Under the pieces are notes generated by a model that ran no database searches, was not told the origin of the DNA, and saw only the letters and a list, made by a program, of their open reading frames with translations. The position numbers were made by a program, and so were the translations under genes. From Sporocytophaga sp. (lineage in GTDB: Bacteria > Bacteroidota > Bacteroidia > Cytophagales > Cytophagaceae): a DNA stretch of 64,000 nt. The stretch lies in the NCBI RefSeq assembly GCF_017745095.1, contig NZ_JAGHZZ010000020.1, forward strand, positions 1 to 64,000. The letters are read 5' to 3'. This document shows, in pieces, positions 1 to 64,000 of the stretch (position 1 is the first letter of the stretch; each line of letters begins with the position of its first letter).

Positions 1-121
1 GAGCTGTCCTAATAATGGGAAGGTTACACTTTTAATTTGTAAATTAAGGCAATGCTTAAGGGCTGCGGGTGGATAGTGAAACTCTTAAAACCCGACACAT
101 TTTTTACACTTAACGTTAGGC
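1..121 (+). repeat. Partial attC-like recombination site (array position 0)
   Basis: The window opens inside a site whose right end is the core GTTAGGC at 115-121. Bases 32-121 align closely with 775-864 of the next site, sharing the tract TTAATTTGTAAATTAAGG and the block CACATTTTTTACACT. Integron attC sites end in GTTRRRY, with strand exchange after the first G, so the following bases (TTAGGCGC) would be the first bases of the cassette that starts here. The left half lies outside the window. Confidence 0.6.
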
Positions 122-191
122 GCAAAATAGAACTGCGAATTTTGATCGAAGAATTTGATCTAGGTGACAGTTTCAATAATATATGTAAGAG

Positions 192-707
192 ATGTATTTT
201 AGAAAAACAGAAATTCATTTTCCAGAATTAATTATTAATGAGGCGGAAAATTCATTTTTACAAAAATCAGATGAAGTTAACTACATGTTTGATTTACATC
301 AGACAATTGGGTGGATTTTACCCAGTAACCATTTTTTTATTAGAAAAAAAATTAAGGACAATGAATATATAATTTCTAGATATAGACATATTTTCTTTGT
401 TTTGCTTCCAAGGGTAGTGACTAAAGTAAAATTTGAGAAAACTTCTAATGGTTCAAAAATAACATTTAGAACAAGGTTAAGTATAAATAGCTTTATTGCC
501 TTTTTTTTTCTGACCCTTTTTATGCTGTTTCCAATTGTTGGAGCGGTAACTCATTCCCGAATGATCGAAATGGATGATTTTTCAGAGACAGCAATCTTTA
601 TGTTTTTATATTTAATTATCTCAACTTTTTGGGAATCCATAGCTACTGAAAAACTGGTACATAAAATTATAATTGGATTAAAAATAAAAAATATATTCAG
701 CGCCTAA
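192..707 (+). CDS. Hypothetical membrane protein, integron-like cassette gene 1
   Basis: A 171-residue protein of unrecognised family. Residues about 103-122 and 133-150 are hydrophobic and probably form two membrane segments; the N-terminal 100 residues are polar and probably cytoplasmic. The ATG at 192 is the first in frame and lies 77 bases after the attC-like core at 115. The stop codon TAA (705-707) lies inside the core GCCTAAC of the following attC-like site, an arrangement typical of integron cassettes, where the gene nearly fills the cassette. GTTAGGCGC at the cassette start and GCGCCTAAC at its end are perfect reverse complements. No function can be assigned. Base composition is AT-rich like the window. 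Confidence 0.7.
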   Translation: MYFRKTEIHFPELIINEAENSFLQKSDEVNYMFDLHQTIGWILPSNHFFIRKKIKDNEYIISRYRHIFFVLLPRVVTKVKFEKTSNGSKITFRTRLSINSFIAFFFLTLFMLFPIVGAVTHSRMIEMDDFSETAIFMFLYLIISTFWESIATEKLVHKIIIGLKIKNIFSA

Positions 708-864
708 CATCGTGTAAAAAATATGCCTTGCTGATGAGCTGATAGTAAGGGAAGAACTTTAAAACCGCATGTTTTTAATTTGTAAATTAAGGCCATGCTT
801 GCGGTCTACGAGTGAATAGTGAAGCTCTTAAAACCCGGCACATTTTTTACACTACACGTTGTAA
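702..864 (+). repeat. attC-like site between cassette genes 1 and 2
   Basis: The site starts with GCCTAAC (702-708, R''-like) and ends with GTTGTAA (858-864, R'-like). The flanking arms pair: GTGTAAAAAATATGCC near 711-726 is complementary, with few mismatches, to GGCACATTTTTTACAC near 838-853. The length (about 160 bp), the two core boxes, the imperfect dyad and the similarity to the partial site at 1-121 all fit an integron attC site of the long, homogeneous type. No integrase gene is in the window, so the assignment rests on structure alone. Confidence 0.65.
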
Positions 865-873
865 GTAATTTAA

Positions 874-1395
874 ATGAAAGTTCTCAAAGCAAGCATAATC
901 ATTATTATTTTAACCGCAATAGCTATAATTGGAGGATTCTTTTATTACATCCATGAATTCGCAAAAGGTTTTGGAGGAAACATTGGAACCATAACTTGCA
1001 TAGATGACAATCAAATTAAAGATAAATACCTAGAAAAGTATATAGATTCCTTTTATGTATATTATCCTGAATACATTGTTCCAGATTCTATAAAACAAGA
1101 TAATCTTTACCAATCCTTAGATTATGACCATTTATCTCTATCTAAATTTTATTTCTCAAACCATCCCATCGAAATTTATTATATACAATGGACTGGACCT
1201 GGATGCGTAAATATAAGATTCACCTATAATCCTATAACTTCAGAATCATCTGGAGTATTTAGAGGTGATCCCGAAGATAAAATTAAGGAACACGAAATAG
1301 AGCGAATTAAAAATAGATTTGAAGAAGAAATAATTTCAAAAATAGAAAAGGTAATTCTTAAATACGAATCTAGGGATTCGATATATATAAAATAA
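874..1395 (+). CDS. Hypothetical membrane-anchored protein, integron-like cassette gene 2
   Basis: A 173-residue protein with a strongly hydrophobic N-terminus (residues about 6-29), which is an uncleaved membrane anchor or signal peptide, followed by a soluble, probably extracytoplasmic, domain rich in Tyr, Asp and Glu. No family is recognised. The ATG at 874 follows the attC-like core GTTGTAA (858-864) by nine bases, and the stop at 1393-1395 is followed within three bases by TACTTACGAC, the near-perfect complement of the cassette's first bases GTTGTAAGTA (9 of 10 positions). The gene therefore fills its cassette. It probably relies on an upstream promoter or on one within the attC region. 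Confidence 0.68.
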   Translation: MKVLKASIIIIILTAIAIIGGFFYYIHEFAKGFGGNIGTITCIDDNQIKDKYLEKYIDSFYVYYPEYIVPDSIKQDNLYQSLDYDHLSLSKFYFSNHPIEIYYIQWTGPGCVNIRFTYNPITSESSGVFRGDPEDKIKEHEIERIKNRFEEEIISKIEKVILKYESRDSIYIK

Positions 1396-1397
1396 TC

Positions 1398-1498
1398 TAC
1401 TTACGACATTTGCTAAAAAAAACAGGCACGGGTGATGTGGTTATGGAAAGTGTCTGCTTCTTTCACCGCCACACATTTTTATTGTATATTTAGGTGTG
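1398..1498 (+). repeat. Terminal, partly degenerate attC-like site
   Basis: The left half is clear: TACTTACGAC (1398-1407) pairs with the start of cassette 2, and is followed by an A-rich arm ending in CAGGC. A plausible right arm, CGCCACACATTTTTATTG, lies near 1467-1484, but I see no good GTTRRRY core after it. It may be the decayed last site of the array. Confidence in the left half is higher than in the right boundary. Confidence 0.45.
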
Positions 1499-1523
1499 GC
1501 TACTTCGGTGTGTGCCAACTCCT

Positions 1524-1544
1524 CGGCCTGTGTCTCACAGGCCG
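1524..1544. repeat. Perfect short hairpin in the array-flanking intergenic region
   Basis: CGGCCTGTG (1524-1532) and CACAGGCCG (1536-1544) form a nine-base perfect stem with a three-base loop. No T-run follows, so it is a weak candidate for an intrinsic terminator. The neighbouring text (CCTCGGCC.GTGTCT) resembles part of the dispersed repeat at 7966-8421. Confidence 0.5.
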
Positions 1545-1566
1545 AAATCTAGGAATCTACACCAAA

Positions 1567-1596
1567 TTGCGCAGTTGAAACTTATTTTTACATTTG
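1567..1596 (+). promoter_or_regulatory. Bacteroidota-type promoter for the NHL-repeat gene
   Basis: TTG (1567-1569), a 19-base spacer and TACATTTG (1589-1596) match the Bacteroidota housekeeping promoter consensus (-33 TTG, -7 TAnnTTTG). Transcription would start near 1600-1605, about 60 bases before the ATG at 1666. Confidence 0.6.
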
Positions 1597-1665
1597 TAAA
1601 AAAAAATACAGATTTTAACGTATATATTTTTTAAAAATATTTTTGTAGTGACTAAATGAAAAATC

Positions 1666-4600
1666 ATGATTAAGATTAATTCAGTTCAGAAGTTAAAAGT
1701 AATTATTGCCTTGCTTTTACTGTTACAGGTAAAGGTTAATGGTCAGGTGATTACATTAGACAATCAGGTGACAACATTTTCGGGAACGGGGGTGTCAGGG
1801 TATGCCGATGGTCCCAAAAGTGTTGCACAATTTTTTGGTCCCATGGGCTTGGCTTTTGACCAAAAAGGAAACCTTTATGTTGCAGACAACATAAACAGAT
1901 CCATTATCAGAAAAGTAACTCCGGACGGCGTGGTAAGTACTTATGCAGGAAATGGAGTTCAGGGTTTTGCAAACGGGAGTCTTTCTGTTGCCAAATTCAG
2001 CCTGCCTACAGATCTTATTTTTTCCACTGACGGCTCTGCTTATGTTGCAGACAATGGAAACCACCAGATAAGAAAAATTTCTACCACGGGCAATGTCACA
2101 ACTTTTGCAGGAAGCCTTGACTATGGCAATGTTGATGGTGTCGGAGGGTCAGCAAAGTTTAACCAACCATACAGTGCTGTTTTTGATAAAAATGGAAATT
2201 TGTTTGTTACGGACGAATTCAATCACCAGATCAGAAAGATAACACCACAGGGAGTGGTAACTGTATTTGCAGGCAATGGAGAGGCAGGATTTGCTGATGG
2301 TACAGGAACTGCAGCACGTTTTAATATGCCAATGGGAATAGTTATTGATACTCAGGATAACTTATATGTAGCCGATTACTCAAACAACAGTATTAGAAAA
2401 GTAACACCTCAAGGTGTAGTTACAACTGTAGCAGGAACAGGAGAAAAAGGTTTTGCAAATGGAAATGCAGCTACTGCTCAATTTGATAGACCAAGAGGTC
2501 TTGCCCTTGACGAATCTGGCAATATATATGTTGCAGATTATTTCAATTATAGAGTAAGGAAAATATCTGTAGACGGTATTGTGTCAACTTTTGCAGGCAA
2601 TGGTATTTCCGGGTATGCAGACGGGCTTAGTGGTAAATCATCTTTCAGATCTGTCTGTGATGTAGCATTTGGTCCTGATGGTGCGCTTTATGCATCAGAT
2701 GATTTGGATAACCGTATCAGAAAAATAGCTCCGGTTTCTTTTAAAGCCTTTTCATCCGTTCAAAATTGGCCATCAACCGCTCAATCCATTGCTATCAGCG
2801 CATCTTCTTTAACTGGAAATTTAAACATACTAGCTTCCGATGGTTACGAAGTATCTCTTTCGTCAACATCAGGCTTTGCCAGTTCATTAAATTTAACGCC
2901 AACCAACGGTTCAATATCATCAGTAGAAATTTTTATAAGAATCTCTAACACGGCTAAACCTGGAACAAACAATGGAACCGTTTCCTTTACTTCATCAGGA
3001 GCCCAGGATGTCGTATTGAACCTTACAGGAGAAACAACTCCCAATACTGCTTCTCCGACTATCATGAAGGGAATATATGTGAGTACATATGCTTCAGGAT
3101 TAAAGGCTACTGGCGTAGTAGCAGATGCTGACGGAAACTTATTTATTGCAGATGGTACGAATCATGTAATTAAAAAAATCTCGACAGACGGAACCATAAC
3201 TGTTCTGGCGGGTGCTGGCACAAGCGGTTTTGCTGACGGAAATGGAACTGCAGCTAAATTCAATTATCCTAATGGTATTGCAATAGCAAAAAATGGGGAT
3301 CTGTATATCACCGATTCTAATAACCACCGAATAAGAAAGGTAACGCAGGATGGAGAGGTAACTACTATAGCAGGAGCCGGCACTTCAGGATCTCTTGAAG
3401 GGGCAGCAGCTACAGCCCAATTTTATAATCCATGCGGCATAGCAATTGATATCTATGGAAATATTTTTGTAGCAGATTTAAACAACAGTAAAATAAGAAA
3501 GGTTAGCACTGACCTGATCGTCTCCACAGTAGGAGCTGGTTCTTTCAACTATCCATCCGGAGTAGCTGCTGATTTAAATGGAAATATTTATGTTGCTGAT
3601 CAATCAAGTCAAAAGATTAAGAAGATAGCTGCTGATGGTACCATTTCTACTATTGCGGGAACTTCAGCAGGATATCTGGATGGAAATGCATTAAGCTCAA
3701 AGTTTAATTATCCATCTGCGCTTACCGTGGATGCTGAAGGCAATATCTATGTTTCTGATATGAATAATCATATGATAAGAAAGATATTGCCAACTGGTCT
3801 TGTAGTAACATTGGGAGGAAGTACTTCGATTACCGGATCAACAGATGGTGTTGGTACTATTTCTGTTTTTTATTCTCCTCAAGGACTAACTACTGACCTA
3901 AAAGGAAATGTTTATGTAGCTGACGGAGGAAGTGGTAAAATCAGAAAGTTAAGTGCCTATCAAATGCCTGGACTATATGGGATACAAGGCTCTCCTTCGG
4001 CTAAAGTTGATTTTCCGGTGGTTGCTGCTGCGCTTACCAATAACCTGGTTGTAACGGGTACTGCTAATCTGGAAGTTTCTTCCTATGTATCTTTTTCAAA
4101 CAGTTTGAATATTACTCCTACAAACGGGACTGCAAATTTTACTTTATCAATAAGAACAAAGTCTACAGCTCCAGCAGGGGCCATTCTTGATACAATAATT
4201 GTTTCCTCTTTAGGAGCGGAAATTCTGAGAATTCCTGTTGAGGCATATGTATCGCCAATGAAATCTGTTATTAACTTTGATCCTATTGTTTCCACACTTG
4301 CAGGTACAGCAACTTCTGGTTTTCAGGATGGTAAAGGAGTGGATGCAAGGTTTAATACCCCCTATGGTCTTGCAATTGACAAAAATGACAATCTTTTTGT
4401 AGCAGATTATACTAATCACAGAATTAGAAAAATTACTCCAGATGGTGAAGTAACTACCTATGCAGGTACCGGAACCAAAGGGGCTGCGAATGGACCAATA
4501 GTTACAGCAACATTTAACAACCCTCAAGGATTAGTGTTTGATGCTGCTGGAAACCTATATGTCTCCGAGTATGGCAACAATGTAATTCGAAAAATAACAC

Positions 4601-5775
4601 CGGATGGTATTGTATCAACATTCGTTGGGGGATCATTCTCCGGAAATGCGGACGGAACTGGAAGCCAGGCTTTATTTTATAACCCTTCAATGATGGCTAT
4701 TGATGCGTCGGGTATCATTTATCTATGCGATGTAGGGAATAACAAGATCCGAAAAATCACTCCGGAAGGCGTAGTTACATCTCTTCCATTTTATTTCAAA
4801 AATCCGAAAGGAATTACTCTTGATGATGCCGGGAATATTTATGTGGTTGATAACAATAATCATCAAATAGTAAAAATAACACCCAATATTGAATACAGTG
4901 TGTTGGCGGGAGGTGGCAGTTCTGGGGTAGATGGAGTTGGATCTTCTGCAGGTTTTTATTACCCATCAGGTATTACAAGGGGTAAAGATGGCAACTTTTA
5001 CATAGCAGATGGTCTGGACTACAAAATCAGACAGATGACACCTGCTGGCATCGTAACGACTATTGCGGGAACGGGAACTTCAGGTACTGCAGATGGTCTT
5101 GGATCTGCAGCAACTTTTAGCGCGACTAATGCCTTGGTAGTAGGCTCTACTGGGAATATTTATATTTCTGAGTATAATAATATCAGAAAAATATCCAAGC
5201 CTTCTTTGATCCCATTCCAAGCTGAATATGGATCTGTTTCACCTAGTCAGTCCTTTAATGTAAAAGGATTTAACTTGACAGAAAGCATGACTATCACTGT
5301 CCCTGAAGGATTTGAGCTGTCTTTTTCTGCAACCACAGGCTATTCAAATAGTTTAAGCCTGGCACCTGTAAGTGGAAATATTGCATCAAAAAGAATTTAC
5401 ATTCGATTGGCTGCCACTGCTAATTCATCAAGCTATAATGACAAAGTGGTCATTAGCGCTTCTACTGCTGAATTTAAAACGTTAGATGTACAGGGAACAG
5501 TAACAGGCGTAGTTTCATCAGTGAAAAATGCAGATGAAAATGAATTTGCAGTTTACCCAAATCCTGTTCAAAGTCTTCTTCATATTATTCCCAATACAGG
5601 TAAAAGTGAAACTTTATCAGTAAAGATTTTAAATATGCAAGGAATAGAAGTTTTATCTACTGAAAAAAGTGGGGCCGCAGCATTTGAAATGGATTTCTCT
5701 TCACTTCCTGCAGGTATTTACCTATTGGAATTAAATGATGGAATAGGGGCTGTTCAACACAAGATTATAAAATAA
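1666..5775 (+). CDS. Large secreted NHL-repeat protein with T9SS type A sorting domain
   Basis: A 1369-residue exported protein. A signal peptide covers residues 1-26. Three blocks of NHL beta-propeller repeats (about 30-355, 467-760 and 869-1175) carry the recurring pattern of V-x-T-x-A-G-x-G, a GFADG-like turn, FNxPxGIAxD, GNLYVADxxNHRIRKI. Each block is followed by a beta-rich Ig-like module of about 100 residues (from about 357, 765 and 1178) with the motif SxSLNLTPTNG. The C-terminal 75 residues (from about 1293, FAVYPNPV to the end) are a Por-secretion type A sorting domain with the LPAGIYLLEL motif. It is therefore probably exported by T9SS and attached to the surface or released. NHL propellers usually bind protein, nucleic acid or glycan partners; the ligand is unknown. 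It appears monocistronic, with its own promoter at 1567-1596. Confidence 0.9.
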   Translation: MIKINSVQKLKVIIALLLLLQVKVNGQVITLDNQVTTFSGTGVSGYADGPKSVAQFFGPMGLAFDQKGNLYVADNINRSIIRKVTPDGVVSTYAGNGVQGFANGSLSVAKFSLPTDLIFSTDGSAYVADNGNHQIRKISTTGNVTTFAGSLDYGNVDGVGGSAKFNQPYSAVFDKNGNLFVTDEFNHQIRKITPQGVVTVFAGNGEAGFADGTGTAARFNMPMGIVIDTQDNLYVADYSNNSIRKVTPQGVVTTVAGTGEKGFANGNAATAQFDRPRGLALDESGNIYVADYFNYRVRKISVDGIVSTFAGNGISGYADGLSGKSSFRSVCDVAFGPDGALYASDDLDNRIRKIAPVSFKAFSSVQNWPSTAQSIAISASSLTGNLNILASDGYEVSLSSTSGFASSLNLTPTNGSISSVEIFIRISNTAKPGTNNGTVSFTSSGAQDVVLNLTGETTPNTASPTIMKGIYVSTYASGLKATGVVADADGNLFIADGTNHVIKKISTDGTITVLAGAGTSGFADGNGTAAKFNYPNGIAIAKNGDLYITDSNNHRIRKVTQDGEVTTIAGAGTSGSLEGAAATAQFYNPCGIAIDIYGNIFVADLNNSKIRKVSTDLIVSTVGAGSFNYPSGVAADLNGNIYVADQSSQKIKKIAADGTISTIAGTSAGYLDGNALSSKFNYPSALTVDAEGNIYVSDMNNHMIRKILPTGLVVTLGGSTSITGSTDGVGTISVFYSPQGLTTDLKGNVYVADGGSGKIRKLSAYQMPGLYGIQGSPSAKVDFPVVAAALTNNLVVTGTANLEVSSYVSFSNSLNITPTNGTANFTLSIRTKSTAPAGAILDTIIVSSLGAEILRIPVEAYVSPMKSVINFDPIVSTLAGTATSGFQDGKGVDARFNTPYGLAIDKNDNLFVADYTNHRIRKITPDGEVTTYAGTGTKGAANGPIVTATFNNPQGLVFDAAGNLYVSEYGNNVIRKITPDGIVSTFVGGSFSGNADGTGSQALFYNPSMMAIDASGIIYLCDVGNNKIRKITPEGVVTSLPFYFKNPKGITLDDAGNIYVVDNNNHQIVKITPNIEYSVLAGGGSSGVDGVGSSAGFYYPSGITRGKDGNFYIADGLDYKIRQMTPAGIVTTIAGTGTSGTADGLGSAATFSATNALVVGSTGNIYISEYNNIRKISKPSLIPFQAEYGSVSPSQSFNVKGFNLTESMTITVPEGFELSFSATTGYSNSLSLAPVSGNIASKRIYIRLAATANSSSYNDKVVISASTAEFKTLDVQGTVTGVVSSVKNADENEFAVYPNPVQSLLHIIPNTGKSETLSVKILNMQGIEVLSTEKSGAAAFEMDFSSLPAGIYLLELNDGIGAVQHKIIK

Positions 5776-5790
5776 AGGAAATAAAATTAC

Positions 5791-6000
5791 CAAAAGAAGA
5801 GCAAATTCAGCAAGAGCAAATTCAGCAAGAGTAGAGAGCAACAGCAAGAAAGGAAAGGAGACTTAGATATAAACTCAATCTGTTGCTCTTGCTCACACTG
5901 TTGCTCCATTTTCAGCAAGAGTAATGAGCAACGGCAAGAGAACGAAAGATACTTAGATAAGAACAAAATCTGTTGCTCTTGCTCACACTGTTGCTCTTTT
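5791..6000. repeat. Tandem 90-bp repeat (two units) with internal hairpins
   Basis: Unit A (5821-5910) and unit B (5911-6000) are 90 bp each and closely similar, sharing TTCAGCAAGAGTA at the start and TGTTGCTCTTGCTCACACTG towards the end. A shorter 15-base motif (AGCAAGAGCAAATTC) is repeated just upstream. Each unit can fold because GAGCAAC.GCAAGA near its start is complementary to TGTTGCTC near its end. The repeat fills the gap between the convergent NHL and MgtC-like genes and may act as a bidirectional terminator. A related perfect hairpin lies at 8051-8097. Confidence 0.8.
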
Positions 6001-6006
6001 TTACTC

Positions 6007-6657
6007 CTAATACTCATATTCTAAAACTCCTGTTAAAAAAAGCAGCCTTTCAGTAAATAATTCGTGTTTGCTTTCATTCCCTGCTACAGTCCAAATACAA
6101 ATGGTTTTATCGTGTTTCTTGATGAAATTCGTTTTTACAGCCTTTAGTTCATGTTCCTTAAAAACACGCTCTGTCTCCATTATAGCCTGATTATTTATAA
6201 AAGCAATCTTATAAACACGCACATAGTGTCTTTTGCTGATTACTCTCTCTACAAAAGGAAAACCAATGAGAATGATCATAAGAATGCAGGTACTAAGTGT
6301 AATCAATATAAAATGACCCGTCCCGATACCAACGCCCATTGCAGCCGTGATCCAGATGATGGCTGCTGTATTTAACCCCTTGGTCAGATTATTCATATCT
6401 CTGAATATAGCTCCTGCACCTAGAAAGCCAATCCCCGTAATGATATTCGCAGCCATTCTGTCGGGACTGTTTGGGGCTCCAAGTTGTATGGAAAAGATTG
6501 TAAACAATGTCGAACCTATGCATATCAATATAATGGTTCTGAACCCTGCTGCTTTGCCTCTGTATTCCCGTTCAATTCCAATTAACCCACCTATAACAAT
6601 CGAAACAAGCAACTTTGCTAGTTCAAGCTTTTCCGGAATAAACCCAATAAATTTCAT
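6007..6657 (-). CDS. MgtC/SapB family inner-membrane protein
   Basis: A 216-residue protein. The N-terminal 140 residues hold about four or five membrane segments with the MgtC/SapB signature: SIVIGGLIGIEREYRGKAAG at about 18-37, then GFRT and a GAGAIFRD segment near 98-105. The C-terminal 75 residues form a soluble alpha/beta domain, as in the longer MgtC-like proteins. MgtC proteins modulate membrane energetics (in Salmonella, inhibition of F1Fo ATP synthase) and support growth at low Mg2+; whether this holds here is unknown. The ATG at 6657 is preceded only 29 bases away by the stop of the upstream DUF2252 gene, so the two are probably cotranscribed from the minus strand. Confidence 0.88.
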   Translation of the reverse strand: MKFIGFIPEKLELAKLLVSIVIGGLIGIEREYRGKAAGFRTIILICIGSTLFTIFSIQLGAPNSPDRMAANIITGIGFLGAGAIFRDMNNLTKGLNTAAIIWITAAMGVGIGTGHFILITLSTCILMIILIGFPFVERVISKRHYVRVYKIAFINNQAIMETERVFKEHELKAVKTNFIKKHDKTICIWTVAGNESKHELFTERLLFLTGVLEYEY

Positions 6658-6686
6658 CTTGATGTATTGCTTATCTTATACTTAAC

Positions 6687-7895
6687 TTAAATAAATGCGC
6701 CTGACTTAGAATCATATGCCCGGCAAAATTCTTTATAATCCGACTTCACCTGTTTCGAATACTCGATGACATATCCCAACAATGTTTTCTCCCAACTTCT
6801 GTCAACACCAAATTCTATCAGATCGTCGGCAATGGCAGACCCTTGACGCCCTCCGCTACGCAATTGAGCCCATGCGGTAATTTCTGCGATGGTTTTGATA
6901 AAAGAATCGAGTTTATTTAACTTCCCGGCATACAAGTTTAAATCAACCTTATCCTGGCTTGGAAGTAATTCTTTCATCACAAACCAATGATTATTCATTT
7001 CCACAGAATCAAGAAAAGCCAGCGGAAATGCCTGCATCCGCTTCTGCACTTCGATTACTCTCTCAGCCTGATTATTCCATTCAGGCTGCTTTACTTTTAC
7101 ATATTTAGCAACCGGTGACTCTTTTGCAATTTTCAACTCAAGAAGAAAGTTCTGATCCGGAGAACCTTTGCCTTCAATGAGCACGATGTATTTCTCTAGC
7201 CCAAGACTACCAGTTCCTGCAATGCGGTATGCAGCATCAAGCACTTTGTAAAATTCCGGATCTTCTTTTTCTGAAGCCCACTTTTTGATCGTGTCAGCTA
7301 TCTGCGCTTTCTTATCTTCACTGATCGCGGCTGCATGCTCATTGTCAATCAATAGTTTCCTCTTCCCGTTTTTTTCCGTGGTTCTTTTTGCAACCAGGTC
7401 TTTTCTCTTCCGCTTTTTCAAGTCTTCCAATAAATCTTTCACAATACCTTCAGAAGTATCTTCCTGAACCAATTGTGCATGACCTATTGAAAGTGTTTGT
7501 GTATAGATGTCTAAAAAGAATTTGATAATTTTTTGACAAGATGATTGGTCTATCTGAAGAGAATCTGAAGCTGTATAAATGCTGACAATCAATCTCGAAA
7601 TTTCCCAAAGACATGGCGCCAGGGCACTATCATCAAAATCATTGATATCAAAGTAAACCCACCTGTTGTCGGCCTTGTAGCTTCCAAAATTCTCAATATG
7701 TAAATCTCCGCAAATCCATGTGTGCGGAGAAGCGTTCAAATCAGGAGAGTGATTATTTAAATCTTCATAAAAGAGATGTGATGTGCCCCTGTAAAACCGG
7801 AAACAATTCTCACGCATGTTCCTGTATTTAATTTCGAGCAGCTGAGGAATTCTATCCTGATTAAAATCTATGAGTCTTGAAACGAGTGAAAGCAT
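6687..7895 (-). CDS. DUF2252 family protein (kinase-fold-like)
   Basis: A 402-residue protein counted from the ATG at 7895; an in-frame TTG at 7916 would add seven residues. The motifs CGDLHIENFG (about 62-71) and FDINDFDD (about 82-89) are the hallmarks of DUF2252 and resemble the catalytic-loop and metal-binding motifs of aminoglycoside phosphotransferase-like kinases (HGDxxxxN and D-F-D). The C-terminal part has RSGGRQGS followed by a helical tail. The reaction is not known for the family. It lies directly upstream of the mgtC-like gene in the same orientation. Family assignment is firm; activity is inference. Confidence 0.85.
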   Translation of the reverse strand: MLSLVSRLIDFNQDRIPQLLEIKYRNMRENCFRFYRGTSHLFYEDLNNHSPDLNASPHTWICGDLHIENFGSYKADNRWVYFDINDFDDSALAPCLWEISRLIVSIYTASDSLQIDQSSCQKIIKFFLDIYTQTLSIGHAQLVQEDTSEGIVKDLLEDLKKRKRKDLVAKRTTEKNGKRKLLIDNEHAAAISEDKKAQIADTIKKWASEKEDPEFYKVLDAAYRIAGTGSLGLEKYIVLIEGKGSPDQNFLLELKIAKESPVAKYVKVKQPEWNNQAERVIEVQKRMQAFPLAFLDSVEMNNHWFVMKELLPSQDKVDLNLYAGKLNKLDSFIKTIAEITAWAQLRSGGRQGSAIADDLIEFGVDRSWEKTLLGYVIEYSKQVKSDYKEFCRAYDSKSGAFI

Positions 7896-7965
7896 CTTTA
7901 AAAAGATTGATAGCAAATTTAATGAATTGGTTTAAATAACAGAGGTATATAAAGCGGAGGCTACT

Positions 7966-8000
7966 CCCCGGCCGGTGTCTGCACCATAGCCGTCAACTTA
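7966..8000 (-). repeat. Dispersed 35-bp repeat, copy 1
   Basis: On the minus strand this reads TAAGTTGACGGCTATGGTGC followed by AGACACCGGCCGGGG. It is the inverted counterpart of the copies at 8163-8197 and 8387-8421 and differs from the latter at very few bases. Confidence 0.8.
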
Positions 8001-8050
8001 AGCAAGTTTAGAATTACATAATTCTTTATTAAAGTAAAATAGCAACAGTT

Positions 8051-8097
8051 TGAGCAACAGCAAGACTATTTCTGGAATATTTTGTTGCTGTTGCTCA
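8051..8097. repeat. Perfect 13-bp hairpin of the GAGCAACAGCAA family
   Basis: TGAGCAACAGCAA (8051-8063) and TTGCTGTTGCTCA (8085-8097) are exact reverse complements separated by 21 bases, followed by a short T-rich run. The arm sequence is the same motif found in the 90-bp tandem repeat at 5821-6000. It could be an RNA hairpin or terminator, but no plus-strand gene ends immediately upstream. Confidence 0.75.
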
Positions 8098-8162
8098 TCT
8101 TTTTCCATTATTACTTCTCTTTTATATAGCAGGGAAAACTATTTTTTTACTTGGCTCATCAC

Positions 8163-8214
8163 TAAGTTGACGGCTATGGTGCAGACACTGGTTGGGGAGG
8201 GGGCCGTCAACTTA
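8163..8214 (+). repeat. Dispersed 35-bp repeat, copy 2, with inverted partner
   Basis: TAAGTTGACGGC at 8163-8174 heads a copy of the repeat (8163-8197) and is followed by its exact reverse complement GCCGTCAACTTA at 8203-8214. The whole element can fold back on itself with a 12-bp stem. Confidence 0.8.
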
Positions 8215-8227
8215 ATAGAATCTTTCC

Positions 8228-8357
8228 TTTGTCATTCTGAGCCTGCGAAGAATCTGAGCTTTCGGAATGAATAGAATTAAGCTATCTGTCAGAATGGTGG
8301 TTTAAATAACAAATTATTTTGTGATTATCAGATCCTTCGCAGGGCTCAGGATGACAA
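8228..8357. repeat. Inverted pair of GTCATTCTGAGC-type repeats
   Basis: TTTGTCATTCTGAGCCTGCG (from 8228) and an imperfect reverse complement ending in GGCTCAGGATGACAAA (to 8357) enclose about 70 bases. The pattern GTCATTCTGAGC...GCGAAGAATCT is a widespread intergenic repeat motif in Bacteroidota and some other genomes. Confidence 0.7.
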
Positions 8358-8386
8358 ACAGCACATTGTGGTTTACTAAACAAAGC

Positions 8387-8421
8387 TAAGTTGACGGCTA
8401 TGGTGCAGACACCGGCCGAGG
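8387..8421 (+). repeat. Dispersed 35-bp repeat, copy 3
   Basis: This copy has the same orientation as 8163-8197 and reads TAAGTTGACGGCTATGGTGC followed by AGACACCGGCCGAGG. With copy 1 inverted at 7966-8000, it brackets about 450 bp of repeat-rich DNA. Confidence 0.8.
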
Positions 8422-8750
8422 AATAGCTCTCAAACGTATCAATATAGCTTAGACCATGAAGGGATATTATTTTACCAGCATGGGGGAGCTCTATACTCGA
8501 AAGTCTTGACACAGGAAGAATTTAATATTTGTTCTTTTATTAGGTATGTTCGAAATAAATACTTAGCTTGCCTTAGCATTTAAGTTATTGTGTCTTTTAG
8601 CTGCTCTGTATAAATAATACTTCAGTTTTTCTCACCTTTCTTAATTATAATCATTCTTTTCTAAGATAACATTAGCAGAATAATTAGTGCAACTTATGGA
8701 GGCAATTTCATAAGAATATTAAGTGTTTTTTAATAATAAATATATAAACA

Positions 8751-8942
8751 ATGCAAGGAACAGTAAAATTTTTCAACACAGCAAAAGGATTTGGATTTAT
8801 TACATCATCAGAATCTAAAGAAGATATCTTCGTACACTCTTCAGGTCTTATTGACGAAATTCGTGAGAACGATCAAGTTAAATTTGATATGGAGAGAGGT
8901 AAAAAAGGTATGAATGCGGTAAACGTAGAAGTCTTGAATTAA
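8751..8942 (+). CDS. cspA: Cold-shock domain protein (CspA family)
   Basis: A 63-residue single-domain RNA/ssDNA-binding OB-fold protein. Both RNA-binding motifs are present: KGFGFI (RNP1, about 13-18) and DIFVHSSGL (RNP2, about 26-34). The length is typical of bacterial Csp proteins, which melt RNA structure as chaperones at low temperature or in stationary phase. The upstream 240 bases carry no gene and probably include a long untranslated leader, as usual for csp genes, although I cannot define its start. A strong intrinsic terminator lies at 8981-9017, so the gene is probably monocistronic. Confidence 0.95.
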   Translation: MQGTVKFFNTAKGFGFITSSESKEDIFVHSSGLIDEIRENDQVKFDMERGKKGMNAVNVEVLN

Positions 8943-8980
8943 TAAGCCTTAATAGATATTTTATTTAAAATTTGATTCAA

Positions 8981-9017
8981 AAGAATACCACTCTAGTAAG
9001 TGGTATTCTTTTTTTTT
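8981..9017 (+). terminator. Intrinsic terminator of the cold-shock gene
   Basis: AAGAATACCACT (8981-8992) and AGTGGTATTCTT (8999-9010) form a perfect 12-bp stem with a six-base loop, followed by a T-run through 9017. It lies 39 bases after the cspA stop. Confidence 0.93.
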
Positions 9018-9330
9018 ATCCTTCAGCTTTATATTTATTCTACAAGTATCAGAGCTCCAGGCTCATAATAGTTCCTTCATTGTAGACCTGATAATCCTAT
9101 TAACACGTGAGTCATGGACTAAGTTGACAAATGCTGCTGAAAGTTCAGAGATTAATTAAATGATTAAATAGATATCCTTTCTTAGATATATGGTTTAATT
9201 TGTGTATATTGATACAATTCTTCTTTTACCACCATATTCTAAATCAAATTTATTTAGCGATTTTGATATCTATGCTAAAGGATTGGTAGAATTTCTATCC
9301 GATAATTATTTTAAAACCATATATTATAAC

Positions 9331-10194
9331 ATGAGACAACTTAAGATTAGTAAACAAATTACCAACCGTGAAAGCCAATCCCTGGATAAATATTTACAAG
9401 AAATAGGGAAGGTGGATTTGATTACTGCTGAAGTTGAAGTGGAGCTTGCGAAACGAATCAAGGAAGGAGATCAGGTGGCATTAGAAAAACTGACGAAAGC
9501 CAATCTACGCTTTGTAGTTTCAGTTGCTAAACAATATCAGAATAATGGTCTGACACTCGGAGACCTGATCAATGAAGGTAATTTGGGTTTAATAAAAGCA
9601 GCACAAAAATTTGATGAGACACGTGGATTTAAATTTATTTCATACGCAGTTTGGTGGATTCGTCAATCCATCATGCAGGCATTGGCAGAGCAATCAAGAA
9701 TAGTACGATTGCCACTGAATCGGGTTAGTTCTCTAACCAAGATATCAAAAGCCTTTTCAGACCTTGAACAAAAGTTTCAACGTGAGCCCTCTACTGAGGA
9801 AGTAGCAGAATTAATGGGAGTAACCAACGAAGAGGTTATTGCAGATCTCAAAGTATCTGGTCGTCACGTTTCGATGGATGCACCTTTCGCTCAAGGTGAA
9901 GATAATGGCTTGCTGGACGTTCTTTCTGATGCAAATGAGTCAAGTCCAGAATCTCAGTTAATAACTGATTCTCTTTCCAAGGAAGTGCAGCGGGTTTTGG
10001 CTACGTTATCAACGAGAGAATCAGAGGTTATAGGTTTGTATTTTGGGTTGAATAATAAAGGCTCTATGACCCTGGAAGAAATTGGCGAGAAATTTAATCT
10101 TACAAGAGAAAGGGTAAGGCAGATTAAAGAGAAAGCTACAAGAAGATTAAGACATACTTCCAAGAGTAAAGCATTAAGAGCTTATCTGGGGTAG
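9331..10194 (+). CDS. rpoD: Primary-type sigma-70 factor (RpoD/SigA, Bacteroidota short form)
   Basis: A 287-residue RNA polymerase sigma factor. The start is placed at the ATG at 9331 because Bacteroidota RpoD proteins begin with [18 protein letters not shown]; the longer open frame from a TTG at 9202 adds 43 unrelated residues. Region 1.2 ([13 protein letters not shown]), region 2 ([41 protein letters not shown]), region 3 ([15 protein letters not shown]) and region 4.2 ([20 protein letters not shown]) are all intact; region 1.1 is absent, as usual in this phylum. It recognises the -33/-7 promoters. A few substitutions at usually invariant positions ([17 protein letters not shown]) leave open that this is a second, paralogous copy. 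A hairpin at 10256-10286 probably terminates the transcript. Confidence 0.93.
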
Positions 10195-10733
10195 AGTTAA
10201 ATCAGGGAATCTGTCTGCCATATGTTTTTCCCTTTAAGATTAAAAGCAATAATACTAAGCCGGAAGCATTTTTTAATTCCGGCTTAAATTCAAATAAATT
10301 AGTATTCCTCCTGTCTTCGTAAAACTCATCCTTTCTAAAGATATCATTAAATAATTTGCAGATAAAAGTCATTAGGTAATGACGAAATGACTGCGCCCTT
10401 AGTACCATTAATATAAAAAAAGAACCACTGAGATCTTCTCCATATCTGAATTGTACACCTTTCTTAGATGGTAATTTAAGCTACTTATATTAGTAAAGAT
10501 TTAACTTCTGAAGTTACCTTATACCATCAATGGTTTGTAGGTGATCAATTGGAAAGAGAGGTTACTACAGCTAAGCGTGAATTTTTATTTGCAATCTCAA
10601 TATAAAGAGTTTTGTAAAAATATTAAGCCTGATATTGTAACTAATTTCAGGATCAAAAACTAGCATAAGTTCTTTCTGGTCATATTAAATAAAAACGAAT
10701 TCTTCAAGTTTGGTTTATTTAAATCCCTTCTAA
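10195..10733. other. Intergenic region with terminator and a possible coding remnant
   Basis: Apart from the hairpin at 10256-10286, no gene is supported. A short open stretch at 10495-10605 (plus strand) translates to KDLTSEVTLYHQWF followed by about 20 residues and a stop. It looks protein-like and could be the tail of a decayed gene, but nothing upstream continues it. Confidence 0.4.
10256..10286. terminator. Hairpin terminator downstream of rpoD
   Basis: TAAGCCGGAA (10256-10265) and TTCCGGCTTA (10277-10286) form a perfect 10-bp stem about 60 bases after the rpoD stop. The loop is T-rich, but no long T-run follows, so termination efficiency is uncertain. Confidence 0.55.
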
Positions 10734-13700
10734 TCAGCTCGATTTTTTCCTTCTGTAAATCAAGTTGAAAAAACTAGGTACATTGAGCATATCCAGAATT
10801 GTAGAAGAGATAAGTCCTCCTATAACAACCACAGCCAGAGGTTTCTGTGTTTCCGATCCTATGCCTGTGGAGATGGCAGCCGGAAGTAATCCCAGAGAAG
10901 CCATAAGAGCAGTCATTACTACAGGTCTTAACCGCCTTGTTGCGCCTTCTTTAACGGCCTCTTCAAGTTCCATTCCTTCTTTTAAATTCCTCTTAAAAGT
11001 ATTAACAAGGATTACTCCGCCTTGAACAGAAACACCAAAAAGCGCTATAAACCCGACTCCTGCAGATATACTGAAGTGGGTGCCTGTGATATACAAAGCG
11101 AATACGCCACCAATTATTGAAAAAGGAACATTCATCAATATCAGAAAAGAATCTTTTACATCTCCGAATGACATGTACAGGATGAGGAAAATTATAAATA
11201 TACTTATCGGTACAACAATTTCTAATCTCTTTATTGCCCTTTGCTGATTTTCAAATTCTCCTTTCCAAACTACCTTGTATCCTTTGGGAAGGTTAAGGAC
11301 CTTATTTACCTTTTCCTGAGCCTCCTTGATAGTACTTCCCAGATCTCTTTCTCTTACTGAAAATTTTATTGCAATAAACCTCTGATTACTCTCTCGATAA
11401 ATGAATGCAGGACCGGTCTGGCTCGTAATATCAGCGATTTGCTTTAAAGGAATCCTGGAAGCATTATCTAAAGTGGGAACCATTATATTTCCTATTTTAT
11501 TTTCAGAATATCTGTATGCTTCATCGTAACGAACGACCATGTCAAATTTCTTTTCTTCTTCGAAAACCTTACTTATTGATTTTCCTCCAACTGCCATCTC
11601 TATTGCTGCCTGGCAATCTTGAGTTGAAATATTGTATAAAGCAAGTTTGGAAAGATCAAGAGTGATTGTTAACTCTGGTTGTCCGATATTTCTAAATACA
11701 CCCAGATCCTTTATACCTTCTATATTTTTGATTACACCAAAAATTTTGTCAGCAGATTTTTCAAGCAAATTCAAGTCCTGTCCTAAAACTTTAATTGCTA
11801 TAGCTCCTTTTACCCCGGAAACAGCCTCTTCTACATTGTCTTGAATAGGTTGGGAGAAATTAAAAATGATCCCTGGATATCTTGATAATCTTTTAGAGAT
11901 CGCATCAATTATTTCATCTTTGGAAATAACACGCTTCCATTCATTTTCAGGATAAAGATCTACGAAAAATTCAATGTTGAAGAAGCCTGTAGGATCGGTG
12001 CCATCATTAGGCCTACCTGTCTGCGACATAACTCCTCTTACTTCCGGGAATTCTTTAAATATAGAGCGAAAAGTTTTAGTATAATAATAACTTTCTTCCA
12101 AAGAAACAGACATAGGCATTGTTGCCCGGACGTAAATAGATCCCTCATTAAGGTGAGGTAAAAACTCTGATCCTACAAAGCGAAAGGTAAATAAGGCAAG
12201 TGCTAAAATGCCTCCGGAAATGAGTAATGTTGTTTTAGGGTGCTTGATTGTTTTTGTAATCAAGGGAGTGTACACCTTCAGCAGATTTTTAATAATAAAG
12301 TTTTCCTTTTCTACTGCGTCCTTTGGAATCAGATAATACGAAAGCATTGGGATTAAAGTAAGGCTTATAATCATAGCTCCAAGAAGTGCGAATCCGATGG
12401 TGTAAGCAAGAGGAGAAAATAGCTTTCCTTCTACTTTTTCAAATGAAAAGATGGGGAGCAAAGCTGCAATGATGATAAGCTTGGAAGTAAAAATAGACTT
12501 GCCCATTTCGGTGGCAGTATGAATTACCCAACTTAACTTTCCCCTCTTCTTAAATTTTTCGTATCCCAGTTGATAAGCTTTATGCGCGAGTACAACAAAG
12601 ATACCTTCCGTCATAACCACTGCGCCGTCTATTATAATTCCAAAATCTATTGCACCAATGGATAACAAATTAGCGCGCATTCCTTTTAGGTACATCAAGA
12701 TTATTGCAAATAATAAAGAAAGGGGAATCACCATAGCGACAATGATAGTGATGCGCCAGTTTGCGAGAAAAATAAAGAGGATAAGGGTTACAAGAGTTAT
12801 GCCCGTAATCACATTCTCACCGACTGTATGCAGTGTATATTTATTAAGAGTGGAACGATCGTAGAATACTTTCATATTCACATCGTTTGGTAGAATCACA
12901 TCGTTCAATTCCTTTACTTTGTCTTTGAGTTCAGGAAGAACTTTACCGGGATTTTCGCCCTTTCTCATGAGAACAATTCCTTCTACGATATCATCCAGGC
13001 TATCTAAACCAACAATACCTATTTGAGGTAAATAAGATTCTCTCACAACGGCAACATTGGCAACCTTTATAGGGACCCTGTCAATGTTTTCAATGATGAT
13101 GTTTGATATATCTTCTACATTTTTGACAAGTCCTATACCTCTTACCACGAAGGCTTCCGAACCACTTCTGATGACATTTCCTCCGACATTAATATTTGAG
13201 TTCTTTAAGGCATTATAAACACTAATGGCAGTGAAGTTATACTGAGCAAGCAGATGAGGATCAAGAATCACCTCAAAGGATTTTACCTTTCCTCCAAAGC
13301 TTACAACATCAGCAACACCTTCTACAGACTTCAGTTGTTTATCAATAATCCAATCTTGAATTGTTTTTAATTCTCTTACGTCTTTGGTCTTACTTTGTAA
13401 ACTGTATCTGTAAATTTCACCTGTAGGGCCAGAAGGGGCTTGTATTTCAGGTATAACTTCATCAGGAATATCTGCATTGGCCAGTCTTGAAGATACTTCA
13501 GTCTTCGCCTCAAAAGGAGTCACATCATCATCGAATATCAATGTGACCACAGAAAGTCCAAAAAGAGAGACTGATCTAAGTGTATTCTTTTTGGGAACGA
13601 TGTTCATTTCTGTCTCAATAGGAATAGTCACAAAGCGTTCAATTTCCTGAGCACTTCTTCCCGGCCATTGGGATATGATTATAATATTCGTATTGGTAAC

Positions 13701-13832
13701 ATCTGGAAAGGCTTCAATAGGAAGCCTTGAAAAACTAAATATTCCGCCTAAGACCAATAAGGCGGTCATCAAGAGGATAAAAACTCTATGTGTAACTGAA
13801 AAGGAAATAATATGACATAAAAATTTATTCAT
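10734..13832 (-). CDS. czcA: Heavy-metal efflux RND transporter, inner-membrane pump (CzcA/CusA family)
   Basis: A 1032-residue HME-family RND proton/cation antiporter, the usual family length. Membrane segment 1 is at about 14-32, and TM4 carries AIDFGIIIDGAVVMTE (about 394-409). The D...D...E pattern in TM4 is typical of the divalent-cation (Zn/Co/Cd) subclass rather than the Cu/Ag subclass, so CzcA-like function is more likely than CusA-like; this is an inference from family knowledge. Two large periplasmic loops follow TM1 and TM7, and the porter-domain motif GPTGEIYRY is present near 134-142. The gene is third in an operon with the fusion protein (one-base gap) and the outer-membrane factor upstream. 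Confidence 0.93.
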   Translation of the reverse strand: MNKFLCHIISFSVTHRVFILLMTALLVLGGIFSFSRLPIEAFPDVTNTNIIIISQWPGRSAQEIERFVTIPIETEMNIVPKKNTLRSVSLFGLSVVTLIFDDDVTPFEAKTEVSSRLANADIPDEVIPEIQAPSGPTGEIYRYSLQSKTKDVRELKTIQDWIIDKQLKSVEGVADVVSFGGKVKSFEVILDPHLLAQYNFTAISVYNALKNSNINVGGNVIRSGSEAFVVRGIGLVKNVEDISNIIIENIDRVPIKVANVAVVRESYLPQIGIVGLDSLDDIVEGIVLMRKGENPGKVLPELKDKVKELNDVILPNDVNMKVFYDRSTLNKYTLHTVGENVITGITLVTLILFIFLANWRITIIVAMVIPLSLLFAIILMYLKGMRANLLSIGAIDFGIIIDGAVVMTEGIFVVLAHKAYQLGYEKFKKRGKLSWVIHTATEMGKSIFTSKLIIIAALLPIFSFEKVEGKLFSPLAYTIGFALLGAMIISLTLIPMLSYYLIPKDAVEKENFIIKNLLKVYTPLITKTIKHPKTTLLISGGILALALFTFRFVGSEFLPHLNEGSIYVRATMPMSVSLEESYYYTKTFRSIFKEFPEVRGVMSQTGRPNDGTDPTGFFNIEFFVDLYPENEWKRVISKDEIIDAISKRLSRYPGIIFNFSQPIQDNVEEAVSGVKGAIAIKVLGQDLNLLEKSADKIFGVIKNIEGIKDLGVFRNIGQPELTITLDLSKLALYNISTQDCQAAIEMAVGGKSISKVFEEEKKFDMVVRYDEAYRYSENKIGNIMVPTLDNASRIPLKQIADITSQTGPAFIYRESNQRFIAIKFSVRERDLGSTIKEAQEKVNKVLNLPKGYKVVWKGEFENQQRAIKRLEIVVPISIFIIFLILYMSFGDVKDSFLILMNVPFSIIGGVFALYITGTHFSISAGVGFIALFGVSVQGGVILVNTFKRNLKEGMELEEAVKEGATRRLRPVVMTALMASLGLLPAAISTGIGSETQKPLAVVVIGGLISSTILDMLNVPSFFNLIYRRKKSS

Positions 13833-13833
13833 A

Positions 13834-14952
13834 TCATATATGGTTCATGATATGATTGTATATGAGCAAACTCCCCTCGGAAACAACAATAGATCCTTCA
13901 TCTATACCAGATTCTATGAAGGTCCGGTGAGATGATTTTCTATATATCTTTACTTTTTTAATGACCAATTTTTTATTAATCACCTGCACAACAAAATAGC
14001 TGTCTTTATCAAAAATAACTGAGCGAGGATCCAGGGCAATGAAGCGTTGAGGAGAAGGTACATTTACATTTATCTTAGCATACATTTCAGGTCTTAAAAG
14101 TTCTTCAGAATTATCTATCACAACCCTTATTCTTAAGACCCTAGCTGTTGCTTCCAGCACATGACTTACCTTATCTATAGTACCAATAAATTCTTTATTA
14201 GGGAAGGCTTCTGTTGAGATCTTTACTTTTAGTCCGACATTTACAGCAGAGATATCATCTTCAAATACATTTCCCCAAATCCATACTTTTTTTAAATCAG
14301 AAATTGTAAAGAGGTTTTTGCCGTCTTTACTCACCTTCATGTTATTGGTAATATTCTTTTCAACCAGATAACCATTGATGGGAGATTTGATAATTGAAAG
14401 AGGTGTTTTACTGCTTTCTGAAGAACCGAAGATTGTTAGGTTTTCTTTGTTTTTTTGCAGCTCGTTTTTACTTTTTTCAAGTTCTTTTTTAGCAGATAGA
14501 TATTGTAGTTTTGAATTGAAATCAGCTTTATATAAATCTTCAGCTACTTTGAAGTTTTTCTGGGCCAGTTCATAATTGGCTTTGCTTGCATGGTATTCTG
14601 TTAATAGTTCGGATATATCTCCACTTTTTATTGATACTAATGATTGTCCTTTCTTTATTGGATCACCAAGATTTACAGTTATATCCTGAGTAAGCCCTGA
14701 AACCATCGGGTAAATCTGAACTACATTATTTTCATCAAATGATATTCTTCCGTTTAAAACGATTTCATCGTTAAACTCCTTTAATTTGGCGGTATCTGTC
14801 TTATAAACGAAATATTCAGAAGAACTTTCACTTGGCTTAAGAATGGACTTCAATTTAGCTGAAGGCTTAAATAGTAAGTAGCCTAATAAAAACGAAACAA
14901 TGCAAAGCAAGGCCGTTATGCCAATCCAGATTGACTTTTTATTCTTTGCCAT
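13834..14952 (-). CDS. czcB: RND efflux periplasmic adaptor (CzcB/CusB family)
   Basis: A 372-residue membrane-fusion protein. Residues about 9-28 form a single N-terminal membrane anchor. They are followed by a beta-barrel/lipoyl half, a helical hairpin of about 55 residues (near 110-170, Lys/Glu-rich), a second lipoyl half (SPINGYLVEKNI) and a C-terminal barrel (RPEMYAKINVNVPSP). It bridges the CzcA-like pump and the CzcC-like channel in the periplasm and, in this family, can hand metal ions to the pump. No His-rich N-terminal metal-binding segment is seen. The stop is one base before the czcA start and the start is eight bases after the czcC stop, so the three genes are one transcript. Confidence 0.9.
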   Translation of the reverse strand: MAKNKKSIWIGITALLCIVSFLLGYLLFKPSAKLKSILKPSESSSEYFVYKTDTAKLKEFNDEIVLNGRISFDENNVVQIYPMVSGLTQDITVNLGDPIKKGQSLVSIKSGDISELLTEYHASKANYELAQKNFKVAEDLYKADFNSKLQYLSAKKELEKSKNELQKNKENLTIFGSSESSKTPLSIIKSPINGYLVEKNITNNMKVSKDGKNLFTISDLKKVWIWGNVFEDDISAVNVGLKVKISTEAFPNKEFIGTIDKVSHVLEATARVLRIRVVIDNSEELLRPEMYAKINVNVPSPQRFIALDPRSVIFDKDSYFVVQVINKKLVIKKVKIYRKSSHRTFIESGIDEGSIVVSEGSLLIYNHIMNHI

Positions 14953-14960
14953 AAAGTCAT

Positions 14961-16235
14961 TTAGTAAAAGATGGAATTGGTAACATAGTTTATCTGTATC
15001 TGGCTAATTGTAAGGTTGTATTCAACTTCATACAAGTCCATTTTTCCATTTTCATATGTTCTAATCTTATCCATAAAGTCAAGTATACCTATTGTTTTGC
15101 TCTCATATAACTGAATTGCTTTAGGAAGTATCTGGTCCAAATTGATTTTATAGTTTGAATCTATTTTCATATAAATTTCATTAACAGTTTGGAAACGTAT
15201 ATTTGCATTGTTCACTTCCTCTTTCAATTGTAAAATGGCATGATCGATGGCTTTTGCTGTGAGTTCCTTTTTTAATTGAGATAGTTTTATATTTCCCTGG
15301 TTTCTATTAAAAAGCGGAAGATCTATGGCTGCATTTACTCCGATATAATTTTGAAAGGCATTGCCGAATCTGTCATACGTACTCCCGATTGCCAAATCCG
15401 GGATAGCATTTGCTTTTTGGTATAAATAATTGATTTCAGAAAAGCTCAATTCATCCTTGGCTACTTTTAAATCCGGCCGCCTGGACAATGCGGAGTCCTC
15501 TAATACTGGTAATTCATATTTGATAGGGCTCTGGCTGTTTTCTTTTTTAACAGGAACAACGAAATGGTTTGAGGTGAGCCTAAGCATAATCCTTAGGTCC
15601 GATTCGTTATCATTAATGTCCTTTATAATATCTCCCTTATGAATCCTTATGTCTTGCAATTCATAATTGATTCTCAATATATCATAACCTGCAATATCTC
15701 CATCTTTGAGCCGGATTTCAGAAGCTTTTAACAGCTGCTCAAGCTGAGTTTCCTCAAGTGTCAATAGATTCAGTTTGCGCAAGTCAAAATATATGGTATA
15801 AAAATCCTGATACAACTGGAGCTTCAAGGATCTTAATACATCTTGGAAAGTATGAAAAGCAATACTTTTATTTGTTTCCTGCATCTTTACCAGTTTTGTT
15901 CTTTTACCTGCCAGTCTTATAATCTGGTCTAGGTGCAGTTCAACTTGTCCGTTTTTGTCTGTAAAATCAAATAATCTGTGGTCATTGGGGTTATAAAGTG
16001 TAATTTCTCCGAAAAAAGATGGATTGTTCCATAATCTCGCTTGTTCTACGGCAGCTTCAGCAAAGGAGATATTATATTTTTGAGCTATAAGCTGAAAGTT
16101 TTTCTCAAGAAATATAAGCTCTGCCTGCTCAATATTGAGATAAAGTGAATCAGAACTTTCCTTATACCAGTTCTTATTTTTCCCATATAAAAGGGAAGTG
16201 TACATTAAAAGAATAAATATGATAAACACTTTCAC
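14961..16235 (-). CDS. czcC: RND efflux outer-membrane factor (TolC/CzcC family)
   Basis: A 424-residue TolC-fold channel protein. It has a signal peptide at residues 1-18 and two internally repeated OEP domains, each with long helices (for example ALSRRPDLKVAKDELSFSE near 250 and FNRNQGNIKLSQLKKEL near 310). The start is a GTG at 16235, giving MKVFIIFILLMYTSLLYG; no upstream ATG fits better. It is the first gene of the minus-strand metal-efflux operon and forms the outer-membrane exit duct. A perfect AT-rich 17-bp palindrome lies 44-60 bases upstream and is a candidate operator. No metal-responsive regulator gene is adjacent, so regulation would have to be in trans. Confidence 0.88.
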   Translation of the reverse strand: MKVFIIFILLMYTSLLYGKNKNWYKESSDSLYLNIEQAELIFLEKNFQLIAQKYNISFAEAAVEQARLWNNPSFFGEITLYNPNDHRLFDFTDKNGQVELHLDQIIRLAGKRTKLVKMQETNKSIAFHTFQDVLRSLKLQLYQDFYTIYFDLRKLNLLTLEETQLEQLLKASEIRLKDGDIAGYDILRINYELQDIRIHKGDIIKDINDNESDLRIMLRLTSNHFVVPVKKENSQSPIKYELPVLEDSALSRRPDLKVAKDELSFSEINYLYQKANAIPDLAIGSTYDRFGNAFQNYIGVNAAIDLPLFNRNQGNIKLSQLKKELTAKAIDHAILQLKEEVNNANIRFQTVNEIYMKIDSNYKINLDQILPKAIQLYESKTIGILDFMDKIRTYENGKMDLYEVEYNLTISQIQINYVTNSIFY

Positions 16236-16746
16236 GGAAAATGTTTTTAGTTATGGAAAACATTGAAAACAAGCAAAAGTTTAAATAATTTAAACCTGGG
16301 GCAATTCTATGAGAAAGCGCAGGTGGCAATTGTTCTTTACATTAATTTCCTTGCGGATCTTTCATTCTACCTTAGATCATGATATTATCTCTAGACACTT
16401 TGAAAGTATTGGTGCATTTAAAAGTGTAGTCGTTGTCTTTTTTGACTGGTATAAGAAAGAATGCATAAAAAATCCATTGATGAACAGCTGGAAATTTTAT
16501 CCTTTAATGGAGATAAAAGTTCCCTAAAATAAAAGGTCATGTTGTAAGCTGAACTATTGATCCGAATACAGTTGTTCATGTAATTGATATCAGAAGCTCA
16601 GGAGATTATAGGCTAATCTTAAATTTTTATATTCAAGAGTTATTAAATAAGATTTTATATTTTCTCGACATACTCATTAAGCTTCATTAAATAAATTATT
16701 GAAGTCAGAGACAGGCATTCATTTCCTATTCTTAAATCCTAACAAT
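16236..16746. other. Intergenic region upstream of the efflux operon
   Basis: It contains the palindrome at 16279-16295. The 72-residue open frame at 16309-16527 has no recognisable motif and no neighbour in its direction, so I do not call it. Nothing else is evident. Confidence 0.5.
16279..16295. promoter_or_regulatory. Perfect palindrome, candidate operator of the efflux operon
   Basis: GTTTAAATAATTTAAAC is an 8-1-8 perfect inverted repeat located 44-60 bases upstream of the czcC-like start. Position and symmetry suit binding of a dimeric repressor, but AT-rich palindromes also occur by chance. Confidence 0.4.
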
Positions 16747-17607
16747 TCACAACGCATCCGAATCAGCTATTTTTTCTACAAGATCTTTGGTTACTTCATC
16801 TAGTTCAACAGCTGATTGCAGAACAAATTCAAGAAGATCATCGGTATTCTCACCGTTTTTTTTGTTAATTGTGATCAAGTTAATTAGTCCCATTATTCTG
16901 GCCACAGGAGATCTTACTTTGTGTGATTGATACCAAGCTATTTCTTTTAATTTTTTATTCTTTTCAATGATTAATTCATTGTTGATTTTTAACTTTTCAT
17001 TTGCCCTCTTTATTTTCTCTTCATCTCTCTTTCGCTCAGTGATGTCATGCACATTGCCTATAAGATTGATGCATACATTTTCTTCGTTAAAGACAGGCGA
17101 GACAGTCACTATTCCTTTTTTCTGACCAGAAGGATAATTAGTCGTTTCATCCCAGGAAAGAGGTATTCTTTTCTCTATAGCTTCTTTGTATTTAGATAAA
17201 ACCAGAGAAGAAGAAGGTTCAGGAATTACCTCTTCAACAAGCTTACCTTCAACTTGCTCTCTGGAGAGTTTTGTCACTTCAAGAAATCTTTTGTTGACGG
17301 TTGAGAAACGAAAGCTTTTTTCTTTTTCTATATCGATCAGAAACATTACCTCATTTGTAGAATTGAATACTAACTCCAGCTTTTCTCTTTGTAGTCTTGC
17401 TTCTGTTTCTGCGAGTTTCCTCTCCATTACATAAACAAGGATTCTTCTGATCCGATCTACGCTATTTTCTTCTTCCTTTGAAAGTTTGCGAACTGTCTTG
17501 TGATATATTGCAAATGTTCCTAGCAAGACATCTTTAGAATTGATGATAGGATAAGACCACGATGATCTAAGATCAAAATCTTTTATAATTTCTATATGTT
17601 GTTCCAA
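16747..17607 (-). CDS. PAS/histidine-kinase-dimerisation protein, C-terminal part of a frameshifted gene
   Basis: This segment encodes the end of a GAF domain (DLRSSWSYPIINSKDVLLGTFAIYH), a PAS domain (about 75-190, ending NLIGNVHDITERKRDEE), a coiled coil and a dimerisation helix pair with the phospho-acceptor-like motif SHKVRSPVARIMGLINLI. It stops soon after, at ELDEVTKDLVEKIADSDAL, with no HATPase_c domain, so it cannot be a complete kinase by itself. The TTG start at 17607 is an artefact: the GAF domain begins in the upstream frame (17592-18653), and the two frames join if one base is restored near 17592-17595. The two parts should be read as one broken gene. Confidence 0.8.
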   Translation of the reverse strand: MEQHIEIIKDFDLRSSWSYPIINSKDVLLGTFAIYHKTVRKLSKEEENSVDRIRRILVYVMERKLAETEARLQREKLELVFNSTNEVMFLIDIEKEKSFRFSTVNKRFLEVTKLSREQVEGKLVEEVIPEPSSSLVLSKYKEAIEKRIPLSWDETTNYPSGQKKGIVTVSPVFNEENVCINLIGNVHDITERKRDEEKIKRANEKLKINNELIIEKNKKLKEIAWYQSHKVRSPVARIMGLINLITINKKNGENTDDLLEFVLQSAVELDEVTKDLVEKIADSDAL

Positions 17608-18653
17608 TAGGGATGATTGAAAATATCCGGTACTTCAACTTTTTTTCGCAAAAATGCAGCACTTCCACAAGAACCTTTTCCTTCAGCGATCGGGGTTCCC
17701 TCCACTTCTTTATTGAAGGCTTCAGGAAGATGCGGAGACGACCAGTTATATAATCTGCCATTTTTCGCTTTAAGCACGGAACATAGCATGTCCGGATGAA
17801 TTTCTTTTAAACCATTCAGAAGAAATGTTATCAATTCCTCTACAGAAGAATCAGGTTGGACGTAATGCTGTAGGACTTCTTTCTCAAGGATTTCAAGTTG
17901 CTCAATTCTTTTTTGATCTGTAATATCCCTTATTACCCCCATAATCTTAGCGTTACCAAACAGATCTTTTACAATTTCAGCCTTAGCAGAAATTGTTTTT
18001 GGAGTGTCTTCATTTTCAGGAAAAATCTGTACTTCAATATCGTATTTCATTTGTTCCTGAATAAGCTTTTTGCCGGCATTCCTAACCTTATCAATTTCTT
18101 TGATCAAGGGTTCAATTTTGCTAATCGGAATCTCTCTAGCTTCGGGAGGAAACCCAAATATTTCACATGCTTTTTCGGACCCCCAGATTACATCTTTGTT
18201 TTTCTCAAGTTCCCAGTAGCCGAGCTGGCCTATTTCCTGTGCTTTTAATAATCGGGCCTTATCTATCCGCATCTGTTGTTCTTCAAGCTTGCGGGACGTG
18301 ATATCTCGAAAATAGATAGTAAGTCCTTCCGAAGACGGGTAGATATTATTCTCAAACCATTTGTTGTAGGGAGAATAAAATTCTTCAAGATGAATATATT
18401 GCTGAGTTTCCATAGCCTTATAATAGGCTTTATAGAAGGGCTGATCGATTCCTTCCGGAAATTCTGTCCAGATATGTTTCCCGATCATGCTTAAAGGATC
18501 CCTATTGAAAATTTCCCCTGCCTTCTTGTTCATATATGTATAGCACCAGCTTTTGTCAAGAGCCACAAAAGCATCAGATATTCTTTCGAGCACTGCTAAT
18601 AAATTCTCCTGACTATAAACACTCAATAAGGGCTGAGAAGGGTTCTTTTTCAT
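17592..18653 (-). CDS. Multi-PAS/GAF sensor protein, N-terminal part of a frameshifted gene
   Basis: A 353-residue fragment starting at the ATG at 18653. It contains PAS domain 1 (about 12-120, ending GLTIYFRDITSRK), PAS domain 2 (about 130-250, ending IMGVIRDITDQKR) and the first half of a GAF domain (EGKGSCGSAAFLRKKVEVPD near 325-344). It stops at HPYWNNI, exactly where GAF domains of this type continue with a stretch like EIIKDFDLRSSWS, which is found in the next frame at 17607-16747. It lacks a signal peptide and membrane segments, so the protein would be a cytoplasmic sensor. A one-base deletion, or a sequencing error, separates the halves. Confidence 0.8.
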   Translation of the reverse strand: MKKNPSQPLLSVYSQENLLAVLERISDAFVALDKSWCYTYMNKKAGEIFNRDPLSMIGKHIWTEFPEGIDQPFYKAYYKAMETQQYIHLEEFYSPYNKWFENNIYPSSEGLTIYFRDITSRKLEEQQMRIDKARLLKAQEIGQLGYWELEKNKDVIWGSEKACEIFGFPPEAREIPISKIEPLIKEIDKVRNAGKKLIQEQMKYDIEVQIFPENEDTPKTISAKAEIVKDLFGNAKIMGVIRDITDQKRIEQLEILEKEVLQHYVQPDSSVEELITFLLNGLKEIHPDMLCSVLKAKNGRLYNWSSPHLPEAFNKEVEGTPIAEGKGSCGSAAFLRKKVEVPDIFNHPYWNNI

Positions 18654-18893
18654 TATGCTTAAAGGGATCCAATAATATAACTCTAAAAATATTGATTCTT
18701 GTTAATTTTCAAAAGATTATACTGAAAGAGGATGATTAAAATTAGAAAGGAGGATATTTTGTTAGAAAAATTTTGGTAAGTTGAAAGTAAGAACTTTGAA
18801 TTTTCGTCCATTAAATCTTTAAACCTAAATGGATGATAGTAGGTGGGAGTAATTCAAAAAAAAATATTCTATGAAGTTAAATTAATCATAAAA

Positions 18894-19509
18894 ATGCAAT
18901 ATCAAGTTTTAACTACTCTTATACTGCTTTTAACTATAAGTTGCAAAAGTTACCAATCTGAAAAAAAAGTAGAAGGAAAAGATTCAGTTTCCTCTTTAAT
19001 ATTATCAGCAAAAAAGAAAAAATCATTAGACAGTGGTTCTAATCCTCAAACAGAGACAGATTATATAAAAAGCCATATTGATGATCCAAAAATACCTAAT
19101 AGGATAATCGATACCTTTGAGGACTTACTTGAAAAATCTATTGCTACTTCCTTACCCGATTCATTGTCATCGGACGTAATTGGAAAAGACTCTGTGGAAT
19201 TTTTTTTAACTGAAGAATTTTACCAAAAGTATTTAAAGGAAAAAGAATTAACTCAAATATTCAATGACAAGGATGTATTAGAATTTGGAGAAGGTGATGA
19301 ATATTTAACTCCCTGTTGCTATAGTGCCTTTCCCATTAAAGCTGCTAAAAGTGCAATTGAATGATACTGTAAAACGAAATGGTTACGATGCCTTGCAGTT
19401 ATGGGCAACAAATCAAAATGGAATAACTATTGAAATAATATCTGAAGAACTTACATAAAGAAGAGCTAGAAATAAAATAACCAAATTGAAGAATGCATTT
19501 CCTGGTTAA
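18894..19509 (+). pseudogene. Decayed lipoprotein gene (frameshift plus nonsense codon)
   Basis: The first frame starts at ATG 18894 with a lipoprotein signal peptide (MQYQVLTTLILLLTISC, Cys at residue 17) and is open to a TGA at 19362-19364. Just before that stop, at the A-run 19347-19350, the +1 frame becomes protein-like: KVQLNDTVKRNGYDALQL, then WATNQNGITIEIISEELT up to a TAA at 19456-19458. Past that TAA the same frame continues with RRARNKITKLKNAFPG and stops at 19507-19509. The simplest reading is one gene of about 200 codons that has suffered a frameshift and a nonsense mutation. The family is not recognised; the protein would have been an outer-membrane or periplasmic lipoprotein. 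Confidence 0.6.
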
Positions 19510-19618
19510 TTATTGGTTCTACCGAATTAATCTTTTTAAATATATTTTAATATTAGTATTTTTAAAATACACCAACATTCTCAAAAGGTTGGATTAATCA
19601 ATAAAACATTTTTACGAA

Positions 19619-20506
19619 ATGAAAATAATTTATTTACTATTACTATCAGCAATTTGCACAGTATCAACATTTGCACAGATCTCCGGAAATCAGGCATATT
19701 CCAGGAATAAATATGAAAGGTCTATTAATAAAAACAACTTTGATCTTACAAACTCTATTACATCTACTGACTCTACTTTGGTCATAAATGTTGATATCCT
19801 CTTGAATCAAAGAGCTGACTTATATAAATTGGTCTTGGGGCTAAATCAAGAAGGACAATCTCCCAAAGAATGTATTTCCAAGATTAATTCTAGAATAGAA
19901 GAGTTTAAATCTCAAATTGCAAAACTGGGAATTAAGAAAGAGGATGTTTTTGTCGATTTTATATCACTTAATCGTATTTATGACTTTGAGGTTACTAGAG
20001 ATAATGCTAAAGAGGTGGCGATGGGGTTTGAAATAAAAAAGAATATCATCATTAAGATTGCATCATTTGATGCTATAGAAAAGGTAATGGTGGAAGCCGC
20101 TAACAGCGAAATTTATGATATTATAAAAGTTGATTATTTAAATAAAGATATTGAAAAAATACATCAACAACTTTTAGACGAAGCATTCCTTATATTGGAG
20201 AGAAAGAAAAATGATTACCTTCAAAAGTGTAACAGAAAGATCATTGGTAATCCCAGAGCAACTGATAATTTCAGCTTTTCATCACCAGCAGGTCAATATG
20301 AAAATTATAGTGCCTATCAAGGATCGGAAGTTACCAGTTATTCTTCGTCCTTTACCAAAAAGTTGGCGAGAAAAAATGAAACCTTCTATTATCAAGGATT
20401 ACCTTATTCCGGATATGATAAAGTGATTAACAATGAAAGTCCTGAAGTTGGTATTCAATATATACTTAATTTATCAGTGACATTCGATATTGCAAAGAAT
20501 AAATAG
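19619..20506 (+). CDS. Exported SIMPL-like (DUF541-type) protein
   Basis: A 295-residue protein with a clear signal peptide (residues 1-19, ending TFAQ). The central part has the layout of SIMPL/DUF541 proteins: a beta strand STLVINVDILLNQRADLYKL, a long helix KECISKINSRIEEFKSQIAK, and the segment GIKKEDVFVDFISLNRIYD, comparable to the 'gi..eDi.T....pry.y' signature. It probably acts in the periplasm; SIMPL proteins are oligomeric and of poorly known function. It is followed 37 bases later by an OmpA-domain gene and may be cotranscribed with it. Family assignment is moderate because the sequence is divergent. Confidence 0.6.
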   Translation: MKIIYLLLLSAICTVSTFAQISGNQAYSRNKYERSINKNNFDLTNSITSTDSTLVINVDILLNQRADLYKLVLGLNQEGQSPKECISKINSRIEEFKSQIAKLGIKKEDVFVDFISLNRIYDFEVTRDNAKEVAMGFEIKKNIIIKIASFDAIEKVMVEAANSEIYDIIKVDYLNKDIEKIHQQLLDEAFLILERKKNDYLQKCNRKIIGNPRATDNFSFSSPAGQYENYSAYQGSEVTSYSSSFTKKLARKNETFYYQGLPYSGYDKVINNESPEVGIQYILNLSVTFDIAKNK

Positions 20507-20543
20507 CTACTCTTATCTGATATATATTTGCATTCATATTTTA

Positions 20544-20996
20544 ATGAAAATAATAAGTACATTTTCCATTGTTTTGATGTTTATTTCTACTTCTTACGGA
20601 CAGAAATTTACACTGCAAGATACTGTTTTTAATAATGGTGATGTTTTAATCTCACATGATATTAGATTTGATTTTAACAAGGCTACTATTAGATCTGAAA
20701 ATTTTCCTTTTCTTGACAGTATAGCATCTTTTTTACTAAAGAATAAAAACATAGCAATCGAAGTAAGCAATCATTGTGATGAACGTATTTCAGACTACTA
20801 TTCGACTTGCCTGACATGTAAACGTGCCAGGGCAATTGCGGACTATTTAGTTTCGAAAGGTGTTAAAGCAGACAGACTCATTGCGAAAGGATACAATGCC
20901 AATAAGCCATTGATTAAAGGGGCAATAACTGAAGAAGAGCATCAGCAAAACCGGAGAACTGAATTTAAAATTATAAGAACAGATTACATTGAATAA
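20544..20996 (+). CDS. OmpA-family peptidoglycan-binding protein
   Basis: A 150-residue exported protein starting at ATG 20544, which gives a signal peptide MKIISTFSIVLMFISTSYGQ; the longer open frame from 20490 overlaps the previous gene and adds an unlikely leader. The remainder is an OmpA C-terminal domain: IRFDFNKATIRSENFPFLDSI, then NHCDERISDYY, KRARAIADYLVSKGVKADRL and the NRRTEF motif. These domains bind meso-diaminopimelate in peptidoglycan. There is no beta-barrel, so it is a small periplasmic peptidoglycan-associated protein. Four Cys residues (near 78-95) are unusual for the domain. Confidence 0.87.
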   Translation: MKIISTFSIVLMFISTSYGQKFTLQDTVFNNGDVLISHDIRFDFNKATIRSENFPFLDSIASFLLKNKNIAIEVSNHCDERISDYYSTCLTCKRARAIADYLVSKGVKADRLIAKGYNANKPLIKGAITEEEHQQNRRTEFKIIRTDYIE

Positions 20997-21392
20997 AACA
21001 TCCTATGAAGTGTTGGTGATATATCTAAAGCTTCAGCAAGATGGTCTTCTTTAAAAGATGTTGGAAAGAGAAAGCCTGAAAAGTATATTATAGATATATC
21101 AATAGCTCAAGTGCGGTTGTAAAGTATGCAGATCCGTATTAGTATCATAACACGATAATTGCTAAAACGGAAATGAAAGGGTTTAATTTCGCAAAGGCCT
21201 AGATAGATACAATTTTGGACTACATCGAGGGATATGTTTGCCTCTATTGATTGATACTCTTTAAATGACTATTTTAGTCGTGCTATTTGTATGTAGTATC
21301 AACAGACACTAATAAATATTTTTTTTACAAGATTATTTTGACAGTTGAGTCAAAAAAAAACAAATTGTTCGATGTTAATTAAATTTTTTGAT
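20997..21392. other. Intergenic region, nothing recognised
   Basis: I see no open frame with protein-like character, no RNA gene and no strong hairpin in this 396-bp stretch. Confidence 0.5.
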
Positions 21393-22088
21393 ATGAAAAA
21401 AGGGGTAATAAGGATTCTTTTCGTAGTCTTTGGATTACTGACAATAACTGATGGCTTTGGTCAGAAAAGACCACGGATGTTTGAAAGGAATAATTTACAT
21501 AAAAATAAGTTAAATGTTGTCAGTATTTATCCAGCTGGTGTGCTTAATGTTTTTGATCCATCATTTCAGATCGGATATGATAGAAAAGTACGGGAAAATG
21601 TTATCATTCAATTAAGCGGAGGTATTATCTTGCCTCATAGCATATTTGGTTATATAGGGATATTACCCAATCCAGATTATTATAGATTTAATGGCTTTAA
21701 AATTATGGGGGAAATAAAATATATTTTAGCCGAAAGCATTAGTGGCAGGCATAACCTTTTTTGTTCATTGGAAGCTTTTTATAAGAAAGAAAGAAATGAA
21801 GTGCATGGGCTTGTTTCTCCCGGACCTTCCGAGCCTTATTATACTGACTATTTTACTGTACACAAAGAAGTGGTAGGTGCTGGGTTAAAATTTGGTATGC
21901 AATTTATGTTTGGCAGAATGATAATGGAGTTTAATTCAGGAATAGGTTTGAGACATAATTATGTTATTCAAACTAACCGGGATAATCCCGATGATAGATT
22001 AGATGGAACACCTAATCACTTACACAGACAAGGTAAGTATTATCGTTTGTATCTTCCATTACATTATAAAATAGGGTATAGGTTTTAA
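21393..22088 (+). CDS. Hypothetical outer-membrane beta-barrel-like protein
   Basis: A 231-residue exported protein. The ATG at 21393 begins a good signal peptide (MKKGVIRILFVVFGLLTITDGFGQ); the TTG at 21345 is only an upstream extension. Alternating hydrophobic segments (FQIGYDRKVRENVIIQLSGG, GFKIMGEIKYIL, AGLKFGMQFMFG, GIGLRHNYVI) and the C-terminal LHYKIGYRF, ending in Phe, fit a small outer-membrane beta-barrel. The family is not recognised. Its stop overlaps the stop of the convergent CapA-like gene by four bases (22085-22088). Confidence 0.65.
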   Translation: MKKGVIRILFVVFGLLTITDGFGQKRPRMFERNNLHKNKLNVVSIYPAGVLNVFDPSFQIGYDRKVRENVIIQLSGGIILPHSIFGYIGILPNPDYYRFNGFKIMGEIKYILAESISGRHNLFCSLEAFYKKERNEVHGLVSPGPSEPYYTDYFTVHKEVVGAGLKFGMQFMFGRMIMEFNSGIGLRHNYVIQTNRDNPDDRLDGTPNHLHRQGKYYRLYLPLHYKIGYRF

Positions 22089-23044
22089 TTAGTAGCCAAT
22101 AATACTTCTCCTTCATCAGTTATTTTGGTTCCGAAAGGGGAGGAAAGATATTGCATCCGGGCAATGGCATATTCTTTGTCATGTCCGGAGGCTAAAGAAA
22201 CCTGCATGTTTTGAATAATAACAGGTCTTAATTTAAATTTACTTATCTTCTTATTTTTTATACGGCATTCAAATAAAAATGACCTATCGTTTCTTAACAG
22301 CTCATCTACAACGTAATCATCAATAAAATCCCCTGTATCATATAGTATTGCCTTACCTCTGTATATCTCAATACCCTGGAAGATATGTGCGCTATGCCCA
22401 TGAATAATATCTACACCGAGATCAATAAGCCTGTGAGCAAACTCAATCTGTCTTTTCTTCGGTTCTATCTCCATGTTTGGTCCCCAATGAATCGATAAAA
22501 TCAACACATCTACTTTACTTCTTAATTTTATTACCTCAGATTCCAATTCTTCCGGATCATCAACTGTAATGAAAAATGTACCTGGATGAAGGTTTGCTCT
22601 CCATGACGGTTCATTGTCCGTACACCCTATGAGTCCTATCTTTATGTCGTTCTCTTTAATAATTATGGGCTCTTTAGCTTTAGTAATATTTATTCCTGCA
22701 CCTGAATGAGCTATTGAATGTTGATCAAGAATACGAATCGTTTCTTTCAATCCTTCAGTTCCATAATCGCCTACATGGTTATTGGCAAGATTGACGATAT
22801 GGATATTGGCAGCTTTAAGCGTGTTGATTTTGTCAGGATCTGCTTTGAAGTTGAATACTTTAGTTACAGGTTGTGTTGATGCAGTAATAGCTGCTTCAAG
22901 GTTTATAATATTCACTCCCTCTTGCCTGAGCAATGGTAAAACATCTCCCCATGGATATTCATAACCTGATTCGGAAATCTTAAGATTAACATTTCTTCCA
23001 ATCATCACATCACCCATGAACCTGATGGTACAAGTATTTTCCAT
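22085..23044 (-). CDS. CapA-family metallophosphatase-like protein
   Basis: A 319-residue protein of the PGA_cap/CapA family, which has a calcineurin-like phosphoesterase fold. Motifs in order are RFMGDVMIGR (about 8-17), INLEAAIT (46-53), LANNHVGDYG (about 84-93), IGCTDNEPSW, ILSIHWGPNMEIEP and GHSAHIFQGIEIYRG. These carry the Asp, Asn and His metal ligands of the fold. Family members act in poly-gamma-glutamate capsule metabolism or as phosphatases of unknown substrate; a capsule role is unsupported here because no capB/capC genes are adjacent. It has no signal peptide, unlike most CapA proteins, so it is probably cytoplasmic. Confidence 0.88.
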   Translation of the reverse strand: MENTCTIRFMGDVMIGRNVNLKISESGYEYPWGDVLPLLRQEGVNIINLEAAITASTQPVTKVFNFKADPDKINTLKAANIHIVNLANNHVGDYGTEGLKETIRILDQHSIAHSGAGINITKAKEPIIIKENDIKIGLIGCTDNEPSWRANLHPGTFFITVDDPEELESEVIKLRSKVDVLILSIHWGPNMEIEPKKRQIEFAHRLIDLGVDIIHGHSAHIFQGIEIYRGKAILYDTGDFIDDYVVDELLRNDRSFLFECRIKNKKISKFKLRPVIIQNMQVSLASGHDKEYAIARMQYLSSPFGTKITDEGEVLLATN

Positions 23045-23396
23045 AATAAGCTATTTACTTACAATAACTCTTTATGTTCAAATCTTTGGCGGTCAGTCTT
23101 AATTTGTCTTTGTCAAGAGGTTGGCATTATTAGGGATTCTGGATGTGAGGATGGATTTTAATAGAGGATTTTGCTATAGTTAGGGATAAATGGTAAAATT
23201 GAGTTAAAAGCAGTGATGATTTGTTCTCTGGCAAACCAATTCTAGTAAATCCTGGCTGCAAGAGAGGACTAAATAGCACAAAGAGGCTATTTTTATGTTG
23301 GGAATAGATAACCTTATGTTATTTAAATAAAGTTAATTGGTAGCTTTGCATTCTTAAATACATCCATTTAAAGAGGATTTTGAAAAAAATATAATT
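23045..23396. other. Intergenic region with a repeat and a weak promoter element
   Basis: It holds one copy of a 32-bp repeat (23239-23270), partnered at 24504-24535, and a TAGCTTTG (23341-23348) that fits the -7 consensus TAnnTTTG 49 bases before the gene at 23397, although no good -33 TTG is visible. No gene is seen. Confidence 0.4.
23239..23270 (+). repeat. 32-bp dispersed repeat, copy 1
   Basis: Identical to 24504-24535 at 28 of 32 positions (ATTCT.GTAAATCCT.GCTGCAAG.GA.GACT). The two copies flank the gene at 23397-24380 in the same orientation. Confidence 0.65.
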
Positions 23397-24380
23397 ATGA
23401 CTTTTAAAAAACATAAGCTACTGCTAATTTTATTACTTATTTCTCTCACAACTTTTGCACAAGAAGAATCATTACAAATTAGCTGGCCCAAAGAATATAA
23501 TTGGAAATTAGTTCCTGAAAACGATTCTACCATACATAGATTAATTCCTTTTGATCAATCTTATAATAAATGGACAATTTCAGTTGCCACTCAGACTTAT
23601 AAGGGGCTTATAATTAAACAATTTAAAAATATAGAAAATGAATTTTTAAGGTCTGCCAGACTTGAAAGTCCAAATGCGAAATTAACACATATAGACGAGG
23701 CAGCTGATTCAGATAAACAGTGGGTACTATTTAAAACTGAATCAGAATCCTTTACTAATGACCCTAATCCTGAATCCTCTATTTTTTATGTAGTGCAAAC
23801 AAAGCTAAATCTTTATGTTGGCACAGTAACTTTTAAAGAAAAGTTAATCAATAAAAATCAACAAGCCGAATGGACTCTGATCTTTAAAACTAGTAAGATA
23901 GTTTACCTAAATCCTAACAAGGGTTTTCAAAGAATTACAGATTCAGTAAATCACTTTTCTATTGAAATTCCTAAAAGTTGGAAATATTTAAAGCAAGAGA
24001 ACGAAGCTCTTAAATTTATTGCATATAGGACAAAAGAAAATACTCTGGACATTCCCAGGGAAAACATTAATTTAAATTTTATCAGAAAGCCCAACTCAAA
24101 TTTAGATGTTGAATATTTAAATTTTATAAAGGCATTAAATACTCCGGAATCTGAAACAATCATTATAAAGGAAGGAGTATCATTAATTGATAATAGAAAA
24201 ATTAAATGGGTAATTGAAACATCAAAGAATGAAAATTCAGGTGAAAGAATGAAATATTATTCAATAGTATTTTATGTGGATGATACGACAGTAATATTAA
24301 CCTGCACAGGACTTGAGAAATCATTTGATGATTATAAAAGTCTATTTGAACGAATTGGAAATAGTATCCGATTCTTTTAA
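23397..24380 (+). CDS. Hypothetical secreted protein with PsbP/Mog1-like C-terminal half
   Basis: A 327-residue exported protein with a signal peptide at 1-21 (SLTTFAQ). Residues about 175-327 begin GFQRITDSVNHFSIEIPKSW and end in DYKSLFERIGNSIRFF. That layout, an N-terminal strand 'f.is.P..W' and a terminal helix with 'I..Sirf', is that of PsbP/Mog1-like (DUF1795-type) domains. The N-terminal half (22-170) may be a diverged second copy, since it also ends in a similar strand-helix pattern (QAEWTLIFKTSKIVYL). Function is unknown. It stands alone between two copies of a short repeat. Confidence 0.65.
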   Translation: MTFKKHKLLLILLLISLTTFAQEESLQISWPKEYNWKLVPENDSTIHRLIPFDQSYNKWTISVATQTYKGLIIKQFKNIENEFLRSARLESPNAKLTHIDEAADSDKQWVLFKTESESFTNDPNPESSIFYVVQTKLNLYVGTVTFKEKLINKNQQAEWTLIFKTSKIVYLNPNKGFQRITDSVNHFSIEIPKSWKYLKQENEALKFIAYRTKENTLDIPRENINLNFIRKPNSNLDVEYLNFIKALNTPESETIIIKEGVSLIDNRKIKWVIETSKNENSGERMKYYSIVFYVDDTTVILTCTGLEKSFDDYKSLFERIGNSIRFF

Positions 24381-24482
24381 GAGCTTAAGTAAGAGAGGGC
24401 CTTCAATAAGCACGTTTGAATCGTTAGTAAGTCCAAAAGAGTACGGAAGGACTTTTATTTTTAGAGTTGAGATAAGATTTAT

Positions 24483-24535
24483 GAGAATAGCGATTCAATC
24501 GCCATTCTCGTAAATCCTCGCTGCAAGCGAAGACT
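24483..24535 (+). repeat. 32-bp dispersed repeat, copy 2, with adjoining hairpins
   Basis: Bases 24504-24535 match copy 1 at 23239-23270. Just upstream, GAGAAT.GCGATT...TCGC.ATTCTC (24483-24509) forms an imperfect hairpin, and CGCT.GCA.AGCG inside the repeat forms a second small one. Confidence 0.6.
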
Positions 24536-24562
24536 ATTGAGGAAAAAAACTGTTCATCTAGA

Positions 24563-24593
24563 AAATCCCGGACAGACAAGCCTTCCGGGATTT
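24563..24593. terminator. Bidirectional terminator-like hairpin between convergent genes
   Basis: AAATCCCGGA (24563-24572) and TCCGGGATTT (24584-24593) form a perfect 10-bp stem. It lies between the stop of the gene ending at 24380 and the stop of the minus-strand gene ending at 24596. Confidence 0.6.
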
Positions 24594-24595
24594 CA

Positions 24596-25126
24596 TTAAA
24601 TATTTTTCAAAGCCTTTTTAATCAATTTTTCATCATTGAATATTCTGCCTCTGAATAGAATTAGCCCAACAGCAGAAACAATGCCCACATGCGCAGCTAT
24701 TCTGGCGACCGCAGCTTTCCTGTTATACTTCCACATAGCTTTAAATCCTATTTCAGCATAAATATTAGGAATCTTTCCTTTCTTCAAATCATCAAAAATT
24801 CCTTCCACAACATTCACACGATCTGCAATAAGCAAAGGCAACCAATGACTGAATTGTCCTTCGCTGTTTTTATATGCATATCTTCTGATTGCGCCACTAA
24901 GACCTTTAGGTGGCACAGACGTTCCGAATACTGCGCTTAAGTTAGGTCTTTCCGTTGATTTAAGAATTTCCACAGTTTCAGCCTGCTGTACAGATCTTTC
25001 CCAATTATATCCGTTTTGTTCTTCATCCGTACGGTTGGGCTTCATAGGGTAGGTGGGATCATTTTCCGGATCCGCATCTATTCCCCAGTCTTTAATATCT
25101 GGTAATGCTTTTGATGTTTTTTCCAT
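24596..25126 (-). CDS. Conserved hypothetical protein partnered with Zn-alcohol dehydrogenase
   Basis: A 176-residue protein from the ATG at 25126; the longer frame to 25180 would overlap the dehydrogenase gene. It begins MEKTSKALPDIKDWGIDAD, continues with ENDPTYPM, a central AVFGTSVPPKGLSGAIRR and HWLPLLIADRVNVVEG, and ends in a probable membrane helix (AHVGIVSAVGLILF). Proteins with this pattern commonly sit next to glutathione-independent formaldehyde dehydrogenase-like genes in diverse bacteria, as I recall; the function is not established. It starts 11 bases after the dehydrogenase stop, so the pair is an operon. Confidence 0.78.
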   Translation of the reverse strand: MEKTSKALPDIKDWGIDADPENDPTYPMKPNRTDEEQNGYNWERSVQQAETVEILKSTERPNLSAVFGTSVPPKGLSGAIRRYAYKNSEGQFSHWLPLLIADRVNVVEGIFDDLKKGKIPNIYAEIGFKAMWKYNRKAAVARIAAHVGIVSAVGLILFRGRIFNDEKLIKKALKNI

Positions 25127-25137
25127 AGTGTATTCTT

Positions 25138-26292
25138 TTATTCTTTTGCTGTAGGTGGAATCAGTATAGGTTTGATACAATTATCCAGTTTGTCCGAAAA
25201 GATCCTGTATGCATCAGATATGTTTCTTAGAGGCATCCTGTGCGTAATTAATGCTTTCGGTTTGATCGTTCCCTTTTGAACATGATCGATTAGTTTTGGT
25301 AACAATCTTTTTACCGAAGCCTGATTGGCACGTATGGTAATACCTTTATTCAATACGTTTCCTATAGGTACCAGATTTCCTGTAGGTCCATATACCCCTA
25401 CTATGGAGACAATACCACCTTTTTTAACTGAATTGATAGCCCAGAATAATGCTGTAGCAGAACCTGCCTGCAACAGTGTTTTTCTTCCTGTTATCGTCTG
25501 CATAGCACTACCGGCAGCTTCAGCGCCAACGGCATCAATACAGACATCAGCCCCAAGCCAGTCAGTAGTTTTCTTGATAAATTCAACAGGATCTCCAAGC
25601 GATCTGAAATTATAAGATTCGCATTTAGCATAGTTCTTTACAAACTCCAGCCTGAATTCATTCTGGTCAATGACAATGACTCTTCCCGCTCCAAATAACC
25701 ATGAACATTTGGCAGCCATTATTCCAATAGGTCCGGCACCAAATATTACAACTGTATCTCCTGGCTGAATTCCACCCATCTCTGCTGCCTGGTAACCTGT
25801 GGGAACTACGTCTGTTAACATTACAGCATCGTCAAGATCCATTCCTTCCGGTATAATAGTGGGACCAAAATTTGCATAAGGTACCCTCACATATTCTGCT
25901 TGTCCTCCGTCATAGCCACCTGCAGTGTGAGAATATCCGAAGATACCTCCGACTGCTGTAGCTTCAGGATTAGATTCATGACAATTGCCATACAATCCCT
26001 GCCTGCAGAAGGAACATTTTCCGCATGCAATATTAAATGGTACCAGTACTTTATCTCCCAACTTTAATTTATTAACTTCTGATCCTAACTCTACCACTTC
26101 TCCCACGAACTCATGACCAAAAGTAGAACCTACACGAGTGTCTGGTACATTTCCATTATATAAGTGCAGGTCAGATCCACATATGCATGAGCGTAATACT
26201 TTCACAATACAATCCTCAGGATGAAGGATTTCTGGCATAGGTTTTTCTTCTGCACGGACCCTTCCTGGGCCCCGATAATTCATTGCAAGCAT
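25138..26292 (-). CDS. Zinc-dependent medium-chain alcohol dehydrogenase (FdhA-like)
   Basis: A 384-residue MDR-superfamily NAD(P)-dependent dehydrogenase. The catalytic zinc site is CICGSDLH (about 37-44) with GHEFVGEVVELG (about 59-70); the structural zinc site is CGKCSFCRQGLYGNC (about 91-105); the Rossmann motif is GAGPIG (about 186-191). The insert near 270-300 and the overall length resemble glutathione-independent formaldehyde dehydrogenases and related threonine-dehydrogenase-like enzymes. The substrate is unknown, but oxidation of an alcohol or aldehyde adduct is likely. Two ATG codons (26292 and 26283) are possible starts. It leads a two-gene operon with the 176-residue partner. Confidence 0.9.
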   Translation of the reverse strand: MLAMNYRGPGRVRAEEKPMPEILHPEDCIVKVLRSCICGSDLHLYNGNVPDTRVGSTFGHEFVGEVVELGSEVNKLKLGDKVLVPFNIACGKCSFCRQGLYGNCHESNPEATAVGGIFGYSHTAGGYDGGQAEYVRVPYANFGPTIIPEGMDLDDAVMLTDVVPTGYQAAEMGGIQPGDTVVIFGAGPIGIMAAKCSWLFGAGRVIVIDQNEFRLEFVKNYAKCESYNFRSLGDPVEFIKKTTDWLGADVCIDAVGAEAAGSAMQTITGRKTLLQAGSATALFWAINSVKKGGIVSIVGVYGPTGNLVPIGNVLNKGITIRANQASVKRLLPKLIDHVQKGTIKPKALITHRMPLRNISDAYRIFSDKLDNCIKPILIPPTAKE

Positions 26293-26586
26293 ATCTTAGT
26301 TTATGTTATAATATATTTGATGTTGGCTTGATTCTTATTTTAGAATCATCCCTTTTTAAAGAACCTCTTGTATTGTTTAAAAGTTAATACTTCAATTTAT
26401 TGGCTTTTAAGTGTTTTGTATTTGGTTGAAATTTAAATGGTTGGTTGTTATTGCTACTTTCTAAAACTTATGGTAAACAGTGGGGAATTGTTAAATGTAT
26501 ATCGATGTAAGAACTTTTATATCTGCTTTTGATAGGATCAAAGATTACTTAATTTCATAGTTGAATACAAAGTATTGGTATGCTGT

Positions 26587-26805
26587 ATGAAGAAAGCTTT
26601 TAAAATTATAATAACAATCATTATTGTATTGTATATTCCATTCTCATTTTTATTAGACACAGCAATCGGAGCGTCTTCTCATAATATTCCATTTAAAAGC
26701 AGAGAAGATACAGAACGGCATTTGTATATTAGTTTAGTTGTAGGATTGATATTCATAGCTCTGATTTGGCTACCCTGTAAGAAGATTTTTAAAAGCAATC
26801 CTTGA
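26587..26805 (+). CDS. Small two-TM membrane protein
   Basis: A 72-residue protein from the ATG at 26587. Residues about 5-25 and 46-64 are hydrophobic, separated by a polar loop (SSHNIPFKSREDTERH). The family is not recognised. It lies 114 bases upstream of the potassium channel gene in the same direction. The codon pattern and charge distribution look real, but the small size limits confidence. Confidence 0.5.
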   Translation: MKKAFKIIITIIIVLYIPFSFLLDTAIGASSHNIPFKSREDTERHLYISLVVGLIFIALIWLPCKKIFKSNP

Positions 26806-26919
26806 CCATAGAATAATTGATATCAACAGCCTTAAACATGGCAATAGCGCAATTTTTCCCTTAGGGAATAGTTTTTTCTTATACCTCAAACTTTGGCTTG
26901 CTATCGAAGTTTTTTAAGT

Positions 26920-27924
26920 ATGGAGCAAGGTCCCGATAAAAAATCAGAAAAATGCAATAAACATCCGTTTACCACTCAATATAAAATTGAAGAGTTGGGG
27001 TTTGGTAGTTCTCCAGAAACAGAGAATGAACGTCTGATATTCCATGATGGTAGGTTTAATGTGCGCAGATCAGGACTTATGCTTTACGGAAGAAATAATA
27101 GCCTGTATCATTGGTTTACTTCTGCTGATTGGGCTACATTTTCCATTGCGATCATTATCCTGTATCTTATTTTCAATTTGTTCTTCACCGGCCTCTACTA
27201 TATCGCAGGTATTGAAGGAGTAGTCAGAAGACCAGGCTTAAATACTATTGAAAAGTTTTTCGAAGTATTCTTTTTTTCTTCTCAAACATTGACGACAGTG
27301 GGGTATGGAAGAGTAAGCCCTTTGGGATTAGGAGCTAACCTGGTTGCATTTTTTGAGTCCCTTACTGGCTTAATGTGCTTCGCCGTGGCAACTGGAATCA
27401 TGTATGGGCGTTTCTCTATGCCCAATGTAAAACTGCTGTCCAGCGATCAGGCGCTTATTGCTCCTCATAAAGGTAAAAAATCTTTTCAGTTCAGAATTGC
27501 CAATGCACGCAAAAATCAATTGCTGGACGCTGAGGTGCAGCTGATTTTTTCGTGGGTGGATGCTTCATGTGATAGGCCGATACGAAAGTTTAATAACCTT
27601 AAATTGGAAATTAATAAAATCAATTTCTTTCCATTAAACTGGACACTGGTTCATGTTATAGATTCAGAAAGTCCTATTCAAGGTTGGACCAAAGAAGATC
27701 TCGAAGAATCCAATGTTGAATTTCTTGTTTTGTTTAAGGCTTTTGATGATGTATACAGTCAGGTCGTGCATTCGAGAGTCTCATACAAACATAACGAAAT
27801 CGTTTGGGGTGCTATTTTTGAATCCATGTTTCATACAGACAGGCATGGAGAAACATTGCTTGAAATGAAGAAAATAAGCAATTATACTTTGATAAAAGGA
27901 AGTGATCTGTTCGACCAGTTATAG
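26920..27924 (+). CDS. Inward-rectifier-type potassium channel (Kir family)
   Basis: A 334-residue two-TM channel from the ATG at 26920; a TTG at 26893 would add nine residues. A slide-helix region precedes TM1 (about 72-97), the pore helix and selectivity filter are TTVGYGRVSP (TVGYG at 126-130), and TM2 covers about 142-164. The C-terminal 170 residues are the immunoglobulin-like Kir gating domain (SFQFRIANARKNQLLDAEVQLI, the conserved HVIDSESPIQGWTKEDL, WGAIFESMFH). KirBac channels conduct K+ across the inner membrane under lipid or ligand control. The gene stands apart from others and its physiological role is unknown. Confidence 0.93.
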   Translation: MEQGPDKKSEKCNKHPFTTQYKIEELGFGSSPETENERLIFHDGRFNVRRSGLMLYGRNNSLYHWFTSADWATFSIAIIILYLIFNLFFTGLYYIAGIEGVVRRPGLNTIEKFFEVFFFSSQTLTTVGYGRVSPLGLGANLVAFFESLTGLMCFAVATGIMYGRFSMPNVKLLSSDQALIAPHKGKKSFQFRIANARKNQLLDAEVQLIFSWVDASCDRPIRKFNNLKLEINKINFFPLNWTLVHVIDSESPIQGWTKEDLEESNVEFLVLFKAFDDVYSQVVHSRVSYKHNEIVWGAIFESMFHTDRHGETLLEMKKISNYTLIKGSDLFDQL

Positions 27925-28055
27925 ATTTTTAAACAGGCATTTACTTAATTTTCATCAACAAACTTATGTTACAATTGTCAGAAGCTTCAGGATTTAATTC
28001 CATTCAGCATCTCATTTGATTATTACTGCTTAAATGGATATTTTTATAGTGAGTA

Positions 28056-28424
28056 ATGAAAAATATACATTTGAGACTTTTAGTAATATTATTGGGATTG
28101 ACTTTGGGCGGATGTAACAAGTATACCAATAAAGAAAAATATGTTATTTCCATCGGTAAAAAATTGGACCTCTATTATTCTACTAATTCTTGTTGCTGCT
28201 ACTGTCTGTCCAACGAAAAGGAATTGAAGCATATTAACTTATTAGGAAGAAAAATGATTGACAAGAGACCTAAAAATTGTGAAGGATGTAATTATATAGC
28301 AGCTTTTACTTTGCAGGGTAAATCTATTGGCGTTGATACTATAGAATTAAAGTTATTGACAGCAACTATGAGTTGTGATGAAAGTGAAGGTCAAATTGAA
28401 AGATATATAATTGAAGTAAAATAA
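28056..28424 (+). CDS. Small Cys-rich lipoprotein
   Basis: A 122-residue predicted lipoprotein (signal MKNIHLRLLVILLGLTLGGC, lipobox LGGC with Cys at 20). The mature part is unusually rich in cysteine: NSCCCYC near 44-50, NCEGC near 74-78 and one more Cys near 109. A CxC plus CxxC arrangement suggests metal binding or disulfides; this is inference. The C-terminal half (YIAAFTLQGKSIGVDTIELKLL) is beta-rich, in the style of chagasin or secreted inhibitors. It is followed after 18 bases by another lipoprotein gene, so the two are probably cotranscribed. No family is recognised. Confidence 0.65.
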   Translation: MKNIHLRLLVILLGLTLGGCNKYTNKEKYVISIGKKLDLYYSTNSCCCYCLSNEKELKHINLLGRKMIDKRPKNCEGCNYIAAFTLQGKSIGVDTIELKLLTATMSCDESEGQIERYIIEVK

Positions 28425-28442
28425 GGTTGAGGTAATTTTGAG

Positions 28443-28997
28443 ATGAGATATACTTACTACTTATTCATTATTTTTTTAATTGGTTGTACTCATGGGCCTA
28501 AAGCAGCTAAAGAAAAGTATCAGGTAAAATTTGATTCGACAATAGATTTTACTTTTAAACAGCTATATTCATACAGGCCTATCGATAACATGTATTATGG
28601 TGGTGCTGGTTTAATTTGTATTGATACAATCATATCTAAGGGACATAAAACAATAAAAATAGATACATTGGAAAAAGCTTTTACGATATCAGATTCAGGT
28701 GGGGTAGCTATTCTAATTATGTCCAATAAGATTCTTTATAAAGCAAATAATGTGTTGATTCATTTGGATTCTCTGGGGAATTTAAAGAAGGCAGGTTATG
28801 CAAACTTAGGTAAAGATGATAAGTTAGCAATTGCTGATGCTAATAATGCTATTCTCACCCTTAAAAAAAAATCATTTGATGAAAGAGATACTATAGTTGG
28901 ATTCATTGAGCTAAATGTGAATACAAATAATCCATCCGATAGTCTTTCAATCAAAAGCAGTTGCAGAGGATATTTTAAAGCTTTAATATATGACTAA
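28443..28997 (+). CDS. Hypothetical lipoprotein
   Basis: A 184-residue predicted lipoprotein (MRYTYYLFIIFLIGC, lipobox at residues 12-15). The mature part is mostly beta with no recognised domain; it contains SGGVAILIMSNKILYKANN and a short HLDSLGNLKKAGYANLGKDD segment. It is encoded 18 bases after the Cys-rich lipoprotein gene. Both may be accessory envelope proteins of narrow distribution. Confidence 0.6.
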   Translation: MRYTYYLFIIFLIGCTHGPKAAKEKYQVKFDSTIDFTFKQLYSYRPIDNMYYGGAGLICIDTIISKGHKTIKIDTLEKAFTISDSGGVAILIMSNKILYKANNVLIHLDSLGNLKKAGYANLGKDDKLAIADANNAILTLKKKSFDERDTIVGFIELNVNTNNPSDSLSIKSSCRGYFKALIYD

Positions 28998-29251
28998 AGT
29001 TGAAGCGGTTGATCGTGAAGGTTATTCTATGGTCGGAAATAAATTACGAAACTAGGTGTGAAGGGATAATAAAGGAAGTATGTCTGCTGTTGATGGTGTT
29101 GCTTATTTTGGAATCTATCTTAGTTTGAATCAAAAAAAAGAGGGTGGGACTTATCTTTGTATTTAGACCTGAATAATATTTTTTATACTTTTATCATCAA
29201 TTGGAACTTATTCAATTTTCCAAGCTAATCATCTTTCTATTTTAAATATTC

Positions 29252-30823
29252 ATGAAATCCCATAGCCTTTTAGCATTAGTATGTTTGCTGGTCTCTTTAA
29301 ATTATATTTCCTGTCAGAGAAAGCTTTCAGGAAATGATAAACCACTTACTTTTACTATTCTCCAGATCAATGATGTTTATGAGATTGAACCACTTTCAGG
29401 AGGTGAAGAAGGCGGCATGGCACGTGTTGCTACTGTTAGAAAGGATTTAATTAAAGACAATAAAAACACGATAGCGGTGCTTGCAGGTGATTTTGTCAGT
29501 CCGTCTTTTATGGGAACATTGAAGTATAAAGGACAACGTCTTGCAGGTAAGCAGATGGTAGATGTAATGAATGCAACAGGAGTGGATTATGTCACTTTTG
29601 GTAATCATGAATTTGATATTGAGAAAAAGCAATTACAGGAAAGAATCAATGAATCAGAGTTTGCATGGATATCTTCCAATGTTGAAGAAAAAAAAGCAGA
29701 TGGAAGCACAGGACCTTTCAGGAAATATAAGAGTGGAACTTCAGAAGTGATAAGGCCCTATGCAATTCATAAGTTTGATTATGAAAACGGTCAATCGCTT
29801 CGACTTGGAATTATAGGGGTAACACTTCCTTTGAATAAGGCAGATTCAATAGTTTATGATATTTGGTATTTTACTTTGCAGGATGCTTATGAAAAAATCA
29901 AAGACAGTTGTGATGTAATTATTGGTCTTACACATCTTGAAATAGGTATGGATAAATATATTGCCGAAAGGGTTCAGGGACTTGACCTTATCATTGGCGG
30001 TCATGAACATATGAACATGGAAAAAAAAGTTGGAAAGGTTAAGATCTGTAAAGCAGATGCCAATGCAAAATCTGCCTATATTCATAAGTTTACTTATAAA
30101 CCCAGAACTCGTAAAGTAAGCGTTATTTCTGAATTGAAAGCTATCAATTCATCGATCGCTTTGGATTCAGAGGTAAATAGTACGGTACAAAAATGGGTCG
30201 CATTCAGAGATAGTGCAGTGATCTCTCTGGGCTTTGTTGCAGGGGAAACACTGATGAGTGCAGATGTCCCGCTGGAAGCAAGGGAATCACTTGTAAGGTC
30301 AACGTCAACTAATTTTACAAGACTTGTTACCAATTCTCTTTTATACTCCTTCCCGGTAGCAGATATTGCAATTTTAAATAGCGGCAGTATAAGGATTGAT
30401 GATCAGCTGAAAGGTGAGATAACACAGGCAGATATATTAAGAGCTTTACCTTTTGGAGGAAGTCTTTCTCTTGTACGGATGACTGGTGAAGAGTTGGTAA
30501 GGATATTAGATGCCGGCACTTCGGATGCTCAAAAATGGAATGGTGGATTTTTGCAGATTGCTGGGGCTGAAAGAATAAATAATAAGTGGCTTTTAAATGG
30601 AAAGGAGATAGTCTCGAATCATACTTATACTGCAGTGATGCCTACCTTTCTTTCAACAGGTAAAGAAAAAAATCTTGAGTTTATAAATAAATTTGCTCGG
30701 ACAACGCCTGATACTCTTGGTAATTCCGGCATTGAGAACGGCTATACTAAAAACGATGTTAGAAATTCCGTTATCGCATATATTAAATCCGGAATGAAAA
30801 GCCCATTATGGGTAAATGAATAA
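29252..30823 (+). CDS. 5'-nucleotidase/cyclic phosphodiesterase family lipoprotein (UshA-like)
   Basis: A 523-residue predicted lipoprotein (lipobox NYISC, Cys at about 21). The N-terminal metallophosphoesterase domain has ILQINDVYE, the metal-site segment VLAGDFVSPS, TFGNHEFDIEKK and LIIGGHEHMNM; the C-terminal 5_nucleotid_C domain covers about 320-500 with ILNSGSIRIDD and ADILRALPFGGSL. In the first motif N-D-V replaces the usual N-D-x-H (INDVYE), and DF replaces the common GD-x-x-x-G context, so metal coordination may differ slightly from UshA. It probably hydrolyses nucleotides or related phosphoesters at the cell surface or in the periplasm for phosphate and nucleoside scavenging. It appears monocistronic or cotranscribed with the next gene, 24 bases on. 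Confidence 0.88.
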   Translation: MKSHSLLALVCLLVSLNYISCQRKLSGNDKPLTFTILQINDVYEIEPLSGGEEGGMARVATVRKDLIKDNKNTIAVLAGDFVSPSFMGTLKYKGQRLAGKQMVDVMNATGVDYVTFGNHEFDIEKKQLQERINESEFAWISSNVEEKKADGSTGPFRKYKSGTSEVIRPYAIHKFDYENGQSLRLGIIGVTLPLNKADSIVYDIWYFTLQDAYEKIKDSCDVIIGLTHLEIGMDKYIAERVQGLDLIIGGHEHMNMEKKVGKVKICKADANAKSAYIHKFTYKPRTRKVSVISELKAINSSIALDSEVNSTVQKWVAFRDSAVISLGFVAGETLMSADVPLEARESLVRSTSTNFTRLVTNSLLYSFPVADIAILNSGSIRIDDQLKGEITQADILRALPFGGSLSLVRMTGEELVRILDAGTSDAQKWNGGFLQIAGAERINNKWLLNGKEIVSNHTYTAVMPTFLSTGKEKNLEFINKFARTTPDTLGNSGIENGYTKNDVRNSVIAYIKSGMKSPLWVNE

Positions 30824-30847
30824 GCTACGATTATAAAGATTTTTAAA

Positions 30848-31318
30848 ATGTTAAAGCATATATCTGATAAGCTTCGTGAAGCTGAATTAAAACTTGAGCT
30901 TAGATTTCCAAAAAAACTTTTTGATTTTATCAGAAAGCTGGAAAGTCCTGAGGTAATGTTTGGAGAAGAAGAATGGCTTTTTCCCACCGTGACTGAAAAC
31001 CCAGATGACCCTTCAGAAAATTTCATTGTGTCAAAATCTATGTGGTTTAAAAGTCAATGGAATATGAATGCACTGGTATTCGCTGTCGGACGATATGGAG
31101 ATTATCTTCTCGCTATTCAGAGTAAAGATGGAAAAATGCTAAAACAAATATTTGTACTTATTGATGAAAGTTCAGAGATAAAAATTTTTAATACAAGCCT
31201 TGATAAATTACTTGAATATGGGCCCTTTGATTATATGGAATGGAGTGATTATTACCTTAAGCTTGAAGATGGAGAAGTCCAGGAAGGGGATGAAATGAGT
31301 GATTCAGGTGATTTTTAA
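30848..31318 (+). CDS. SMI1/KNR4 (SUKH)-like protein
   Basis: A 156-residue cytoplasmic protein. The layout EAELKLELRFPKKLFDFIRK near the N-terminus, GEEEWLFPTV, ALVFAVGRYGDYLLAIQSKD and the acidic C-terminus suit the SUKH fold, which often provides immunity to contact-dependent toxins in bacteria. No toxin gene is adjacent, so an orphan immunity or housekeeping role is possible. The assignment is by pattern only and moderate. It follows the nucleotidase gene by 24 bases. Confidence 0.5.
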   Translation: MLKHISDKLREAELKLELRFPKKLFDFIRKLESPEVMFGEEEWLFPTVTENPDDPSENFIVSKSMWFKSQWNMNALVFAVGRYGDYLLAIQSKDGKMLKQIFVLIDESSEIKIFNTSLDKLLEYGPFDYMEWSDYYLKLEDGEVQEGDEMSDSGDF

Positions 31319-31422
31319 TCTTACTAAAAGGTGTTCAATGTTTGCCGGTGATAGAAGACCGTATTCATCAATGTATAAATTAATTTAAGGAAGATGTGCT
31401 TCGTCTATGAGATGGTCGAGCG

Positions 31423-31827
31423 CTAGGATTTTTCTATTTCCACTTGATTAAGCCAGGCAATAGCCTCTCCTTCATTGTCAAATTGCTTTATTATCATTAG
31501 GTCTCTGTTTTCTATTTTAGACGCAATATTTTCTACAGCAACCCTATTAAAATAACTTTTGGGTTTTATAATAGCGATAGCTTTAAATCCTTTTTCAGTA
31601 CCGCGAGGAATAAAGCTGTGCTCGATCCAGTTTTGATCTTCCATACTAATAAGGATCATCTCTTTGAGATTTGCCAGTACCTTATTGGCCTTATGCTCTA
31701 TCAATGTTTTCAACATTTTTTCGGAACCCTCTTTTAATTGCCTGCTGGTTGAATAACCATGCCAATTCATCACTACTGCTTTAAGTTCGGGGTTGAAAAA
31801 AATATCGTAGACAGGTTTTGTATCCAT
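31423..31827 (-). CDS. Hypothetical STAS/SpoIIAA-like protein
   Basis: A 134-residue soluble protein. The order of elements, VYDIFFNPELKAVVMNWHGY, then a helix, LANLKEMILISMEDQNWIEH and a C-terminal helix NEGEAIAWLNQVE, resembles the SpoIIAA-like STAS fold common in Bacteroidota, in which small proteins of this kind are of unknown function. It is convergent with the SUKH-like gene and divergent from the expansin-like gene. Confidence is modest for the family and good for the gene. Confidence 0.6.
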   Translation of the reverse strand: MDTKPVYDIFFNPELKAVVMNWHGYSTSRQLKEGSEKMLKTLIEHKANKVLANLKEMILISMEDQNWIEHSFIPRGTEKGFKAIAIIKPKSYFNRVAVENIASKIENRDLMIIKQFDNEGEAIAWLNQVEIEKS

Positions 31828-31936
31828 TAAAAGTGTGATTAATTCCCCTACAACTTAAAATGGGGAATATTGTTTGTGGAATTTGTTAAATTTTTATTGT
31901 TTTTGCTGGATTATCACTTTAAACTGATACAAGAAA

Positions 31937-31977
31937 GAACTCCTGTAATCCTTGTGTTCTATTAAGGATGGGAGTTC
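31937..31977. promoter_or_regulatory. Two-part hairpin between divergent genes
   Basis: GAACTCC (31937-31943) pairs with GGAGTTC (31971-31977), and inside it ATCCTT (31948-31953) pairs with AAGGAT (31964-31969). It lies 90 bases before the expansin-like start and could be an operator or leader structure; no terminator T-run follows. Confidence 0.35.
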
Positions 31978-32067
31978 TCCATTCCATATGGACTTTTCGA
32001 AAAAAATAATTTCTTACCTATATTTACTTCTATCTATTAACCAATTCATTTCAATAAAATTAACTTT

Positions 32068-33216
32068 ATGAAAAAAATATTTTTATTCTTTCTTCTGATC
32101 TCACAATTGACATATGCTCAGGAGAAATATTCAGGAGTCTCCACACATTTTGAGGCCCTGGGGACACCTTATGGAGGGTGTGGTGTTCCTCCAGATCTTG
32201 TTGAGTCGGAATATTTCGTTGCATTGAATGTTTATCACTCACCTGGAGTAAGTACCTCATGGCCCCGTCCTTTAACAGGAACAGATACTATTTTTAAAGG
32301 CGAATTTAATAATGGCCATAACTGTGGTCGATGGGTCAGAGTTTCTATAATGGAAGACTGTATCGGAGGAACCAATGACGGAGCTCTGGGGCAGCAATTT
32401 TGTAGGGGGGCAAATGCTAAGTGGACACATGATAAATATTCTTATGCTTATCTCAATATGATTGTAACGGATGCATGCGGTGATGGAAATGGTTGGTGCA
32501 GGGACAGCAAATACCATCTTGATTTGCATACTCCATCCCTGAATAAATTTGAAAAAGACGGACAGCCTATAACAGATATGTATCCTGGCCATTTTAATAA
32601 TAGAAAGATCGAGTGGGAATATATTAAGGCTCCCGGTTATACGGGAGATATTGATATTTATTTTATGCAAAACTCCCAGCAATACTGGGCTAGTATATTT
32701 ATAAATCATCTGGAGAATGGAATCCATAATGTAGAACAAAAAGTTGGGAAGCAATGGGTTAAATTAAAAACAAATAGCGATATGGGGCAAGCCTATCTTC
32801 TGGATCCAGCAGAACAGCCGTATAGAATAAGAGTTTGGGATGCCGAAGATAAACTTGTCAATAATGGAAGAGAATATATATTTTCTTTACCTGCTGCTTG
32901 CGGAAGCAAGTGTCCCGTTCCGGCTACAAAAGCTACCTATCAGATCAATGATCCTGTAATAACATCAGTTAATAATGTCAGTGAAGATAAATTCTTTTAT
33001 GTTGGAGGTGCCAACGATAATCATATAATAATGTGGGATCTTAATGAACTGGTATATTCTGTACAGCTTGTTGATTTGTTGGGCAGAACAGTTAAGGAGT
33101 TTAAAGTAGATTCTGTAAAAGGCACCCTTGATCCGGGCACTTTATCTGGAGGTTGTTACCGAGTGGTTTTTTATGGAAACAATAGTATTATAGCCTGTAA
33201 GACATTAATAAAGTAA
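32068..33216 (+). CDS. Secreted expansin-like protein with T9SS sorting domain
   Basis: A 382-residue exported protein. It has a signal peptide at 1-18 (LTYAQ). Residues about 19-170 form a six-stranded double-psi barrel with CGRWVRVS and TDACGDGNGW...HLDL, the latter matching the expansin/GH45-like loop that holds the essential Asp. Residues about 185-280 match the expansin D2 cellulose-binding domain (IEWEYIKAPGYTGDIDIYF, QQYWASIFINHLENGIHNVE). The C-terminal 75 residues are a T9SS type A-like CTD (VQLVDLLGRTVKEF, GGCYRVVFYG). Expansins loosen cellulose networks without hydrolysis, which fits a cellulolytic gliding bacterium. The Cys content near the N-terminus is unusually high. A strong terminator follows at 33246. 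Confidence 0.78.
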   Translation: MKKIFLFFLLISQLTYAQEKYSGVSTHFEALGTPYGGCGVPPDLVESEYFVALNVYHSPGVSTSWPRPLTGTDTIFKGEFNNGHNCGRWVRVSIMEDCIGGTNDGALGQQFCRGANAKWTHDKYSYAYLNMIVTDACGDGNGWCRDSKYHLDLHTPSLNKFEKDGQPITDMYPGHFNNRKIEWEYIKAPGYTGDIDIYFMQNSQQYWASIFINHLENGIHNVEQKVGKQWVKLKTNSDMGQAYLLDPAEQPYRIRVWDAEDKLVNNGREYIFSLPAACGSKCPVPATKATYQINDPVITSVNNVSEDKFFYVGGANDNHIIMWDLNELVYSVQLVDLLGRTVKEFKVDSVKGTLDPGTLSGGCYRVVFYGNNSIIACKTLIK

Positions 33217-33566
33217 ACAAGCATTTAATTATCACTAATAACTATAAAAGCCGACCATGTAGTCGGCTTTTCATTTTTAAATATATGACTTTGCATGGCA
33301 TCTCTAATATATTGTTTGGTTGTTATAGTGTCTGATTTTAAAGTTGTTATCAATGAGAAGTTGGTAAATGGAATAAGCAGTTCAAATTTTATTCATAATG
33401 GAAAAAAAAGTGTCAATTGATTAAGTAAGAAAGAATCAGAAGTTTACGTCTCATGTAAAAAGAGATTATTAAGTTGTTTGGATAAACGAGCTACTAGGTG
33501 AAATATGAGAAAGGCACTGCAAATTTTTTCGTATATTTATGATATTAAATTTAAATATACTTTTTT
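33217..33566. other. Intergenic region with terminator
   Basis: Only the terminator at 33246-33278 is recognised in this 350-bp stretch; the rest holds no gene that I can support. Confidence 0.5.
33246..33278 (+). terminator. Intrinsic terminator of the expansin-like gene
   Basis: AAAAGCCGAC (33246-33255) and GTCGGCTTTT (33262-33271) form a perfect 10-bp stem with a six-base loop, followed by CATTTTT. Confidence 0.9.
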
Positions 33567-34313
33567 ATGATGCTGGGATACTATACCCCTGTTTTGATAT
33601 TGCAGGCTTTATGTTTATATCATGCTTACAAAAATAATAATCAGCAAAAGTGGTATTGGTTGATATTGTTTTTTCCCGTCTTTGGATGTCTCATTTACCT
33701 GTATGAGAATTTTTACAGTAAACGCTTTATCAGCAATCTGTCAGAAGGTGTAAAGGCTCTTGGAAACAGCAATCACAGGATAGAACAACTGGAGAGACAA
33801 GTCAAATTTAATGACAGTTATACCAATAAGGTAAACCTTGCTGATGCTTATATGAGAGTGCAGAGGTATGAGGAGGCAGTTAATTTGTATGAAATGTGTC
33901 TAGAAGGATTTATGGCAGAAGACCCTGTGTTGTTGATGAAATTGTTAAGTGCTTATTATCAGAATGGAAATTACAAAAAGGTAATTTTCATTGGTGAAAA
34001 ACTTACTTCCAATAAAACTTTTAAAAATGCGGAAGAAAGAATTGCATTAGCCTGGTCATACTTTTTTGATAATCAGCAATCAGTTGCAATAGATATTTTT
34101 AAGGACTTGGATAAGACTTATACGAATTTCAGACATCGAATAGAATATTCAAAACTTCTGATAAAACTGGACCAACAGGAGGCTGCTGAGTTAAAGCTTC
34201 AAGTGCTGATGGAAGAGTTTGAGCACATGAAGCCACTTGAAAGAAAGGTAAACAGACCTCTGATCAGTGAAACTAAAAAGATGCTAAAGGAATTGGATAA
34301 GGTGAAGTCGTAA
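33567..34313 (+). CDS. Membrane-anchored tetratricopeptide repeat protein
   Basis: A 248-residue protein with two N-terminal membrane segments (about 5-21 and 29-47, WYWLILFFPVFGCLIYLYE), which resemble the phospholipase D N-terminal anchor, followed by helical TPR-type repeats from about 85 to 215 (VNLADAYMRVQRYEEAVNLYEMCL, LMKLLSAYYQNGNYKKVIFIGEKL, IALAWSYFFDNQQSVAIDIFKDL). TPRs mediate protein-protein contacts; the partner is unknown. It is followed 27 bases later by the EamA transporter gene, but a functional link is not evident. Either of two adjacent ATG codons could be the start. Confidence 0.82.
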   Translation: MMLGYYTPVLILQALCLYHAYKNNNQQKWYWLILFFPVFGCLIYLYENFYSKRFISNLSEGVKALGNSNHRIEQLERQVKFNDSYTNKVNLADAYMRVQRYEEAVNLYEMCLEGFMAEDPVLLMKLLSAYYQNGNYKKVIFIGEKLTSNKTFKNAEERIALAWSYFFDNQQSVAIDIFKDLDKTYTNFRHRIEYSKLLIKLDQQEAAELKLQVLMEEFEHMKPLERKVNRPLISETKKMLKELDKVKS

Positions 34314-34340
34314 GTTGTGCGTTATTTCTAGAAATATTTT

Positions 34341-35222
34341 ATGGAACAGTCGGAAAATCTGGTAGCCAAGTCGGGAAAATTTAGCGCATATCTGGCTGCT
34401 ATAGTTGTAGTATTTATCTGGTCGGGTTGGATTACTTTGTCGAGAATGGGTGTACATACAAATCTTACACCATATGATATAACATTATTGAGGTTTGGGA
34501 CAGCGGCCATATTAACCTTACCTTTTAGTTTGCGATATGACTGGAAGAGTGTTAAATGGCATCAGATTATGCTAGTTGCTCTTGGTTGCGGGTTTCCATA
34601 TACTATGTTATCATTTATCGGCTTGAAAACGACCAAGGCTGCAAATGCCGGAGTACTGGTGAATGGTATGCTTCCTGTTATCGGTTTGCTTTTTACTATC
34701 TTATGGTTTAAAGAAAGAGTAAGCAAAATGAAATATCTGGCAATCTTTGTTTTGTTGACTGCAAACCTGCTGATGGCAAATCTCGCCTCTAGCTTTTCAG
34801 CTTCATACCTGCCTGGTATTCTTTGTTTACTTTCTGCTGCGTTGGTATTTTCAACTTATATGGCAGCTACAAGGCGGTGGGGATATGGTATGAAAGATGT
34901 GATCGCATTTGTGCCTTTGGTGAACGCGGTGTTGTTCTTTCCGCTGTGGCTTATGAATCCTTCCGCTATTTTGAGTTCTCCTGCTCAGGATGTGTTAATA
35001 CAAATGATTTATCAGGGAGTTGTAGTGAGTGTTTTTGCATTGTTGTTGATTACCTTTAGTGTAAGCAAACTTGGATCCGGCCCTATGTCTGTATTTTTAT
35101 CATATGTACCTGTGGTAACGGCAGTCCTTGCCTTCTTTTTTCTCAAAGAATCACTATCATATACTGAACAAGCCGGCATTGTCTTATGTTCTGCCGGCTT
35201 GATGATCTATGCAAAGAGTTGA
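34341..35222 (+). CDS. EamA/RhaT-family drug/metabolite transporter
   Basis: A 293-residue inner-membrane protein with ten predicted membrane segments in two EamA repeats (about 17-145 and 155-290). Conserved features are PYDITLLRFG near the start of TM2, ALGCGFPYTMLSFIGLKTTKAANAGVLVNGMLPV, and GSGPMSVFLSYVPVVTAVLAFFFLKE in the second repeat. DMT transporters export amino acids, nucleotides, sugars or drugs; the substrate cannot be deduced. It is cotranscribed with or follows the TPR gene and is convergent with the AraC regulator at 35299. Confidence 0.9.
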   Translation: MEQSENLVAKSGKFSAYLAAIVVVFIWSGWITLSRMGVHTNLTPYDITLLRFGTAAILTLPFSLRYDWKSVKWHQIMLVALGCGFPYTMLSFIGLKTTKAANAGVLVNGMLPVIGLLFTILWFKERVSKMKYLAIFVLLTANLLMANLASSFSASYLPGILCLLSAALVFSTYMAATRRWGYGMKDVIAFVPLVNAVLFFPLWLMNPSAILSSPAQDVLIQMIYQGVVVSVFALLLITFSVSKLGSGPMSVFLSYVPVVTAVLAFFFLKESLSYTEQAGIVLCSAGLMIYAKS

Positions 35223-35298
35223 AATGAAAATACATTTCCTGAAAGATAATCAGTAACGTGAATCCAAATTTACTAATTGATTGATTTGATGATAATAG

Positions 35299-36300
35299 TT
35301 AGACATTCCTCCTCAGTTCAGAAGGTGAAAAGCCATAGTGCTTTTTGAATGCAGAACTGAAGTGATTGGCATTTTTATATCCCAGATGAAGTGCAATCTG
35401 ATTAATATTCATCTCCCCTGAAAGCAGTAATTTCCTGGCTTCTTCCATTCGTTGCTGAAGTAGATAACCGAATACCGTTGTACCATAAACTTCTTTAAAT
35501 GTCTTCTTTAAGTGAAACTCATTGGTGCCTACCATGTGCGCCAGATCTATCAGAGAGCAAGGAGACTGTATGTTATTCATGATGATTTCTCTTGCATGTT
35601 CCATGATTTCTACATCCTTTTTTCTTAATGATTTTCTTGATTGACAATTCTCTGATAATGAATATAGCTCATATTGTTCAAACTGAAGCATGAGCAATTC
35701 TATCACTTTGGCTTCAATCATCCATCTTCTATAATATCCGGTGCTTTGAATATTCTTTATATCATGAAGGATTGCTAACATGCCTGGAGTTAATGGGAGA
35801 TTTGCAGAACTAATTTTTCCAGGATTGCCTTTTAGAATAGCTTGTCTGAATGAGTCAAATAACTCGTTCTCTGGCAATAGCTTTAAGAATAATACAGGGT
35901 TAACATGAATTCTTACAAGCTGAATGTTATCCGAAGGAGTATGTTCGTGTTGTGCTTCATAGTTTGAGTAATAAAGTATGTTATGCTGGTTTGCAAAGTA
36001 AGTAAACGGTTCGCTATCCTGAATTATTTCAGTTAATGAATTTCCTGAAAGTAGGAATTGAAGTGTGATAATAGAGAAATCATACTGAAAGAGAAACTTG
36101 AAATTTTCATCTAAAGTGATTGCACTAAAGCTAAGCCAAAGGTCTTTCATGTATATATCATGAGCATTACCAAAGGTAGTATTAAAGCCTATATCGTGGA
36201 TGGTCTCGGTTAGCGGGACTTTAGGGCTCTCAATTACGGCTGGATATAGTATATCCAATTCACCTTTAAAAGGCTCCAGGTTTATTATCTTAAGTTTCAT
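35299..36300 (-). CDS. AraC-family regulator, PchR-like, of the siderophore locus
   Basis: A 333-residue transcription factor. The C-terminal 100 residues carry two AraC helix-turn-helix motifs (SLIDLAHMVGTNEFHLKKTF and INQIALHLGYKNANHFSSAF), ending in GFSPSELRR. The N-terminal 200 residues lack the cupin pattern of sugar sensors and resemble PchR/YbtA-type siderophore-responsive regulators, with a YSNYEAQHEHTPSDN segment followed by LVRIHVNPVLFLKLLPENE. The gene is divergent from the TonB receptor operon at 36529, so it most likely activates that operon when the ferric siderophore is present. A 14-bp perfect inverted repeat at 36318-36354, just upstream of its own start, may serve autoregulation. 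Confidence 0.88.
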   Translation of the reverse strand: MKLKIINLEPFKGELDILYPAVIESPKVPLTETIHDIGFNTTFGNAHDIYMKDLWLSFSAITLDENFKFLFQYDFSIITLQFLLSGNSLTEIIQDSEPFTYFANQHNILYYSNYEAQHEHTPSDNIQLVRIHVNPVLFLKLLPENELFDSFRQAILKGNPGKISSANLPLTPGMLAILHDIKNIQSTGYYRRWMIEAKVIELLMLQFEQYELYSLSENCQSRKSLRKKDVEIMEHAREIIMNNIQSPCSLIDLAHMVGTNEFHLKKTFKEVYGTTVFGYLLQQRMEEARKLLLSGEMNINQIALHLGYKNANHFSSAFKKHYGFSPSELRRNV

Positions 36301-36317
36301 TTTCCCTCTATATGTAT

Positions 36318-36354
36318 GCTAATACTGAAGGTTTGTATTGCCTTCAGTATTAGC
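36318..36354. promoter_or_regulatory. 14-bp perfect inverted repeat upstream of the araC-like gene
   Basis: GCTAATACTGAAGG (36318-36331) and CCTTCAGTATTAGC (36341-36354) are exact reverse complements around a nine-base spacer. It sits 18 bases upstream of the AraC start, in the divergent promoter region of the siderophore locus. It could be an operator or a leader hairpin in the araC mRNA. Confidence 0.6.
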
Positions 36355-36474
36355 TTTATATTATTAATGCACTACTCTTTAATGCCCTCCGAACTGTTTG
36401 AATTAAGACGCAATTAATCCCTCATTTGTATATTTTACTCCCTTTGGCGTACCCGATTTTGGGGTGGAGAAAAT

Positions 36475-36482
36475 TATCTTTG
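36475..36482 (+). promoter_or_regulatory. Candidate -7 element of the siderophore operon
   Basis: TATCTTTG fits the Bacteroidota -7 consensus TAnnTTTG and lies 47 bases before the receptor start. No well-spaced -33 TTG is visible, which would fit an activator-dependent promoter. Confidence 0.35.
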
Positions 36483-36528
36483 TTGCTCAAATTTAAATGG
36501 AATTAGTCTAAATAAAAAGTACAAGATA

Positions 36529-38940
36529 ATGAGTGAATGGGTTCGATTCGATAAAATCCTTTGTAATACAGTAGTTTATGTGTTGGTCTTTTTTTCATTT
36601 TTTTCAGCTCAGGCTCAAAATGATGAAATGGGGACAGTAAAAGGACGTATTCAGTTAGAAGATGGTGAACCTGCAATTTTTGCTTCAATAGGTGTAAAAG
36701 GAGAGAGTAAAGGTGAATTGACAGACGAGGAAGGAAGATTTGAATTACAGTTGAAACCGGGAAAATATACTATCATTATTCAATTGGTTGGTTATGAAAA
36801 TATCGAAAAAGTAATTGATGTTAAAGCAGCCGAAAGTGTTGAGTTGGCTTCAGTTGTATTGAAAGCTCCAGACAATCATCTGGAAGAAGTGAAAGTATTT
36901 GGCAAGTCAGAAATCCAGGAGGTTCAGCAACAATCTTATAACGTAGCAACAATAGATGCTAAAAAGCTTCATAATTCAACACTTGATCTGAGTTCAGCTC
37001 TGGATAAGGTTTCTGGCGTGCGTGTGAGAGAAAGCGGAGGGGTAGGCTCTAATTTTAATTTTTCGCTGAATGGATTTACAGGTAGACAGGTTAAGTTTTT
37101 TATGGATGGAATTCCAATGGATAATTTTGGCTCCTCTTTTCAGATTAATAACATTCCTATTAACCTGGCTGAAAGAATAGAAGTGTATAAAGGTGTCGTT
37201 CCTGTATGGCTGGGAGCAGATGCTTTAGGGGGTGCAGTAAACATTGTTACCAATGCAAACAGAAGAAATTATTTAGATGCATCCTATTCCTATGGATCAT
37301 TTAATACGCATAGAACATCAATCAATGCTGGATATACTTCTAAGTCTGGTCTTACTGCACAGTTAAATCTATTTCAAAACTATTCAGATAACAACTATTG
37401 GGTATATGCTGATGTGGCACAGATTCCTTCAGGTCTATATCTGAAAGACCAACGTGTGAGGAGGTTCCATGATACATACAGAAATGAAACACTGATTGCC
37501 AATGTGGGAGTAAGAAGAAAAAAATTTGCAGACCTGTTATTACTTGGTGTCACGCTTGGACAGAACCGAGCCGATATTCAGACCGGAGCCCGCATGGTGA
37601 GTGTGTTTGGTGACTTTTACAGAAAAGGAAATACCATTATGCCTTCGTTTCGATACAGTAAAAGTGATCTTTTAATCAAAGGTTTAACTCTTAATGTTAC
37701 AGGAAACTATAATCTGGGACAGGAACAAAATGTGGATACGGTAGCACGTCGATATAACTGGTTTCAGCAATATACAAACACAACAAGTCCAGGAAGTGAA
37801 CGTGAACGTTCCTTATATAAATTCAGGAATAATAATGCTATTGCTACAGCAAACATCTCTTATAAGTTCAATAATAAGCATTCGATAGCATTGAATAATG
37901 TAATAACTTCTTTTAACAGAAAAGGGGAAGATGAACTTAGACCTGATGCAGAAGCATTAAAACAACCGAAGATTACCCTAAAGAATATAATAGGGCTTGG
38001 TTATAAATATGATTTTAATGCCCGCTGGAGCACTTCTGTTTTTGTAAAGCAGTTTATTCAGAAAAATACATCTTCTCTTTCTGCTGAAGGGCCTGGAGGG
38101 TGGGGAAATACTATCTATATAAAACAACATTCTTTATTCAATAAGACTGGATTTGGATTAGCTACTTCTTATTTTCTTTCAAGCATAATTCAAGTGAAAG
38201 CTTCCTATGAGAAAAGTTACAGACTTCCCGAAAATGAAGAGTTGTTTGGTGATATGATCAACCTCTCAGGAAATAATTCTTTAAAGCCGGAAAGCAGCCA
38301 TAACCTTAATCTTGGAGCAACTCTCAATAAGACTTTCGCATCTAATCATGTATTAGTGCTGGAAGGAAATATTATGTATAGAGAGGCCTATGATTTCATT
38401 CGTCCGGCCCTGGTTACCAATGGCACTCATCAGATAATGACAAATCAGAGAGATGTAAATAATATCGGATTTAATGGTGATGTCAGATATTCCTTTAAAA
38501 GGTTATTCCATGCTGGTGCGAATCTGACTTATCAGAATCTTAGAAACAATACCAAATACGAGGAAGGAAGCTCTAAGCCAAGTACTGTTTACAGAGACAG
38601 AGTACCGAACATCCCTTATTTGTTTGGTCATATCGATCTTGGCTTTACCTTCAATAACGTTGGTGCAAAAGGAAACAGATTAAATATCGGATATAATTTA
38701 TTATATGTGTATGAATACTATTTAAGATGGCCAAGTCAGGGAACTGCCACTGAAAAGTATACCATACCAGCTCAAATTTCTCATGATGTGAGTATGGTTT
38801 ATTCTATGGCTAATGGAAAATACAATATCGGTCTGGAATGTACCAACCTCACTGATAGCAGACTTTATGACAATTTCAGCTTGCAGAAACCGAGCAGAGG
38901 GTTTTATATCAAGCTCAGGTACTTTCTTACAGAGAAATAA
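36529..38940 (+). CDS. TonB-dependent siderophore receptor (XusA-like)
   Basis: An 803-residue outer-membrane receptor. A signal peptide (to about residue 29, SAQAQ) is followed by a carboxypeptidase-regulatory-like domain (about 35-110, GTVKGRIQLEDGEPAIF...LVGYENIEK), a plug domain (about 130-240, ALDKVSGVRVRESGGVGSNF, RIEVYKGVVPVWLGADALGG) and a 22-stranded barrel ending in FYIKLRYFLTEK. The adjacent DUF4374 lipoprotein, PepSY protein and AraC regulator point to uptake of a ferric siderophore rather than a glycan. In Bacteroides thetaiotaomicron the similar XusABC set scavenges xenosiderophores. It is the first gene of a four-gene operon and is divergent from the regulator. Confidence 0.9.
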   Translation: MSEWVRFDKILCNTVVYVLVFFSFFSAQAQNDEMGTVKGRIQLEDGEPAIFASIGVKGESKGELTDEEGRFELQLKPGKYTIIIQLVGYENIEKVIDVKAAESVELASVVLKAPDNHLEEVKVFGKSEIQEVQQQSYNVATIDAKKLHNSTLDLSSALDKVSGVRVRESGGVGSNFNFSLNGFTGRQVKFFMDGIPMDNFGSSFQINNIPINLAERIEVYKGVVPVWLGADALGGAVNIVTNANRRNYLDASYSYGSFNTHRTSINAGYTSKSGLTAQLNLFQNYSDNNYWVYADVAQIPSGLYLKDQRVRRFHDTYRNETLIANVGVRRKKFADLLLLGVTLGQNRADIQTGARMVSVFGDFYRKGNTIMPSFRYSKSDLLIKGLTLNVTGNYNLGQEQNVDTVARRYNWFQQYTNTTSPGSERERSLYKFRNNNAIATANISYKFNNKHSIALNNVITSFNRKGEDELRPDAEALKQPKITLKNIIGLGYKYDFNARWSTSVFVKQFIQKNTSSLSAEGPGGWGNTIYIKQHSLFNKTGFGLATSYFLSSIIQVKASYEKSYRLPENEELFGDMINLSGNNSLKPESSHNLNLGATLNKTFASNHVLVLEGNIMYREAYDFIRPALVTNGTHQIMTNQRDVNNIGFNGDVRYSFKRLFHAGANLTYQNLRNNTKYEEGSSKPSTVYRDRVPNIPYLFGHIDLGFTFNNVGAKGNRLNIGYNLLYVYEYYLRWPSQGTATEKYTIPAQISHDVSMVYSMANGKYNIGLECTNLTDSRLYDNFSLQKPSRGFYIKLRYFLTEK

Positions 38941-38971
38941 TTTTAATTCAAACTATATATAATTTAATACA

Positions 38972-40204
38972 ATGAAAAATAAAAATCAATGGGTCTGCAT
39001 GGCTTTGGGGCTGGGATTATTTGTAGCATCATCATGTGAGAAGAAAAAAGATCCATCTCCTGGTGAAGTTGGCGGTCTTACAGGTCAGACAAAATTTGTT
39101 ATCGCTGCAAGTCCTGAAGGTACTCTTGGAGAATCTTCCAACTATCTTCTTACATCTGGTGATCTTACGTCTGGAAGCATCAGTACTAAAGGAAATGGAA
39201 TAGAACAGGATGGCTACCGTTATTATGTTTTTCATAAAAATAAAGTCTTTAGCTTGTTGTATGGACAGGGAAATCCAGGGGCAGTTACAGCATACATGCT
39301 CAATACTGCTGGTGAACTGCAAAAGACTCATGAGTTGCAAACAGAATCTGTTCATGTATTCGGAACAGTAAACGATGAAATTCTTTTAATTAAAGTTCCG
39401 CGTCAGGGAGATGCTAACGCTACTATGTTCAGGGTAGATGCAAACAACCCACAGATTTTAGCTTCCAAGACAATCAATATTGTAGACCTTGCAGGAAACG
39501 GAGAGCGTGCGCATTTTACCGGAGCATTTCAGGTAGGTAACAAAGTATATGCACCTTATATGTGTATCAAGGGTATTACAGGAAGTGCATTTCATACAAA
39601 CTACACGGACAGCAGCTGGGTGGCAGTATTTTCCTATCCTGATCTGAATCTTGAGAGAGTTATCAGAGATAACAGAACAAGTTATTTCGGATATTATTTT
39701 GCACAAAATTGTCTAAAAGAAGTTGAAAACGGAGATGTTTATGCATTCTCAAGAGCAGTTGTAGAGGGGGCTGGAGTAGTTCCTTCAACTAAACCTTCTG
39801 CTATTGTTCGTATTAAAAAAGATGCTACTGAATTTGATAAGAGCTATTTTTTCAATGTTCAGGAGAAATCAGGTGGTCACCATTTGTATAGCGAAAAATA
39901 TTTCGGAGATGGAAAGTTTTTGCTTACCATGTTTGCTGAAGCAGGAAAAACCAGCGGAAGTGTTAAATATGCCATTGCAGATGTTTTTGCAGAAACCTTT
40001 ACCTGGGTTACCGGCATTCCAAATGCACCAACCCATGTTGCGATGCATCCATACGTTTGGCCTGATAAAAAGACAATTTCTCTGGGTATCACTACTGGCG
40101 CTGATGGTCCATATATCTATAACATCAATGTAAACGGTACAGCAACAAGAGGTATGCAGGTGGAGTCAGGAAGTGTCACAGCTGTTGGAAGTCTTGAGTA
40201 TTAA
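38972..40204 (+). CDS. DUF4374 surface lipoprotein, probable siderophore-binding (XusB-like)
   Basis: A 410-residue lipoprotein (lipobox VASSC, Cys at about 22). The rest is beta-rich with repeated propeller-like blades (GNGIEQDGYRYYVFHKNKVF, GTVNDEILLIKVPRQG, GNKVYAPYMCIKG, HPYVWPDKKTISLGI) and matches the DUF4374 layout. In the Bacteroides Xus system the corresponding protein is a surface-exposed beta-propeller that captures ferric enterobactin; the equivalence here rests on operon order and fold pattern. It follows the receptor gene by 31 bases. A hairpin with a T-run lies between it and the next gene. Confidence 0.85.
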   Translation: MKNKNQWVCMALGLGLFVASSCEKKKDPSPGEVGGLTGQTKFVIAASPEGTLGESSNYLLTSGDLTSGSISTKGNGIEQDGYRYYVFHKNKVFSLLYGQGNPGAVTAYMLNTAGELQKTHELQTESVHVFGTVNDEILLIKVPRQGDANATMFRVDANNPQILASKTINIVDLAGNGERAHFTGAFQVGNKVYAPYMCIKGITGSAFHTNYTDSSWVAVFSYPDLNLERVIRDNRTSYFGYYFAQNCLKEVENGDVYAFSRAVVEGAGVVPSTKPSAIVRIKKDATEFDKSYFFNVQEKSGGHHLYSEKYFGDGKFLLTMFAEAGKTSGSVKYAIADVFAETFTWVTGIPNAPTHVAMHPYVWPDKKTISLGITTGADGPYIYNINVNGTATRGMQVESGSVTAVGSLEY

Positions 40205-40230
40205 TTCTATTAAATAGTTTTTAAAACCTG

Positions 40231-40275
40231 ATCTGGCAGCTAAAAGGGGAAGCCCTTGTCAGTTGCCGGATTTTG
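40231..40275 (+). terminator. Intra-operon hairpin (possible partial terminator)
   Basis: ATCTGGCAGCT (40231-40241) and AGTTGCCGGAT (40261-40271) pair over 11 positions, including two G-U pairs, followed by TTTT. Located between the DUF4374 and PepSY genes, it could reduce expression of the distal genes. Confidence 0.5.
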
Positions 40276-40305
40276 ATTTAATCATATCGTCGAACAAATA
40301 GGAGC

Positions 40306-41715
40306 ATGAAGAAATACACATTCAGAAAATTTATGAATGATATTCACTTGTGGCTGGGCATAGGAAGTGGTATTATTCTTTTCATCATTTGTCTGACGGG
40401 TACAATCTACGTCTTCGCAAAAGATATCACCGAATGGATGGATAAAGAAAAATTCATTGTTGCAGTTTCTGAAAGTACTCACCCGATGAAGGTGACACAG
40501 TTGGTGGCTTCATTGGAGCAGGAGAAAAAAGATAGTAAGGTTACAAGTATTCAGATACCTGAAGGAAAAGAAAGTGCCTGGTTATTTACAGTCACACCTA
40601 AGGATATCCTTTTACGCAGAAGCAAGGAAGAGCGAGAAGCAAAGATGAAGGAACGCATTGGAGAAAAGCGAGAGTCAAGAGGCAGGGCAGAGGAAAAATC
40701 TAACCAGAGAGGTCGGGTAGCTGATGAGGATTCAAAGCCCAAAAAAGGGAGAGGGAAGGGGCGAGGAGATCGTGAAAGGATTAAAACATATTTTGTGAAT
40801 CCATACACAGGAGAAGTATTAGGTGATACAAGAACAGCTTCTTCCAAATTTTTTATGACTATTATGGGATTGCATAGATGGCTTCTCCTTGATCATGATA
40901 TTGGCCGTCCTATCACAGGTATTGCTACACTAATTTTTATACTGATGGAAATAACGGGGTTAGTTCTATGGCTTCCAGTCAAACTTAAAAGCTGGAAAAA
41001 ATGGAGTGCCTGGAAAACTGGATTTAAAATAAAAACAGATGCTCGTTGGAAAAGGATTAACTATGATCTTCATAATACACTTGGCTTTTATACATTTCTG
41101 CTGATTACTCTGATGGCTTTGACTGGCTTGTGCTTTTCTTTCGAATGGTTTCGTAACGGGGTAGGAAATGTTTTTGGTGCAAAGCCATTTGATGACAGAA
41201 AAGCTGCTGCGATTCAGTCTGAATACAGGGAGACAAAGTCGAAATCTCTTGATTTTTTTATTGGAAAGGCAAATGAAATATATCCTTATAAGGGAGATCT
41301 TCGCATTAGTTTACCAAAGGATTCTGTAAGTCCTGTAACGGCTTATAAAGTGCATAAAGGCTTTATATCTTCAGCCGGCACAGATCGAGTGTTCTTTGAT
41401 CTATATACAGGAAATGTATTGAAGAAAGAGCCATTCTCTGATAAACGAATTGGAGAGAAGATTGTAGCATTAATATATCCTCTTCATGTAGGAGAAGTAT
41501 TCGGTTCTTTTACCAAAATTATTTATTTCATTGCCTGTCTTATTGCAACGAGTCTTCCAGTGACAGGGACAATCATATGGATCAATAAGCTTAGAAAAAA
41601 ATCCGATAAAGAAGAAGGTATAATTGCAAAGAAGAAACCTGCAGGTGCTGGAAAGCCTTCCAAACCAAATATGAAGATAGCACTTCCAGTATTGGAGTCT
41701 AATACGGATAACTAA
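40306..41715 (+). CDS. PepSY-domain inner-membrane protein, probable siderophore reductase (XusC-like)
   Basis: A 469-residue protein with four main membrane segments (about 18-38, 205-228, 255-280 and near 405-428) and two periplasmic PepSY-like domains. Conserved His residues lie next to membrane segments (NDIHLWLGIGSG, MGLHRWLLLDHD, NYDLHNTLGFYTF, YPLHVGEVFG) and are suited to haem ligation, as in PepSY-associated ferric reductases such as FoxB/FsrB types. It probably reduces the imported ferric siderophore to release iron. Residues about 103-160 are an unusual Lys/Arg/Glu-rich insert (EERE.KMKER, KGRGKGRGDRER) in the periplasmic loop. It is third in the operon. Confidence 0.87.
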   Translation: MKKYTFRKFMNDIHLWLGIGSGIILFIICLTGTIYVFAKDITEWMDKEKFIVAVSESTHPMKVTQLVASLEQEKKDSKVTSIQIPEGKESAWLFTVTPKDILLRRSKEEREAKMKERIGEKRESRGRAEEKSNQRGRVADEDSKPKKGRGKGRGDRERIKTYFVNPYTGEVLGDTRTASSKFFMTIMGLHRWLLLDHDIGRPITGIATLIFILMEITGLVLWLPVKLKSWKKWSAWKTGFKIKTDARWKRINYDLHNTLGFYTFLLITLMALTGLCFSFEWFRNGVGNVFGAKPFDDRKAAAIQSEYRETKSKSLDFFIGKANEIYPYKGDLRISLPKDSVSPVTAYKVHKGFISSAGTDRVFFDLYTGNVLKKEPFSDKRIGEKIVALIYPLHVGEVFGSFTKIIYFIACLIATSLPVTGTIIWINKLRKKSDKEEGIIAKKKPAGAGKPSKPNMKIALPVLESNTDN

Positions 41716-41756
41716 TAATTAATGCATAAACTATTTTAACTATAAAAATACAGTAC

Positions 41757-42470
41757 ATGAACATGAAGTCTATACTTACTTTATTATTTTCTTTATTTCT
41801 ACTAAGTGTTGGAAACGCTCATAACATATGGATAGAAACTAACAATACCGGCAAAGCTGGAAAGTTACATTCAGTAAAAATTTATCTTGGTGGTTATGGT
41901 GAAAATGAAAGGGATTCTGTAAGTAAGTGGTTTAGCAATACCAGAGATGTTGCAATAAGCCTTACCAAACCGGATGGTACAAGGGAAAATCTTGTAACAA
42001 AACCTGCTGGCAATCACCTCGAAGCTTTGTTTACACCTTCACAGGAAGGCTATTATACGGTCTCAGCATCCCATGAAGTAGCTGATGTTTACGGAACAGC
42101 CAAGATACAATATTATGCTGCTTCTCAGATAAAAGTCGGAGCTTCAGTGGAGGGTATTAATAATGTGATTTCATCGACAGATATGCCAGTGCAACTTATA
42201 ACTGCAAGTCCGGTTGAAAAAAAGAATGTTTCATTAAAGGTTATGTACAAGGGAAAAAATCTTGATAAATCTTCAGTGTCTATAGCTTCTCCAGCTGGTT
42301 GGGTAAAAGCGGTTGAAACGAATGACGGAATATTCAGCTTTGATGCCCTTTGGCCTGGTGTATATGTAATTGAAGCATATCATACAGATAAGACAGAAGG
42401 AAACTTGAATGGAAAAGAATATAAACTTATCAGAAATACCTCTACATATAGTATAACAGTAGGAAGGTAA
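41757..42470 (+). CDS. DUF4198-like exported protein of the siderophore operon
   Basis: A 237-residue periplasmic protein with a signal peptide ending near residue 21. The mature protein begins AHNIWIET, the HxxWxE-type start typical of DUF4198/NikM-like proteins, where the N-terminal Ala-His can form a metal-binding motif. It contains Ig-like beta segments (EGYYTVSASHEVADVYG, LDKSSVSIASPAGW, DALWPGVYVIEAYH). Association with TonB receptors and PepSY proteins is common, and a role in metal or siderophore handling is inferred. It is the last gene of the operon, 41 bases after the PepSY gene. Confidence 0.82.
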   Translation: MNMKSILTLLFSLFLLSVGNAHNIWIETNNTGKAGKLHSVKIYLGGYGENERDSVSKWFSNTRDVAISLTKPDGTRENLVTKPAGNHLEALFTPSQEGYYTVSASHEVADVYGTAKIQYYAASQIKVGASVEGINNVISSTDMPVQLITASPVEKKNVSLKVMYKGKNLDKSSVSIASPAGWVKAVETNDGIFSFDALWPGVYVIEAYHTDKTEGNLNGKEYKLIRNTSTYSITVGR

Positions 42471-42676
42471 TATTTCTCCATTTTTCAAGGGCTATGGAAT
42501 CATCAGAATCAATTTATAAAAGCGTTTCGCATGTACTGCATGTCTCGTAATGTGAGGCAAAGCAGTATTAAGGTTACAGTATTGCTTAAACTATGGTTTG
42601 AGCTCTGTTTAGAAAGAGAGCAGGCTTGTTATTGATGTTTTTACTATGGAAGCAGGCGAGAAGCTCCTTCATGACT

Positions 42677-42880
42677 CTAGGTTAAATAGATATCGTATTC
42701 TACAAGGTATCCGTCTTCGAACTTTCGCAGGCCTTCGTTGGTTACAAAACCCGCAGCTTGGAGTTTCGATATGATTTCATCTGAAACATCATTGTTGCGT
42801 TTTACCTCTTCCTTTTGTGATTTACATGAAAGAAAAATAACGCCAAGAGCCATGATTAGACAATAGGTTAGCTTTTTCAT
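42677..42880 (-). pseudogene. Short lipoprotein resembling a truncated M57-type metallopeptidase propeptide
   Basis: A 67-residue frame starts with a lipoprotein signal (MKKLTYCLIMALGVIFLSC, lipobox LSC) and ends SKLQAAGFVTNEGLRKFEDG followed by YLVEYDIYLT. That ending matches the region just before the catalytic domain in secreted 'dual-action HEIGH' (M57) metallopeptidases, which have 'i..lGF.t.....dgyLVEgDI.lt'. Here a TAG stops translation where the peptidase would continue, and no HExxH segment is seen downstream. It is therefore either a gene remnant or a stand-alone small lipoprotein. Confidence 0.5.
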
Positions 42881-43600
42881 TTTTTTATTTTGTGGTTAAA
42901 GATTTTTTTTATTGAAAGAATATTAAAAAATGCTCGATGTAAATATTGAAAAAAAATGAGTTATCTGAGGTTCAATAATTGATATGTAGTGTGTTATTGA
43001 TTGAGCTTTTTAGTATTTAAATGGTTGTCTTATTCCTTTAAAAATTTATTGCATGTCTTATTAAAATTTATAATGAAGATGAATTGTACTTGTTTATTAT
43101 AGGAAGGAGTGAACTTGGGAGAAAATATCAAATAAGTATACTGGAGTTGATTTAAAGCAATGTTACTTATCGATAAGACTATTAATAGATCTTTTTTATA
43201 TTATAAAATATGCAGAATGATGATTTTTATTTTGTCAATATAAATGTTGAGATTTTATATCAGCTTATTTTCGCTTAGTTGAGTTTATGATTTCATCGAT
43301 ATTAACTGCATATCTGTATGCTTAAAAAAATAAAAGATCAATTCTTTTTTTAGAGTAATTAAGAAACCCATTAATATTTATGTCAAGCAGTGTTATATTA
43401 CAAAATAGATTAATACTAGTCTTTAATTTAATGGTTGGGTATATTCATTATTTCTCCAACATTGAGCTTTTATCTTTGTAAAGCTAATACTTTTCGAAAG
43501 AGGGAAATACTTGCTGAAGAGTGTTTGGGATGGGGCTGATAAAAAAGTGATAATAGAATGTGTTTCTATATAATTTCCAAATATGATAAGATCGAGGGAA
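42881..43600. other. 720-bp AT-rich intergenic region, nothing recognised
   Basis: Very AT-rich sequence without an open frame of protein-like character and without a strong hairpin. It separates the truncated lipoprotein from the LRR/sigma locus. Confidence 0.5.
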
Positions 43601-45193
43601 TTAATATATCACAGACATTTTCAAAACTTCTTCTCCACTATTGATATTGATAAGATAGTAGCCTGCAGGTACTCTATGGTCATTTACATAACCATCCCAT
43701 AGTTTTGGAAGAGTTAATTGGCAGATCGTATTGCCAAATTTATCAACAACTTTAGCATTCCCAGTTTGAGAAAAATAATAGTTGTCATCTACACCATCAC
43801 CGTTAGGAGTAATAACGAGCTGCTTACAATCCTCTCTGGGAATTTCAATGGTATTGGGAATTGTATAACTACAGCCGTTTGGTGCGGATATAGTAAGTTT
43901 ATATTCCAGATCTTCGAGCTTTGCGAATTGACCAGATGCTGAAGAATACTTAGTATGTGTCTGCAATCCTTCTATATCAAATTTGTAATTGATACCTGGC
44001 TGATTGATCAAACTAATATTCACTGATCCTTGCTTTACACAGGTGTTTCCCGTTATGTCATAGATTACTCCGCTTATATTGACACAGGGAAGAACATCAA
44101 CATTAAAAGCATCTGTTCTAAGTTTAAGATTTGGGAAAGAAGGATGAGTTACCTCGCAATAATAATTGCCCTTGTCAGAAGGTCTTGCTTTGTCTATACT
44201 AAAAATTCTGGATGTTTGCCCAGTTACATTATTATTAAAGATCCACTTTCTTGATACTCCTGAAGTGTTCGAATCTATTTTTGAATCTAACGAAAATTTT
44301 TCAAGCTCTACTATAGTCTGCATTGTACCGACATTGAAGACTTTCTGAGGAGATAATTCAAACAATGAAGGATAATTGAGAAAAGCTGTTAATGGCAGTA
44401 AGTCCTGAAAGTTCAGGTAGTTTTTAAACAATCTTACCTTAGTAAGCGATTGATATGAAGTTAATGAAGGTAGCTCTGAAATAAGGTTACTATCCAGATA
44501 GACAGTTTGGATACCTAATGGTAAAGTCGGGAACTCTTCAATAAAGTTAGAGCTTGCGTCAAGAACTTTTAGACTATCCATTCCGGATAGATCCGGTAAT
44601 TGTTTTATTTTATTTCTGAAGCACTCCAGTTTCCTTAATTTAGGAAGATTAGTTAGGTCAGGAAGAGCAGTAATTCCAACCAAAGAAATTCCTAAATATT
44701 CAAGCTTTGGTAAATTTAAAGCAGGAATATTATCAAACTTGTTAGTGTGAACCAATAACTGAATCAGATTTTTATTATTGGTAAGGTCAGGGAATTGGGT
44801 GACATCTAAACGATGAATGGAAAGATATTGGAGGTTAATGAATGGCGATAAATCCGGTATAGTAGTCAGTTTGGTTTCTCCAATATTCAATTTAGTCAGC
44901 CCTGTCATAGCAGCTATATCTGGCAGAGTTATGATAGGGTTCTTAGTGATATTAAGTTCTGTAAGACCTGTGAAATATTTTAACTCATCGATTGTAGCAA
45001 TACCGTAATTAGGGCATTCCAGTTTTTTAACTGCCGCAGCTTTTGTCAATATTAAATTCTGATTAGCGTCAAGAGCAGTGGGAATACTATCAGCTATACA
45101 CTTTCTGAAAGCATTGTCTGCAATTGGTGTCTGGGCCATTGCTGCAGATATAGTAAAGATATAGATTGCCGCTATGTATTTAATGAAACTCAT
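43601..45193 (-). CDS. Secreted leucine-rich-repeat protein with type-B T9SS domain
   Basis: A 530-residue exported protein. A signal peptide (ending SAAMAQ, residue 21) is followed by short leucine-rich repeats from about 60 to 260 (pattern LTKLNIGETKLTTIPDLSPF), an Ig-like domain (about 285-365, including GNYYCEV), a second beta domain (370-450), and a C-terminal gliding-motility/CHU_C type-B sorting domain that starts at QLVITPNGDGVDDNYYF and ends in WDGYVN...VPAGYYLININ. Type-B CTD cargos usually need a PorP/SprF partner, and such a gene lies divergently at 47092. Its start overlaps the stop of the anti-sigma gene in an ATGA arrangement, so translation is probably coupled. Confidence 0.85.
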   Translation of the reverse strand: MSFIKYIAAIYIFTISAAMAQTPIADNAFRKCIADSIPTALDANQNLILTKAAAVKKLECPNYGIATIDELKYFTGLTELNITKNPIITLPDIAAMTGLTKLNIGETKLTTIPDLSPFINLQYLSIHRLDVTQFPDLTNNKNLIQLLVHTNKFDNIPALNLPKLEYLGISLVGITALPDLTNLPKLRKLECFRNKIKQLPDLSGMDSLKVLDASSNFIEEFPTLPLGIQTVYLDSNLISELPSLTSYQSLTKVRLFKNYLNFQDLLPLTAFLNYPSLFELSPQKVFNVGTMQTIVELEKFSLDSKIDSNTSGVSRKWIFNNNVTGQTSRIFSIDKARPSDKGNYYCEVTHPSFPNLKLRTDAFNVDVLPCVNISGVIYDITGNTCVKQGSVNISLINQPGINYKFDIEGLQTHTKYSSASGQFAKLEDLEYKLTISAPNGCSYTIPNTIEIPREDCKQLVITPNGDGVDDNYYFSQTGNAKVVDKFGNTICQLTLPKLWDGYVNDHRVPAGYYLININSGEEVLKMSVIY

Positions 45194-46305
45194 TCTGTTA
45201 CTGTAATACTTCCCTTGATAACCTTCCCGTCTCTATTTTCAATGATATAAATAAAATATCCCGATTCAAGTTTTCCTGACTCTGAGTATCCTGACCAAGT
45301 ACATTGTTCCCCATTTGTCATCTGTTTTGAATATACCTGATTACCTGTTTTGTCAATGATAGTCAGCTTTGAAGCCTGTGTAGCGATTGGGCCAAGCCAT
45401 TCTTCGCCTCGGCCAGGATTAAAATCATAATCAAGTTTGCAAACTTTTCCTTTTAAAATTAGGGGATTAAATTGATGTTTACAACCGTTATAGTCAGTAA
45501 CGTCTACTCTGTATGTCCCTTGATTTAAATCCCTGAAAATATTTTCATCCTCTGATCCTGAGCCATTAAGAGTTGTTTTATAAGGGGATGTACCGCCTTT
45601 AAAACCTTTAATTTCAATAACTCCATTGTTGCTGCCGTTACAAGGCTCCTGAACGATTAGTTGAGCTGAAATAACAACCCCTTCGCATTTATTAGCAGGT
45701 AGCGTAGCAAGATCAATTTTAGGTTCTGTTATTGAATTGGTAGTGTTATCTGCTTTTAGAGGATTTTCCTTAGGCGTTAATGACTGACCATAATCAATAA
45801 CATGAGTGATTGCAGTTGTATCTTCCTTAATTGTAGTAGGTTGATTATCAGTTTTTTTATCTGATATTTTAATGACTTTTGGAAGTTGTTCTGAATTTGT
45901 ATGTTTTATTTCACTGACCGGTTGCTGTATATTTGGGGTCCTTTCAGTAGAGACCATATTATTACTAATACGTTCTGATTTTTCAATTTCCGACGTCGAA
46001 TTATTTCTTATTAGCAAATAAGAACCAGAACCAATCAATGCTAACAATATCAGGAAGGCCCAACCTTTATTGAAGGGGCCACTTTGGTCAGCCTTAGTTT
46101 GCTCTTCAGCCATTATCGATTTCAAACCTTTAAGCTTATTCTGAAGAATAAGATCCTTTGCAGTTTTGCATACTTCCATTTTATGCTGTAGAGCACTATC
46201 GGATATAAGTTGTTCCTCAAACAATATTCTTTCATTTTCAGGGAGTAATCCTGAAAGGTATAGCTCAATTACCTCATATATATATTCATCATTGCTGCTA
46301 TACAT
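45190..46305 (-). CDS. Putative anti-sigma factor fused to SprB-like repeat and type-B CTD-like domain
   Basis: A 371-residue single-pass membrane protein. The N-terminal 80 residues (YIYEVIELYLSGLLPENERI, FEEQLISDSALQHKM) look like a helical anti-sigma domain; a TM helix follows at about 84-101. Past a low-complexity Thr/Ser/Lys linker, residues about 208-285 form a SprB-type repeat (EPCNGSNNGVIEIKGFKGGT, YRVDVTDYNGCKH), and the last 80 residues (WLGPIATQASKLTIIDKTGN through ESGYFIYIIENRDG) match the core of the T9SS type-B CTD. The gene overlaps the ECF sigma gene by eight bases and the LRR gene by four. A membrane anchor plus a cargo-like periplasmic domain suggests sensing of secretion state; that role is inference. 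Confidence 0.78.
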   Translation of the reverse strand: MYSSNDEYIYEVIELYLSGLLPENERILFEEQLISDSALQHKMEVCKTAKDLILQNKLKGLKSIMAEEQTKADQSGPFNKGWAFLILLALIGSGSYLLIRNNSTSEIEKSERISNNMVSTERTPNIQQPVSEIKHTNSEQLPKVIKISDKKTDNQPTTIKEDTTAITHVIDYGQSLTPKENPLKADNTTNSITEPKIDLATLPANKCEGVVISAQLIVQEPCNGSNNGVIEIKGFKGGTSPYKTTLNGSGSEDENIFRDLNQGTYRVDVTDYNGCKHQFNPLILKGKVCKLDYDFNPGRGEEWLGPIATQASKLTIIDKTGNQVYSKQMTNGEQCTWSGYSESGKLESGYFIYIIENRDGKVIKGSITVTE

Positions 46306-46882
46306 GACCTTTTAATTTTTGAATTATTAGAGGGTTATTTTCAATTTCTTTATATAATTTTTCTCTACATCTTTTTAGAGCCATTTTAGCTGCCCCCTCA
46401 GATTCCAATCCCATCCTGATCTGTATATCTTCCATCATTAGATTCTGATAAATGGTGTAGTTTAAAATTTCAATGCACTTACTACCGATTTGGGAGAACA
46501 ATTGGGAAAGGAGATTCTCTTCCATTGCTGCAGGATATATCTCTTGAAAATCAGCTTCTATGTTGTAGATGTTTTCTTCTGATTGAAAATCTACACTAAT
46601 CGATTTGTTACTCTTTCTCAGGCTATTGATCCATCTGTTAATACAAAGTGTAAAGAGAAATCCGTAAACTGTATATTTATCATTGTATTTACCTTCCAGG
46701 ATGTGTTTATATAAGTACATGACAGCATCCTGAAATACATCCTCAACATCTTCCTTCTTACCTCCTCGGTTTAAGATTGTCTTTTTTACCCTGGGATACA
46801 CCAATTTATAAAATAAAGAGATCACCTCTTTATCCTTCCCTTGTTTAATTAAGTCAGGAATATCCTTTTCAACAATCGCCAT
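46298..46882 (-). CDS. ECF-type RNA polymerase sigma factor
   Basis: A 194-residue sigma factor from the ATG at 46882; a TTG at 46891 adds three residues. Region 2 has DVEDVFQDAVMYLYKHILEG and YTVYGFLFTLCINRWINSLR; region 4 (about 120-185) has CIEILNYTIYQNLMMEDIQI followed by a helix-turn-helix with GAAKMALKRCREKL. It is the first gene of a three-gene operon with a membrane anti-sigma-like protein and a secreted LRR protein, and is divergent from a PorP/SprF gene. It probably drives its own operon and perhaps the PorP gene. Region 4.2 is divergent from well-known ECF classes. Confidence 0.87.
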   Translation of the reverse strand: MAIVEKDIPDLIKQGKDKEVISLFYKLVYPRVKKTILNRGGKKEDVEDVFQDAVMYLYKHILEGKYNDKYTVYGFLFTLCINRWINSLRKSNKSISVDFQSEENIYNIEADFQEIYPAAMEENLLSQLFSQIGSKCIEILNYTIYQNLMMEDIQIRMGLESEGAAKMALKRCREKLYKEIENNPLIIQKLKGHV

Positions 46883-47091
46883 ATTTGTCAAAATCTAAAC
46901 TGAAGACACACCGGATTCTCAATAGTAATGGAATTTTCAAGAAATTTTTTTTAATTTTTTATTCTCTCCAAGATTAATCTTTACGTTTTTTTTACCGTTA
47001 AAGACTATTTCAAATTGTACTTTGGAATTATAAATTAGGATTGCAGGATAGGATTTTCTATTATATTTGTCTGAATTTCACTTTAGTCTCG

Positions 47092-47967
47092 TTGAGGAAA
47101 TTACTTTCATCTTTTCTTTTTATTTTTAGCATAACTATTGTCTGCTACTCCCAACAGACCCAGAACTTTTATTTACCTGATTATTACTCTTCAACTGCAC
47201 TAGATCATTTAGCACTTATTAATCCGGCCTGGAGCGCCGATGAAACAAAGGGGACATTAAATAGTTTGTATAAATCAAGATCAGGACTTTTTAATGAAGT
47301 AGCTACTATTACTGCATATGGAGATGTTCTGCTAAATCCGAAAGGTAATGTGGGACAGATTGCGAGAGTATTGTTTCAGAATGAAAAAGAAGGGCCATAT
47401 ATATCATCTCCCAAATTTTATGGAAACTATGCAGTTAAGATACCTCTCAGAGAAGACCTCTTTCTGTCTGCAGGACTTGCCTTTGGTGTAGCTTCAATCA
47501 GCTTTACAGCTCCTTCAGGAATGGGGAAGGGTAGTGCGCCCGACGCCAATGCGGGTTTAATTCTAAAATATAGGAAGACAGAAATCGGAGCAGCCTCTTA
47601 CCAGCTTTTGAACAACAGTATTACTGCAATTAATAGCCCTTTATTATTTAAACGATTTTATCAGTTTTATTTTCAATCGGAAAAGGATCTGAGTGAGTAT
47701 CTAACTTTAAGAGCTCATTTATTCTATAGGCCTCAGCCATACAGAGACTTAGGGAATGCGGCGTTATTACTTTGTTATAAAGAAACGATTGCTATTGGTG
47801 GAATGTACCAGTACCAGAGAGGTACCTCATTTTTAGCATCTCTTTATCTTAATCAATCCAATAATCCGATAATTTTAAATTTCTCTTTTAATAGTCTATT
47901 CTTGAGTAACCGCCTTCTTACTAATGGTTCTTATGAACTCGGCCTTCAATACAGGATAGCCAATTGA
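47092..47967 (+). CDS. PorP/SprF-family T9SS outer-membrane protein
   Basis: A 291-residue protein from a TTG at 47092, which gives a proper signal peptide (MRKLLSSFLFIFSITIVCYSQ); the frame itself is open from another TTG at 47041 and has no early ATG. The family signature is present: YYSSTALDHLALINPAWSAD early in the mature protein, then alternating beta strands (KFYGNYAVKIPLREDLFLSAGLAFG, GLILKYRKTEIGAASYQLL) and a C-terminal LGLQYRI. PorP/SprF proteins anchor or help to export type-B-CTD proteins such as SprB. Its divergent position next to a type-B cargo gene and an ECF sigma factor suggests a dedicated secretion and regulation unit. Confidence 0.83.
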   Translation: MRKLLSSFLFIFSITIVCYSQQTQNFYLPDYYSSTALDHLALINPAWSADETKGTLNSLYKSRSGLFNEVATITAYGDVLLNPKGNVGQIARVLFQNEKEGPYISSPKFYGNYAVKIPLREDLFLSAGLAFGVASISFTAPSGMGKGSAPDANAGLILKYRKTEIGAASYQLLNNSITAINSPLLFKRFYQFYFQSEKDLSEYLTLRAHLFYRPQPYRDLGNAALLLCYKETIAIGGMYQYQRGTSFLASLYLNQSNNPIILNFSFNSLFLSNRLLTNGSYELGLQYRIAN

Positions 47968-48002
47968 TATATCCTTTATGGGATATATCCAACATTTTTT
48001 TA
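47966..48002 (+). terminator. Intrinsic terminator of the PorP/SprF gene
   Basis: GATATATCC (47966-47974) and GGATATATC (47981-47989) form a perfect nine-base stem with a six-base loop, followed by CAACATTTTTTT. The stem overlaps the stop codon region. Confidence 0.75.
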
Positions 48003-48362
48003 GTAGGATCCAAATTCAATTTTTATGTATCAAAAGATACATATTAAGATATTTTAATTTTATTACTGAACGAAATTCTTCTGAAATAATAGTTCTTTAA
48101 AATTTCTTAATATTTGAATAAGAAATTAATCCCACTTTATAAGGCAATTAATTTTAAATGTGTTTATTATTGCATTATAAAAGTATAGCTTTTTCAGTAT
48201 GGGCTTCGGTATTGCCCGCTTAGAGGGTGTTTAAACAAGTGTTCATTATAACTGCAGGATCGTTTATAAAGTCTTGTAGCGTATTCGTAAATTCATACTT
48301 CTATTTCATTTGAAAAAGCTGTTTGGTGTTTTCTTTTAGCTATGTTGTAAGTTTAATTATTT
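48003..48362. other. Intergenic leader region of the TonB receptor gene
   Basis: About 360 bp with no supported gene. It must hold the promoter of the receptor at 48363, but I do not find a convincing TTG-N19-TAnnTTTG pair. Confidence 0.45.
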
Positions 48363-50735
48363 ATGGTAACAAGATTTATTTTTAGTGTAATAGTTTTGTT
48401 TTTTGCTTCTCTGAATTTAAGCTATGGACAAGAAACTTATACGCTTAGTGGCTCTGTCAAGGACTCTGCCAATGGTGAGGCAATGATTGGTGCTGTAGTT
48501 ACAGTCAAAGAAATCAATGCCGGTACTGCTACTGATATCAATGGAGATTTTTCAATGAAAGTCCCTCCGGGAAAATATACGGTGGAAATCAATTTTGTCG
48601 GATATGGTAGCATTTCACAATCAGTTGTTGTGAAAGGGAATACTAAAATGTCATTCAGCATGAAAGAACAGATGTTGAAAGAGGTTATTGTTACTGGGGA
48701 AAGACCGGATGCTCAAGTGAAGAACCTTGAGATGGGAACTCAGAAGCTGGACATGAAACAAATAAATGCTATCCCGCCTCTTCTTGGTGAGGTAGATGTG
48801 ATAAGAAGCATTCAGCTATTGCCTGGAGTCTCCACTGTAGGTGAAGGTGCATCCGGATTTAATGTGAGAGGAGGAGCAGTAGATCAAAATCTAATCTTGC
48901 TTGATGACGCTCCGATATACAATTCCTCACATATGTTTGGATTCTTCTCTGTTTTCAATCCTGACATGGTAAAAGATATAAAACTTTCAAAGGCTGCAAT
49001 ACCAGCACAATATGGTGGTCGTTTATCATCTGTTCTGGATGTGAAAATGAAAGAAGGGAATCCTGACAAAATAGGAGTTCAGGGAGGCATAAGCACCATC
49101 TTCAGCCGCCTCACAGTTGGAGGCCCTATTAAAAAAAATAAATTATCATTTATAGTAGCTGGCAGAAGATCCTATGCTGACGTACTTGCAAGACCATTCC
49201 TTGCCAAAGCATTTAAAGATGCCCAGCTTTATTTTTATGATTTGACTTTAAAGGCAAACTATAATATTAACCAAAGAAATCGACTTTATCTTTCCGGATA
49301 TTATGGAAGAGATGTGTTTGCATTTCCAGGTGCTTACTTTGGATGGGGAAATGCCACCACTACCTTGCGTTGGAACCACGTATTCAGTGACAAACTGTTA
49401 CTTAATATGATCGGAGATTATAGTAGTTATAGTTACCGTCTAGAGTTTGGTGAAGATATGACCGAAGATTCCTTCAAATGGACTGCTAAAATTATAAACT
49501 ATTGTGCAAAACCAGAATTTACATGGTATTTAAACAGCAATAATACTATCAGCTTCGGAGCTCAGGCAACATATTACAAATTCGTTCCAAGTACTGGAGT
49601 ATTTTATTCCGGAGGGGAGAGAAGAGACATAGGCCTTCCCGATAAATATGCGATGGAAAACGCTTTATACATTTCGAATGAACAGAAATTGACGGCCAGG
49701 CTTACACTTCAATATGGCTTGAGATACTCCTTCTTTAACTATCTCGGGTCAGGAACAGCTTATTATTATGATTCAACAGCAGGCAACTATGTTAGAAATC
49801 CGGTAGGTATTGAAGAATTTGGAAGAAGAAAAACAATTAAAGCTTATACTCGGCCTGAGCCAAGAATAGCAGCTAATTATTCACTAAGTGAAAATTCATC
49901 TCTTAAAGCCAGCTATAACAGAATGGTTCAGTATATCCACTTGATATCGAATACTACTGCATCTATTCCTCTGGACGTTTACCTGCCAAGCACCAATAAC
50001 ATAAAGCCTCAGTTGTGTGATCAATATTCACTGGGCTATTTCAGAAATATCGGCCCTAAACAAAATATAGAAACATCTGCAGAAGTCTTTTATAAGGACA
50101 TGTTAAATCAATTGGATTATATAGATGGAGCAAATCTGTTCTTTAATCCGAATCTTGAAGGAGAGGTTATTCCAGGAACTGCCAGAGCATATGGTCTGGA
50201 ATTATTTGTGAAGAAGAAAGAAGGAAGATTTAATGGATGGATTAGCTATACTCTTTCTAAGTCTGAAAGAAAGGTGCCTGGTATCAATCAGGGAGATTGG
50301 TATCCGAACAGATATGACAGAAGGCACAATCTAAGCGTTGTTGGGATATATGAACTTTCCAAACGTGTGAGTTTGAGCAGTACATTTGTTTATGCTTCTG
50401 GTACTCCATTTACTTTTGCTACGGATAAGTTTGAATTCCAGGGTATATTCGTACCATATAATCCGGGAGGACCAAGGAACAATTACAGATTGCCTGCTTA
50501 TCATCGTCTGGATGTAGCTGCAACTTTAAAAAGCAAAGAAAAAGTCCGCAAATCTAAAATATTCGGGAGATACAGCTGGGATCTGGTATTTACAGTTTAT
50601 AACCTGTATTCCCGCAGAAATGCCTTTGCAATAACGCCGAGACAAAATCCCGAAAATCAACAAATAAGTGAAGCGTTAAGATTCTCAATTTTCGGATCTT
50701 TTGTTCCTGCAATTACATATAACTTTAAATTTTAA
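48363..50735 (+). CDS. TonB-dependent outer-membrane receptor paired with DUF4249 lipoprotein
   Basis: A 790-residue receptor. It has a signal peptide to about residue 22 (LSYGQ), a carboxypeptidase-regulatory-like domain at about 25-105 (YTLSGSVKDSANGEAMIGAV, KYTVEINFVGYGSIS), a plug domain at about 130-230 (LPGVSTVGEGASGFNVRGGA, LDDAPIYNSSHMFGFFSVFN) and a barrel ending in VPAITYNFKF. Receptors of this subgroup are usually followed, as here, by a DUF4249 lipoprotein gene, which begins four bases after the stop. The substrate is unknown; the presence of only these two genes gives no metabolic clue. It lacks the N-terminal STN signalling domain, so it does not itself signal to an ECF sigma factor. 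Confidence 0.92.
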   Translation: MVTRFIFSVIVLFFASLNLSYGQETYTLSGSVKDSANGEAMIGAVVTVKEINAGTATDINGDFSMKVPPGKYTVEINFVGYGSISQSVVVKGNTKMSFSMKEQMLKEVIVTGERPDAQVKNLEMGTQKLDMKQINAIPPLLGEVDVIRSIQLLPGVSTVGEGASGFNVRGGAVDQNLILLDDAPIYNSSHMFGFFSVFNPDMVKDIKLSKAAIPAQYGGRLSSVLDVKMKEGNPDKIGVQGGISTIFSRLTVGGPIKKNKLSFIVAGRRSYADVLARPFLAKAFKDAQLYFYDLTLKANYNINQRNRLYLSGYYGRDVFAFPGAYFGWGNATTTLRWNHVFSDKLLLNMIGDYSSYSYRLEFGEDMTEDSFKWTAKIINYCAKPEFTWYLNSNNTISFGAQATYYKFVPSTGVFYSGGERRDIGLPDKYAMENALYISNEQKLTARLTLQYGLRYSFFNYLGSGTAYYYDSTAGNYVRNPVGIEEFGRRKTIKAYTRPEPRIAANYSLSENSSLKASYNRMVQYIHLISNTTASIPLDVYLPSTNNIKPQLCDQYSLGYFRNIGPKQNIETSAEVFYKDMLNQLDYIDGANLFFNPNLEGEVIPGTARAYGLELFVKKKEGRFNGWISYTLSKSERKVPGINQGDWYPNRYDRRHNLSVVGIYELSKRVSLSSTFVYASGTPFTFATDKFEFQGIFVPYNPGGPRNNYRLPAYHRLDVAATLKSKEKVRKSKIFGRYSWDLVFTVYNLYSRRNAFAITPRQNPENQQISEALRFSIFGSFVPAITYNFKF

Positions 50736-50739
50736 AAGA

Positions 50740-51666
50740 ATGAAAAATAAAGTTTTATTATTCATATTACTTATAGTGCTAGTAGCATGTGAGGATAAAG
50801 TAGATATCAGCAATACGCTTAAAGCTGGTAAACCTGCTTTAGTAGTGGATGCTTTTATTACTAACCTTCCCGAGAAGCAAACTGTATATCTTTCTAGCAC
50901 TCAATATTACTTTGATAACTCCGGTCCTATAAGAATAAGCGGTGCAGCAGTTAAGGTAGTGGACGAGACAACACAACAGGAATATGTTTTTGCAGAGTCT
51001 GCTCCCGGTCAATATGTTTCACCGGTAAAGGGAGATTCAATGCTGATTATAGGTCATCCTTACAGATTGTTTATAGATTATCAGGGGCAGGCTTATACAG
51101 CTTATTCATTAATGAAAAGAGTTCCTCCTATAGATTCTATTTTGTTTGAACCTCTTGAGGATCTTAATGAAGATATCATACCAGGTAAATACACTGCTGA
51201 ATTCCAGGCTACAGATCAGGTAGGGGTAGGGGACCAGGTATGGATCAGAAATTATAAGAATGGAGTGAGAATAACGGATCCGGAAAGGATTGGGATTTCC
51301 TATGACGGAAAGATTTTCGCAACTGCTGAAGCGGATGGATCAATGTTCATTTATCCATTAAGAGTGTTCCCTGTTAACGATAACGGAGGAGAGGAAGATG
51401 ATCAATGGCTGGACGGCCAGCAATTTGGTGTAGAATTGTTTTCTATAACAGAGGAGGCAGCAACATTTTTACAAGCTGTAGTAACTCAGTCAACTCAAGG
51501 AAACGGTGGGCCAATAGGAGCTTTATTTTCTCCACCGCCAGCCAATGTTCCAACCAATATCGTAAATACGACATCTAAAGATAAAGCGGCTGTAGGATTC
51601 TTTTGCACATCTGCTGTTTCAAGAGCCGAGACGATTGTACCTAATCCTTACGGTCGTAATCAATAA
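50740..51666 (+). CDS. DUF4249 lipoprotein, partner of the TonB receptor
   Basis: A 308-residue lipoprotein from the ATG at 50740 (MKNKVLLFILLIVLVAC, lipobox LVAC with Cys at 17); the longer frame from 50701 lies inside the receptor gene. The body is beta-rich and matches DUF4249: an early LVVDAFITNLPEKQTVYLSS, the Ig-like RISGAAVKVVDETTQQEYVF, YRLFIDYQGQAYTA, and a late GGPIGALFSPPPANVPTNI with a terminal GFFCTSAVS. Such proteins probably sit on the cell surface and deliver ligand to the receptor, by analogy with SusD, although the fold differs. It is in an operon with the receptor and is terminated by the hairpin at 51673. Confidence 0.88.
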   Translation: MKNKVLLFILLIVLVACEDKVDISNTLKAGKPALVVDAFITNLPEKQTVYLSSTQYYFDNSGPIRISGAAVKVVDETTQQEYVFAESAPGQYVSPVKGDSMLIIGHPYRLFIDYQGQAYTAYSLMKRVPPIDSILFEPLEDLNEDIIPGKYTAEFQATDQVGVGDQVWIRNYKNGVRITDPERIGISYDGKIFATAEADGSMFIYPLRVFPVNDNGGEEDDQWLDGQQFGVELFSITEEAATFLQAVVTQSTQGNGGPIGALFSPPPANVPTNIVNTTSKDKAAVGFFCTSAVSRAETIVPNPYGRNQ

Positions 51667-51672
51667 TATTTC

Positions 51673-51711
51673 AGCCATACTTTTGTCCGAAAAATGGACA
51701 AAAGTATGGCT
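51673..51711 (+). terminator. Strong hairpin terminator after the DUF4249 gene
   Basis: AGCCATACTTTTGTCC (51673-51688) and GGACAAAAGTATGGCT (51696-51711) are a perfect 16-bp inverted repeat with a seven-base loop, seven bases after the stop codon. No long T-run follows, but the position is right. Confidence 0.75.
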
Positions 51712-51889
51712 TATAAAAGAAACTATTTTTCCTATCTATTTTTAACTCTAAAATTTGCAAGAGAAAGTTATTTATCCAAGCCACCTTATGGAATAAGCTG
51801 ACGAACTCCCCATCAATTAAAGAACGTAAATCAGGTATCTAATGAAGTGATATTTAACTCGCTCTTTTTGTCATTCTTAATAGGATATT

Positions 51890-53506
51890 TTATTTGTGCT
51901 GTCGTCTTCCTATTAATGGAAGTAAAGACAATATAATAACATAAAGAAAGCAAACAATGCTTGCTGATCTTAAAGAGAGAATAAAGAAATTGCCGAATGA
52001 TCCTGATTTTCTTACACGTGAATCCCCTATAAGTAAAATATTTTTTAAGGAAAGACTGAAAGCTTCTTTGATGGTGAATTTGCTTCCGAAATTGATAGTA
52101 TCCATTAGGTAGAAGCCTAATGTTCCATATAAAATTATGAATACAAATAAAACTAATGGAAATTTGAAATCCCTTTTAATAGCGGATAGATTCGTTTGTA
52201 ATGTGTAGTTTCTTTCAGTATATAATAATATCGCGATTATTAAAAATGAAGCTATAGAGAATTCATAATAACCACCTTTGGTCAGGTGTGCGATAGTTGA
52301 TATAAATGAACCAAAAAGGGCTATATACCATGCCGTTCTGTATCCTTTCCACAGATAGATAGAATTGATAATTAATATAGCACCAGTGACAAATTGAACA
52401 TAGGTAGATGTGTAAAATAATTCATTGGAAATTAAATTTCTGATTGCGTTAAAATGTATGAAATCGACGGGGATCAGTAAAGTCAGAATGTTCAGCATTC
52501 CCAGTAAAAAACAAACCACGGCTGGAAATACTTTAAGGAACAGGCTGTCCTTGTATAAAATATAGGAAAAGATTGAATAAAGTAACGGTGTCCAGAAACT
52601 GAATAATCTGTATATAAGTGCCGTTAATAAAGCCTGAGCCGGAGAAAGACCATATTGTCTGAATAAATATGTAAGTGCAGCTTCAATTGCTCCTAGGCCG
52701 TTCATAAATGGAGAAACCATAGAGATAAAAAAAACTACCACATATGAAAGAAAGGCCATTGTCAGACTTCCTTTTCCTGATAGGGCCTTCATTGCTGAGA
52801 AAGCAAAGGAAATGCCTGTGAAGTCAAGAAACACAGATGTTATAAATGTATAAATCAAAAACTTTGTAGAGAATTTCTGAAGATTGATCTCATCTAATTT
52901 TCTTGATAGGGTGGGATAATGTTTGTTTACAAAAGTATATGCTCTTCCTTGTCTTTTATAAGAGAAAAAAGTAATTACCAATAGTGCAAGTATGATGACT
53001 ACCGGAATTACTATAAGTGGGTTTATAGGATTATCTTTTTCTGCCAGAGATGTTATCAGTATTGCAGGAATTGAAAAAACAAAGATCGATGTGCAACTTG
53101 CGAACATATATATGGATGAACCGAATATCAATACAGTACTCGAAATGTTCTGAGCATCTGTTTCTTTTGTAGAGAATGCTAAAGAAGTAACTCCGCCTGC
53201 AGGTAATATGACACTGATTAAAAACCTCTTTAGATAAAGTAAAACCATGCTGAAATAAGCGGGATAAGATTGAATTGTCCTAAAACTGAAAAAGTATAGT
53301 AAGCCTTGTAAAAGCACATATACAATACTTATTAGTAATCCTGTAATGATCCAGAATGTATTAGCTTTTTCTAATGCAGAAGAAATTTCTTTGATCTCAT
53401 TTCCGGATTTGGCAAAAAAAAGCACAGCAAAGAAAAAGCAGAGAAGTCCCAGTAATATTTGCCAGTATGAGGAAATCCAGGATCTGATTTTTTTGAAGAA
53501 ACTCAT
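51890..53506 (-). CDS. MprF-like multi-TM protein (lysylphosphatidylglycerol synthetase TM region) without synthase domain
   Basis: A 538-residue polytopic membrane protein with about 14 hydrophobic segments. The N-terminal 320 residues match the LPG_synthase_TM/UPF0104 flippase region (LKRFLISVILPAGGVTSLAF, FFISMVSPFMNGLGAIEAAL, ALLTALIYRLFSFWTPLLYS). The following about 200 residues add further membrane helices, as in full MprF, but the soluble aminoacyl-transferase domain that should follow is missing; the protein ends at LIGRRQHK. It may be a stand-alone lipid flippase. It is transcribed on the minus strand downstream of the gene at 53734-55818, with a 227-base gap. Confidence 0.83.
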   Translation of the reverse strand: MSFFKKIRSWISSYWQILLGLLCFFFAVLFFAKSGNEIKEISSALEKANTFWIITGLLISIVYVLLQGLLYFFSFRTIQSYPAYFSMVLLYLKRFLISVILPAGGVTSLAFSTKETDAQNISSTVLIFGSSIYMFASCTSIFVFSIPAILITSLAEKDNPINPLIVIPVVIILALLVITFFSYKRQGRAYTFVNKHYPTLSRKLDEINLQKFSTKFLIYTFITSVFLDFTGISFAFSAMKALSGKGSLTMAFLSYVVVFFISMVSPFMNGLGAIEAALTYLFRQYGLSPAQALLTALIYRLFSFWTPLLYSIFSYILYKDSLFLKVFPAVVCFLLGMLNILTLLIPVDFIHFNAIRNLISNELFYTSTYVQFVTGAILIINSIYLWKGYRTAWYIALFGSFISTIAHLTKGGYYEFSIASFLIIAILLYTERNYTLQTNLSAIKRDFKFPLVLFVFIILYGTLGFYLMDTINFGSKFTIKEAFSLSLKNILLIGDSRVRKSGSFGNFFILSLRSASIVCFLYVIILSLLPLIGRRQHK

Positions 53507-53733
53507 AACAAAAGAAAACCTGGCACTTCCTTTAATGTTTACATTATCAAGAGAAAAAGGAAACGGAAATATGATAAAGCTCTTTCTGATCTTTTGTGGT
53601 AGGATGGATGTAAAAAGATAGGAATTACCTGGTTTTAATGTTTATGATACACCTTCAGATAAATTTTTACATAGAGCTTTTTGTTAATAGGTTACTGGTT
53701 AAATTCTTATGTGTTAAAGAATTCATTGGACGA

Positions 53734-55818
53734 TTAGTTGAAAGATCTTGTTATATGAGATTCCAACTCAGGGCTTTTTTTAAACTGAGAAGCAAAGTCT
53801 TGTTCGAATTTTAATATTTTTTCTTCCCTTATTTTATTATACTGTCGCTTGCTGAAGACAGCGCAAAACCAATCCCACCCGTTCTTTACTTTATCTTTTT
53901 CGAATAGGTATGATCTTCCCAGAATCTCTGTTAAAAAGGAAAATATCAGAATTCCCCAAATCCACCATTGATGATTTCCGAGCCTATCAATCCAGAGATT
54001 GATAGGCTGGTTTACCTTTAGGAAAATTGCGGTAAAAATAGGCAGGAATGTAAGAGTAGAAACTTTAAGAAAGTATTTAAGATTGTTTCTCAGTTTATAT
54101 TGTTCATCGTCCCACCGTTTATTGATATAATTTGATTTTTCAAATTCGAGCCTTTGCTTATTTTCATTTTCTCTGTTGAGCCTCTCAAGCTCGTCTCTGC
54201 GTTGTATTTCTTTGAGAAGTTTTTCTTTCTCAGTTTTCATTGCGCGGAATGTGGCTTCCCTCTTTTCATTTTCCCGCACTAAATATTCAAAATAATCTTC
54301 ATTATTCAGGAAGTCCAAAGAGCTATCGATATTTTCTGCTGTGATATCTTCAGGCTTATTGGGTTTTTCACGAAGCTCATAACTTCTTTCAAGAGCCTCT
54401 TCCTTACTTAGAAAACCTGCTTTATATTGATCTTGCAGCTTCAGATATGCTTCTGAAATAGAAGTGTTGAGCTGGGCTGATAATATCAATTGGGCTTTGG
54501 TAATGACATCAAAAGATTTAGGTACAGAATGGCTTTCATTAAATCCTTTTTTGAGTTTAAACCAGAATTTGTTGATGACATAATCAATGTCTTTTGCGAA
54601 CGGAACACCTCCTTCACCAAATTTATCTTTTGTATATTGTGCCAGTGCCAGAGTAAGCTTATTCCCTGTTAAAAAGACATGACTGGTCTTTTCAAATCCT
54701 TTGAAGTTTTCACCTTTTCGATAGTAATTTATTTTAGTGAATATTTTCAGAAAGCGAAGACATGCATCTTCATCAAAAATCCCTGTCTTTTGTTCAGCAA
54801 TCTCCTTGAGTTCGGATATCGTTAATGTATCTTCAACAGAATATTTTGAGTATTTGCTAATATCTGCATTAAATATTTCAAGAGTAATACCTTTATGTTT
54901 AAGATCCTGCTCAAGTTTGATTTTCTTATTTCTTACATCACTGACAGTATTGCAGTTCTTTAGTATCTCCATCATTGCAGGCTTAGGGTCTAAAGCAATT
55001 TGTCCTTTCTTTATCAGCTCAGCAGTTTGGAAAAAATGATCTATTTCTTCCTGTGTTTCTTCAAGATATTTAAGTTGAATGGTTGGTACTTTATTCGTAT
55101 GATTTATTTCTGAAATCAGTTTAAGTAAGTCATCCAGAATTTCCATGAATAATAAACCATTGTATCCCACAATACTGAATAAGTATTCAGTACTCAGGAA
55201 AATAGTAAGATTGGCTTTCCATTTTCCTAGCTCATTGAGATCTCCTGTAAACCGTATGCCCTGATAGAGAATAAGGCCTTCTCTTATAAGATTGAGGTTG
55301 TTCCTGAATTTTTCATTATCCTGATTTTTTATAACAAAAGCACTGATGTAGGTAGAATATTTTACAGTAAATATATTGTCAAGCAAGTATTGATTGAAGC
55401 ATTGAAATATGTCTTCCTGCTCGGACAGCGAAAGAGCTTTGCCTTCCTGTTTTTCTATAAAGCCTATAAGTTCTTGTATAATATGGTTTTGAATATCAGA
55501 AATGAGTCGATATCCATTGTTATGATAACCGACATTACTTTCTATTTTTTTATTAAAATGATAATAGCCATCTTTTCTGATTGTTAAATCTTTTAAGCGG
55601 TTATTAACAGTAGTTCTTATTACAGATTCAGGTAATCTGAAATCATAGACTTTTTCCAGGAGGTTTACAAGCTCAGTAGAACTCACTGTCCATTTATCCT
55701 CGGTGATTACAGCACCTTTAACAAATTCAGCTATGATATCGCTGATGTTGTTATATTTTTCGTTGTTATATAATTCACTGAACAATGCCACAGAGGCAAG
55801 CAGGTTGTTTTCTTTCAT
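53734..55818 (-). CDS. Large hypothetical protein with N-terminal winged-helix-like region, coiled coil and two C-terminal TM helices
   Basis: A 694-residue protein from the ATG at 55818; a GTG at 55890 would add 24 poorly protein-like residues. The N-terminus (LLASVALFSELYNNEKYNNI, IIAEFVKGAVI, STELVNLLEKVYDFRLPESV, VIRTTVNNRLKDL) looks like a winged-helix module. The middle 400 residues are helical with no recognised domain. A charged coiled coil at about 535-590 (EKREATFRAMKTEKEKLLKE) precedes two membrane helices (about 588-607 and 625-643) and a basic tail. The family is unknown to me; similar N-termini occur in uncharacterised proteins of scattered distribution. It stands alone, and a defence or stress role is possible but unsupported. 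Confidence 0.72.
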   Translation of the reverse strand: MKENNLLASVALFSELYNNEKYNNISDIIAEFVKGAVITEDKWTVSSTELVNLLEKVYDFRLPESVIRTTVNNRLKDLTIRKDGYYHFNKKIESNVGYHNNGYRLISDIQNHIIQELIGFIEKQEGKALSLSEQEDIFQCFNQYLLDNIFTVKYSTYISAFVIKNQDNEKFRNNLNLIREGLILYQGIRFTGDLNELGKWKANLTIFLSTEYLFSIVGYNGLLFMEILDDLLKLISEINHTNKVPTIQLKYLEETQEEIDHFFQTAELIKKGQIALDPKPAMMEILKNCNTVSDVRNKKIKLEQDLKHKGITLEIFNADISKYSKYSVEDTLTISELKEIAEQKTGIFDEDACLRFLKIFTKINYYRKGENFKGFEKTSHVFLTGNKLTLALAQYTKDKFGEGGVPFAKDIDYVINKFWFKLKKGFNESHSVPKSFDVITKAQLILSAQLNTSISEAYLKLQDQYKAGFLSKEEALERSYELREKPNKPEDITAENIDSSLDFLNNEDYFEYLVRENEKREATFRAMKTEKEKLLKEIQRRDELERLNRENENKQRLEFEKSNYINKRWDDEQYKLRNNLKYFLKVSTLTFLPIFTAIFLKVNQPINLWIDRLGNHQWWIWGILIFSFLTEILGRSYLFEKDKVKNGWDWFCAVFSKRQYNKIREEKILKFEQDFASQFKKSPELESHITRSFN

Positions 55819-56008
55819 TTTATGGTAAGCGGAAAAATTGATTTTGAGAAAGACTATTGTAGGTCTTTTCAATGTTTGATAAAACTCCACCTAAATAAAT
55901 GTATCAGAAGGAGTAAATGAGGAAAAGTATGTTAAATAATTATTAAGGTTCTAAAAGTATTCACAGGGGAAATATTATTGTTCTTTTGAAATAATAATTA
56001 TGTTATAA

Positions 56009-56037
56009 TAAAAAAAGGAGACATCTCTGTCTCCTTT
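56009..56037 (-). terminator. Intrinsic terminator of the ELWxxDGT-repeat gene
   Basis: On the minus strand, AAAGGAGAC/GTCTCCTTT (arms 56014-56022 and 56029-56037) forms a nine-base stem with a six-base loop, followed by a T-run (A-run at 56009-56016 on the plus strand). It lies 22 bases after the stop of the gene ending at 56059. Confidence 0.85.
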
Positions 56038-56058
56038 AGTTCTATGTTAATATATAAA

Positions 56059-57615
56059 TTAATTTTTGATCAATTTTTTTGAGTATATGTTATTATCCGA
56101 ATCTGTTAAAATGATATGATATAATCCAACAGGAAGATCTTCTGTTTCTATTCTGTTTTGAGAAGCGGATACTTTGACTTGTTTAACCAATTGATTTAAA
56201 CTGTTCATTACACTTATGCTGGTTATATTTTTTACATATTTCAGATCTATATCACAATATTGATATGCAGGATTTGGATAAATGTTGATAGCATCTGAAA
56301 TAGCTTTATCCTTGATTCCGGTAACATTTGAAAATTTCCACAGCTCAAAGCCATCAGTTCCATTATCTGCAGAGAAATAAAGAGCATTTTTAAATACGTG
56401 GAAGTCTCCTGGATCTGATTCGTTAGCGCCTTGATTAATATCCATTACCAGAACAGTTCCATCTTCTGACCCGTCAGACTTCCAGAGTTCGGCTCCCAAT
56501 GTTCCATCATTAGCACCGAAATATAGTTGACCATTATAGACAGTCAGATAAAACGGATCTCCATCGCCTGAAGGATTAATGTCTTTTACCATGATCGTTC
56601 CGACTTCAGTTCCATTTGACTTCCATAGTTCAAAGCCATGAGATCCATCGTCTGCAATAAAGTAAAGTTCTGAGTTAAATATTGTAAGTTCGGTAACTCC
56701 AGAAGAGCTTGTAGGATTGACATCTTTTACAAGTTCGGTGCCCGAAAGAGTTCCATCTGTTTTCCAGAGTTCTCTTCCTTCTTCTCCATTAATAGCAGAA
56801 AAGAAAATTGTTCCATTGAGTAAGGTGAGTTGACTGGGTGCTTTATTTCCAGAGGTAATGGCATTTGTTCCTGCATTTGTCCCATCCGATACCCAAAGTT
56901 CTATACCAGCATTCATGTGTTCTGCGGAGAAGTATAATTTGTTGTTGAGAACTTTCAGGTCATATGGTGAAGAAGAGCTTTCCCCAGTTGTGGTTTGTTT
57001 TACCAATGATTCTTCTCCTATATTCCCATTAGTCTTATATAGTCCAATATTATTTTGTGGGTCAATTCCTCCGAAATATAACATGGAGTTGTACACAGCC
57101 ATCTCATAGTGCCCGACCTGTACATCACTCACTTTAGTTATTGCTGTTCCATTGGTTTTGAATAAGTATGTACCGGTTCCATCAAAAGCGGAGAAATATA
57201 ATTCCGAATTAAATGCAGTTAAATTGTTAGGATAGGAACTTCCGGATTGATTTATATCTGAAACCCGTACTGTTCCTTCTGTTGTTCCATCGGATTTCCA
57301 GAGTTCCTGTCCATAGGAATCATATGCAGAGAAGTAAAATTCGGAATTGAACTGTATGAATCTGACATCGTCGGGGTTAGAGGGGCCTGATGGATTGATA
57401 TCTTTCAGAAGCTTGGTTCCTGTGGCTGTACCATCTGTTTTCCATATCTCAGCATCTGTACCATCATTTGCTATAAAATACAGTTCATCTTTAAATTCAA
57501 AGAAGAAATAAGGATAAGAATCGCCAGATGGATTAAAGCTTTTGAACAAACTTTGAGATATCCCGAAGGATATACAAAAAAAGATGAAAAATAATGTTGT
57601 AAAAAGTTTTTTCAT
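56059..57615 (-). CDS. Secreted ELWxxDGT-repeat protein with T9SS type A sorting domain
   Basis: A 518-residue exported protein from the ATG at 57615 (MKKLFTTLFFIFFCISFGIS signal peptide); the frame extends upstream to 57654 with 13 extra residues. About eight repeats of roughly 50 residues carry the motif ELWKSDGTxxGTxxVKDINPSG alternating with LTVYNGQLYFGANDG-like strands, which form a beta-propeller. The C-terminal 80 residues (INIYPNPAYQYCDIDLKYVK to LYHIILTDSDNN) are a type A sorting domain. ELWxxDGT proteins are secreted by T9SS; ligands are unknown. A -7-like TACCTTTG (minus strand, 57652-57659) lies upstream, without a clear -33 element. Confidence 0.9.
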   Translation of the reverse strand: MKKLFTTLFFIFFCISFGISQSLFKSFNPSGDSYPYFFFEFKDELYFIANDGTDAEIWKTDGTATGTKLLKDINPSGPSNPDDVRFIQFNSEFYFSAYDSYGQELWKSDGTTEGTVRVSDINQSGSSYPNNLTAFNSELYFSAFDGTGTYLFKTNGTAITKVSDVQVGHYEMAVYNSMLYFGGIDPQNNIGLYKTNGNIGEESLVKQTTTGESSSSPYDLKVLNNKLYFSAEHMNAGIELWVSDGTNAGTNAITSGNKAPSQLTLLNGTIFFSAINGEEGRELWKTDGTLSGTELVKDVNPTSSSGVTELTIFNSELYFIADDGSHGFELWKSNGTEVGTIMVKDINPSGDGDPFYLTVYNGQLYFGANDGTLGAELWKSDGSEDGTVLVMDINQGANESDPGDFHVFKNALYFSADNGTDGFELWKFSNVTGIKDKAISDAINIYPNPAYQYCDIDLKYVKNITSISVMNSLNQLVKQVKVSASQNRIETEDLPVGLYHIILTDSDNNIYSKKLIKN

Positions 57616-57783
57616 AATAAGTTTTAAAAGGTTAAGTATTAAAAATGAGAACAAAGGTAATTGATTTTTAATTAAATTACTTATAATGAGTTTGTTATGT
57701 TTTAAGTTAATTCTTTTGTTTTTTTAACATTTTTTGAATAAACGTTTTGAAATTCAGAAGGTTATCTTGTGTTATGATACCGG

Positions 57784-57825
57784 TTAAACAAATATTTTAA
57801 TCAGTTGATTAAAATATTTGTTTAA
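57784..57825. promoter_or_regulatory. Perfect 42-bp palindrome, probable TetR operator
   Basis: TTAAACAAATATTTTAATCA (57784-57803), a central GT, and TGATTAAAATATTTGTTTAA (57806-57825) are exact reverse complements over 20 bp. It lies 38 bases upstream of the TetR start at 57864, at the head of the export operon. The inner TTAATCAGTTGATTAA resembles operators of AcrR/CecR-like TetR regulators. It most likely binds the TetR protein and overlaps the operon promoter. Confidence 0.8.
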
Positions 57826-57863
57826 TTGAGCGCCATGATTTTACTTTGGATGGAGAAAACAAT

Positions 57864-58478
57864 ATGGCAAAAAAGAAAGAAATTGTTGAAGATGTTTCGG
57901 CAGAGGAAAAGTTAAAGGAGGCAGCTAGAAAGGTATTTACTCAGAAAGGTTATGCAGCAACCAGGACCAGAGACATTGCAGAGGAAGCCGGATTAAATCT
58001 TGCTTTGCTTAATTATTATTTCAGAAGTAAAGAAAAGCTTTTTGAGATTATAATGATGGAAAAGTTACAGCAACTTTTTGGTATAATTCTCCCATTGGCT
58101 AATGATCCTTCAACAAGTCTTGACGAAAAATTGAAAGCAATTGCTTCCGAGTATATAGATATGTTATCAGCAAATGAGAATTTGCCATTGTTTATTCTTA
58201 ATGAAATCAGAAGCAATCCTGAAAGGTTTGTTAGCAAAATGCAGATAGCAAAAATATTCTCAGATTCTGTAATGATAAAGCAAATAAAGGAAAAGAGACC
58301 AGATATAAACCCACTTCATTTTGTAATTAATATTCTCGGAATGGTTGTTTTTCCATTCATAGCAAAACCAATACTTGTTACCTCCGGACAAGCGGATAAT
58401 AAGGCTTTTGGAGCACTTATTAATGAAAGGAAGAAATTGATCCCCTTATGGGTTAAAGCGATTATGAAGGCAAAATGA
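57864..58478 (+). CDS. TetR-family repressor of the ABC export operon (CecR/YbiH-like)
   Basis: A 204-residue regulator from the ATG at 57864; an upstream TTG at 57846 would add six residues. The N-terminal helix-turn-helix is typical: EKLKEAARKVFTQKGYAATR, TRDIAEEAGLNLALLNYYFR, SKEKLFEII. The C-terminal ligand-binding domain is helical and ends in LIPLWVKAIMKAK. It is the first gene of an operon with a membrane-fusion lipoprotein, two ABC ATPases and two ABC-2 permeases, an order parallel to the E. coli ybiH-ybhGFSR cluster. It probably represses the operon by binding the palindrome at 57784-57825 and is released by a toxic substrate. Confidence 0.92.
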   Translation: MAKKKEIVEDVSAEEKLKEAARKVFTQKGYAATRTRDIAEEAGLNLALLNYYFRSKEKLFEIIMMEKLQQLFGIILPLANDPSTSLDEKLKAIASEYIDMLSANENLPLFILNEIRSNPERFVSKMQIAKIFSDSVMIKQIKEKRPDINPLHFVINILGMVVFPFIAKPILVTSGQADNKAFGALINERKKLIPLWVKAIMKAK

Positions 58479-58533
58479 TATGCATTTCATTTTTCTTATA
58501 ATAATAGTAATACAGGATTTTAAGACGAGCAAT

Positions 58534-59430
58534 ATGAAAACAGCAATCAGATTTTTTGCAGGATGTTTAGTAATCACAACTATATTATCCTGTTCCAAGC
58601 AACCTGCATTTGATGCTACAGGTACTTTTGAAGCAATTGAAACAATTGTTTCTTCCGAAGGAAATGGAGTAATAAAAGAATTTCAGTTAGAGGAAGGGCA
58701 GGAGTTGAACAATGGGCAGTATATCGGATATATAGATACAATTCAACTATATCTTAAAATGAAACAACTGGAGGCTCAGGTAAAGTCCACAATCAGTCAA
58801 AAACCAGATATAAGCAGACAGAAAGCTGCTCTGGAGGCTCAAATAAAGGCTGCTGAGAAAGATAAAGAAAGATATACAGATCTCGCAAAAGACGATGCCA
58901 TTCCCCAAAAGCAATTGGATGATGTTAATGCTGAAGTTGCTGTTTTGAAAGGGCAGCTGGATGCTTTATATTCATCCCTTAATATTACAACTAAAGGAAT
59001 CACACTACAGGCAGATCCTATTGCTATGCAGATAGAACAGGTAAGAGACCAATTGGAAAAAAGTATCATTCTGAATCCGATTAAAGGGACTGTCTTGAGT
59101 AAGTATGTTGAACCGAATGAATTAGCATCTATTGGAAAACCTTTATATAAAATTGCGGATCTTTCTACAATTATTCTCAGAGCCTATATTACCGGAAACC
59201 AATTACCATTAGTAAAACTTAATCAGAAGGTGAAAGTCCTTGTAGATGCGGATAAAGGTTCATATAAGGAATATTCAGGAGTGATAGAGTGGGTAAACAG
59301 CAAAGCAGAATTTACACCAAAGACTATTCAGACAAAAGATGAGCGCGCTAACCTGGTTTATGCGATAAAGATCAGAGTGAAAAATGATGGATTCCTTAAA
59401 ATCGGAATGTATGGTGAAGTAAAGTTGTAG
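58534..59430 (+). CDS. HlyD-family periplasmic adaptor lipoprotein (YbhG-like)
   Basis: A 298-residue membrane-fusion protein starting at ATG 58534, which yields a lipoprotein signal (ITTILSC, Cys at about 22); the frame open from 58480 only adds an unrelated leader. It has a biotinyl-lipoyl half (IVSSEGNGVIKEFQLEEGQE), a coiled-coil hairpin at about 80-155 (RQKAALEAQIKAAEKDKERY, KQLDDVNAEVAVLKGQLDAL), the second lipoyl half (NPIKGTVLSKYVEPNELASI) and a beta-barrel. It couples the ABC pump to an outer-membrane TolC-like channel, which is not encoded here. It lies 55 bases after tetR and seven bases before the first ATPase gene. Confidence 0.88.
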   Translation: MKTAIRFFAGCLVITTILSCSKQPAFDATGTFEAIETIVSSEGNGVIKEFQLEEGQELNNGQYIGYIDTIQLYLKMKQLEAQVKSTISQKPDISRQKAALEAQIKAAEKDKERYTDLAKDDAIPQKQLDDVNAEVAVLKGQLDALYSSLNITTKGITLQADPIAMQIEQVRDQLEKSIILNPIKGTVLSKYVEPNELASIGKPLYKIADLSTIILRAYITGNQLPLVKLNQKVKVLVDADKGSYKEYSGVIEWVNSKAEFTPKTIQTKDERANLVYAIKIRVKNDGFLKIGMYGEVKL

Positions 59431-59437
59431 GAAAGTT

Positions 59438-60364
59438 ATGCAAGCCATAATAGTAAAGAATCTTACGAAGACCTACGATAAAGGCAAAATACAGGCAGTT
59501 GATGATGTTTCATTTGAAGTTGAAAAAGGTGAGTTATTCGGTTTGATAGGTCCTGATGGAGCTGGGAAAACGAGTATTTTCAGAATGCTCACCACTCTAT
59601 TGTTACCTGATAAAGGTGAAGCCTCTGTTGATGGATTTGACATAGTCAAAGACTTCAAAAAAATAAGGAATACTGTTGGATATATGCCCGGTAAGTTCTC
59701 TTTATATCAGGATCTGACCATTGAAGAAAATCTAAATTTCTTTGCTACTGTATTTAATACCACTGTTGGAGAAAATTATTCTTTAATAAAAGATATCTAT
59801 ATACAGATTGAGAAATTTAAGAAAAGGAGAGCAGGTAAGTTGTCTGGTGGAATGAAGCAGAAGCTGGCATTGTGCTGCGCTCTTATTCATAAGCCTACTA
59901 CGCTGTTTCTTGATGAACCTACTACTGGCGTTGATCCTGTTTCTCGCAAAGAGTTTTGGGATATGTTAAAACGCCTGAAAGAACAAGGCATTACAATATT
60001 GGTATCCACTCCATATATGGATGAAGCCAATCGCTGTGACCGGATTGCCTTGATACAAAGCGGAAAGATTTTATCTATTGATACTCCTGCTGCTATTATA
60101 AATTCTTTTTCAGAAAAGTTATATGCGATAAAAGCCAATAAAATGTATCAGCTGTTGAAAGCTCTGGAATTGTTTCCAAAGAGAAGAAATAGTTATGCTT
60201 TCGGAGAATTTGCTCATGCTACCTTCGATCAGACAATTGACAAAGCTGAGTTAAAAAGATATCTTGAGATGATTGGTTTGAGTCAAATTGAAATAGAAGT
60301 CATTGAACCAACAATTGAGGATGTTTTTATCAAGCTATTGAACAAGCACAATCATGCAGAATAA
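59438..60364 (+). CDS. ABC exporter ATPase, first half (YbhF N-half-like)
   Basis: A 308-residue nucleotide-binding protein. Walker A is GPDGAGKT (38-45), the signature is LSGGMKQ (135-141), Walker B is TLFLDEP (155-161), and the H-loop region has STPYMDEANRCD, where a Pro-Tyr replaces the usual Thr-His. The GPDGAGK form with Asp and the altered switch His are typical of the first ATPase of YbhF/RbbA-type tandem transporters and may make this a degenerate site. The C-terminal 80 residues form an accessory domain. The stop overlaps the start of the next ATPase gene by 11 bases. Confidence 0.92.
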   Translation: MQAIIVKNLTKTYDKGKIQAVDDVSFEVEKGELFGLIGPDGAGKTSIFRMLTTLLLPDKGEASVDGFDIVKDFKKIRNTVGYMPGKFSLYQDLTIEENLNFFATVFNTTVGENYSLIKDIYIQIEKFKKRRAGKLSGGMKQKLALCCALIHKPTTLFLDEPTTGVDPVSRKEFWDMLKRLKEQGITILVSTPYMDEANRCDRIALIQSGKILSIDTPAAIINSFSEKLYAIKANKMYQLLKALELFPKRRNSYAFGEFAHATFDQTIDKAELKRYLEMIGLSQIEIEVIEPTIEDVFIKLLNKHNHAE

Positions 60365-61115
60365 TAAATCAGATGCAACGGAAAAAGTAATAGTCTGTAA
60401 AGATCTTACAAAGCGATTCGGAGATTTTATAGCTGCAAATGAAATTACTTTTGACGTATATAAAGGAGAAATATTTGGATTCCTAGGAGCAAACGGTGCA
60501 GGTAAAACAACTGCAATGCGTATGTTGTGTGGTTTATCTGTTCCTTCTTCAGGTCATGCTTTGGTTGCTGGCTATGATGTTTATAAACAGACGGAAGATA
60601 TAAAGAAAAAAATTGGCTACATGAGTCAGAAGTTTTCATTATATGAAGACCTTACCATTCTTGAGAATATAGAATTCTTCGGCGGAATATATGGACTAAC
60701 AAGGAAGGAGATAAAGGAGAAGGGGAGAAGTCTTATAGAAAAACTTGATTTGCAAAGTGAAGCGAAGAAGCTGGTGGCTTCCTTACCATTAGGCTGGAAA
60801 CAGAAATTATCATTTTCCGTGGCTGTTTTACATGACCCAAAGATCGTTTTTCTTGATGAACCCACAGGTGGGGTAGACCCCATTACCAGAAGGCAGTTCT
60901 GGGATTTAATCTATGAGGCTTCTGCAAGAGGCATAACTATTTTCGTTACTACCCATTATATGGACGAGGCTGAGTATTGTGATCGTATCTCCATTATGGT
61001 TGATGGGAAAATTGAAGTCCTGGACACACCTTCTAATCTGAAACGAAATTTCAAATCGACATCTATGGATGAAGTATTTTATCAGCTTGCAAGAAGTGCT
61101 AAAAGATCAGATTGA
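60354..61115 (+). CDS. ABC exporter ATPase, second half (YbhF C-half-like)
   Basis: A 253-residue nucleotide-binding protein. Walker A is GANGAGKT (45-52), the Q-loop region is YMSQKFSLYEDL, Walker B is IVFLDEP (164-170), and the switch His is in VTTHYMDEAEYCD. The signature motif is LPLGWKQ (144-150) instead of LSGGxxQ, as known in the second domain of YbhF-type proteins. Taken with the first ATPase gene, which has a good signature but no switch His, the pair may form one fully competent composite site. In E. coli YbhF the two halves are one polypeptide; here they are separate, overlapping genes. Confidence 0.92.
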   Translation: MQNNKSDATEKVIVCKDLTKRFGDFIAANEITFDVYKGEIFGFLGANGAGKTTAMRMLCGLSVPSSGHALVAGYDVYKQTEDIKKKIGYMSQKFSLYEDLTILENIEFFGGIYGLTRKEIKEKGRSLIEKLDLQSEAKKLVASLPLGWKQKLSFSVAVLHDPKIVFLDEPTGGVDPITRRQFWDLIYEASARGITIFVTTHYMDEAEYCDRISIMVDGKIEVLDTPSNLKRNFKSTSMDEVFYQLARSAKRSD

Positions 61116-61118
61116 GAG

Positions 61119-62225
61119 ATGAAACAATTTTTGGTATTTGTAAGAAAAGAATTTTATCATGTACTGCGTGATAAGAAGACTTTATTGATACTATTTGGAA
61201 TGCCGGTTGTTCAGATACTTTTATTTGGTTTTGCTTTGACCAATGAAGTGAAAGATTCCCCAATAATAGTGGTGGACTATGCCCGTGATGTAGCTTCTCA
61301 GTCTATTATCACAAGGTTAGGAGCCAGTCAGTATTTTAAGCTTAAAAGAAATGTCTTATCTCAAAAGGAAATAATCGAGAGTTTCAGAGACGGGAAGATC
61401 AAAGCTGCAGTGGTGTTTCCAGATCATTTTAATGAAGATCTGGAGCATATGAACAAAGCTCAGGTACAGATCATTGCTGATGCTTCTGATCCTAATACAG
61501 CAACTTTGGTTACTAACTACGTGTCAGCAATCGTCAGAGATTACCAATCAGATCGTACAGAATTGATGGCTGTTCCGTATCAGATTATACCAGAGGTAAG
61601 GATGCTGTATAATCCCCAATTACTGGGGGCTCCAAATTTTGTACCTGGCGTAATGGCTCTGGTTTTAATGTTGGTTTGTGTGATGATGACAGCTATTTCT
61701 ATTGTGAAAGAAAAGGAAATGGGGACCATGGAGGTTTTGCTAGTTTCACCTTTTCAACCTTTTCTGGTAATTTTATCTAAAGCTATTCCATATATAGCGC
61801 TGTCTTTGGTGAACCTCGGAGCTATCCTTTCATTAAGTGCGTTTTTGCTGGAGCTTCCAGTCAAAGGAAGCCTTTTATTATTAATAGGAGAAAGCACACT
61901 TTTTATTATTTGCTGTCTGAGTCTTGGTATACTTATTTCAATCAAAGCCAAGTCTCAACAGGTTGCGATGATGATTTCTCTGGTTGGGATGTTTCTTCCT
62001 ACTGTTCTATTTAGTGGATATATGTTCCCAATAGAAAACATGCCTCTTCCTTTACAGATAATATCAAATGTTGTTCCTTCAAAGTGGTATTACATTATCG
62101 TAAAATCCGTGATGATCAAAGGTGTTGGGTTTATGTATATATGGAAGGAGACTTTAATTCTTATAGGAATTACCACAGTGTTTCTGTGGGTTAGTCTCAA
62201 AAGTTTTAAGATCAGGTTAGAATAA
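61119..62225 (+). CDS. ABC-2 permease (YbhS-like)
   Basis: A 368-residue inner-membrane protein with one N-terminal membrane helix (about 20-40), a large periplasmic domain (about 41-170) and five C-terminal membrane helices (from GVMALVLMLVCVMMTAISIV near 175 to the end). The pattern EKEMGTMEVLLVSPF after the second helix is the ABC-2/DrrB signature. It probably forms a heterodimer with the next permease. It starts four bases after the second ATPase gene. Confidence 0.93.
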   Translation: MKQFLVFVRKEFYHVLRDKKTLLILFGMPVVQILLFGFALTNEVKDSPIIVVDYARDVASQSIITRLGASQYFKLKRNVLSQKEIIESFRDGKIKAAVVFPDHFNEDLEHMNKAQVQIIADASDPNTATLVTNYVSAIVRDYQSDRTELMAVPYQIIPEVRMLYNPQLLGAPNFVPGVMALVLMLVCVMMTAISIVKEKEMGTMEVLLVSPFQPFLVILSKAIPYIALSLVNLGAILSLSAFLLELPVKGSLLLLIGESTLFIICCLSLGILISIKAKSQQVAMMISLVGMFLPTVLFSGYMFPIENMPLPLQIISNVVPSKWYYIIVKSVMIKGVGFMYIWKETLILIGITTVFLWVSLKSFKIRLE

Positions 62226-62242
62226 TAGATAATACTTCGATT

Positions 62243-63361
62243 ATGAGAACATTAATCTTCTTATTAAGAAAAGAATTCAAACAGATATTCCGTGATAAAG
62301 CGATACTGGCTATCATATTCGTGATGCCCTCAGTGCAGCTAATAGTTATGCCACTGGCTGCTAATTATGAAGTGAAGAAGATTAATCTTGCTGTTGTTGA
62401 TAATGATAAATCAACTTATACCCAAAAGCTGATATCACAAATTACAAGTTCCGGATATTTCCGATTACAGAGTTATAATGCTTCTTATGATCAGGCTTAT
62501 GAAGCCATTAAGTCAGATAACGCTGACCTTATATTGGAGATTCCTCAAAGGTTTGAAAGAAATTTGGTAAGAGAAAATAAAGAAAAAATTTTCATTGCTG
62601 TAAATGCTATTAATGGAACAAAGGCAAATCTGGGAGGAGCTTATCTTTCAACTATCATCAGTAATTTTAACAATGATATCCGAATGAAGCTTACCGTGGG
62701 CTCCAGATTCAGTCAGGCTCCAACGATTGAAATAGTATCCTCAAACTGGTTTAATGTGCATATGAACTATAGGTTATTTTTTGTTCCAGGTATTCTGGCA
62801 TTGCTGGTTACATTGGTGGGTAGCTTTCTCACTGCTCTGAACATAGTCCGTGAGAAAGAAGTAGGTACAATAGAGCAAATAAATGTTACTCCGATAAAGA
62901 AACATTATTTTATACTTGGAAAGCTTATTCCTTTCTGGGTGCTTGCCAATGTGATATTTACGATCGGTCTGCTTCTCGGAAGATTGGTGTATGGTATTAT
63001 TCCTGCTGGAAATATTGGACTTTTATATCTGTTTGTAGGAGTATATCTGCTTGCTGCACTTGGCTTTGGATTACTTATATCCACCTTTGCAGAAACTCAG
63101 CAGCAGGCTATGTTGATCATGTTCTTTTTTATGATGGTCTTTATATTAATGGGAGGATTGTTTACTCCTATAGAAAGCATGCCACAATGGGCGCAGATTA
63201 TAACAAAATTTAACCCGGTAAGGTACTTCATTGAAGTAATGCGTATGGTTATTCTCAAAGGTAGCACACTGAGAGATGTGGCTTCTCAATTTGTTGCTGT
63301 CATTGTGTTTGCAGTTATATTAAATAGCTGGGCAATATTAAATTATAAAAAGACTAATTGA
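62243..63361 (+). CDS. ABC-2 permease (YbhR-like)
   Basis: A 372-residue paralogue of the preceding permease with the same topology: an N-terminal helix near 20-40, a periplasmic domain with NAINGTKANLGGAYLSTII, and five C-terminal helices with the signature VREKEVGTIEQINVTPIKK (about 207-225). It completes a two-ATPase, two-permease, one-adaptor exporter. In E. coli this system exports drugs such as cefoperazone, or Na+(Li+)/H+; the substrate here is unknown. It is the last gene of the operon, followed by a 12-bp hairpin. Confidence 0.93.
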   Translation: MRTLIFLLRKEFKQIFRDKAILAIIFVMPSVQLIVMPLAANYEVKKINLAVVDNDKSTYTQKLISQITSSGYFRLQSYNASYDQAYEAIKSDNADLILEIPQRFERNLVRENKEKIFIAVNAINGTKANLGGAYLSTIISNFNNDIRMKLTVGSRFSQAPTIEIVSSNWFNVHMNYRLFFVPGILALLVTLVGSFLTALNIVREKEVGTIEQINVTPIKKHYFILGKLIPFWVLANVIFTIGLLLGRLVYGIIPAGNIGLLYLFVGVYLLAALGFGLLISTFAETQQQAMLIMFFFMMVFILMGGLFTPIESMPQWAQIITKFNPVRYFIEVMRMVILKGSTLRDVASQFVAVIVFAVILNSWAILNYKKTN

Positions 63362-63366
63362 ATAAT

Positions 63367-63398
63367 ATCAGGTAAATTACTTTCAAAATTTACCTGAT
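63367..63398. terminator. Hairpin between convergent export operon and glycosidase gene
   Basis: ATCAGGTAAATT (63367-63378) and AATTTACCTGAT (63387-63398) form a perfect 12-bp stem with an eight-base loop, located between two converging stop codons at 63361 and 63413; it is probably bidirectional. Confidence 0.72.
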
Positions 63399-63412
63399 GC
63401 TTATGATTTTAC

Positions 63413-64000
63413 TCAAAGATTAACTTCATACTGGGGAGGCGTTATCTCGTCCTGAGAATAAACAAGAAAGCTGTATGGCCCAATGTTTATCAAACCATTA
63501 AAAGGTTGTCCGTCTTTCTCGCCTTCCTGGGTTTCGGTATCAAAACTTGAATGATTAGAGAATTTTTCATCAAATCCTTCCCAGTCACTGTTAAATCTGG
63601 CCTTCCAAATTCCATTGCAAGGAAGACCAATTGAATAGTCATTATGAGCTTTATTGGCAAAATTAAAAATAATAATGACGCTATCTTTAGGGCCTCCTTT
63701 ATCCCATCTATGCATCGCTAATATTTTATCATCATGGTTAACATGGAAGATTTGCACAAAAGAACCGGATAAGCCTGCAGTTGTGTTGTGGAGATTCCTT
63801 CTCAGAGCAATCATTTCACGATACATATGTACGATACCATCAAATTTATCGGCCCTGCACCAGCTTAATGGCTTTGTGTCTTCAAACCATCTATCCTCAA
63901 GAAATTCCTGTCCTTGAAATATCATGGGAATACCTGGAGATGTAAATACAAGCCCTGCTCCCAAAGTAGACCTCTTTTTAGAAAACCAGCTGCCCACTTT
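63413..64000 (-). CDS. Alpha-amylase/1,4-alpha-glucan-branching-enzyme-like protein (partial, 5' end outside window)
   Basis: About 195 C-terminal residues of a GH13-type enzyme. The catalytic-barrel end is seen in TLGAGLVFTSPGIPMIFQGQ and EFLEDRWFEDTKPLSW, followed by the helix MYREMIALRRNLHNTTAGLS typical of branching enzymes and related GH13 proteins, and an all-beta C-terminal domain (KDSVIIIFNFANKAHNDYSI, NGLINIGPYSFLVYSQ). The gene continues past base 64000, so the catalytic residues are not visible. Glycogen branching or starch degradation are both possible. Confidence 0.85.
   Translation of the reverse strand, partial: KVGSWFSKKRSTLGAGLVFTSPGIPMIFQGQEFLEDRWFEDTKPLSWCRADKFDGIVHMYREMIALRRNLHNTTAGLSGSFVQIFHVNHDDKILAMHRWDKGGPKDSVIIIFNFANKAHNDYSIGLPCNGIWKARFNSDWEGFDEKFSNHSSFDTETQEGEKDGQPFNGLINIGPYSFLVYSQDEITPPQYEVNL

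Follow-up and report, generated by a model that had tools for sequence, protein, structure and literature searches.

Why should an ECF sigma factor be encoded in one gene set with a secreted LRR protein and a putative shuttle for such proteins, and why should the membrane protein encoded between sigma factor and secreted protein end like a cargo? These questions are raised by positions 43601-47967 of the window, the 64,000-nucleotide stretch of Sporocytophaga sp. DNA analysed here. An earlier note had read the locus as an ECF sigma factor, a single-pass putative anti-sigma factor (here ASF), a secreted LRR protein and a divergent PorP/SprF gene, and our gene calls and profile searches bear this out. 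ORF coordinates confirm the overlaps of 8 nt between the sigma and ASF genes (46298-46305) and of 4 nt between the ASF and LRR genes (45190-45193), and the PorP/SprF gene (47041-47967, plus strand; PF11751 over its cut-off) runs away from the sigma gene (46298-46891, minus strand). The features are:

43601-45193, minus strand: secreted LRR protein of 530 aa, the cargo, with LRRs, Ig-like domains and a type-B CTD (LRR_4 E 1e-16, CHU_C E 1.9e-4)
43604-43825, minus strand: type-B CTD of the cargo, about residues 457-530, with ITPNGDG (CHU_C and motif)
45190-46305, minus strand: putative ASF, 371 aa, with a single internal transmembrane helix (ORF, AF2, hydropathy, anti-sigma model matches in relatives)
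45193-45438, minus strand: ASF residues 290-371, CTD-B-like domain without a P(N/D)xxG-type start (CHU_C, PorZ and PorU CTD matches, hhalign to cargo tails)
45445-45687, minus strand: ASF residues 207-287, SprB-like Ig domain with conserved cysteines (profile and AF2)
45688-45999, minus strand: ASF residues 103-206, polar linker, predicted disordered (pLDDT mostly 38-50)
46000-46068, minus strand: ASF residues 80-102, transmembrane helix (AF2 helix 80-102, hydropathy peak from residue 81)
46081-46305, minus strand: ASF residues 1-75, helical anti-sigma-like domain, taken as cytoplasmic (AF2 helices 9-17, 23-35 and 37-74)
46298-46891, minus strand: ECF sigma factor (TIGR02937 E 2.3e-14, over cut-off; Sigma70_r2 PF04542 E 9.6e-8)
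46904-46930, minus strand: ECF-like promoter motif upstream of sigma, CATTACTATTG (46920-46930) and TGTCT (46904-46908), from motif enrichment
47041-47967, plus strand: PorP/SprF-family outer-membrane protein, putative type-B shuttle, start codon uncertain (PF11751 E 6.8e-20)

The sigma factor probably starts at the ATG at 46882 rather than at a TTG further upstream. The PorP/SprF protein scores 72.2 bits against PF11751 (cut-off 22.3) in the profile search, and 64.7 bits (E 9.1e-18) against TIGR03519, under the 90.55 cut-off of that model. The LRR cargo is modelled by AF2 with a mean pLDDT of 92.4.

The layout of the ASF, a single-pass protein with a helical N-domain encoded directly downstream of an ECF sigma gene, is that of a sigma/anti-sigma pair. 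Its N-domain is predicted with a pLDDT of at least 90 to about residue 50 and of about 70 across residues 50-70. Although the window ASF itself is unmatched by the NCBIfam model NF052375 ('anti-sigma factor'), 13 of 52 ASFs match it (best E 2.5e-4), as three of the 52 match zf-HC2 (best E 0.039), and N-domains of the same type also occur beside sigma genes with unrelated tails. Neither fold search, run on the N-domain in its full-length context rather than modelled alone, returned a structural match to it among the matches listed, a result that does not count against the domain. No FecR domain appears among the four Pfam families found in the window ASF at E <= 1, and a Pfam profile search of the four window proteins gave no match to FecR or TonB-receptor families. 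The ASF is not built like a type-B cargo at its start: about 75 residues of N-domain precede its sole hydrophobic helix (80-102), so that AF2 and hydropathy show nothing like an N-terminal Sec signal peptide. Beyond the helix, the polar linker is nearly constant in length (median 103 residues, 5-95% range 92-117, n=88 ASFs) and could be long enough to bring the tail to the outer membrane; linkers of about 100 residues, judged by eye only, also occur in some CTD-less ASFs (L162-L164).

The tail gives the locus its character. The earlier note saw in it a SprB-like repeat followed by the core of a type-B CTD, and both are recognizable, weakly in the window ASF and more clearly in its relatives. 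The SprB profile reaches only E 0.06 in the window ASF; at E <= 0.1 it picks out 38 of the 52 ASFs, the strongest with 1.5e-5. CHU_C (PF13585) scores 25.2 bits (E 1.8e-5) in the protein scan or 27.6 bits in the genome search, against a cut-off of 27; it reaches 32-40 bits in further ASFs of the same genome, with several matches over the cut-off. Across the set of 52 ASFs it hits 44 at E <= 0.1, down to 2.5e-10. TIGR04131, with a cut-off of 35 bits, is weak in both the ASF (E 0.032, 14.4 bits) and the LRR protein (E 4.2e-5), and matches 35 of the 52 ASFs at E <= 0.1. The LRR protein carries the type-B CTD ascribed to it (CHU_C 21.9 bits, E 1.9e-4, with ITPNGDG at about residues 457-530). These matches in relatives, together with hhalign, uphold the alignment of the ASF C-terminal domain with CTD-B: profile against profile, both domains of the ASF tail proved homologous to the corresponding part of neighbouring cassette cargos (99.5%, 156 columns, E 3.9e-22 as for a single comparison). 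In a fold search that aligned 992 chains, the VIA list has the CTD of PorZ in row 2 (Z 9.1 over 84 residues, rmsd 2.6) and that of PorU in row 4 (Z 8.8 over 77 residues, rmsd 2.4), though MalQ, a non-T9SS protein, equals PorZ at Z 9.1; according to the parts of PMC12618676 covered here, no type-B CTD structure has been solved. Foldseek against the PDB was not used for the fold claim: the matches listed were for the most part adhesins rich in Ig domains, and their TM-scores to the query did not exceed 0.23.

What the ASF tail lacks is as consistent as what it retains. The missing TPNGDG start, remarked on in the window protein, proved systematic: P[ND][GNADSE][DNST]G occurs in none of 98 ASF tails, whereas 70 of the 106 other CTD-B proteins encoded at these loci carry it. 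This looser pattern was used because the strict form NG[DN]G, present in just 36 of 82 cassette cargos, was too narrow. A further candidate, FxP...W as a general ASF-tail signature, was dropped, since it occurs in only 53 of the 98 tails.

That the genes stay together, as the earlier note had supposed, holds well beyond the window. A uniform recount requiring the N-domain, an adjacent sigma gene and a CTD-like tail gave 97 ASFs. For 90 of them a PorP gene lies no more than 1 kb away, for 94 no more than 5 kb, and the cassette recurs far above chance expectation. The sigma gene adjoins 51 of 53 ASFs at a narrow overlap limit, the wider limit adding L070 and L091, and a type-B cargo usually lies in the sigma operon. 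The Ig domain was not found in eight of the 97 ASFs, which retain the CTD-like domain; seven of these eight have a PorP. For eight CTD-less ASFs with the same N-domain, neither PorP nor cargo was found within 5 kb. The window genome alone holds eleven such ASFs in eleven paralogous cassettes, most with divergent LRR cargos, and among its 31 over-cut-off PorP genes the 11 lowest-scoring are precisely the 11 beside ASFs, that of the window included. It also encodes SprA (PF14349 E 1.3e-154). On the evidence of sequence, then, the cassette is a recurring, conserved gene set comprising a sigma factor and a membrane-bound putative inhibitor with a cargo-like outer end.

Several loci depart from this pattern. 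L235 has a sigma factor and a CTD-tailed ASF, and no PorP was found in its 17-kb stretch; L160 has a 209-aa CTD-like tail ORF, and neither sigma nor PorP was found in 17 kb. Counted separately from the 97 were L049, L241 and L242, in which PorP and cargo are present and the ASF has the Ig domain without the CTD, and the PKD-type L233 and L234, another lineage joining an anti-sigma N-domain to PKD and CHU_C and unmatched by the ASF-tail profile. L232 is a case from outside the order of the window. The 97 exclude L143, whose ASF begins its contig and near which no PorP was seen; L175, which has PorP but an ASF whose N-terminus runs off the contig; L150 and L181, both with sigma and PorP but with an undetected N-domain; the tail ORF of L160; the split ASFs of L129 and L179 (both with PorP); and the cargo or edge fragments L147, L123 and L083; the split ASF L224, in a 3.3-kb locus, also lay outside the recount. 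The phylum, class and order scans scored at most 5, 7 and 12 candidates per genome, respectively, so a genome without a case in them need not lack the cassette.

The promoter motif bears on what the sigma factor transcribes. The -35-like motif, picked after inspection, occurs in 50 of 76 homologous sigma-side intergenic regions (shuffle mean 7.1, maximum 15). Toward PorP the ECF-like motif occurs in 6 of 76 regions, without enrichment, and on that ground we rejected the idea that this sigma factor also transcribes PorP.

Taking these sequence comparisons together, we favour, with somewhat more belief than doubt, a trans-envelope switch of sigma and anti-sigma factor in which a cargo decoy would sense how far PorP, the putative type-B T9SS shuttle, is loaded. 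The earlier note had proposed in outline that such a tail could bind PorP or the T9SS machinery and report secretion status to the sigma factor, a reading supported in part by the CTD-B alignment and the conserved gene set. The N-domain would keep sigma at the inner membrane while the linker takes the tail to the outer membrane, there to dock as a decoy on the PorP of the cassette, whether that PorP is on its own or at the T9SS channel. An unoccupied PorP would capture the tail, the ASF would be inactivated, probably by proteolysis, and the freed sigma factor would act at its own promoter to express itself, the ASF and the cargo; newly exported cargo would fill PorP and displace the tail, closing the loop. 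For docking and for capture and release, the opposite sign is also conceivable. In F. johnsoniae, type-B CTDs require cognate PorP/SprF shuttles, and secretion through the SprB CTD is abolished by mutating any one of five motifs (PMC12618676, passages covered). In a bolder form, which we think rather doubtful, the T9SS would take up the anti-sigma tail as well, and PorP would hold it at the outer membrane with the N-domain still cytoplasmic, so that a polypeptide of about 370 residues would run from sigma to the cell surface and report shuttle occupancy or surface contact directly to transcription by tension on or displacement of the tether. A mirror-tree analysis of 70 complete cassettes did not single out the CTD-like domain, whose partial correlation with PorP was 0.05, as against 0.28 for the Ig domain of the ASF, 0.33 for the cargo CTD and 0.34 for sigma. 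Inheritance of each cassette as a unit makes its parts co-vary, and since the partial correlations single out no CTD-PorP pair we count this analysis as no support for the switch.

That null result can also be read as pointing to a relic of domain shuffling, in which an anti-sigma gene was fused to a copy of the neighbouring cargo tail that now serves as a plain periplasmic module unlinked to PorP or the T9SS. The loss of the first CTD-B motif from ASF tails and the locus L235, with no PorP found nearby, fit such an origin, but PorP is retained within 5 kb of 94 of the 97 ASFs, eight have lost the Ig domain yet kept the CTD-like domain, and a separate lineage (L233, L234) has its own combination of anti-sigma N-domain, PKD and CHU_C; we regard a relic as very unlikely. 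We give equally little credence to a general sensor of T9SS jamming or periplasmic cargo overload, whose tail would engage the translocon or chaperones common to all CTD cargos, in competition with any unexported backlog. The common CTD-B core retained by the tail would suit it, as would the control of T9SS genes by the ECF sigma factor SigP in P. gingivalis (PMC7712824, passages covered); yet eleven cassettes, each with its own PorP, point to a dedicated partner, and a jam sensor would be expected to reduce cargo synthesis, whereas the cargo lies mostly in the sigma operon.

Less improbable, though still unlikely in our judgement, is cell-surface signalling of the FecA-FecR kind: a PorP-held LRR cargo would bind an external ligand, the periplasmic side of PorP would change and the ASF tail would read that change, making the signal environmental rather than one of cargo supply. 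Eleven paralogous cassettes in one genome, mostly with divergent LRR cargos, do resemble a sensor set. The CxC motif that links SprF to the gliding track (PMC12635249, passages covered) is absent from the last 40 residues of all cassette PorPs inspected (0 of 81), which may therefore be static receptors. Against this, the ligand is hypothetical, none of the four proteins matched FecR or a TonB-receptor family, and the copying of a cargo tail by the ASF would be left unexplained.

In the literature covered we found no explanation of how Bacteroidota match the synthesis of surface proteins to their dedicated shuttles. If our preferred reading is true, a sigma switch that carries its own cargo decoy would answer this directly, and one genome would run eleven parallel, possibly insulated, channels. 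With a cargo tail, a putative decoy tail and a barrel in every cassette, the set also lends itself to testing how specific the pairing of CTD and PorP is.

Among known systems, FecI/FecR/FecA combines an outer-membrane barrel, an inner-membrane anti-sigma factor with a periplasmic tail and an ECF sigma factor. The cassette has likely counterparts of all three, and differs in having no matched FecR domain or TonB receptor; its barrel is a PorP and its tail an apparent cargo mimic. The pairs of type-B cargo and PorP/SprF of F. johnsoniae and P. gingivalis are alike in placing the cargo gene beside a PorP-family gene (in F. johnsoniae), to which the cassette adds a sigma factor and an inner-membrane, CTD-tailed protein that, with its internal transmembrane helix, is not a normal cargo (PMC12618676 and PMC9143113, passages covered). 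In P. gingivalis, PorA, a surface CTD protein, also affects a T9SS-linked ECF sigma factor, but acts on a two-component system and sigma (PorXY-SigP), and a CTD-bearing anti-sigma factor is not described in the passages covered (PMC7712824). The earlier note had thought the design undescribed. This stands for the T9SS tail, as no account of an anti-sigma factor with a T9SS CTD was found in the open-licence PMC literature among the matches listed; it does not stand for the principle of a disordered tether with an outer-membrane end, already published for the Dma anti-sigma family, which is, from the passages covered, the closest published relative (PMC13088901). Dma/Das of Bacteroides thetaiotaomicron is alike in layout, pairing an ECF sigma factor with an anti-sigma factor that has an N-terminal anti-sigma domain, one transmembrane helix, a long disordered tether and an outer-membrane C-terminal part. 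Dma ends in its own beta-barrel (PMC13088901), whereas the ASF ends in an Ig-like domain and a putative beta-sandwich resembling a T9SS CTD. In the cassette the barrel, PorP, has a gene of its own, and the sigma operon usually includes a type-B cargo. If the proposed switch is true, a T9SS-coupled class would join the trans-envelope anti-sigma factors.

The four-gene cassette described in an earlier note, comprising genes for an ECF sigma factor, a putative anti-sigma factor (ASF), a type-B T9SS cargo and a PorP/SprF protein, is present in the window as read from its ORFs:

43601-45193, minus strand, LRR cargo
45190-46305, minus strand, ASF
46298-46891, minus strand, ECF sigma factor
47041-47967, plus strand, PorP/SprF

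The sigma and ASF genes overlap by 8 nt, and the ASF and cargo genes by 4 nt. The window's ASF is 72% identical to one in a Sporocytophaga MAG (locus L009), and the window's own genome carries the T9SS translocon gene sprA and 11 near-full-length ASFs, the window's included.

Both the architecture and the conservation of this cassette are firm. Among 53 ASFs examined with their surroundings, a sigma gene adjoins 51 within a narrow limit, and a divergent PorP gene lies ≤600 nt from the sigma gene in 47; of 52 ORFs found downstream of these ASFs, 45 match the window's LRR protein. A set of 98 pairs of sigma factor and N-domain yielded 88 ASFs with a domain like the type-B C-terminal domain (CTD-B), which have PorP within 1 kb in 84 cases and within 5 kb in 86; a CTD-B cargo lies no more than 5 kb away from 83 of them. 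A uniform recount including later loci, based on N-domain, adjacent sigma gene and CTD-like tail, gave 97 ASFs, of which 90 have PorP no further than 1 kb away and 94 no further than 5 kb, bearing out the claim that the genes are kept together. PorP was not found within 5 kb at L147, whose contig starts ∼380 bases ahead of the sigma ORF, at L157, a 3.7-kb contig, and at L235, where neither PorP nor cargo was found in the 17 kb read. For eight CTD-less ASFs with the same N-domain, a small contrast set chosen via N-domain matches, neither PorP nor cargo was found within 5 kb. In genome G003 the ASF gene is in two ORFs at three loci (L129, L179 and L224), decay and assembly error being alike possible.

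In layout the ASF resembles an anti-sigma factor that carries a cargo-like tail. An AlphaFold2 model from a 52-sequence alignment (mean pLDDT 75.4, pTM 0.42) begins with a helical N-domain and a helix at residues 80-102; ∼100 residues of low confidence follow, and then two beta domains modelled confidently (∼207-287 and 290-371). Of 52 ASFs, 13 match NCBIfam NF052375 (‘anti-sigma factor’), the window's own not among them. Nearly all cysteines lie past the transmembrane helix (mean 4.0, versus 0.1 ahead of it). Median linker length is 103 residues (5-95% 92-117, range 87-132, n=88), with 102 in the Ig-less ASF of L161, and the contour length would be ∼35 nm by arithmetic (0.34 nm per residue), which brings the width of the periplasm within reach. 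The linker is not specific to the CTD type, since some CTD-less ASFs appear by eye to have a comparable one.

The proposed likeness of the ASF C-terminal domain to CTD-B was upheld: the CTD-B profiles CHU_C and TIGR04131 match it in 44 and 35 of 52 ASFs, respectively, at E≤0.1, and profile–profile alignment of ASF tails with cassette cargo tails spans 156 columns and both domains at 99.5% (E 3.9e-22 in a single comparison). VIA-align placed the PorZ and PorU CTDs in rows 2 and 4, but MalQ, which is not a T9SS protein, ties with PorZ. The ASF lacks the CTD start, since, among the matches listed in the genome search, CHU_C aligns from profile position 3-6 in 8 cassette cargos but from no earlier than position 14 in 7 of 8 ASFs. 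The lack of a TPNGDG-type start pointed out in the earlier note also holds, the pattern P[ND][GNADSE][DNST]G occurring in 0 of 98 ASF tails versus 70 of 106 other CTD-B proteins. All 46 held-out ASFs score higher with an ASF-tail than with a cargo-tail profile, and among 54 other CTD-B proteins held out, 41 favour the cargo profile, the ‘other’ set taking in two truncated ASF tails (L160 and L175); ASF tails therefore form a separate subfamily.

The SprB-like Ig domain was not found in 8 of 97 ASFs (L161, L174, L176, L177, L178, L180, L235 and L236), seven of which have PorP; at L235 (8326-9870) a sigma gene accompanies the Ig-less, CTD-tailed ASF. The reverse case, Ig present without CTD, occurs at L049, L241 and L242. 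At all three, including L049 (7683-12057) in the window's own genome, sigma, ASF, type-B cargo and PorP genes are co-directional; the L049 cargo bears RCC1 repeats, and its PorP scores 245 bits, far over cassette PorPs (≤128). PorP, cargo, sigma and ASF genes are also co-directional at L232, outside the window's order.

Elsewhere the sigma-adjacent N-domain occurs with TPR, TonB_C or unrecognised tails. TonB_C matches at L187 (1033-2100; E 1.7e-3, below cut-off) and L206 (1501-2562; E 1.4e-10, over cut-off), both beside sigma genes, and such a tail could touch the outer membrane. At L233 (1674-3062) and L234 (6041-7519), from another family outside the window's order, proteins beside a sigma gene combine N-domain, transmembrane helix, two PKD domains and a CHU_C domain that exceeds its cut-off (31.7 and 36.4 bits) and has an SP(D/N)G-type start; PorP was not found in the stretches read, of 11.0 and 9.6 kb. 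Anti-sigma domain and CTD-B seem to have been joined independently here. Sigma-adjacent proteins of 762-957 residues with the same N-domain (L238:6085-8373; L239:4494-7367 and 10856-13195), in which a CTD-like tail was not found, are possibly a further sensor class.

The 11 ASF-adjacent PorPs have the 11 lowest scores among the genome's 31 over-cut-off PorP genes. CxC, which in SprF connects to the gliding track according to PMC12635249, is found in the final 40 residues of 0 of 81 cassette PorPs. From 79 extracted intergenic regions, 76 of ≥100 nt were scanned: GTTACY, GTTTACY or CATTACY lies upstream of sigma in 50 (200 shuffles gave 7.1 on average and 15 at most) and points toward PorP in 6 (shuffle mean 8.1). 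This suggests that the sigma factor drives sigma, ASF and cargo genes and not PorP, although the count is only supportive because the motif was picked post hoc after inspection and the regions are non-independent orthologues.

In F. johnsoniae, the type-B cargos tested depend on cognate PorP/SprF shuttles and secretion of the SprB CTD requires each of five CTD motifs, as stated in PMC12618676; we infer that the first is TPNGDG. A tail keeping the CTD core without this motif could bind without being exported, and we therefore lean, by a modest degree, towards a putative decoy mechanism in which the ASF tail docks on PorP. An empty PorP would catch the tail and free sigma; freed sigma would raise cargo synthesis, and cargo would occupy PorP and oust the tail. 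The sign of this loop, and any proteolysis, are what we infer. Direct co-evolution was not supported by a mirror-tree of PorP against the CTD-like domain (partial 0.05). The earlier reading is partly supported: it stands for architecture and conservation, its sensing mechanism keeping the status of a proposal.

None of the best matches in the open-access literature searched described an anti-sigma factor bearing a T9SS tail. PorA-PorXY-SigP connects a CTD protein and an ECF sigma factor via a different route (PMC7712824). Dma anti-sigma factors (PMC13088901) share the ASF's order of parts as far as the tether, but their C-terminal portion is a beta-barrel rather than a cargo-like tail. In our own reading, the barrel here would be detached as PorP, with docking via the cargo-like tail.
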